A stretch of DNA of 33,491 nt, from assembly GCA_007116835.1 (NCBI GenBank), contig SKHS01000261.1, forward strand, positions 1 through 33,491. The letters are read 5' to 3'. Shown one piece after another: positions 1-33,491 of this stretch (the first letter of the stretch is position 1; every line of letters begins with the position of its first letter). This stretch comes from Halomonas sp. GTDB lineage: Bacteria > Pseudomonadota > Gammaproteobacteria > Pseudomonadales > Halomonadaceae. Both the position numbers and the translations under genes were made by a program. A model generated the notes under the pieces. It searched no databases and was not told the origin of the DNA. It saw only the letters and a list, made by a program, of their open reading frames with translations.

Positions 1-23
1 TCTATCAATATGAGGAACGGGCA

Positions 24-52
24 ACATAAAAAAGCCCCGCTCAGGCGGGGCT
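24..52 (-). terminator. Rho-independent terminator of the minus-strand gene at 131-466
   Basis: AGCCCCGC-tcag-GCGGGGCT perfect 8-bp stem (33-40/45-52); A-tract on its left gives a U-tract on the minus-strand transcript. Confidence 0.85.
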
Positions 53-130
53 GCAGATCATAGCACTAGATAAACGTTAGCAGGCGAATAGAGTAAAGAG
101 AGATAAGTGAGGATCACACCAACCGTCACT

Positions 131-466
131 TTAATGCCGTGTCTCAAATGCCACGCGAACGCCGTATGCCATACGCTGTTGCGCGGAAACCGGCGGGGTG
201 TCGTTGCCGATCATCTCATCGGCGGCTTCTGCCCAGGTGAGAACGCCGTGGGTAAAACCAAGCGGTGCTAGTGCACGGCTGACCCATTGGGTGCCGCTAA
301 AACGCTTGGTTTCACCCTGGGCATCGACCAGCAAGCTAACCGAATCATGGTGATGCAATCGCACGATATACCAGCCCATATCGATGCCATGTAGCTCTAC
401 CTCGGGAAGCGGCGCTTGAAGCTGCGCGAGGTCATCAAGCGTGAGGTGGGTGGGGAGTGAAAGCAT
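131..466 (-). CDS. Small conserved hypothetical protein (possibly DUF6482-like)
   Basis: 111-aa ORF with terminator downstream; family guess from general resemblance only. Confidence 0.65.
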   Translation of the reverse strand: MLSLPTHLTLDDLAQLQAPLPEVELHGIDMGWYIVRLHHHDSVSLLVDAQGETKRFSGTQWVSRALAPLGFTHGVLTWAEAADEMIGNDTPPVSAQQRMAYGVRVAFETRH

Positions 467-671
467 GTCATACCCTCATCAAGTGGCACTCTATATTTTT
501 GAGTCTAAATATTATGCCGTATTTGTACATCTATTTATGTTTTTTGTACAAGTGTGAGTGGAGCGATAAGGTTTTGGTGACTTGGTTGGTGTTAGCGCGA
601 GCATGATACGCTTTACTGATAATGTCGATTTCTCATAGCTGCTTGGCTACGATAAGCAATTAGTATGAAAA

Positions 672-1589
672 ATGAGACAGTTTATGACGGCCACCCTTGA
701 GCAGCGTGCTCTGAAAATATCTATTCTGGTAACCCTAGGCGTATCGGCCTTGGGCATTGTGTTTGGCCTTTTGTCAGGCTCTCGTTCGGTGCTTTTCGAT
801 GGTGTTTTTTCAACAATTGATGCCGCCATGTCAGGCTTGGCGCTCGTTGTAGCACGGATGGTTGTCAAAGAAGCTAGCCAGCGCTTTCAGCACGGTTATT
901 GGCATCTTGAACCACTGGTAGCGGCGCTTAACGGCAGTATTTTATTGCTGTTATGTTTCTATGCTTTTTTGAATGCTGTCCAGGGATTGATGGAAGGGGG
1001 CAACGAACTCGCTTTCGGAATTGCTATCTTATACGCAGTGGCTGTCACGATGATCTGTACCGCCATGGCGGTCTATCAGCGCAAGTTAAACCGCCAAGTT
1101 AAGTCGGAATTGGTGCGTATTGATATGCATGGGTGGGTGATGGCGGCGCTCATAACAGGGGCATTGCTGGTGGCCTTTGGCATCGCCTGGATGATGGAGA
1201 AAACCAGCTATGCCTATTTGACCCCCTATGTAGACTCTCTATTGCTCACCGTGCTGACTTTGTGCTTATTGCCAGTTCCCATTGGTATTGTAAAACGTGC
1301 GATGCGAGATATTTTTCTGATTGCTCCCAGTGCGTTAGACAGCGAAGTTCATACGGCCATGGGGCCTGTGATGCAACGAGAGGGTGTGCTTTCCTATACC
1401 AGTCATGTCGCTAAAAGTGGGCGCGGTTATTTCATCGAGATCCATATTGTGACATCGCCTGATTTTGCCTGCGAGAACGGGGTTGCCGAGCTGGATAATA
1501 TCCGTGGACAGATTGTTGAGAGGATCTCTATTGCGCCTGAGCACTGCTGGTTTACGGTCGCCTTTACTGCGGATAAACGGTGGATTTGA
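672..1589 (+). CDS. Cation diffusion facilitator (CDF) family transporter
   Basis: 305-aa multi-TM ORF, N-terminal 'SVLFDGVFSTIDA..' and 'FQHGYWHLEPLVA' CDF-type motifs; start may be the ATG at 684. Confidence 0.8.
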   Translation: MRQFMTATLEQRALKISILVTLGVSALGIVFGLLSGSRSVLFDGVFSTIDAAMSGLALVVARMVVKEASQRFQHGYWHLEPLVAALNGSILLLLCFYAFLNAVQGLMEGGNELAFGIAILYAVAVTMICTAMAVYQRKLNRQVKSELVRIDMHGWVMAALITGALLVAFGIAWMMEKTSYAYLTPYVDSLLLTVLTLCLLPVPIGIVKRAMRDIFLIAPSALDSEVHTAMGPVMQREGVLSYTSHVAKSGRGYFIEIHIVTSPDFACENGVAELDNIRGQIVERISIAPEHCWFTVAFTADKRWI

Positions 1590-1625
1590 TACCTCATTAA
1601 GTGGGCAGGCTGATGCTTATTTCCA

Positions 1626-2387
1626 TCAAGGTGCCAGTAAAAACTGAGGAGTACGCAGGTCTTCATATGCTACGCGGTTGATGTTGACCTGATAAATGTC
1701 CTCAATGCGCCTTGATGTAAGCACCTGGGCGGGCGTGCCGTGGGCAATGCGCTGCCCTTTATGTAACAGCCACACTTGGTCGGCGTAGGTGCTGGCTAGA
1801 TTGAGGTCGTGAAGCACACAAACAATCGCCATACGGTGCCGTTCCGCCCAGGCGCGCAGCTGGCGCATTAAACGCTGCTGCTGGCCGATATCGAGAGCGC
1901 TGGTGGGCTCATCCAGCAGTAAAAGCCCACCATCCTTTGCGGTGGAAGAGCGCCGTGAAAGCAACTGACAAACACCCCGCGCAATCATTACCCGCTGACG
2001 TTCGCCGCCGGAAAGTGATAGTACGCTGCGGGTAGCTAAATGCGTCAGGTCTAAATCATGCAGTAACTCTACAACAAGTGCGTTGCTGGGGTTGCTGCCT
2101 AAACTCACCAGCTCACAGGTTTGCCAGTCAAAGCCGGGCAGTTCCTGCTGAGCCACCAGTGCGCGACGATTGGCAAGCTCGCTAATTGGCCAATCACCCA
2201 GAGGTTTGCCATCCAGGTGTAGCTCGCCTTGTTCACAGGGGCGAAACCCCGATAGCATGCTAAGTAGTGTGCTTTTGCCCGCGCCGTTGGGACCAACAAT
2301 GGCGAGTAGCTCACCAGGGCGAAGTGTGCCGTCCAGCGGTGAGATAGAGGGCGTGGTGGTGAAGCCCGCTTGATGTAGGGTTAGCAT
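1626..2387 (-). CDS. hmuV: Haemin ABC transporter ATP-binding protein HmuV; ORF-track start at 2633 is too long
   Basis: Walker A GPNGAGKST, signature LSGGERQR, Walker B LLLLDEPTSALD; start MLTLHQAGF at 2387 overlaps hmuU stop by 7 bp. Confidence 0.9.
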   Translation of the reverse strand: MLTLHQAGFTTTPSISPLDGTLRPGELLAIVGPNGAGKSTLLSMLSGFRPCEQGELHLDGKPLGDWPISELANRRALVAQQELPGFDWQTCELVSLGSNPSNALVVELLHDLDLTHLATRSVLSLSGGERQRVMIARGVCQLLSRRSSTAKDGGLLLLDEPTSALDIGQQQRLMRQLRAWAERHRMAIVCVLHDLNLASTYADQVWLLHKGQRIAHGTPAQVLTSRRIEDIYQVNINRVAYEDLRTPQFLLAP

Positions 2388-3421
2388 GCCCGATTCCGAC
2401 GCATTAGGAGGTAAAGAAAATAGGGGCCGCCCAGTAGGCTGGTTAACAGCCCGACGGGAATTTCGGCGGGGGCACCCAAGGTACGCGCCAGGGTATCTGC
2501 GACCACTAATAGTAGCGCGCCACCGAGCATTGACGCGGGCAGCAGTAGGCGGTGGCCAGGCCCGAGCCAAAGCCGCAGGCAGTGCGGCACGAGTAAGCCC
2601 AAAAAGCCAATCACGCCGGTAAGCGCAACGCACAGCCCTACGCCAAGTGAGGTCGCCACCACAACGCGGCGCTTGAGCCGGGTGGCGTCAAGCCCGGCAG
2701 CGTGGGCGGTGGCCTCTCCTAGCTGCAGCAGGTCGAGTTCTTTGGCACTGCGCAACAGCATCCATAGAGCGACGCTAATGAGTAGCAGTGCGAGTGCCGT
2801 GGTGCGCCATAGGGCGTTGGTGAGCGTTCCCATTCCCCATAAACTGAGCTGACGGAGCTGTTCGTCGCTGGCAATAAACGCCAGTACACCGCCTCCAGCA
2901 CCTGCTAAGGTGTTGATTGCTAAGCCCGCGAGTAGCAGCGACATGACGGCGGCACTGCCACCCCCTTGGCGCTTGGCAATGCCAAACACCACCAAACAGA
3001 CGCAAAGGGCTCCGAGAAAGCCCGCCGCAAACTGACCGTAAAGGCTACCGGCAGCGCTGCCCTGAAATAGCACAATCCAAAGCGCCACAAATAGCCCCGC
3101 GCCGCTTGCGAGCCCAAGCAGAGTAGGGTCGGCCAGTGGGTTGCGAAATAGCCCCTGCATGGCGGCTCCGCTACCCGCCAGCATCGCTCCCACGGCAACC
3201 CCCAGCAGTAAGCGCGGCAGGCGAAGTTGCCACCACACCTGGACGCTGAGTTCACTGGCACTGCCATTGATGAGTGCCCAGGGTGATACGCCCAACGTAC
3301 CCGAGGCGGCACCCCAGCCCAGGGCAATTATTAGCGCCAGCGTAAGGCTGCTTAATACACGTATGGTTCGGCTAAGCGGTAGCCCAAGTCGATAACGGAC
3401 ATAGGGGGCGCTAGAGATCAT
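2381..3421 (-). CDS. hmuU: Haemin ABC transporter permease (FecCD family)
   Basis: 346 aa multi-TM, FecCD motifs (RLPRLLLGVAVGAMLAGSGAAMQGLFRNPLADPTLLG). Confidence 0.9.
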   Translation of the reverse strand: MISSAPYVRYRLGLPLSRTIRVLSSLTLALIIALGWGAASGTLGVSPWALINGSASELSVQVWWQLRLPRLLLGVAVGAMLAGSGAAMQGLFRNPLADPTLLGLASGAGLFVALWIVLFQGSAAGSLYGQFAAGFLGALCVCLVVFGIAKRQGGGSAAVMSLLLAGLAINTLAGAGGGVLAFIASDEQLRQLSLWGMGTLTNALWRTTALALLLISVALWMLLRSAKELDLLQLGEATAHAAGLDATRLKRRVVVATSLGVGLCVALTGVIGFLGLLVPHCLRLWLGPGHRLLLPASMLGGALLLVVADTLARTLGAPAEIPVGLLTSLLGGPYFLYLLMRRNRAC

Positions 3422-4290
3422 CGGCTAACCTGCTCTATGCCAAGCAGTGCTTCAATGTTCTGGCGCAGGGTAAATAGTTGGTCAGGCGTGCGGGGGCCAA
3501 AACCGAGCAGCGACTGATCATCAATCACAATAAGCCGCTGTTCACGTCCTGCGGGCGTTAAACGCATACCCGGTAGCTGCCATAGCGCGCTTTCACCGCC
3601 CAGCGCGTCTAGCCCCCGCTGGGACATAATCACCAGCGTGGGTGCTTCTTTGGCCAAGGCCTCTGCCGCAACGTTTTGATAACCCGCCATATTGTCAAAA
3701 GCATTGTCGATTCCAATGGCCTCCAAGGCGATATGGGCGGCGGTATCGTTACCCGCGACTCGCGGTGTTAGGCCGCTATGGTGAAGAATAAACATCGCAC
3801 GCGTGTCAGGCAGCGGGGGGAGAGCTGCCAATCGCTCAAGGGTGGCGGTGAGTGAGGCGGCCAGCGCGTCGCCCTCTTGCTGGCGCTGGGTGTGCTGAGC
3901 CACCGTGCGGACTTTCTCGGCAATGGAGGAAAGCGAGGCAGGCGCATCGATTACATCAACCGTTACGCCCACGGCCTCTAGCTGTTCCAACACTTCTTTA
4001 GGGCCCGACTGGCTGGCTGCCAGCACACGGTTCGGTGCAACAGAGAGCACACTTTCTGCCGACAGTTGGCGTAAATAGCCTACCGAAGGCAGTGCGGCCA
4101 TTTCTGGTGGGTGGGTGACCGTGTCGTCGCGGGCAACGACCTCAATATCCGCGTCAAGGGCAGCAATAGTTTCAGCGATATCACCGCCCAGGATGACCCA
4201 GCGCTCGTTGGCTAGCGCCCCTCCCATGGTGGTTAGCCAGCCAATAAGCAGCACAGCAAGTGAACAGCATTTAAAGGGGGTTGCGTTCAT
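3418..4290 (-). CDS. hmuT: Haemin ABC transporter substrate-binding protein
   Basis: Signal peptide, periplasmic binding protein fold motifs (VGYLRQLSAESVLSVAPNRVLA); ATGA overlap with hmuU. Confidence 0.88.
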   Translation of the reverse strand: MNATPFKCCSLAVLLIGWLTTMGGALANERWVILGGDIAETIAALDADIEVVARDDTVTHPPEMAALPSVGYLRQLSAESVLSVAPNRVLAASQSGPKEVLEQLEAVGVTVDVIDAPASLSSIAEKVRTVAQHTQRQQEGDALAASLTATLERLAALPPLPDTRAMFILHHSGLTPRVAGNDTAAHIALEAIGIDNAFDNMAGYQNVAAEALAKEAPTLVIMSQRGLDALGGESALWQLPGMRLTPAGREQRLIVIDDQSLLGFGPRTPDQLFTLRQNIEALLGIEQVSR

Positions 4291-5339
4291 GCCACCGCCT
4301 CTTGGCTGCCGAGTTCATCCAGCAGTTGTCGCCACTCCCAGCGCTCAATGCTTCCTTCCTGGCGCTGAGCGTACATTTGCAGCACCAACGTGCCTTCTGC
4401 ATCAAAAGCTTCCACGCTAGTGACGCCACCGTCGCGGTTAGGCTTACTAACCTGCCACACTTGGTCGATAGCGGTGTCGTTAAGGTGCAGGGTGAACTGC
4501 TCGCCGAACAGGTTTAGCCAGCCGTGGGCGCGTTGAGGTTCAGGTAGCGTGCCAGTACGAATTTGCACGCAGCCAGGACTGGCCACGAACAGCATCAGTG
4601 GCAGCGTGCGTTGACTTGCTTTAGTTAACAGACTTTCTAGAGCATCCACGGGGAGGGAGCGCGTAAAGCGGCCTTCCATTAGCTGGTTGGCTTCGAGACG
4701 TTCCAGGTGGTGACGTTGAAGCAGGGCGAAGAATTGGTGCACATCGCGCATCGCCGCCCATTCGCTGGCTAGCGTTGGCGCTGCTGGAAGGGCACGCTTT
4801 AAGCGGGGAACGCACTGGGTAAACGCGGGAGTGTCCATGGTGCCCAGTGCGGCTAGCGCTCCCCAGTGGCGAGGTAGCGGATTTTCCAGTGCAAAACTCT
4901 TATGAATGGCGCAACCATGCTGGTTGAAAACTTGCAGACTCCAGCGCCACTGGGCTGTTTCGTTCCCCGTGGGCACTGGGTCACGGATTAGGCAGGCCCA
5001 GTGCCAATGGGAATACAGCAGCCGTAAATCTAGGCCGCCTGGGTCAAGTAACAAGCCCGTTTGTGGCCCGCCGTTTAGTTCTGGGTAATCACCGGTTTGT
5101 TCAAGTACGGCTAAGCGTGAGCGGGTGAGGGCTTTGACACGCCCCAGCTGAGGCAAGCGAGCGGCAAGATCTTTCGGGGCTAGAGGCAGCGTCCACACGT
5201 CGCGGCCTAAGCGGGCGGCCTGCAGTTCACCTTCGCTGATCGATAAGCGCTCAGCGATATCAATCGCTGGCAGGCGCGGTCGTGCTGCCCTTGCTGCGTC
5301 AAAGGCTTCTAGAATTGCGATCTGTTGAGACTCCATCAT
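4287..5339 (-). CDS. hmuS: Haemin-degrading factor HmuS/ChuS family
   Basis: 350 aa; 'FWQV/FNQHGCAIHKSF' and 'GWLNLFGEQFTLHLN' repeats typical of HmuS; ATGA overlap with hmuT. Confidence 0.88.
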   Translation of the reverse strand: MMESQQIAILEAFDAARAARPRLPAIDIAERLSISEGELQAARLGRDVWTLPLAPKDLAARLPQLGRVKALTRSRLAVLEQTGDYPELNGGPQTGLLLDPGGLDLRLLYSHWHWACLIRDPVPTGNETAQWRWSLQVFNQHGCAIHKSFALENPLPRHWGALAALGTMDTPAFTQCVPRLKRALPAAPTLASEWAAMRDVHQFFALLQRHHLERLEANQLMEGRFTRSLPVDALESLLTKASQRTLPLMLFVASPGCVQIRTGTLPEPQRAHGWLNLFGEQFTLHLNDTAIDQVWQVSKPNRDGGVTSVEAFDAEGTLVLQMYAQRQEGSIERWEWRQLLDELGSQEAVA

Positions 5340-5370
5340 ACGTCACCTCTAGAATTAACAGGACAGGGGG

Positions 5371-7344
5371 TTACCACTGCCAGTTGAGGGTGGCGAACAG
5401 GCTGCGCCCGTCGCCCAGGCTGCCATCAGGTCGGTACCACACCTTGTCGCCAAGGTTGGCGAGGCGCAGTGCGGTATCAATGGCGGGGGTGATTTGCCAG
5501 GCAAGATGTAGATCGTGCAGTCCGTAACCGGGCAGGCGCTCATCGTCACCTTGTTTATCGAAGGATTGGGCAAAACGGCCTTGCCAACCGATCCGTACAT
5601 CGCCGTTATAAAGCGCGATGTCATTGCCCACTGTCATTTCCAACGGTGTTTGGCTACCCAGGGCATCGCCGCTGTCACGGTCTTTACCAGATACTTCCGA
5701 AAGGCCCGCAAAACTGGTGAGGAGTGGGAATGCGCTAGGTTGCCAAGAAAGTCGGACGTCATAGCCCCACAGCTGGGCGCGCTGTACATTTACCGCTTGA
5801 GTGGTGCCGGCCATGATATCGACCTGAGTGTCGATGAAGTCGTCAGCGCGGGTGTCGAAGTAGCTGGCGCGCACCTGCCAATCGCCTTGGTGCCACACCA
5901 CGCCGCTTTCCCAGGTGCGGCTGGTTTCAGGCGATAGGCTAGGGTTGGGAATCCAGTAGTTGTCGGGTGCACAGAAGAATGGTCCCGCGCAGAAGCCGGC
6001 AAAGTGGCGTTCATTGGCGTAGAGCTCGGAAAGACTCGGGGCGCGGAAAGCTTCGGCGTAGCCGGAGAACAGCATGAGAGAATCATCTGGCCGCCACGCA
6101 AGGCGGAAACGCGGCGATAGCTGGTCATGTACGCTGTCAGCATCATGTTGACCGCTGGCATCGTAGCGGTCGTAGCGCGCGCCAATACCGACATCAAATT
6201 GCCCCACACCGCCCTCAGCTAGGTAGCTACCGGCAGTGAGGGTGGTGTCTAAATAGGCCGCTTGGGTGTCGATATCTGCCTTGGGGAAGCCGTTAGCGTT
6301 GCCTTCTGGACGTTGGCGAGCCTGCTCTAGCTCCGCACCAAACACCAGCGTTTGCGAGAGCCAACCATGATCAATGCTGTGATAGCCGTCGCTTTGCAGG
6401 CCAACACGCTCCAGAGTGCGGCTGGCCTGGGACTCATCGATATCCTGTTGGCTAAAGGTGAGCTGTGAGGTGATTTCAGTGGCGCCACTTGGCTGCCAAC
6501 GGTGGCCAAGCTGTACGTTGTTGCTCTCAACATCTCGCTCGCGCAGCGGGTTGCTAGTACTGGTCGATAACTGCTGCGGGTTGGCGGGTTGGGTGGTGCT
6601 CTCGTCATAATGCTGCCAGCTAATAAACACCCGCTGATCGTCGCTTGGCTCCCAGCCGCCTTTTAAGAGCATGCTATTTAGGCTGGCGTCCTCTGCAGCT
6701 TTATCGCCCCCGGCGCGGCGAATATCGCTGGATTCACTACGGCCTAAGGAAAACAGCCCATCTACCTGCCCATTAGCCGTATCGCGGCGGCCAAAGGCCG
6801 TCAGGCTGCCACGCATTTCGTCGCTGGCCGTTGCACCGCCTAGGGATAGGCGCACACCGCTATCTTTGCCAGGGGGTAGCAGGTCGCTGGCTTCTACACT
6901 GGTAAAACTAACCACACCGCCCATGGCATTACTGCCATACAGGCTGGAAAGTGCACCGCGGGCAATCTGGACTTCTTGAATTAAGACGGGGTCGAGGAAG
7001 AAGTTACCCACATGGCCGGTGGCAATATCCTGTCGAGTACCATCTAGGCGCACCAGCACACCATTTCGTCCGAAGCCCCGCATGCTCAGCGTTTGTCCAT
7101 TACGGCGTCCTTGGCCAGCAACATGCAAGCCGGGCTGGCGGCTCAGTACATCTTCAACGCGGCTGGCGGTGGCAAGCGCTGCATCTTGACGGTCAATGAT
7201 GTCGATTATCAACGGTGCGCGGGAAAGGTCTGTAGGCGCTCGGGTGCCCGTGACTGTAACGGGATCTAAGTCGGTGCCATGGGCGTGGGCAGGCAGCAGA
7301 GGGAGTAAGGTAAGGCAAAGGCCTAATGTGTAGGTCGGTTTCAT
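5371..7344 (-). CDS. TonB-dependent haem/haemoglobin receptor
   Basis: 657 aa, signal peptide, plug domain (VTVTGTRAPTDLSRAPLIIDIIDRQD), terminal beta-strand ending NWQW; in haem operon. Confidence 0.9.
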   Translation of the reverse strand: MKPTYTLGLCLTLLPLLPAHAHGTDLDPVTVTGTRAPTDLSRAPLIIDIIDRQDAALATASRVEDVLSRQPGLHVAGQGRRNGQTLSMRGFGRNGVLVRLDGTRQDIATGHVGNFFLDPVLIQEVQIARGALSSLYGSNAMGGVVSFTSVEASDLLPPGKDSGVRLSLGGATASDEMRGSLTAFGRRDTANGQVDGLFSLGRSESSDIRRAGGDKAAEDASLNSMLLKGGWEPSDDQRVFISWQHYDESTTQPANPQQLSTSTSNPLRERDVESNNVQLGHRWQPSGATEITSQLTFSQQDIDESQASRTLERVGLQSDGYHSIDHGWLSQTLVFGAELEQARQRPEGNANGFPKADIDTQAAYLDTTLTAGSYLAEGGVGQFDVGIGARYDRYDASGQHDADSVHDQLSPRFRLAWRPDDSLMLFSGYAEAFRAPSLSELYANERHFAGFCAGPFFCAPDNYWIPNPSLSPETSRTWESGVVWHQGDWQVRASYFDTRADDFIDTQVDIMAGTTQAVNVQRAQLWGYDVRLSWQPSAFPLLTSFAGLSEVSGKDRDSGDALGSQTPLEMTVGNDIALYNGDVRIGWQGRFAQSFDKQGDDERLPGYGLHDLHLAWQITPAIDTALRLANLGDKVWYRPDGSLGDGRSLFATLNWQW

Positions 7345-7438
7345 GGGCCAGGCAGTTCCAGCAATAAGTGATGGATAACATGGCTGGCGGGGTGCGGTGG
7401 GCGACCTGGCTGGCTATAAAAGGGTGGGGCTCAATAAC

Positions 7439-7606
7439 TTACGCCGTTAAAATGAGCTTGCCACTTTTCGTGCGTCGCAACACATAACGACGCTGCTCAT
7501 GAAGAATAATCAGCTGACCGTCTTGATCGAGCAGCGCCTGGCTGGTTACCTCGCGGGGTGCGCTAGGCGTGCCTTGTTGGGCGGCGAATTGTTTCCTAGG
7601 CTGCAT
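7439..7606 (-). CDS. hemP: Haemin uptake protein HemP (55 aa), not in ORF track
   Basis: Translated by eye: MQPRKQFAAQQGTPSAPREVTSQALLDQDGQLIILHEQRRYVLRRTKSGKLILTA; HemP-type C-terminus '..LRRTKSGKLILTK/A'; directly upstream of the TonB receptor. Confidence 0.88.
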   Translation of the reverse strand: MQPRKQFAAQQGTPSAPREVTSQALLDQDGQLIILHEQRRYVLRRTKSGKLILTA

Positions 7607-7622
7607 GAGAGAATTTTTCCTG

Positions 7623-7650
7623 CGTTAATGATAAGCATTAGCATTAATTT
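7623..7650 (-). promoter_or_regulatory. Candidate Fur box upstream of hemP-hmu operon
   Basis: TGATAAGCATTAGCA (7629-7643) versus TGATAATnATTATCA, 12/14 matches, 23 bp upstream of hemP ATG. Confidence 0.75.
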
Positions 7651-7804
7651 AGCAGGTTTTCCCATCACTCACAACCGCTACAAAGACGCTGGCTTTCCCT
7701 TGTCTAGCCTACGAAGCGCTCTCGCGGGGGGACGCGGGGTGGGCTACGGTTTTCGGCTTGTATGCGTGCATCACGTCACTCAAAGGATCCCTCGTCAGGA
7801 GGTG

Positions 7805-9163
7805 TTATCCCAGAATAATTAAGGTGGCTAATCCTAAAAATGACAAAAACCCGACCACATCGGTGACCGTGGTTAAAATCACCGCACCGGATAATGCGGG
7901 ATCAATTTTTAATTTTTTCAACACCAGTGGAATTAGCACGCCAGCGAGATTGGCAACACTCATATTGATAAAGATTGCCAGTGTAATCACGAGCGTAATC
8001 AATGGGTCGCCAAACCAAATATGTGAAATTAAGCCAACCACTAACGACCACACAAGACCATTGCTTGCCCCAACCCATAGCTCTTTATTATAGAGCCAGC
8101 GTTTGTTATTGCCGGCAAGTTGGCCAAGCGCTAAGCCACGTATCACAACGGTTAGGGTTTGACTGCCTGCAATCCCCCCCATGCTGGCCACCACCGGCAT
8201 TAAAATCGCTAAGGCAACTATTTGATCGAGCACTTCTTCAAACTGCCCGATGACGGATGCCGCTAAGAAGGCTGTTAGCAGATTAATGCCCAGCCAAATT
8301 CCTCGGCTTTTCGCACTCCGTATAATGGGCGTAAACACTTCTTCTTCATCACTGACGCCTGCCATATGCTTCAAGGTCATATCGGCATCGTCTTGGGTGA
8401 TCTCCAAAACGTCGGCGGCGTTTAGCTGCCCGACCAATAACCCATCACTGTCGCATACGGGTACAAAAGGTAGCTCCTTGGAGCGTAGTAGCACGGCAGC
8501 GTCACTAACTTTCATCTGATCATTTAACGTGAAAGGTTCAACCATATAGTCATCAACCACGCTTTCCTGTGGTTGTTTAATTAAATCTATTAGCGTCAAT
8601 GTGCCAAGTAAGCGCTTATCTTTATCGGTGACCATGATTTGCTGCGACTCATCATCGAGTAAATGATGAATTCGGATATAGCGTTGCACGGCTTCTAGTG
8701 ACACTCCTTGTTTTACATTAACGGTTTCGGGGTCCATGTAACGCCCGACAACGTCATCTTCATAGGCATAAAGGTTCTTAACTTGTGCACGAATGTCGTC
8801 ATTTAGGCTGGCATAAACACTGGTTTTAACAGCCTCGTCGGCAACATCTAATACCTCAGCAACTTCTTGAGCATCCAGGCCTTTAACAATCTGCTCTACG
8901 TCGCTGGCCGATAAATCTTCAATGTAATCAGCGCGAATATTTTCATCAACTTCTGCGAGTACTTCACCTATCACACTGTCGGGAACAAATGCCCAAAGTG
9001 AATCACGTGTTTTGGCGGGAAACGATTCGAGTATTCGAGCAATATCTAAGACAGCTAATTCAGTGAAAAAAGCATTGAGGTTCGCTGAGTCCGAGGCGTC
9101 TATTAGCTGCTGCACATACAACAACTGCTCTTCGGTATTGGCATGTTTTTCATCATCGCGCAT
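7805..9163 (-). CDS. mgtE: Magnesium transporter MgtE (start could be 9163, 9172 or 9196)
   Basis: N-domain, two CBS domains, C-terminal TM domain (MPVVASMGGIAGSQTLTVVIRG). Confidence 0.93.
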   Translation of the reverse strand: MRDDEKHANTEEQLLYVQQLIDASDSANLNAFFTELAVLDIARILESFPAKTRDSLWAFVPDSVIGEVLAEVDENIRADYIEDLSASDVEQIVKGLDAQEVAEVLDVADEAVKTSVYASLNDDIRAQVKNLYAYEDDVVGRYMDPETVNVKQGVSLEAVQRYIRIHHLLDDESQQIMVTDKDKRLLGTLTLIDLIKQPQESVVDDYMVEPFTLNDQMKVSDAAVLLRSKELPFVPVCDSDGLLVGQLNAADVLEITQDDADMTLKHMAGVSDEEEVFTPIIRSAKSRGIWLGINLLTAFLAASVIGQFEEVLDQIVALAILMPVVASMGGIAGSQTLTVVIRGLALGQLAGNNKRWLYNKELWVGASNGLVWSLVVGLISHIWFGDPLITLVITLAIFINMSVANLAGVLIPLVLKKLKIDPALSGAVILTTVTDVVGFLSFLGLATLIILG

Positions 9164-9294
9164 AGGGTCCATCCTTATGGTGGATCGATTTTTCAATGCT
9201 ATCGTTAGGCATAGTTCCTGAATTTAGGGTTGAATGCCACACAGCGCCGCGATGCCAACGCTTTTTGGATTAGTAATTTAGGTTAGTACTTAGG

Positions 9295-9948
9295 CTAGTA
9301 CTTAGCACCATACCCCGCTAAAAACACATCCACAGCGCTGCTAATATGGTGGTGAAGCTCTTTATTGCTGGGGGGCTGGCGAACGCCCATACGAACCTCT
9401 GTGACCAGCATGCCTTGCCACATGCAGCATAGCTGCTCGGCGGCTAGTGTGGGCGCGTTTAGCGTTAAGTGCCCGGCATGGGCAAGCCCTTCCAGTTTTT
9501 CCTGCAGCCACTGCTTGGTGGCCCAGGGGCCCGCCTCGAAAAAGGCCTGCAGCAGCTCTGGGTACTGTTTTCCTTGAGCACTCATCACGCGCTCGACTGC
9601 CAGCACGTGAGGTTCTAATAAAAAGTTGACTAATCCAATGCCCGCCTCAATCAGCGACTGACGAACGGCTTCGTGTGTGTCGGGCAGTTTGTCTAACCCT
9701 CGACGAATAATGGCGGTTTCACGGCGGATCACGCTGCCGAACAGTGCTTCTTTGGTCACAAAATGGCCGTACACGGTGACTTTAGAAACGCCCGCCTCAC
9801 GCGCAACGGCTTCCATGGTGACGCCTTCCAAACCATTGCGGAACAGCAGGCACGCCGCTGCATCCAGCATGGCGTTGTGCTTGGCCATATCTTTCGGGCG
9901 CCCAGCGCTGCGCTTTTGGTTAGGCGGGTTATGTTGAGGGTTGGTCAT
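9295..9948 (-). CDS. TetR/AcrR family transcriptional regulator
   Basis: 217 aa with N-terminal HTH 'GLEGVTMEAVAREAGVSKVTVYGHFVTKEALF'; divergent from RND genes. Confidence 0.93.
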   Translation of the reverse strand: MTNPQHNPPNQKRSAGRPKDMAKHNAMLDAAACLLFRNGLEGVTMEAVAREAGVSKVTVYGHFVTKEALFGSVIRRETAIIRRGLDKLPDTHEAVRQSLIEAGIGLVNFLLEPHVLAVERVMSAQGKQYPELLQAFFEAGPWATKQWLQEKLEGLAHAGHLTLNAPTLAAEQLCCMWQGMLVTEVRMGVRQPPSNKELHHHISSAVDVFLAGYGAKY

Positions 9949-9982
9949 CCAGTGAAATCCGCGTCAATCGAATAAATAAATA

Positions 9983-10026
9983 TTGAACGTAAGCGTACAC
10001 ATATTATAGTGAACAGTATCGTTCAA
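9983..10026. promoter_or_regulatory. Candidate TetR operator in tetR/RND intergenic region
   Basis: TTGAACGTAAGCGTACAC-atattata-GTGAACAGTATCGTTCAA: two inverted 18-bp arms (13/18 identical) around 8-bp AT centre. Confidence 0.6.
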
Positions 10027-10049
10027 GAATAAACCATTTCGAGGCCATT

Positions 10050-11210
10050 ATGGGCAAGCCTTACGAGACATCCTGGGGGCATCGGCTGCGTGGCACGCTA
10101 GTAGCGCTATTGATGATAGGGATGACGCTAACGGTTATTACGCTGTTAACCAGTCACCACAGCAGTGCCCAGCAGTCGCATCAGCAGGAGGCTGGTAAGG
10201 CGCTTTTACAGGTGGCAACGAAGCCATTGGCGGTAGCTGAACAGCTAAAGCGCGATGTGCGCTTAACCGGGCGGGTGGTGTCACGCCAGTCGGTGTCGTT
10301 AGCGTTTGAGCCAGCAGGGCGCGTTCAGTCTGTATTAGCAGACCGTGGCGATACCGTTGAGAAAGGTGACGTTCTGGCCATCCTGGATACCCGTCGCTTG
10401 GAAAGCCGCCTAGCCGAAGTGGAGGCGCGCAGCGAAGAAGCTCGCGCCAGTCTCGGCCTTGCCCTGCTTCAAGAAGAGCGCGAAGCGCAGCTTAACCAGA
10501 GTAACTTTGCCAGCCGTACAGCGCTGGATCAGGCCCGCACGGACCGGCTAACCCTCCAGGCACGTCTTGCGGCGTTGGCTGCCGAGCGTGACAGCCTTAC
10601 CGCTGACCTGGATGACAGCACGCTCACAGCGCCCTTTAACGGTCAGGTGGTTGAGCGTCATATTAGCGTCGGAAGTTTAGTAAGTAGCGGCACCGCAGCC
10701 TTTGAGCTTATTGATGTAGAGCAGCTGGAAGCACACCTTGGCTTGCCCGCGCGGCTGGCGGCAACGTTTGTTCCTGGCGAGCCTGTAACGCTCAGTGTGA
10801 ACGGGCAGGCCTTGCGCGGCGAAGTGCATGCGCGGCTTCCGCAGGTGGATAATGACAGCCGCACACAAACGCTGGTGGTATCGCTTGAACCTTCCAGCAG
10901 CGCTGTTCCAGGCGATGTGGCAGAGCTACGTTATACGATTAGCGAGCCTGCTAGCGGTTATTGGGTGCCGCTGGATGCTTTACTGGCTGCTGACCGTGGT
11001 ATGTGGAACGTGCTGTTGGCCGAGCCATTGGAAAACGGCCACTACCGCGTCGCGCGGGCGGGCGTTGAGTTGCTGCATACGCTAGGCGATCAAGCGTTTG
11101 TGCGCGGCACGCTTGAACCCGGTGGACGGCTGATTACCGGCGGTACCCACCGCGTTACCCCTGGGCAGCAGGTCACGGTCAGTGAGGACGTGGCCCATGC
11201 AGCGCATTGA
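10050..11210 (+). CDS. RND efflux periplasmic adaptor (membrane fusion protein)
   Basis: 386 aa, N-terminal TM, lipoyl/HlyD motifs (EPAGRVQSVLADRGDTVEKGDVLAILD; LTAPFNGQVVERHISVGSLVSSG). Confidence 0.93.
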   Translation: MGKPYETSWGHRLRGTLVALLMIGMTLTVITLLTSHHSSAQQSHQQEAGKALLQVATKPLAVAEQLKRDVRLTGRVVSRQSVSLAFEPAGRVQSVLADRGDTVEKGDVLAILDTRRLESRLAEVEARSEEARASLGLALLQEEREAQLNQSNFASRTALDQARTDRLTLQARLAALAAERDSLTADLDDSTLTAPFNGQVVERHISVGSLVSSGTAAFELIDVEQLEAHLGLPARLAATFVPGEPVTLSVNGQALRGEVHARLPQVDNDSRTQTLVVSLEPSSSAVPGDVAELRYTISEPASGYWVPLDALLAADRGMWNVLLAEPLENGHYRVARAGVELLHTLGDQAFVRGTLEPGGRLITGGTHRVTPGQQVTVSEDVAHAAH

Positions 11211-14200
11211 GTGGCTATTTAATCGTCGCTTACTGGCGCTCATGTTGGGGCTGCTGGTGGTTGCTGGGTTATCGGCCATTCAAACGCTGCCACGAGCGGA
11301 AGACCCTCATCTTGTCGCGCGGATGGCCACGGTGCTTGCCCCGTACCCAGGCGCGACGCCTGAACAAATAGAAGCCTTAGTTGCGCGGCCCCTGGAAGAT
11401 GAGCTGCGTACGATTGCTGAAATTAAAGTGCTGGAAACCACCTCGCGGCAAGGTATTGCCGTGATCAGCCTTGAACTAGAAGATGAGGTGGTTGATGTCG
11501 CCTCCGTGTGGAGCCGGGTGCGGGACAAGCTGGGCGATGTCGCCCCAACGTTGCCAGATGGTGTGCACCCCCCCGAACTGCTGGATGACCGAGGTTATGC
11601 GTTTAGTATCGTAGCCGCACTGCGCTGGACGTTGGATTCTCCACCCAATCCGCAGCTAATGGAGCGCTACGCCGAGCGTCTGGAAGATCAGTTTAGACGG
11701 GTGCCAGATACGGAGTATACCCATCGCTTTGGCGTCGCCGGAGAGCAGGTCGAGGTAATGGTCGACCCGTTGGAACTCAATGCCCTGGGGCTTTCAGTGG
11801 GGCAGCTCGCCGCCATTATTGACGCCAGTGATGGTCGACGTACCGCAGGTGAAGTGGTCACCGGTGGGCATCGTCTAACGGTGGGGTTAAGCGGTGAGTT
11901 CGGCGCGCTAGACAGGTTGCGTGATATCGATGTGGCTACCCATCAGGGCCAAACCGTCACGCTTGGCGAGCTGGCTGAGCTGCGCCGTGGCGTGCAAGAC
12001 CCGCCGGCTGCCGCTGCCTTGCTGGACGGCAAGCCAGCGGTGTTTGTCGGCGCTCGCATGGCGCCAGGGCAACGTATCGATACCTGGGTGGAGCGGGCGC
12101 AGCAACAGCTGGCGGTGTTCGCTGATGAGCTGCCCAGCGGGATTGAGGTTGATGAGGTGTTTGAGCAGGCCAGTTACACCAATCAGCGCTTAAGTGACGT
12201 GGCGCTCAGCTTGCTGATGGGGTTAGTGCTGGTGGTGGCCATTCTGTTTTTGACCATGGGCTGGCGTTCGGCGGTAACGGTGGGGCTTGCCATTCCTGCC
12301 ACGGCGTTGCTCACTTTGGCCTTTTTCAGGCCGCTTGGCATTGATATTCACCAGATGAGTATTACCGGCATTATTGTGGCGCTGGGGCTAATGGTGGATA
12401 ACGCGATTGTGATGACTAACGCCCTGCGCGAGCGCTTTTTGAGAGGCGATTCGGCGCTGGCCGCTACTCGCGATACGCTTCGACATTTAGCGGTGCCGCT
12501 GCTTGCTAGTACCTTAACCACTATGTTGGCATTTATGCCGATTGTGCTCATGCCTGGCCCTGCTGGAGAGTTTGTCGGGCCTCTCGCCATGGCCGTGATG
12601 GTGGCATTGGTGAGCTCTTATCTGGTGTCGCTGCTGTTGGTGCCTGCGCTGTCTCCCATGCTGTTAGCCAAGGTAGCAGATAAACCGCCAGCGCCTGGAA
12701 ATAACACCCTCAATAGGATGGTTAAGCGTGGCTTTCGCCGTACGATACGCAGCGCATTGCGCCATCCTATTGCCGCCATGATTATTACGCTATGCGTACC
12801 AGTGGGCGGTATCGCGTTGATGCCAACCCTGGACGTGGCCTTTTTCCCTCCGGCCGATCGGGATCAGTTCCATGTTGAAGTGCGCTTGCCGCCTGCTAGC
12901 AGCCTAGCTAAGACATCAGCCCTGGCTCTTGAAGTAGAGGCAATGATTCGTGAGCTGCCGGGCATCACTCGCGTATCGGCGTTTATCGGCGAAAGTGCGC
13001 CAATGATGTACTACAACGTGATGACCAATGAGGATAATAATCCAGCATTTTTGCATGTGATCGTAGACACGGAGTCGTTAGAGATCACGAACCAGCGGGT
13101 GCCATCGTTACAGCAAGCACTTGATCAACGTTTTCCTCAGGCACAGAGCGTGGTGCGTAAGTATGAGCAGGGACCGCCGTTTAAGGCGCCGATTGAGCTG
13201 CGTGTTTATGGCAATGACCTAGCGGTACTGTCATCACTGGGTCTTGAACTGGCGGGGTTGATGCACCAGTTGCCCCAGGTAACCCACGTGCGGGCTGGCA
13301 TGCAGCGGGACCTGCCGAGGTTAACGCTGGCTATCGATCACGCGGCACTTAGCGATGCGGGTTTAACACCGCACAATCTGGCAGAGCAGGTGGGAGCGGC
13401 GTTGTCGGGCCAGCCGGCGGGCAGGGTATTGGAAGATACCCAGCAGCTCCCTGTGCGGGTGCGCTATGCGGATGATTGGCGTACCGACGCCGAACAGCTT
13501 GCTGCGCTGCGTTTGGTCAGTGACCACGTCGCCGAAGGCTTACCATTGGCAGCAGTCGCAGAGGTGTCGCTAACACCTGCCTGGAGTGTGATTACCCGCC
13601 GCAATGCCGAACGGGTGCAGCTGGTGCAAGGCTATTTGGTCGCCGATGCATTGCCAGCGGTCTCCATGGCACAGTTAGATGCCATGCTTCAGGCGGCGCT
13701 AAATGCAGGGGAGCTTCACCTGCCGTCTGGTTACCGTATTGAAACCGGTGGTGAAGCCGCCGAGCGAGACCAGGCTGTTGGACAACTACTGGCCTCGGTA
13801 GTGCTGCTGGTGATTGCCATGGTGGCTACCGTGGTGCTGGCATTTAACTCCTTTCGGCGGGCTGCCATTGTGTTTATTGCCGGTGCTCAGGCCATGGGGA
13901 TGGGGGTCGTGGCGCTGCTGCTCAGTGGTCATGCGTTTGGGTTTGTGATTATCGTTGGCATCATGGGGCTGGTGGGCGTGGCGATTAATGCCACCATCAT
14001 TATTATTGCTGCGTTTGATGATGATGAAGCTGCCCGTAAAGGCGATATCGACGCCATGCTAGCCGTTATCAGCGGCCCCACCAGCCGACACATTATCTCT
14101 ACGACCATTACCACGTTTGCTGGGCTAATTCCGCTGATGGTCGCCGCAGGTGGTTTGTGGCCACCTTTTGCGCAAACCGTCGGGTTTGGCTTGGTGTTGG

Positions 14201-14271
14201 CAACGCTGGTGTCGTTTTTCTTCACACCGGCGCTTTATCGGCTGTGGGTGGCAAGCGGCAGCCTCAAATGA
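11197..14271 (+). CDS. RND efflux permease
   Basis: ~1024 aa from ATG 11197 (MQRIEWLFNRRLLA), GAGG SD at ~11184; RND motifs (GIIVALGLMVDNAIVMTNALRE); overlaps MFP stop by 14 bp. Confidence 0.93.
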   Translation: MQRIEWLFNRRLLALMLGLLVVAGLSAIQTLPRAEDPHLVARMATVLAPYPGATPEQIEALVARPLEDELRTIAEIKVLETTSRQGIAVISLELEDEVVDVASVWSRVRDKLGDVAPTLPDGVHPPELLDDRGYAFSIVAALRWTLDSPPNPQLMERYAERLEDQFRRVPDTEYTHRFGVAGEQVEVMVDPLELNALGLSVGQLAAIIDASDGRRTAGEVVTGGHRLTVGLSGEFGALDRLRDIDVATHQGQTVTLGELAELRRGVQDPPAAAALLDGKPAVFVGARMAPGQRIDTWVERAQQQLAVFADELPSGIEVDEVFEQASYTNQRLSDVALSLLMGLVLVVAILFLTMGWRSAVTVGLAIPATALLTLAFFRPLGIDIHQMSITGIIVALGLMVDNAIVMTNALRERFLRGDSALAATRDTLRHLAVPLLASTLTTMLAFMPIVLMPGPAGEFVGPLAMAVMVALVSSYLVSLLLVPALSPMLLAKVADKPPAPGNNTLNRMVKRGFRRTIRSALRHPIAAMIITLCVPVGGIALMPTLDVAFFPPADRDQFHVEVRLPPASSLAKTSALALEVEAMIRELPGITRVSAFIGESAPMMYYNVMTNEDNNPAFLHVIVDTESLEITNQRVPSLQQALDQRFPQAQSVVRKYEQGPPFKAPIELRVYGNDLAVLSSLGLELAGLMHQLPQVTHVRAGMQRDLPRLTLAIDHAALSDAGLTPHNLAEQVGAALSGQPAGRVLEDTQQLPVRVRYADDWRTDAEQLAALRLVSDHVAEGLPLAAVAEVSLTPAWSVITRRNAERVQLVQGYLVADALPAVSMAQLDAMLQAALNAGELHLPSGYRIETGGEAAERDQAVGQLLASVVLLVIAMVATVVLAFNSFRRAAIVFIAGAQAMGMGVVALLLSGHAFGFVIIVGIMGLVGVAINATIIIIAAFDDDEAARKGDIDAMLAVISGPTSRHIISTTITTFAGLIPLMVAAGGLWPPFAQTVGFGLVLATLVSFFFTPALYRLWVASGSLK

Positions 14272-14290
14272 GCGCCGCTTGCGTGGTTAT

Positions 14291-15532
14291 TTAACGGCTT
14301 ACCGCGAGGGAGGTGGCCTGGGCAGTGTCTACCGCATCCGCTAGCATTTCGGCGGTAATCGCAGACAGTGTCCAGCCCAGATGGCCATGGCCGGTGTTAT
14401 AGAACACCGTGGGTAAGCGGCCAGGCCCAACCTTGGGTAGCATATTAGGTAGCATCGGACGTAGGCCTGCCCAGGGCACGACACGCTGGGTGCTCACACC
14501 CGGGAAGCACTCTTCTACCCAGCGAACCAGCGGCTGAATACGGTCATTGCGTATATCGCGATTTGCGCCGTTAAATTCTGCGGTACCCGCCACGCGGAAG
14601 CGGTCATTTCCTAGTCGGCTAGTCACCAACTTGGTTTCATCATCTAGCAGACTGACCGTTGGCGCAGCTTGCTGAGAAGCTTCGTCATCTAGCTGCACGG
14701 TAATAGAATAGCCCTTTACTGGATAGATATTGACCCGGTCGCCAAGTTTAGCGGCAATGGCGCGGCTGCCAGTACCTGCGCAAACCACCACGCTATCGAA
14801 GCTCTGGCGTGTCGTCTCATTGTCGACCGTAGCACTCACCCATGCCCCGTTCTCGTCTGCGCCAATATCATTAATATGGTGGCCGTAATTCAGCTGCACG
14901 CCACGTTTGGCGGCGGCGCGTGCCAAGCCATTGGTGTACTTGTGGATATCGCCAGTGGCGTCGCTTTCGGTATAGAAACCGCCATGGTAGCTGCCCGCAA
15001 GTGTGGGCTCGATGGCGCGCATTTCGTCTGGGGTCACTGCGCGACGCTCAAGGCCGCCTTTGGCTAGTAACTGGGATACCCGCGCAGCGTGATCAAAGCC
15101 AGCTTTGTCACGGTAGATGTGCAAAATGCCCTGTTGCTTAAGATCGAACTCAATCTGCTCGTCTTTCGCCCACTGAAAGAGATGTTCTCGGGCAGCAATG
15201 GCTAATCGAGTGGTTTCGGTGGTGTTGTCGGCATAACGGGGGATAGCAGCAATAAATTCGGCGAACCAGCTGAGTTTATGCCAGCTAGGGCGGGGGTTAA
15301 CTAGCAACGGCGCGTCGTTTTTCAGCATCCAGCGCAGGCCTTTAATGACTGTCGGCCAGTGGTTCCACACTTCTGCATTCGATGCTGAGAGCTGCCCGCC
15401 GTTGGCAAAGGACGTTTCCATGGCCGCATAGCGGTGCTTTTCAAAAACAGTGACATTAAAACCGCGCTTTGCTAGGGCATAAGCACTTGTAACACCGGTG
15501 ATTCCACCGCCAATAACAGCAATGCGTTGCAT
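14291..15532 (-). CDS. dadA: D-amino-acid dehydrogenase (DadA)-type FAD-dependent oxidoreductase; ORF-track start at 15769 is spurious
   Basis: N-terminal Rossmann MQRIAVIGGGITGVTSAYALAKRG at 15532 with SD CTGGAGAG; ends in NTGHGHLGWTLS. Confidence 0.85.
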   Translation of the reverse strand: MQRIAVIGGGITGVTSAYALAKRGFNVTVFEKHRYAAMETSFANGGQLSASNAEVWNHWPTVIKGLRWMLKNDAPLLVNPRPSWHKLSWFAEFIAAIPRYADNTTETTRLAIAAREHLFQWAKDEQIEFDLKQQGILHIYRDKAGFDHAARVSQLLAKGGLERRAVTPDEMRAIEPTLAGSYHGGFYTESDATGDIHKYTNGLARAAAKRGVQLNYGHHINDIGADENGAWVSATVDNETTRQSFDSVVVCAGTGSRAIAAKLGDRVNIYPVKGYSITVQLDDEASQQAAPTVSLLDDETKLVTSRLGNDRFRVAGTAEFNGANRDIRNDRIQPLVRWVEECFPGVSTQRVVPWAGLRPMLPNMLPKVGPGRLPTVFYNTGHGHLGWTLSAITAEMLADAVDTAQATSLAVSR

Positions 15533-15594
15533 GATACTCTCCAGATTGTATGAGCGTCGGGCGATACCCCCAGCACAAACATGGCTAGGCGTAC

Positions 15595-15790
15595 CCCTTC
15601 CGTCATGGAACCTGAGAGATTCACGCATCAATTGAGGCGCTTGCTCCTTCGGTGGGCTGAGTGACGCAGTCATCAACCGCTCTTCGGAACGTATTTTAAA
15701 TAGGCAGTAGCGGTCCGTTGGCCTGAGAGTTTCCGGGGTCGTTGCTCCTTCGGCGCTGGTGGCTGGCACCAGTCTCTCCCGCTACTACAT
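15595..15790 (-). ncRNA. Tandem glycine riboswitch upstream of dadA-type gene
   Basis: Minus strand: aptamer 1 GTAGCGGGAGAGACTG..GCGCCGAAGGAGCAA..ACTCTCAGGCCAACGGACCGCTAC (P1 GTAGCGG 15779-15785 / CCGCTAC 15707-15713); aptamer 2 TTCCG..CCCACCGAAGGAGCAAGCGCC..ATCTCTCAGGTTCCATGACGGAA. Confidence 0.92.
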
Positions 15791-15864
15791 CCTTAACGTT
15801 GTAACGTGTTCGTCGGGAAAGTGAAATAGGGTAAACGTCTTAAGGGTGGACGTGATAAGCAATA

Positions 15865-15909
15865 AGCATAGGGCTTAATAGCATAGGGCTTAAAAGGATA
15901 GTGCGTAAA
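15865..15909. repeat. 15-bp imperfect tandem repeat x3
   Basis: AGCATAGGGCTTAAT / AGCATAGGGCTTAAA / AGGATAGTGCGTAAA. Confidence 0.8.
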
Positions 15910-15999
15910 AGGGAAGAGCAGGCTGCTTGGTCGGCATGCTTTGCAACGGCGAGGTTTTCACTGACAATACCGACAACTTTTTAGCGATGGACGAGACCC

Positions 16000-16293
16000 A
16001 TGCAGGCGAACGGAATTTTTGATGGCATAGGCGAGACAATCGGCGCGACGATTCGCACGGTGGTCGAGTTTCTACTCGGCATCTTCGGTAATTTTTTTAG
16101 CGCGTTTGATGACTTTATCGATGGTCTTACCCGTTCTTTGGGCATTAATGCGTCGTTCTTCAGTCTATTGGTCTTGGTAATTGGCTTGTGGCTGTTGTGG
16201 CAAGGTGTTCGAGCGTTGCTACGGGGCTCCCTGTTGGGAGCCATCGTGCGAATTGTACTGGCGGTGTTTATCCTGTCGTGGCTAATGGTCTAG
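16000..16293 (+). CDS. Small hypothetical membrane protein (97 aa)
   Basis: Hydrophobic segments FFSLLVLVIGLWLLWQGVRALLRG / IVRIVLAVFILSWLMV; weak SD. Confidence 0.6.
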   Translation: MQANGIFDGIGETIGATIRTVVEFLLGIFGNFFSAFDDFIDGLTRSLGINASFFSLLVLVIGLWLLWQGVRALLRGSLLGAIVRIVLAVFILSWLMV

Positions 16294-17212
16294 GCCGCCG
16301 CCCACCCATCCAGGCTTGCGCTATGCCGCAGGCAACAATCAATGCACAGCCACTTAGTTGCAACGGCGATAGCGCTTCACCAAATAGGCTCCAGCCGAAG
16401 ATCACCACTGCCACCGGCTCGCAGTAAGCCAGGGTGCCGTATAGCGCGGTGGGTAATCGGCTTATCGCCATGACAGCACACAGCAGTGCCAAGAATCCAG
16501 GCACAAAGCCAGCCACTAAGAGCCAAGGCCACTGCCATGCAGCGGCAGTGAGTCCTTCAGGCTGCCACAAGGCAAACGGCAGGATAACCAGCGCACCGAC
16601 CAGCAACTGCCAAAATGCGCAGGCGCGGTCATCCAGACGGCTTGGTAAACGACGGTTCATCAGAATAAAGCCGCTGTAGGCCAACATGGCGGCTAAGCCA
16701 AAGCCCATACCGATCACGTCTTGGCGGTTGTCTAGATTAAGGCGAAACTCCTGCATCATGGCAAACCCAAATAGGGCTAAGCCAATAAGCCCCACCTGCG
16801 TGGGCGTTAGGCGCTCAGAGAACAGCAGATGAGCCACAATGGCGGCAAAAATCGGCGCGAGATACACCATCAAAATAGCGTTGGCCATTTGGATATAATT
16901 CATGGCTTGAACGTAAAACAGGATAAACGCCGCTAGTAATACACCACTGATCACCACGTGCCGTCCTGGCAGCGTTTTCAGCATAACGTAGCGTTTTGTC
17001 AGCACCAGGTAGGCCAGCAAAAATGCTGCCCCCAAGCTAAGCCGGTAAAACGTAATGCTTTCGGCATTCAGTTCGGTAATCCGAGAAATAACGCCAATCG
17101 TGGCCATGCCTACGGCCGCTATCACGGCCAGTATCAGGCTGGAAGGGGTGATCGCCGAGGTGGTGGGGTGTGCTGAAGAGAGTGTTAAAGAGGGTGTTGA
17201 TGGGTGGTTCAT
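16268..17212 (-). CDS. EamA/DMT family transporter
   Basis: 314 aa, ten hydrophobic helices, two EamA halves. Confidence 0.9.
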   Translation of the reverse strand: MNHPSTPSLTLSSAHPTTSAITPSSLILAVIAAVGMATIGVISRITELNAESITFYRLSLGAAFLLAYLVLTKRYVMLKTLPGRHVVISGVLLAAFILFYVQAMNYIQMANAILMVYLAPIFAAIVAHLLFSERLTPTQVGLIGLALFGFAMMQEFRLNLDNRQDVIGMGFGLAAMLAYSGFILMNRRLPSRLDDRACAFWQLLVGALVILPFALWQPEGLTAAAWQWPWLLVAGFVPGFLALLCAVMAISRLPTALYGTLAYCEPVAVVIFGWSLFGEALSPLQLSGCALIVACGIAQAWMGGRRPRPLATTG

Positions 17213-17793
17213 AAACGGCGCACCTGCTCTTCCAATGAGTAAACATGAGCATCGTCGATACCCAATTCGCGCAGCGCTTGAGCCAGGTTTAACAAATAAG
17301 CTTTATTAGAACCACTTGGGCCGTGAGCCTGAGCGATTTGTTGAGCGATGTCAGTTAGTGGTGCATCGCCTAAAAAAGCGGGATTGTCGTCAGTGGCTAA
17401 GTAGATTAAACCCTCAGTCGTTGCTTGGGTCGGCGGCGCCTTATCCGGTTGCCCTAGAAAAGTCAGTGGCACTTTTTCACGCAGGTAGCCGTTCTTTTCA
17501 CGCACATCCAGCGGTGCCAATACATCAGGGGTAATGCGATACGCCATACCATGGCACACAGCCCCTTGGGCACGAATTAGCGTCGCAACGCGACCCGGCG
17601 AATCAGGCGTGCCACGGTGGTCGTGGGAGCCTTGCCAAAAGCGTCGTGCCCAGCCAGTAATATAGGCAGGCTGACGTTCTAGGTAAGCAAAGTCGGCCTT
17701 CCAGATCAGCGAGCCGTAACCAAAAAGCCAGATATCGGCATGGCCATCGAAGAAGTTTCTTTGCTGGTTTAGGGCGGTGGTATCAAGCAACAT
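17209..17793 (-). CDS. ChaC-like gamma-glutamylcyclotransferase (start 17793 or 17814)
   Basis: 'WLFGYGSLIWKADFAYLERQPAYITGWARRFWQGSHDHRGTPDSPGRVATL' ChaC signature; ATGA overlap with EamA gene. Confidence 0.92.
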   Translation of the reverse strand: MLLDTTALNQQRNFFDGHADIWLFGYGSLIWKADFAYLERQPAYITGWARRFWQGSHDHRGTPDSPGRVATLIRAQGAVCHGMAYRITPDVLAPLDVREKNGYLREKVPLTFLGQPDKAPPTQATTEGLIYLATDDNPAFLGDAPLTDIAQQIAQAHGPSGSNKAYLLNLAQALRELGIDDAHVYSLEEQVRRL

Positions 17794-17842
17794 AAGGCAT
17801 CTATGCCAAATCAATATTAATTAACAAAGTGGCAACGCACTC

Positions 17843-18751
17843 ATGGCGTTAACGATCGTGCATCATCCGGGTTATACGATTAATTTACCAGTCAACCACC
17901 CCTTTCCGATGGAAAAATTTCGAGTGCTCAGGCAACTGCTTGGCGAACAGCCGTTGGCTTGCCCCGTTGAGTGGTTAACGCCTGAGCCAGCGCCTATCAA
18001 CACCCTTGCCCGGGTGCATACCCACGATTACCTGAACGCGCTAATACGGGGTACTTTAGATCGTGCCGCTCAGCGGCGTAGCGGCTTTACGTGGTCGCCT
18101 GAATTAGTTGAAAGAGTGCGGCTAGAGACCGGCGGTACGCTCCTCACGCTTGAAGCGGCGCTGACCAGTGGCCTTGCCTGTAATTCGGCAGGCGGCACTC
18201 ACCATGCCCATGCCGATGCCGCCAGCGGTTACTGCCTAATTAATGATCTAGCGGTGACGGCGGCCCAGGCGTTGGCCCGTGGTTGGGCTGAACGGGTACT
18301 GATCGTTGATTGCGATGTTCATCAAGGCGATGGTACTGCCCGGTTGTTTACCGGGGTGCCTGGGGTATTTACGTTTTCCATGCACGCTGCGGGTAATTTT
18401 CCAGCGCGCAAGGCCTCAAGCGACCTAGATGTTGCGCTGCCTAATGGTATGAGTGATGACGCTTATTTGGCCGAGCTTGCGTCCCGGTTGCCAGGGATTC
18501 TGGCAGCTTATCAGCCAGATGTAGTGCTGTATGACGCGGGCGTTGATGTCCACCAAGAGGATCGGTTGGGCTATTTAGCGCTTAGCAGCGACGGCCTGTA
18601 TGCCCGCGACCATTATGTGCTTCGCTGCTGTCGTGATGCAGATATTCCCGTGGCGGCAATGATTGGCGGCGGCTATGACCGCGATATCATCGCATTGGCA
18701 CAACGTCACGCCCAGCTGCATCGCGCAGCAGCAGATGTGCTTACTTCTTAG
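17843..18751 (+). CDS. Histone deacetylase family protein
   Basis: GGTHHAHADAASGYCLINDLAV, VLIVDCDVHQGDGTA, DAGVDVHQEDRLG motifs. Confidence 0.93.
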   Translation: MALTIVHHPGYTINLPVNHPFPMEKFRVLRQLLGEQPLACPVEWLTPEPAPINTLARVHTHDYLNALIRGTLDRAAQRRSGFTWSPELVERVRLETGGTLLTLEAALTSGLACNSAGGTHHAHADAASGYCLINDLAVTAAQALARGWAERVLIVDCDVHQGDGTARLFTGVPGVFTFSMHAAGNFPARKASSDLDVALPNGMSDDAYLAELASRLPGILAAYQPDVVLYDAGVDVHQEDRLGYLALSSDGLYARDHYVLRCCRDADIPVAAMIGGGYDRDIIALAQRHAQLHRAAADVLTS

Positions 18752-18812
18752 CGGCGTACTTCGTAGCTTGTAAGTTTAAAAACCAGCAACTAACACCGAT
18801 AGGAATACCGAC

Positions 18813-19679
18813 ATGCGCGCGATTTTTCTCGTCGATAACGGCTCATTACGGCCCCAGGCAACCCATAACTTGCGCCGTGTAGCGTTTGCGCTCAGCCAAC
18901 AGCTAGGAGAAACCGTGCAGGCGGCTTCTTTGCTGCACTCCAATAAAATTCCTCCTGAAGAGGTCGACGGTATCCCCGCGATTACCCTAGGCCCAGCGGC
19001 TGAGCGAAGCGCCGAGAAGGGGGCGACAGAGATCATTGTGCTGCCATTCTTCTTTGGGCCAAGCAAAGCACTGACGGGCTACCTGCCAGAGCGCATGGCA
19101 GCACTGCAGGCGCGGTTTCCTCAAGTGAGCATTCGTGTGGCCCAGCCGCTGGTGGATGAGCGGGGCAATAACGACCTGCGTTTAGCCAAGCTGCTGGCCG
19201 ACAACGTGCGCGATAAGCACCAAACGGGAGCGACGCCACACGTAGCCCTGGTGGATCACGGTAGCCCGATTCCTGACGTGACCGCCGTGCGCAATCGCTT
19301 AGCTGGTCAGTTAAGCGTGCTACTGGGAGATGACGTTAGCTGCGTAGCAGCGGCTTCCATGGAGCGCCGTGATGGTGACGAATATCGTTTTAACGAGCCG
19401 CTGTTGGAACATTTGCTGGATACGCCGGAGTTCCAATCAGGCTCGGTGATTTTAGCGATGCTGTTTCTCTCGCCTGGGCGTCATGCTGGGGAAGGTGGCG
19501 ATATCGCTGAGATTTGCACCGCCGCGGAACAGCGCCACCCTGGGTTGAGCGTGACAACCACAGCGCTGGTGGGCGAACACGCTGGCATTGTCGATATACT
19601 CAGCACGCGACTGCGCCAAGCGCTTGATGGTGAACGCTTTCTACTTGAGCTGCCGGCTAAGTTAGGTAATGCCCGCTAG
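18813..19679 (+). CDS. CbiX/sirohydrochlorin chelatase-like tandem-domain protein
   Basis: Second half [11 protein letters not shown] and [13 protein letters not shown] chelatase motifs; first half [10 protein letters not shown]. Confidence 0.85.
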
Positions 19680-19762
19680 AGGGGAGGTGTAACGCTGCTC
19701 AAAGGCGCGTAGAATCGCGGGCCTTTGAACGCGCAATTACACTGTTAACCAGGGCTCACATC

Positions 19763-21352
19763 TTGATCGCAACCGCCAATATCACCATGCAGTTTGGGGC
19801 CAAGCCCCTGTTTGAAAATGTTTCCGTCAAATTTAATAACGGCAATCGCTACGGTTTGATTGGCGCCAATGGTTGCGGTAAATCCACCTTTATGAAAATT
19901 TTGGGTGGCGAGCTTGAGCCTTCGTCCGGTCAGGTCATGCTGGATAGCAGCACGCGGCTGGGTAAACTGCGCCAGGATCAGTTTGCCTATGAGAACGAGC
20001 GGGTCATCGACACCGTTATCATGGGGAATGCTGAGCTGTGGAAAGTGGCCGCCGAACGCGAACGGATCTACTCCCTGGCAGAAATGAGTGAAGCCGACGG
20101 AATGGCAGTGGCTGACCTGGAAGTGCGCTTTGCCGAGCTCGACGGCTATACCGCCGAGTCTCGCGCTGGGGAGCTACTGTTGGGGCTAGGTATTCCCATC
20201 GAACAGCATACCGGCCCGATGAGCGAAGTTGCTCCTGGCTGGAAACTGCGCGTGCTGCTCGCCCAGGCGCTGTTTTCCGACCCAGATGTACTACTGCTCG
20301 ACGAGCCGACTAACCACCTGGATATCAATACGATCCGCTGTCTGGAAGATATTCTTAAAGCGCGCAGCAGTACCATGGTGATTATTTCTCACGACCGCCA
20401 CTTCCTGAACAGCGTGTGCACGCACATGGCGGATCTGGATTACGGGGAAATTACCCTGTTCCCAGGCAACTACGATGACTACATGACCGCCGCCACCGCT
20501 GCCCGCGAGCGCCAGCATTCGGATAATGCCAAGAAAAAAGCCCAAATTGCCGAGCTTCAGCAGTTTGTTAGCCGCTTCTCGGCCAACGCCTCTAAAGCCA
20601 AACAAGCCACTTCACGGGCGCGCCAGATCGACAAAATCAAGCTGGAAGATATCAAGCCTTCAAGTCGGGTTAGCCCGTTTATCCGCTTCGATCAGAATAA
20701 AAAGATCCACCGCAATGCGGTGAACGTTGATGCGATCACCAAAGGCTACGACGATGAGAAGCCGCTCTTTGAGCGTTTCTCGATGACCGTCGAAGCGGGT
20801 GAGCGGATTGCCATCATCGGCCCCAACGGCATAGGTAAAACCACCCTGCTGAAAACCCTGGCGGGTGACTTACACCCCGATGCTGGCGAAGTGAAGTGGA
20901 CTGATGCCGCGGAAGTTGGCATGTTTGCCCAAGACCACACCGACGACTTTCCTGTCGATGCCACGCTCTTTGAGTGGATGAGCCAATGGACCAAAGGCGG
21001 CGAGCAGGTGGTGCGCGGCGCGCTGGGGCGGATGCTGTTTTCCAGCGACGACATTAATAAATCTGTCAGGGTGATTTCAGGTGGTGAGCAGGGTCGTATG
21101 CTGTTTGGCAAGCTAACGCTCACTAACCCCAACGTTTTGTTGATGGATGAGCCGACCAACCACCTGGATATGGAATCGATTGAGGCGCTGAACTTAGCGC
21201 TGGAGAACTATCCCGGTACGCTGATATTTGTCAGCCACGACCGCGAGTTTGTTTCGTCGCTCGCCACGCGCATTATTGATATGCAGCCCGAAGGGCTGGT
21301 TGACTTTAGCGGTGGCTATGACGACTACCTGCGTAGCCAAGGCGTTGTTTAA
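19763..21352 (+). CDS. ybiT: ABC-F family ATPase, YbiT type (TTG start)
   Basis: Two ABC domains; N-terminus (L)[41 protein letters not shown] resembles YbiT. Confidence 0.9.
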
Positions 21353-21364
21353 TCGCTAAACAGG

Positions 21365-21961
21365 TTAGCCAATAATCTGTGCGTAGGTCGTTTCCGTAGC
21401 GGGTTGCCGGTCGGCATCGAGAAGGTTGCCGTTAAAGGTGTCGTTAAGCTCTTTGGCGAGCGCTACATAAACGTGCATTTGCTGGTTACGGCGTTTATGT
21501 AGCGGCGGCTTAACCAGCAAGCTAATCCCACGAATGGGTTCGTGGGTCTCCCCTTGCAGCAGGTCAGGCATCTCGCCAGGTGGAAAGGCGTTGGCAATCG
21601 TGACGGGGTTAGAAGGCTGCTTGCCATTGATTAAGTAAACTTTCTTAATCGCATCATAGCTGGCTTCTTTTCCCCGTAGCCACTCGGCCAAACGTTCGTC
21701 CGTGGTGGCATCGGGGTGGGCAAAAATCACAAAAAGTGAGTGCTGCTTTACTTTCTCTTTACGCGCAGCAGGCGCGGGTGTTTCCGGTTCAGGAGGCTGT
21801 GGTGCTGCTTTGGGGGTAGGCCGAGGAGGAGTAGTCTTTGCTTTAGCGCGGCGTCTTCTAGGTACCACCACATACAAAAAAATGGCTGCTGCCAACAAGC
21901 CTAAGACTAATGAGGCAACAGCGAGTAGAAAAGGAAGTGAAGTGACATCCATGTGATACAC
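21365..21961 (-). CDS. Membrane-anchored protein with ZipA-like C-terminal domain (start may be 21952)
   Basis: N-terminal TM, basic stretch RRRRAKAK, Pro-rich linker, then a globular domain with VTIANAFPPGEMPD..RGISLLVKPPL..MHVYVALAKELNDTFNGNLLDADRQPAT that parallels the ZipA FtsZ-binding domain layout. Confidence 0.65.
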   Translation of the reverse strand: MYHMDVTSLPFLLAVASLVLGLLAAAIFLYVVVPRRRRAKAKTTPPRPTPKAAPQPPEPETPAPAARKEKVKQHSLFVIFAHPDATTDERLAEWLRGKEASYDAIKKVYLINGKQPSNPVTIANAFPPGEMPDLLQGETHEPIRGISLLVKPPLHKRRNQQMHVYVALAKELNDTFNGNLLDADRQPATETTYAQIIG

Positions 21962-21976
21962 CCTGTCGATGGGCGT

Positions 21977-22447
21977 TTAGGCCCTGTGATTTAACCGTAG
22001 AATAGACGTATTAAGCGTCAACGCAAGCGCCACCCAAAGCCAATAAGGCGCCATCAACCAAGCAGCCAATGCGTTCACATTAGCGAACAGCCCAATGGCT
22101 AGCGTAATTAACCCTAAAAGAAGAACGATATCCGCCAGCGCTGCGGCGACCTGCTTGCGCCCAAAGAACAGCCATGACCACGCTGCATTAGCCAGTAATT
22201 GAAGGCCATAAACCGCTAAGCTTGCCGTGCGTAGCGGGGAGTCATCGGCCATATAAATACGCCACGCGGCAATAGCCATTAATAAATAAAGAATACCCCA
22301 GGCGATAGGGAAGGCAATGTCAGGTGGTGTCCAGCTGGGTTTGCGCAGCTCGCGGTACCAGCCGTCGGGACGAAAACGCGCCCCCGTGGTGGCGGTAAGG
22401 CCAACAAGCAGGAGTGACACCAGCAGAGCGAATAGCGAACCGAGCAT
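21977..22447 (-). CDS. TspO/MBR family protein
   Basis: 156 aa, 5 TM, 'WYRELRKPSWTPPDIAFPIAWGILYLLMAIAAW' and 'ANAAWSWLFFGRKQ' signatures. Confidence 0.93.
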   Translation of the reverse strand: MLGSLFALLVSLLLVGLTATTGARFRPDGWYRELRKPSWTPPDIAFPIAWGILYLLMAIAAWRIYMADDSPLRTASLAVYGLQLLANAAWSWLFFGRKQVAAALADIVLLLGLITLAIGLFANVNALAAWLMAPYWLWVALALTLNTSILRLNHRA

Positions 22448-22514
22448 GACTCACCTGTAGGTTAAAACGCCAGAATCAATAGCCTAGCAGCGTTTGGGCA
22501 GGTGCAGACACAAA

Positions 22515-22540
22515 AAAAGCACCACTTAAGTGATGCTTTT
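22515..22540 (-). terminator. Rho-independent terminator, possibly bidirectional
   Basis: AAAAGCACCACTTAAGTGATGCTTTT, near-perfect hairpin with A and T flanks, downstream of the alkene reductase. Confidence 0.75.
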
Positions 22541-22567
22541 CAGTCTTATGATATGGCGTTGAGCCGT

Positions 22568-23686
22568 CTAACCAATACGATCGTAGCCGTTATCCATAAA
22601 CGGATAATCGGTATAGCCCTTTTCGTCACCACCGTAAAACGTTTCAGGGTTCGGCTCGGTAAGTGGCGCGTTCACTCGGAAGCGTTCCGGCAAGTCGGGG
22701 TTGGCGATATAGGGGCGGCCAAAGGCCACAGCATCGGTGGTGTTTTCGTTCATCCGGGCTTCGGCGTGTTTGGCATCGTAGTTGCCGCAGTAAATCAGGC
22801 AGCCGCTAAAGCGCTCGCGCATTTGCTCTCTAAAGCCCTCTGGGAAGGTGATATCACCACCAATCCAGTTAGGCTCATTTAAGTGGAGATAGGCTAAGCC
22901 ACGCTTAGACAGCTGCTCGGCCAGGTAGAAGGCCATGGCTTCAGGCTCATCATCGGTTAGGCCGAACAGTTCGATAAACGGCGTCAGGCGAATGCCAACA
23001 CGTGCTGCGCCAAATACCTCAATCACCGCATCGACGACTTCCAATGGAAAGCGTGCGCGATTCTCCAACGAGCCGCCATACTGGTCGGTACGCTGATTGG
23101 TGCCGGTGGCCAAAAACTGGTTAAGCAAGTAAGCATTGGCTGCATGCACTTCCACCATATCGAAGCCTGCGCGTTTTGCGCGAACGGCCGCTTGGCGGTA
23201 GTCATCGACAATGCCTGGAATCTCATCGGTTTCCAGTGCGCGGGGTGTGCTGGTAGGGTGCTGGCCAGCAGTGCCGTCTTCAAACTCAACAAAGCATTGA
23301 GCGCCTTCCCCTTTTAATGCGCTAGGGGCAACAGGCGGTTGGCCATTCGGTTGCACCATTTCATGGGAAACGCGCCCAACGTGCCACAGCTGCAGCGCGA
23401 TACGGCCACCTTTGGCATGCACCGCATCTACCACGCCTTTCCAGCCCGCTTCTTGCTCATCCGTCCAGATGCCTGGTGTGTACACATAACCCTTGGCAGT
23501 GGGGGAAATATTGGTGGCTTCACTAATAATCAGTCCAGCCCCTGCGCGTTGGCCGTAATAGGCTTCCTGCAGGGTGCCCGGCACGCTGCTGGGCGTGCGT
23601 GAGCGTGTCAGGGGCGCCATGATTACGCGGTTAGGGATCGATAAACTACCTAACTGAAGAGGGGTGAAAAGCGTTTCATACGCCAT
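22568..23686 (-). CDS. nemA: Alkene reductase / N-ethylmaleimide reductase (Old Yellow Enzyme family)
   Basis: MAYETLFTPLQLGSLSIPNRVIMAPLTRSRT, DMVEVHAANAYLLNQFLATGTNQRTDQYGGSLENRARF. Confidence 0.93.
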   Translation of the reverse strand: MAYETLFTPLQLGSLSIPNRVIMAPLTRSRTPSSVPGTLQEAYYGQRAGAGLIISEATNISPTAKGYVYTPGIWTDEQEAGWKGVVDAVHAKGGRIALQLWHVGRVSHEMVQPNGQPPVAPSALKGEGAQCFVEFEDGTAGQHPTSTPRALETDEIPGIVDDYRQAAVRAKRAGFDMVEVHAANAYLLNQFLATGTNQRTDQYGGSLENRARFPLEVVDAVIEVFGAARVGIRLTPFIELFGLTDDEPEAMAFYLAEQLSKRGLAYLHLNEPNWIGGDITFPEGFREQMRERFSGCLIYCGNYDAKHAEARMNENTTDAVAFGRPYIANPDLPERFRVNAPLTEPNPETFYGGDEKGYTDYPFMDNGYDRIG

Positions 23687-23734
23687 GGGAAAACTCCTTT
23701 TGGTAACGATCAAATTATATCGCGGTGGTTATAA

Positions 23735-23749
23735 TAGACCAGTTTACTA
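23735..23749. promoter_or_regulatory. Candidate repressor operator overlapping alkene reductase promoter
   Basis: TAGACCAGTTTACTA imperfect dyad upstream of a TATAAT -10 on the minus strand; TAGACC/GGTCTA half-site recalls NemR-type operators. Confidence 0.35.
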
Positions 23750-23874
23750 CAAAGAGCTAAACGGCGATATAAATGCCGCTAGGCCAACATGGAAGAAAAA
23801 AAGAAGAGGGGCGTAGGGGAGGGCACTCGTTGCGGCATTGAGTGACAAAATTTATCGATAAAAACCCCGTTTGT

Positions 23875-23888
23875 TTGATGCGTATCAA
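23875..23888. promoter_or_regulatory. FNR/ANR/CRP-family box
   Basis: TTGATGCGTATCAA, exact match to TTGAT-N4-ATCAA, 97 bp upstream of MCP ATG. Confidence 0.8.
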
Positions 23889-23984
23889 TTGGGCGAATTT
23901 AGTTAAAAAAAGTTAAGGCGTAAAATAGATGTGTTGTTGAACTGTTAAATTAATCTGCCATGCGCTGATGCGCCGAGAGCTACT

Positions 23985-25664
23985 ATGTTGCGAATGACAA
24001 TTAAAAAACGCCTGACCTTGATGGTTATCGTGATGCTAATCCTAATGTTGCTCATTAGTGCAATGGGCTTCAGCGGAATGGCTTCCTCTAATCGCGCGGT
24101 GGATACGATTTACCAAGAAAATTTACGTGATACCCAGCGCATTGCTCAGCTTAATGAGCACTCTAAAGATATGATTATGGAACTGTCACTTGCCGGCCAG
24201 CATGACCCAATGTTGGCAGTGAGTGCGCTTCACGACCACTCCGTGCAGATGCACATGGATAATATTATCCAAAATATCTCGCAGATTGACGCTATCTGGC
24301 ATGCATATTCGTCTAATGAAATGTCTGCCGGTACGGAAGCACTTGCGGAGCGTTTCCGTGAAAGTTATCAGCAACTACTAGTGACGGTAGTGCCCACAAT
24401 GCCGCTTTACTCAGTGGGTAACTACGATGAAGCCAATGAGATGGCTTTCACTCAAGCATTACCAGCCTATCGCCAAATGCACGCCACGTTAAATGAACTG
24501 ATCGAACAGGAAGAGCGTGAAGCTCAGGCGGGTTATGAACGTGCTGTTTCGCGTGCGGCAATGATGAGGAATTTGATGATCGGGGCTCTACTGGTCGCGG
24601 TTGTGTTGGCGGGTGTGCTTAGCTGGCTGCTGATTCAGCGGATCTTGCAGCCGCTGGTACAAGCGCGTCGCCATTTTCATGCGATGGCCGAAGGTGACCT
24701 AACGCAAAAAATTCACCATACCCACCGTGATGAAATCGGCGATATGCTTGATGAATTAGGCGACATGCAGGGTAAGCTGCAGGGGCTTATTGGTGGTATC
24801 CAGTCCTCAGCAGGCGCTATCTCTAGCGCTTCAAGTCAAATTTCGTCGGGCAATATTGATCTGTCACAGCGTACTGAAGAGCAGGCATCTAGTCTTCAAG
24901 AAACTGCCGCAAGTATGGAGCAGGTGGCCGCGACGGTAAAAAATAATACCCAGCACACTGGCGAAGCGAATGCGCTTGCACATGCCGCTAGCCGCTCAGC
25001 GAGCTATGGTGGGGAAAAAGTCAAAGAAGCCGTCAATAAAATGGATGAACTCAATCACAGTTCAGAAAAAATTAGCGGTATTGTGACTTTAATCGATGGT
25101 ATTGCCTTTCAGACCAATATTCTGGCGTTGAATGCCTCGGTAGAAGCCGCTCGCGCTGGAGAGCAGGGGCGGGGCTTTGCGGTGGTTGCTCAAGAAGTGA
25201 GAAGCCTGGCGCAGCGAAGCGCGGACGCAGCCAAACAAATTCAAGACTTAATCACCGACAATAACAGCGTGGTTGAGCAGGGAAGTAATCTGGTGAAAGC
25301 CGTTGGGGAGTCAATGGCACAGATAGTGGTGAATATCGGTAAAGTGTCGGACCTTATGGAGGACGTAAGCCGAGCATCTGATGAGCAGACCTCAGCCATT
25401 GATCAAATGAGCATTGCGATTAACCAGATGGATGATGTCACTCAGCAAAACGCCTCACTGGTTGAGCAAACGGCCACTGCATCAGCATCGTTGGGAGAGC
25501 AGGCGCAAGACCTTGCGAACGCAGTTGCCTACTTTAAAGTGGCGGAGGGCTACCAGCTGCCGATGCCACAAAAATCAGCAGGCGTGAGTAAGCAACCTGT
25601 TTCTAGCTATCAAGCACCTACCCGAAAAGCTGAGCCAGTCGCTGACGAGTGGGAAACATTCTAA
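23985..25664 (+). CDS. Methyl-accepting chemotaxis protein with 4HB-type sensor and C-terminal EWETF pentapeptide
   Basis: Two TMs, HAMP, conserved hairpin IDGIAFQTNILALNASVEAARAGEQGRGFAVVAQEVRSLAQRS, ends ADEWETF. Confidence 0.95.
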   Translation: MLRMTIKKRLTLMVIVMLILMLLISAMGFSGMASSNRAVDTIYQENLRDTQRIAQLNEHSKDMIMELSLAGQHDPMLAVSALHDHSVQMHMDNIIQNISQIDAIWHAYSSNEMSAGTEALAERFRESYQQLLVTVVPTMPLYSVGNYDEANEMAFTQALPAYRQMHATLNELIEQEEREAQAGYERAVSRAAMMRNLMIGALLVAVVLAGVLSWLLIQRILQPLVQARRHFHAMAEGDLTQKIHHTHRDEIGDMLDELGDMQGKLQGLIGGIQSSAGAISSASSQISSGNIDLSQRTEEQASSLQETAASMEQVAATVKNNTQHTGEANALAHAASRSASYGGEKVKEAVNKMDELNHSSEKISGIVTLIDGIAFQTNILALNASVEAARAGEQGRGFAVVAQEVRSLAQRSADAAKQIQDLITDNNSVVEQGSNLVKAVGESMAQIVVNIGKVSDLMEDVSRASDEQTSAIDQMSIAINQMDDVTQQNASLVEQTATASASLGEQAQDLANAVAYFKVAEGYQLPMPQKSAGVSKQPVSSYQAPTRKAEPVADEWETF

Positions 25665-25676
25665 CGAACCAACCGT

Positions 25677-26051
25677 TTAAAAGCGTCGCTGCCAAGGCCA
25701 GCGGCGCTTGGCTGGCGTGTCGGTTTGTTCAATCGCGTTGGTTAGCGCCAGCATAATGGCACTTAGCTGACGGTAACAAACAGCGCTGCTTAGTACGCCA
25801 GGGCACTGCTTGAGGAGCAAGTCGCACTGCTGAGAGGCGATAAACACGTGCTCGGTGACAGGTGGCGGGAAGAGCGGTTTGGCTTGCTGGCTGCAGCGGG
25901 CTAATTCCCGCGACATCAGGGTGAGCATGCTGGTGTCTAGCCAGCAGGGCAGCGGGTCGTCTAACCGGCCGGCAATCGAGTGTTGCACTGCTTCAAAAGA
26001 GGTGCGTAAAAAAATCAACGTTTGGCGAAGCTGGCGTTGCTCACTAGTCAT
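25677..26051 (-). CDS. Hypothetical protein (124 aa)
   Basis: ORF convergent with MCP; no recognised domain. Confidence 0.6.
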   Translation of the reverse strand: MTSEQRQLRQTLIFLRTSFEAVQHSIAGRLDDPLPCWLDTSMLTLMSRELARCSQQAKPLFPPPVTEHVFIASQQCDLLLKQCPGVLSSAVCYRQLSAIMLALTNAIEQTDTPAKRRWPWQRRF

Positions 26052-26064
26052 GGCACTTATCCAT

Positions 26065-26155
26065 AGAGCTTACTTTTAGTACTGACTGATCGAACTTGCT
26101 ATCAAGGCTTACTAACAGAACTTACTATCAGGGCTTACTAACGGAGCTTGTCGTT
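26065..26155. repeat. Degenerate 13-bp tandem repeat, 7 units
   Basis: AGAGCTTACTTTT AGTACTGACTGAT CGAACTTGCTATC AAGGCTTACTAAC AGAACTTACTATC AGGGCTTACTAAC GGAGCTTGTCGTT; consensus AGRRCTTACTAWC. Confidence 0.8.
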
Positions 26156-26197
26156 ACCTCAACTGATCGTCACCTCAGATGAAAGTATCTATGAAAA

Positions 26198-26216
26198 GAT
26201 AGTGGTTCTCATTTGC
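26198..26216. promoter_or_regulatory. Possible Fur box
   Basis: GATAGTGGTTCTCATTTGC, 13/19 to GATAATGATAATCATTATC and resembles the common variant GATAATGATTCTCATTTGC. Confidence 0.4.
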
Positions 26217-26285
26217 ATATTTGATGACGATAACGCTGGCTAAGCATACTGTCAATCTTAGGTTATTAGCGCGATGATCTATTCG

Positions 26286-27476
26286 TTATTGATCGGTTGT
26301 CTGATAGAGCTGCCAATCGTTATTGGTCAGTGGCTTGGCACCGTGTTGGGTAACCACTACGGTATCGCTTAACCCTACTCCCCACTGGCCTGGAACGCGT
26401 AGGCAAAGCGGTAAGTGGAAGACCATGTTTTCTTCGAAGGAACGATGCAGGCCTTGGGCAATATAGCCGGTGCCTTCCACCCAGCTAGGGGGGAATTGTG
26501 CGCCTACGGCGTAGCCAAATACTCCCGAAAAAAACAGCTGGTCACGGGTGGGTGCTAGTAGGGCATCCGCCGCCCTCGCGGCATCATCAAAGGTGTTGCC
26601 TGGTGTCATGTGGCTGCACAGCGTCTCGAACAGCGAGCGACATAGGTCGCGGGTGGCGGTTAATTCAGCGTTAGGCTTACCTGTCACCGCGGTGCGCATC
26701 ATCGGGGCGGTATAGCGCTGGTAAGCGGCACCAAATTCTAAAAATATCGGTTCATTGGGCTGGATGACGCGACGCTTATGGTTAACGTGAATCACCCCGA
26801 TGCGTTGCCCGCTGGTCACGATAGGCTGCAAGCTCATGAACTCACTACCGTTTTCTAATAAGGCTTTAGCACCGATGGCCGCAATATCGTTATCCGTTAT
26901 GCCTGGGCGAATAGCGGCCATTGCGGCCTCTAACCCTGCAGCGGTAATGCGCGCACTTTCGCTAAGCATTTCAAGTTCGGCACTACTTTTCACAATGCGA
27001 ATCGTATCGAGTAGGTCACCTGCTTCACAGAAGCGCTCTTTGCCTACCGAGCGGGTCAGCGCATCCATCACGCCCACACGTAAACCGCTGCTCCAGCCGT
27101 CGATGCCAATTTGCTCGCAAGGCGTGAGTAAATCCGCTAGCGGCGTGATGATTTCATCCAGGCTTTCCCATCGGTAACCAATGATTTCATCAACACGGGC
27201 AGTGACTACTGCCGCTCCCGTTTCAATGGATGCCACCTGTAACACCAACTGTGCAGGTGTGCACACTAAGCAGGCGTGTACTGATACCTCAAAGGTGTGA
27301 TAGCCGGTTAGGTAGTTAATATCGGCAGGGTCTGTGAGCAGCAGTGCATCCAGCCCGCGCTGGGCCATGGCATGGCGCACCTTGTCTAGGCGCGTCTGGT
27401 ATTCGCCAAGCGCAAAGGGCAACTCACTTTGGGCGAGCGTCTCGGCAAGGGCGGTGCGGTAGTGTTGATAATCCAT
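26286..27476 (-). CDS. M24 family metallopeptidase (Xaa-Pro peptidase/creatinase-like; ectoine hydrolase DoeA relative possible)
   Basis: Creatinase N-domain (LDALLLTDPADINYLTGYHTFEVSVHACLV) and M24 fold C-domain. Confidence 0.85.
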   Translation of the reverse strand: MDYQHYRTALAETLAQSELPFALGEYQTRLDKVRHAMAQRGLDALLLTDPADINYLTGYHTFEVSVHACLVCTPAQLVLQVASIETGAAVVTARVDEIIGYRWESLDEIITPLADLLTPCEQIGIDGWSSGLRVGVMDALTRSVGKERFCEAGDLLDTIRIVKSSAELEMLSESARITAAGLEAAMAAIRPGITDNDIAAIGAKALLENGSEFMSLQPIVTSGQRIGVIHVNHKRRVIQPNEPIFLEFGAAYQRYTAPMMRTAVTGKPNAELTATRDLCRSLFETLCSHMTPGNTFDDAARAADALLAPTRDQLFFSGVFGYAVGAQFPPSWVEGTGYIAQGLHRSFEENMVFHLPLCLRVPGQWGVGLSDTVVVTQHGAKPLTNNDWQLYQTTDQ

Positions 27477-27540
27477 AGCAGTCTCCGGTGGCGGCTATGG
27501 TGAGTATAGGCAGATCATTTACCAACACGAAAAGCATTAT

Positions 27541-28245
27541 TCAACGACGACAAAACGGCCAGACTTGATAAAACTTGCGGCACTGAAACTCTGCTTCGCA
27601 GGCGTTGAGCTGCGCTTGATAACGGTTAGCACGGGCTGCCACTTGGCTGCCTGCACGCAGTACGTGGGGTTTACTGCGGTAGGAGCCTCGCTGATAACCC
27701 CCTGCGCCTTCATGGTAAGCGTAATAAAGGTGTTCAGGATTACTTAGCGAAATGCCCGCCTGTTGCTGAGAACGGCGATTATACCAACCAATAAAATCAG
27801 TGGCGTGCTTCATATGCGTACGCCGTGCCATCAAACTGCCTGCTTGGTCACGGTACTCGCCCCAGACCGGGTCTTGGGCTTGGGCGTAACCTCTGGCGGA
27901 AGAGGGGCGGGGGCCGGGAATAAAGCCCAGGTAATATTTGCGGTCGGGGCGCACATGGCTACGAAACGAAGACTCCTGCTGAATAAACGACATCTGCGTG
28001 GCGATGGGTGTGCCCCATTTCTCTTCGGAAGCGCGGGCATAGTCATACCAGCTCGGCTGCTCACGGAAAATTTCGCAAATGTTGCTTTGGTCTTCAGGTG
28101 GGTTCGGTGAGAACGTGGCGCAACCTGAAAGCAGTAGCATAACGCCCAGTACCGCCCACAGACGCAGCGCGTTTAAGCTAGGAGCTCTCAAGCTGGAAAC
28201 CTTCACATTAGAAGAAACAGTAAAGCCATTAACAGGGCGGAGCAT
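27541..28245 (-). CDS. Lipoprotein with SLT (lytic transglycosylase)-like domain
   Basis: Lipobox LLLSGC; 'WGTPIATQMSFIQQESSFRSHVRPDRKYYLGFIPGPRPSSARGYAQAQ'. Confidence 0.82.
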   Translation of the reverse strand: MLRPVNGFTVSSNVKVSSLRAPSLNALRLWAVLGVMLLLSGCATFSPNPPEDQSNICEIFREQPSWYDYARASEEKWGTPIATQMSFIQQESSFRSHVRPDRKYYLGFIPGPRPSSARGYAQAQDPVWGEYRDQAGSLMARRTHMKHATDFIGWYNRRSQQQAGISLSNPEHLYYAYHEGAGGYQRGSYRSKPHVLRAGSQVAARANRYQAQLNACEAEFQCRKFYQVWPFCRR

Positions 28246-28304
28246 GCAAAAGTCCTTGCGAATAGGTTGTTGTAAGCCAATGCGTGGTGATGAATGTATC
28301 GCGC

Positions 28305-29723
28305 TTAACGTAGCAGCCTTTCTAAGCAGCGACGCAGCCGCTGGGCTTCACGTACCAGTGTTTCCCCTGAGAGCATGCCGACGCCCATCACCAAGCCAAC
28401 GCGTGGATCTGTCTCAGTGCATACCGTGCTGAGTGGCCTCACTATCAGGTGCTCTTTGAGCAGTGCCTGGGCCAACGCCACATCATTAACCCCGAATTCA
28501 AACTCAACGCACAGGCTGATCGCGCTAGTTGGGGGTGACACACTCTGTACGTTGGGCAGTGAACTAAGCTGGTCGTGCAGCACCTGCTGGCGGCCTAAAT
28601 AGTCGCGCTGAATACGGCGGCACCAGGCATCTAAATCACCATCAAAAATAAACTGCGCCAATACGGCTTGGTCCAGCATACGGCCTTCGCGAAATAACTC
28701 GCTGCGTAGGCGGTTCATTGGGCCTGCCAAATGGCGTGGCACCACCAAATAGCCAAGCCGCAGACCGGGAAACATCATCTTCGAGAATGAGCCTACCAGC
28801 AAGTGGCGCTCTGAGTGTGGATCAAACAGCAGGTTGGGGTGATCGTCGCGGGTGAATTCGTAATCGTCTTCAACGATGTAGGTGGGCGACAACGCATCGC
28901 ACAACTGCTGCTTATGAGCTGCGTGCGTGGGCACGCTGAGTGGGTAGTGATGGGAGCCGGTCAAATAAGCGAGGGAAATATTGCCAGCCACCGTCGGTAA
29001 AGCATGTCCCTTATCAGGCAACCAAGGCACCATCTCAATCGTTAAGCCCGCGGCGGTAAACACATTGCGTGCCCCCCAGTAGCACGGCGATTCCATGGCT
29101 ACGGTATCTCCTACATCAGCGAGCGCCATGGCACATAGCTCAATGCCGTTATGGGTGCCGTCGGTGATGATGATTTGCTCCGTATCACAGTGGATGTTGC
29201 GCCAATGCGCTAGAAATTCACGAATAGCGCGCTTAAGCGGCCCATAACCGCCGGTGGAATAGGACAACAACAAAGCATTTTGCGGCACGGTGACGCTGGC
29301 ATAGAGCTGACGCCACTTGCGCATTGGAAACTGCGCGATGTCTGGTATGCCAGGCACAAAGGCACCGCTTTGCACCGTGCTCGCCCCTGGCCAGCGCAAC
29401 ACTTGCTGAGCGCGTTTTGAAAGCTGAACACTTGGCGGTGTTGGCGCGGCAGACACTTCTTTCTTACAACTCCAGGTGCCTTTGCCATGAAACGTCGTCA
29501 GTAGGCCTTCTTCAATAAGTGACGCAATGGCACGAGACAGCGTGTGTCGAGCAACGCCCAACGTTACTGCCAACTGCCGGTGTGACGGCAGGCGAGTTTG
29601 GTGCGGCCACGCTTGGGTGACCGCCTGTCTCAGGGCTTGCTCTAGGCGCACTTGTTTACTCAAACGCTCAGGCTGCTGGGCATAGCGTTTTACAAGTTGC
29701 TGTAACACGTCCTGGCGATCCAT
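28305..29723 (-). CDS. MocR family (GntR HTH + aminotransferase-like) PLP-dependent regulator, GabR-like
   Basis: N-terminal wHTH (LPSHRQLAVTLGVARHTLSRAIASLIEEGLL) fused to class I aminotransferase fold (GSFSKMMFPGLRLGYLVVP); divergent from gabDT. Confidence 0.92.
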   Translation of the reverse strand: MDRQDVLQQLVKRYAQQPERLSKQVRLEQALRQAVTQAWPHQTRLPSHRQLAVTLGVARHTLSRAIASLIEEGLLTTFHGKGTWSCKKEVSAAPTPPSVQLSKRAQQVLRWPGASTVQSGAFVPGIPDIAQFPMRKWRQLYASVTVPQNALLLSYSTGGYGPLKRAIREFLAHWRNIHCDTEQIIITDGTHNGIELCAMALADVGDTVAMESPCYWGARNVFTAAGLTIEMVPWLPDKGHALPTVAGNISLAYLTGSHHYPLSVPTHAAHKQQLCDALSPTYIVEDDYEFTRDDHPNLLFDPHSERHLLVGSFSKMMFPGLRLGYLVVPRHLAGPMNRLRSELFREGRMLDQAVLAQFIFDGDLDAWCRRIQRDYLGRQQVLHDQLSSLPNVQSVSPPTSAISLCVEFEFGVNDVALAQALLKEHLIVRPLSTVCTETDPRVGLVMGVGMLSGETLVREAQRLRRCLERLLR

Positions 29724-29770
29724 TCACATCCTCTTATTGTCACGATGCTCCCCGTTTAACTAGTAAAACA

Positions 29771-29801
29771 GAAAAGTGGTCTGGTTGAACGAAAAAGTGG
29801 T
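29771..29801. promoter_or_regulatory. Direct-repeat operator candidate for the MocR regulator
   Basis: AAAAGTGGT at 29772-29780 and 29793-29801, exact repeat with 21-bp period. Confidence 0.6.
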
Positions 29802-29860
29802 GCATTCGCCTGCCAACACATTGCTGCTAGCGTGCCTATCATGTTGCAGACCAGGAGAAG

Positions 29861-31315
29861 ATGATGAGCTTTATCGAACAGTGGTTACACGATGCAGTGC
29901 CCACCCTGGTGGGTGGCGAGTGGCGCAAGGGCCAACAAACCTTTGCCGTTGATAACCCCGCGACCGGCGAGACGATTGCCCGCGTTGCCGACTTAGGTGC
30001 CGATGATGCTCGCGACGCAGTGGCTGCCGCGTATGCCGCTGGGCCAGCCTGGCGCGCAACGCCAGTCAAACAGCGCTCGGCATTGCTGCGCCGCTGGTTT
30101 GAGCTGATCAATGAACACGCCGACGACTTAGCTCGCTTGATGACCCTAGAGCAGGGCAAGCCACTGGCGGAAGCCAAAGGTGAAGTGGCTTACGGCGCTT
30201 CATTTATTGAGTTTTTCGCTGAAGAAGCCAAGCGCATGGCCGGGGAAACCCTGCCCAGCCACGGCGCGGACAAGCGCCTGCTGGTGCTGCGCGAGCCGGT
30301 CGGCGTAGTGGCAGCAATTACCCCCTGGAACTTCCCGCTAGCGATGATTACTCGCAAGTGTGCCCCGGCCTTGGCCGCAGGCTGCACCGTGGTGATTAAG
30401 CCTGCTGAAGCCACGCCGTTAACCGCGCTTGCTGCCGCTTACCTAGCACTAGAAGCGGGCTTGCCAGCCGGCACCATCAACGTGATTACCGCCTCAAAAC
30501 CGGCAGCGGTTGGCGACGTGCTCACCACCGACGCTCGGGTGCGTAAAGTCTCGTTTACTGGCTCGACCCCAGTGGGTAAACACCTGCTCGCTCAGTGCGC
30601 TAGCACAGTGAAGAAAACCGCCATGGAACTGGGCGGCAACGCGCCGTTTATCGTCTTTGATGACGCTGATGTGGACGCCGCCGTAGAAGGGGCGATTGCC
30701 TCAAAATTCCGTAACGCCGGACAAACCTGTGTGTGTACCAACCGTTTCCTAGTGCAGGACGGTGTTTACGATGCGTTCGTCAGCAAGCTGACCGAGCGTG
30801 TTAGCGCGCTGAAGGTCGGCGATGGTTTAACACAAGGCAGCACCATCGGCCCGCTGATTAACCAGGTGGCGGTGGAGAAAGTGCAGCGTCACGTAGACGA
30901 CGCGGTGAATCAAGGCGCGCGACTGCTCTGCGGTGGCAAGCCCCACGCCGCAGGCGAGCGCTTCTTCACGCCCACGGTACTGGCTGACGTCACCACCCAG
31001 ATGGCAGTGGCCGATGAAGAAACCTTCGGCCCAGTGGCTCCCATATTCCGTTTCCAGCGTGATGAAGAAGCGATTGCCATGGCCAACGATACGCCGTTTG
31101 GCTTGGCAGCTTACTTCTACGCCACGGGTTACCGCCGCATCTGGCACACCATGGAGCAGTTGGAATACGGCATGGTTGGCGTTAATGAAGGACTGATTTC
31201 TACCGAACTAGCGCCGTTTGGCGGCGTGAAAGAGTCCGGGTTGGGGCGTGAAGGTTCTCATCACGGGTTGGATGAGTTTACTGAGCTGAAGTACGTCTGC
31301 GTTGGCGGTCTATAA
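29861..31315 (+). CDS. gabD: NAD(P)-dependent succinate-semialdehyde dehydrogenase
   Basis: 484 aa ALDH, MELGGNAPFIVFDDAD, FRNAGQTCVCTNR; followed by gabT. Confidence 0.95.
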   Translation: MMSFIEQWLHDAVPTLVGGEWRKGQQTFAVDNPATGETIARVADLGADDARDAVAAAYAAGPAWRATPVKQRSALLRRWFELINEHADDLARLMTLEQGKPLAEAKGEVAYGASFIEFFAEEAKRMAGETLPSHGADKRLLVLREPVGVVAAITPWNFPLAMITRKCAPALAAGCTVVIKPAEATPLTALAAAYLALEAGLPAGTINVITASKPAAVGDVLTTDARVRKVSFTGSTPVGKHLLAQCASTVKKTAMELGGNAPFIVFDDADVDAAVEGAIASKFRNAGQTCVCTNRFLVQDGVYDAFVSKLTERVSALKVGDGLTQGSTIGPLINQVAVEKVQRHVDDAVNQGARLLCGGKPHAAGERFFTPTVLADVTTQMAVADEETFGPVAPIFRFQRDEEAIAMANDTPFGLAAYFYATGYRRIWHTMEQLEYGMVGVNEGLISTELAPFGGVKESGLGREGSHHGLDEFTELKYVCVGGL

Positions 31316-31323
31316 GGAAAACG

Positions 31324-32598
31324 ATGATGAATAACCAAGAATTGAACGAACTGAAACACCGCTATGTGGCCAACGGTGCCGCCACGCCTACCACCCAGTT
31401 TGCCGAGCGCGCTGAAAACGCCGAACTGTGGGATGCCGACGGCAACCGTTGGATCGACTTCGCGGGCGGCATTGGTGTGCTCAACTTGGGTCACCGCCAT
31501 CCAAAAATTGTCGCGGCAGTAGAAGCGCAGCTTAAAAAAGTCATGCACACCAGCGCGGCAGTGATCTCCTACGCCCCTTACGTGCAGCTGTGCCAAAAAC
31601 TTTGTGAACTGACGCCGGTGCGTGGCCCCGAGCGTAAAGCAATGCTGGTGAATACCGGTGCTGAAGCGCTGGAAAACGCCGTGAAGATCGCCCGCGCGGC
31701 GACTGGCCGTACAGGCATTATCACGTTCGATGGTGCTTTCCACGGCCGTACCATGATGACGCTGGCCATGACCGGCAAGGTACTGCCCTATAAGAATGAC
31801 TTCGGCCCGATGCCGGGTGATGTGTTCCGCGCGCCGTTCCCCAACCCGCTGCACGGTATCAGCGAAGAAGCGTCGTTAGACGCCATTCGCACGCTGTTCA
31901 AAACCGATATTGCCCCGCATCGCACAGCGGCCATCGTGATTGAGCCGGTACAGGGCGAGGGCGGTTTCTACATCGCCTCACCGGATTACCTGAAAGCGCT
32001 ACGTGCGCTGTGTGACGAGCACGGTATTTTGCTGATCGCCGATGAAGTGCAGTCCGGCTTTGCCCGTACCGGTAAGCTGTTTGCGCTCGAACATAGCGGT
32101 ATTGAAGCGGACATCCTCACCACCGCCAAGAGCCTGGCGAACGGCATGCCGCTATCGGCGGTTGTGGGTAGTGCCAAAGTGATGGACGCCTCTGGCCCCA
32201 ACTCCCTGGGCGGCACTTACAGCGGCAACCCGCTCTCCTGCGCAGCGGCGTTAGCGGTGATTGAGGTGATCGAAGAAGAAAATATCCTGGCGCGCAGCGA
32301 ACAGATGGGCAAAATGCTCGCCGAGCGTTTCGCGGTATGGGAAGCGCGCTTCTCCGCCGTTGCCCACGGCCGCCAGCTCGGCGCCATGGCCGCGTTCGAA
32401 CTGCTCAACAGCGAAGGCAAGCCGGATACTCAGATGACCGGTGCCCTTTGTGCCAAAGCCCGTGAAAAAGGCCTGATCCTGCTTTCTTGTGGTTTCTACG
32501 GCAACAGCATCCGCATTCTGGTGCCGCTGACGGTGTCGTCTGCGGTGTTGGAGGAAGGGGTGAGTATTATTGAGGCGTCGTTGGAAGCGTTAAGCTAG
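31324..32598 (+). CDS. gabT: 4-aminobutyrate--2-oxoglutarate transaminase
   Basis: 424 aa class III aminotransferase, LIADEVQSGFARTGKLFALEHSGIEADILTTAKSLANGMPLSAVVG. Confidence 0.95.
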   Translation: MMNNQELNELKHRYVANGAATPTTQFAERAENAELWDADGNRWIDFAGGIGVLNLGHRHPKIVAAVEAQLKKVMHTSAAVISYAPYVQLCQKLCELTPVRGPERKAMLVNTGAEALENAVKIARAATGRTGIITFDGAFHGRTMMTLAMTGKVLPYKNDFGPMPGDVFRAPFPNPLHGISEEASLDAIRTLFKTDIAPHRTAAIVIEPVQGEGGFYIASPDYLKALRALCDEHGILLIADEVQSGFARTGKLFALEHSGIEADILTTAKSLANGMPLSAVVGSAKVMDASGPNSLGGTYSGNPLSCAAALAVIEVIEEENILARSEQMGKMLAERFAVWEARFSAVAHGRQLGAMAAFELLNSEGKPDTQMTGALCAKAREKGLILLSCGFYGNSIRILVPLTVSSAVLEEGVSIIEASLEALS

Positions 32599-32619
32599 TA
32601 GCGTTTAGGCAGTACTAAG

Positions 32620-32668
32620 CCCGCCCATTGTCAGGCAGCGTAAGCTGTTGGCGGTGGGCGGGTTTTCT
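32620..32668 (+). terminator. Rho-independent terminator after gabT
   Basis: CCCGCCCA (32620-32627) pairs with TGGGCGGG (32655-32662), followed by TTTTCTT. Confidence 0.75.
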
Positions 32669-32723
32669 TCATAGGAAGACTTGAATGTTTTTGCGATATC
32701 GGTGATTAGTAGCCACTGGCCCT

Positions 32724-33491
32724 TCAGTTTTTCTTAAACCTAGACAACCACTGAGTAGGGGTAAGACCGAAGGCCTTCTTAAAGTGGTTTGTCATATGGC
32801 TCTGGTCATTGAAGCCAGCTGAAACCGAGGCGTACGACAACGAATAACCCTGGATCAAATAGTGTTTTACAAACGAAAGACGCCGCATGGTCAAGTAACG
32901 GTATGGGCTTGTTCCATATAATGCCCTGAAATCTCTTGATAAACTCCACTTTTCACGGCCACTCACTAACGCTAAATCATCCAGTGTGATCTGAGAGTCC
33001 AACGAATAGTGAATATATTCTCTAGCCTTTTCTGCAGCGTTATAGTCGTATGCCACCCTACCTCTTTTGTGACCGGCAACAGCAGAGAGTACACTGGCTA
33101 GTTCGAAGACGATATCTTCCTCTTCAAACTGCTCATGAGCAGTTTGAAGGTCATTCATAAGAAATTCTGTGGCGGCATAAAGCCGAGGGTCTGTGCTAAC
33201 GCCTCCCTTTATGTAGGGTAAAGTGCGGCCACCAAGCACCGCTTGAAGAGCACAGGGTTCAATATACATGATGCGGTAGTAGAAGCCGTCATCCGTACCA
33301 GCCACACCGTCGTGGAGTTCATCAGGATGAATTACAATGGTATTGCCAGGTAAGCTAGTTCTTTTTTCACCTCGGTAATTGAAGCAATGAACCCCTGCCA
33401 GGGTTCTACCTACAGCATACGTATCGTGCCGGTGAGGCTCGAAGGCAACGCCAGAAAAAAAGGCTTCAAATCTTTCTATTTGTGTATTAAA
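32724..33491 (-). CDS. AraC family regulator (cupin + HTH), truncated by window edge
   Basis: C-terminal AraC HTH (LSYASVSAGFNDQSHMTNHFKKAFGLTPTQW); the frame stays open to 33491 encoding ..FEPHRHDTYAVGRTLAGVHCFNYRGEKRTSLPGNTIVIHPDELHDGVAG.., so the track's GTG 'start' at 33305 is internal. Confidence 0.92.
   Translation of the reverse strand, partial: FNTQIERFEAFFSGVAFEPHRHDTYAVGRTLAGVHCFNYRGEKRTSLPGNTIVIHPDELHDGVAGTDDGFYYRIMYIEPCALQAVLGGRTLPYIKGGVSTDPRLYAATEFLMNDLQTAHEQFEEEDIVFELASVLSAVAGHKRGRVAYDYNAAEKAREYIHYSLDSQITLDDLALVSGREKWSLSRDFRALYGTSPYRYLTMRRLSFVKHYLIQGYSLSYASVSAGFNDQSHMTNHFKKAFGLTPTQWLSRFKKN

Follow-up and report, generated by a model that had tools for sequence, protein, structure and literature searches.

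Our analysis of the window, by which we mean the whole 33,491-nucleotide stretch of contig SKHS01000261.1 that was analysed, indicates that it carries a gene for a short membrane protein of ZipA fold, ZIPL-a, which is a member of the ZipA_C superfamily by homology and no equivalog of ZipA, and which belongs to a family of short paralogs whose presence follows that of flagellin. The best-supported function, to which we give an even chance of being right, is that of a membrane adaptor, derived from ZipA, that works for the flagellar system. We use ZIPL-a for the clade of 25 short proteins to which the window protein belongs and ZIPL-b for the remaining short paralogs. Going by named relatives, the genus of the window is Vreelandella.

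The reading frame at 21365-21961 on the minus strand is open and, from its GTG codon, encodes 198 residues. The true start is most likely the ATG at 21952, giving a protein of 195 residues; we prefer it because it matches the starts of the orthologs and because an AGGG lies 8 nt upstream (Table 1). The spacing of 15 bp from tspO that the initial annotation reported holds only with the GTG start, the gap from the likelier ATG being 24 bp. The gene is under strong purifying selection, with dN/dS of 0.07-0.11 in the domain and the highest values within the protein in the linker; these domain values, together with the conservation of the gene, rule out a pseudogene or a decaying copy. In the record of Halomonas sulfidaeris AP019514.1 (L023:5001-5592) frameshifts break up the ortholog and several of the genes around it; this has the look of an error in the sequencing of that record, not of decay. 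In the closest clade a sigma-28-like site lies ~42 nt upstream with scores of 9-11 of 12, where 9 is near background; this upstream site is not conserved outside that clade, and no sigma-28 promoter consistent across the relatives was found.

Table 1. Coordinates of the ZIPL-a gene, its parts and its neighbours. Positions are those of the window unless a locus (L) in a relative is given.
Feature	Position	Strand	Basis
ZIPL-a CDS, short ZipA-fold protein	21365..21952	-	ORF, ortholog alignment start; alternative in-frame GTG at 21961
Shine-Dalgarno-like AGGG, 8 nt before ATG	21961..21964	-	Sequence read directly
N-terminal TM helix and basic RRRRAK stretch, residues 5-38	21839..21940	-	AlphaFold helix 5-38
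Disordered Pro/Ala/Glu-rich short linker, residues 39-65	21758..21838	-	pLDDT<50 at 40-65
ZipA_C-fold domain, residues 66-195	21368..21757	-	Pfam, hhalign, AlphaFold, Foldseek
Basic beta5-alpha2 loop KPPLHKRRNQQM, residues 148-159	21476..21511	-	Ortholog alignment, charge count
tspO, directly upstream neighbour	21977..22447	-	Pfam TspO_MBR 141 bits; synteny
ABC-F ATPase, convergent neighbour	19763..21352	+	Name read from sequence, not family search
117-137 aa helical protein	L055:7536-7889, L057:427-780, L065:4582-4974, L070:4109-4462 and 7648-8007; also L073-L076, L078		

How close is this protein to ZipA? The Pfam model ZipA_C (PF04354) matches residues 119-193 with 28.3 bits, against a gathering cut-off of 23, and is matched at E<=0.01 by 47 of 60 short-family relatives. 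Alignment of the short family with canonical ZipA domains by hhalign gave E=5.8e-6 over 110 columns; the E. coli ZipA row in that set is consistent with the part of the PDB sequence shown by the profile search. Searched against the PDB, the single ZIPL-a protein returned nothing useful with phmmer, and a profile found ZipA weakly (E=0.02). It is the structure search, run with a predicted model, that settled the likeness: all of ranks 1-10 from Foldseek were ZipA (E 2.9e-6 to 2.5e-5, probability 1.00, TM up to 0.70 on target, identity 17-20%), and the best match in the PDB other than ZipA had E=0.07. The ZipA equivalog model TIGR02205 (NCBIfam), on the other hand, gave 15 bits against a cut-off of 119.65.

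The same genome holds, on another contig, a zipA of the canonical kind (128.5 bits, with a 706-aa open frame), directly upstream of ligA, and ZIPL-a, which lies between tspO and the ABC-F gene without ligA as a neighbour, is therefore a divergent paralog of it. In a domain tree a branch with support of 100/100 separates 60 short from 12 canonical proteins, and the window protein falls within its clade of 25 with support of 99/98. The initial annotation had proposed just such a second ZipA-type protein, paralogous to the zipA beside ligA, and the Pfam, hhalign, Foldseek and synteny results agree with it. It had also named two findings that would speak against the proposal, no structural similarity to ZipA and this being the only zipA of the genome; both were checked, and we found the similarity and the separate zipA.

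The AlphaFold model of ZIPL-a, built with an alignment of 60 relatives, has a helix at residues 5-38, disorder at 40-65 (pLDDT<50) and a folded part from ~70 to 195 (domain pLDDT ~90), whose elements follow the order beta-alpha-beta-beta-beta-beta-alpha-beta-alpha. Sequence and model thus bear out the earlier reading of a ZipA-like topology, with a TM segment, a basic stretch, a Pro/Ala linker and a globular C-terminus, and the ZipA-domain segments quoted with it are all present in the frame. Because the basic residues come after the TM helix, the positive-inside rule would place the protein N-out/C-in, as in ZipA. ZIPL-a shares with ZipA (PF04354; E. coli 1F46/1F47) the N-terminal TM, a linker that is first charged and then Pro-rich, and the fold of the C-terminal domain, in which the PG turn and the GVS/GVT strand are conserved. 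It differs from ZipA in having a linker of ~27 residues, where the ZipA of the same genome has hundreds, in being an accessory gene found beside a canonical zipA and away from ligA, in changes at the FtsZ-tail contacts M226, M248 and K250, and in an added basic loop between beta5 and alpha2. The net charge of this loop is +4 to +5 in all 25 ZIPL-a members and ~+3.7 in the other short proteins, versus an average of ~-1 in canonical ZipA.

ZipA_C was present in 230 of 274 gammaproteobacterial genomes, with one match per genome in nearly all, and only three of those genomes besides the window's own had two. Within the Halomonadaceae all 250 genomes have at least one match, mostly two or three in Vreelandella and one in most other genera. 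A search with short-family profiles found members in 3 of the 24 Halomonadaceae genera, among them Vreelandella (75 of 82 genomes; 69 of the 73 good ones) and Halomonas (35 of 90, the sample being the genus of G063, which we took to be Halomonas). No short members were found outside the family among 195 genomes of the order; the short ZipA-like family is thus specific to Halomonadaceae in the genomes sampled. Some genomes carry four short ZipA-fold copies, as G212 does, with three of them within ~11 kb of one flagellar locus (L070, G212:C33) and the fourth, of the window type, elsewhere in the genome.

The flagellar association of the whole short family, which the initial annotation missed, at present gives the best clue to what the protein does. 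With flagellin as the only flagellar marker, and with a Flagellin_N model that also matches FlgL, we found flagellin in 68 of 73 good Vreelandella and 59 of 90 Halomonas genomes. All 35 Halomonas carriers of the short family have flagellin, and none of the 31 flagellin-free genomes carries the family (Fisher 2.1e-9). Flagellin is missing from five good Vreelandella genomes, none of which holds an intact copy: G146, G160, G164 and G243, the four family-free genomes, and G218, which has a broken remnant. On marker-gene trees, each from one gene and a quick search (part of ligA, and the ABC-F gene, which also served as a landmark for the site in relatives), ~8-9 independent contrasts agree with the link and none opposes it. 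A Pagel-type test of correlated evolution gave p=3e-5 for Halomonas and 3.1e-5 for Vreelandella, the latter becoming 4.4e-4 when the doubtful genomes G236 and G184 are coded as flagellin-free. For the ZIPL-a clade alone, only two independent losses coincide with loss of flagellin. The main exception to co-loss is formed by the same doubtful pair, the sister genomes G184 (L166) and G236 (L163), which keep an intact ZIPL-a; G236 has a very weak flagellin match and G184 a single match of FlgL length. Among incomplete genomes the exceptions run both ways, with a copy and no flagellin in G442 and flagellin and no copy in G441. Since 24 Halomonas genomes have flagellin and do without the short family, the family is accessory and not needed for flagella as such.

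Several ZIPL-b copies lie directly beside fliC or fliD, and 38 of 42 are within ~25 kb of a flagellin gene, where the distances, taken from the flagellin matches listed, are upper bounds. Of the 21 ZIPL-a copies, none lies within 100 kb of flagellin among the matches listed. A conserved helical protein of 117-137 aa is often found beside fliC or fliD and the ZIPL-b paralogs (Table 1). The 117-aa neighbour yields a well-folded helical AlphaFold model (pLDDT 89), with no significant match in the PDB and no convincing match in Pfam; it is possibly a new flagellar chaperone-like protein.

How could a ZipA fold serve the flagellar system? We propose that ZIPL-a would act as a single-pass inner-membrane adaptor from the ZipA line, anchored N-out/C-in, which uses a very short tether to hold the peptide-binding groove of the ZipA fold near the membrane, facing the cytoplasm. 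The groove and the added basic loop might then capture a peptide or surface of a partner in the flagellar system, or might tie the assembly of flagella to the division machinery, and in this way the protein could act on the position, number or assembly timing of flagella. The groove as binding site, the flagellar partner and the role in positioning, number or timing are what we infer from the fold and from the genomic association. A parallel in layout exists: FipA (DUF2802), the partner of FlhF in polar flagellates, shows that flagella can be organised by a small protein with one TM and a domain in the cytoplasm (PMC11620751). ZIPL-a, as predicted, would share with FipA a short periplasmic N-terminus, one TM, a cytoplasmic C-terminal domain and a flagella-linked presence, but it has a ZipA fold, and the window-type gene lies outside flagellar clusters. 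Pfam gave no DUF2802 match to ZIPL-a at E<=10, and we regard the likeness as an analogy of layout only, not as kinship.

In its more specific form, our proposal is that, after a duplication in Halomonadaceae, the ZipA fold was turned to a new use as a flagellar membrane adaptor that sets the position, number or timing of flagella, and that it may still read the FtsZ tail, linking flagellar assembly directly to division. We hold this fuller version tentatively, with clearly less than an even chance.

The main rival explanation is that ZIPL-a is an accessory FtsZ membrane tether or modulator working beside ZipA, for instance in a particular growth state. We consider it rather unlikely, though it draws on several observations. 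To our knowledge, FtsZ binding is the only described job of the ZipA C-terminal domain. Nine relatives have an intact FtsZ tail (DDYLDIPAFLRRQAD), and each carries ftsZ at a single place; FtsZ was not found in the window's own genome, whose assembly is 67% complete. Moreover, one short paralog lies near slmA (L057:1138-3153; SlmA-like_C 136 bits), whose product acts in nucleoid occlusion and binds FtsZ too.

The groove itself bears on this rival from both sides. In E. coli ZipA the FtsZ tail contacts M226, I228, M248, V249, K250, F269 and R305 (PMC8669495), which map, in that order, to K103, V105, A122, F123, P124, L146 and R182 of ZIPL-a. The window protein has V for I228 and L for F269, as in canonical halomonad ZipA, and keeps R305, but M226 is replaced by K, M248 by A, V249 by F and K250 by P. 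All 11 canonical ZipA proteins of the family keep M226, and 10 of the 11 keep K250, whereas 22 of the 25 ZIPL-a members have K at the position of M226 and all 25 have P or L at that of K250; nearly all members of the clade have K, A, P/L and M/L in place of M226, M248, K250 and F254. Within ZIPL-a the groove positions L73, F77, A120, A122, S144 and L146 are nonetheless strongly conserved and R305 is often kept; this conservation suggests a ligand that is retained but altered. An FtsZ tether also sits poorly with the fact that absence of the gene tracks flagellin, and with the single ZipA_C gene, taken as canonical zipA, that genomes without the short gene keep. The divisome role suggested in the initial annotation is thus not supported so far, with key FtsZ-tail contacts changed across the 25 members of the window clade.

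A second possibility is that the flagellar link is indirect, the short family and flagellin disappearing together wherever a lifestyle becomes reduced or sessile, while the protein does something else there. Correlation is not mechanism, some of the flagellin-free genomes are small, and the window-type gene is more than 100 kb from flagellin genes. However, the gene has been removed precisely while the adjacent tspO stays, flagellin-free genomes of 3.6-4.5 Mb (G160, G164 and G218) also do without it, and in several subclades the sister paralogs form part of fliC/fliD clusters; we therefore regard an indirect link as improbable.

Least probable of all, and by our estimate very improbable, is a TspO/NemA-linked envelope or stress adaptor working with the upstream gene: of 60 intact ABC-F/ZIPL loci, 43 have tspO immediately upstream, mostly at a distance of tens of bp, but it is absent there in the other 17, it remains intact next to ABC-F in G160 (where nemA is also kept) and G164 although ZIPL-a is gone, the sister paralogs examined occupy other surroundings, and ZIPL-a shares no domain with TspO and its linked genes. 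TspO is a frequent and not a constant partner, unneeded for retention of the ZIPL-a gene, and this synteny rules it out as an obligate one; the co-transcription with tspO read from the spacing is possible, without a constant link between the two genes. In G218, a genome without flagellin, only the last ~42 codons of the ZIPL-a gene are left, fused by a deletion to a truncated tspO (L144; G218:C26, ~82902-83033), so that the remnant is a 3' part only, with a stop.

Among the papers searched, nothing relevant turned up on ZipA paralogs, on ZipA in Halomonas or on ZipA with flagella. The co-retention with flagella suggests that a cell-division protein has been reused for flagella. If true, a paralog family whose retention goes with flagella and not with division would be the first case of the ZipA fold with another job, and it would provide a concrete starting point for studying how cells coordinate the assembly of flagella with the envelope or the cell cycle.
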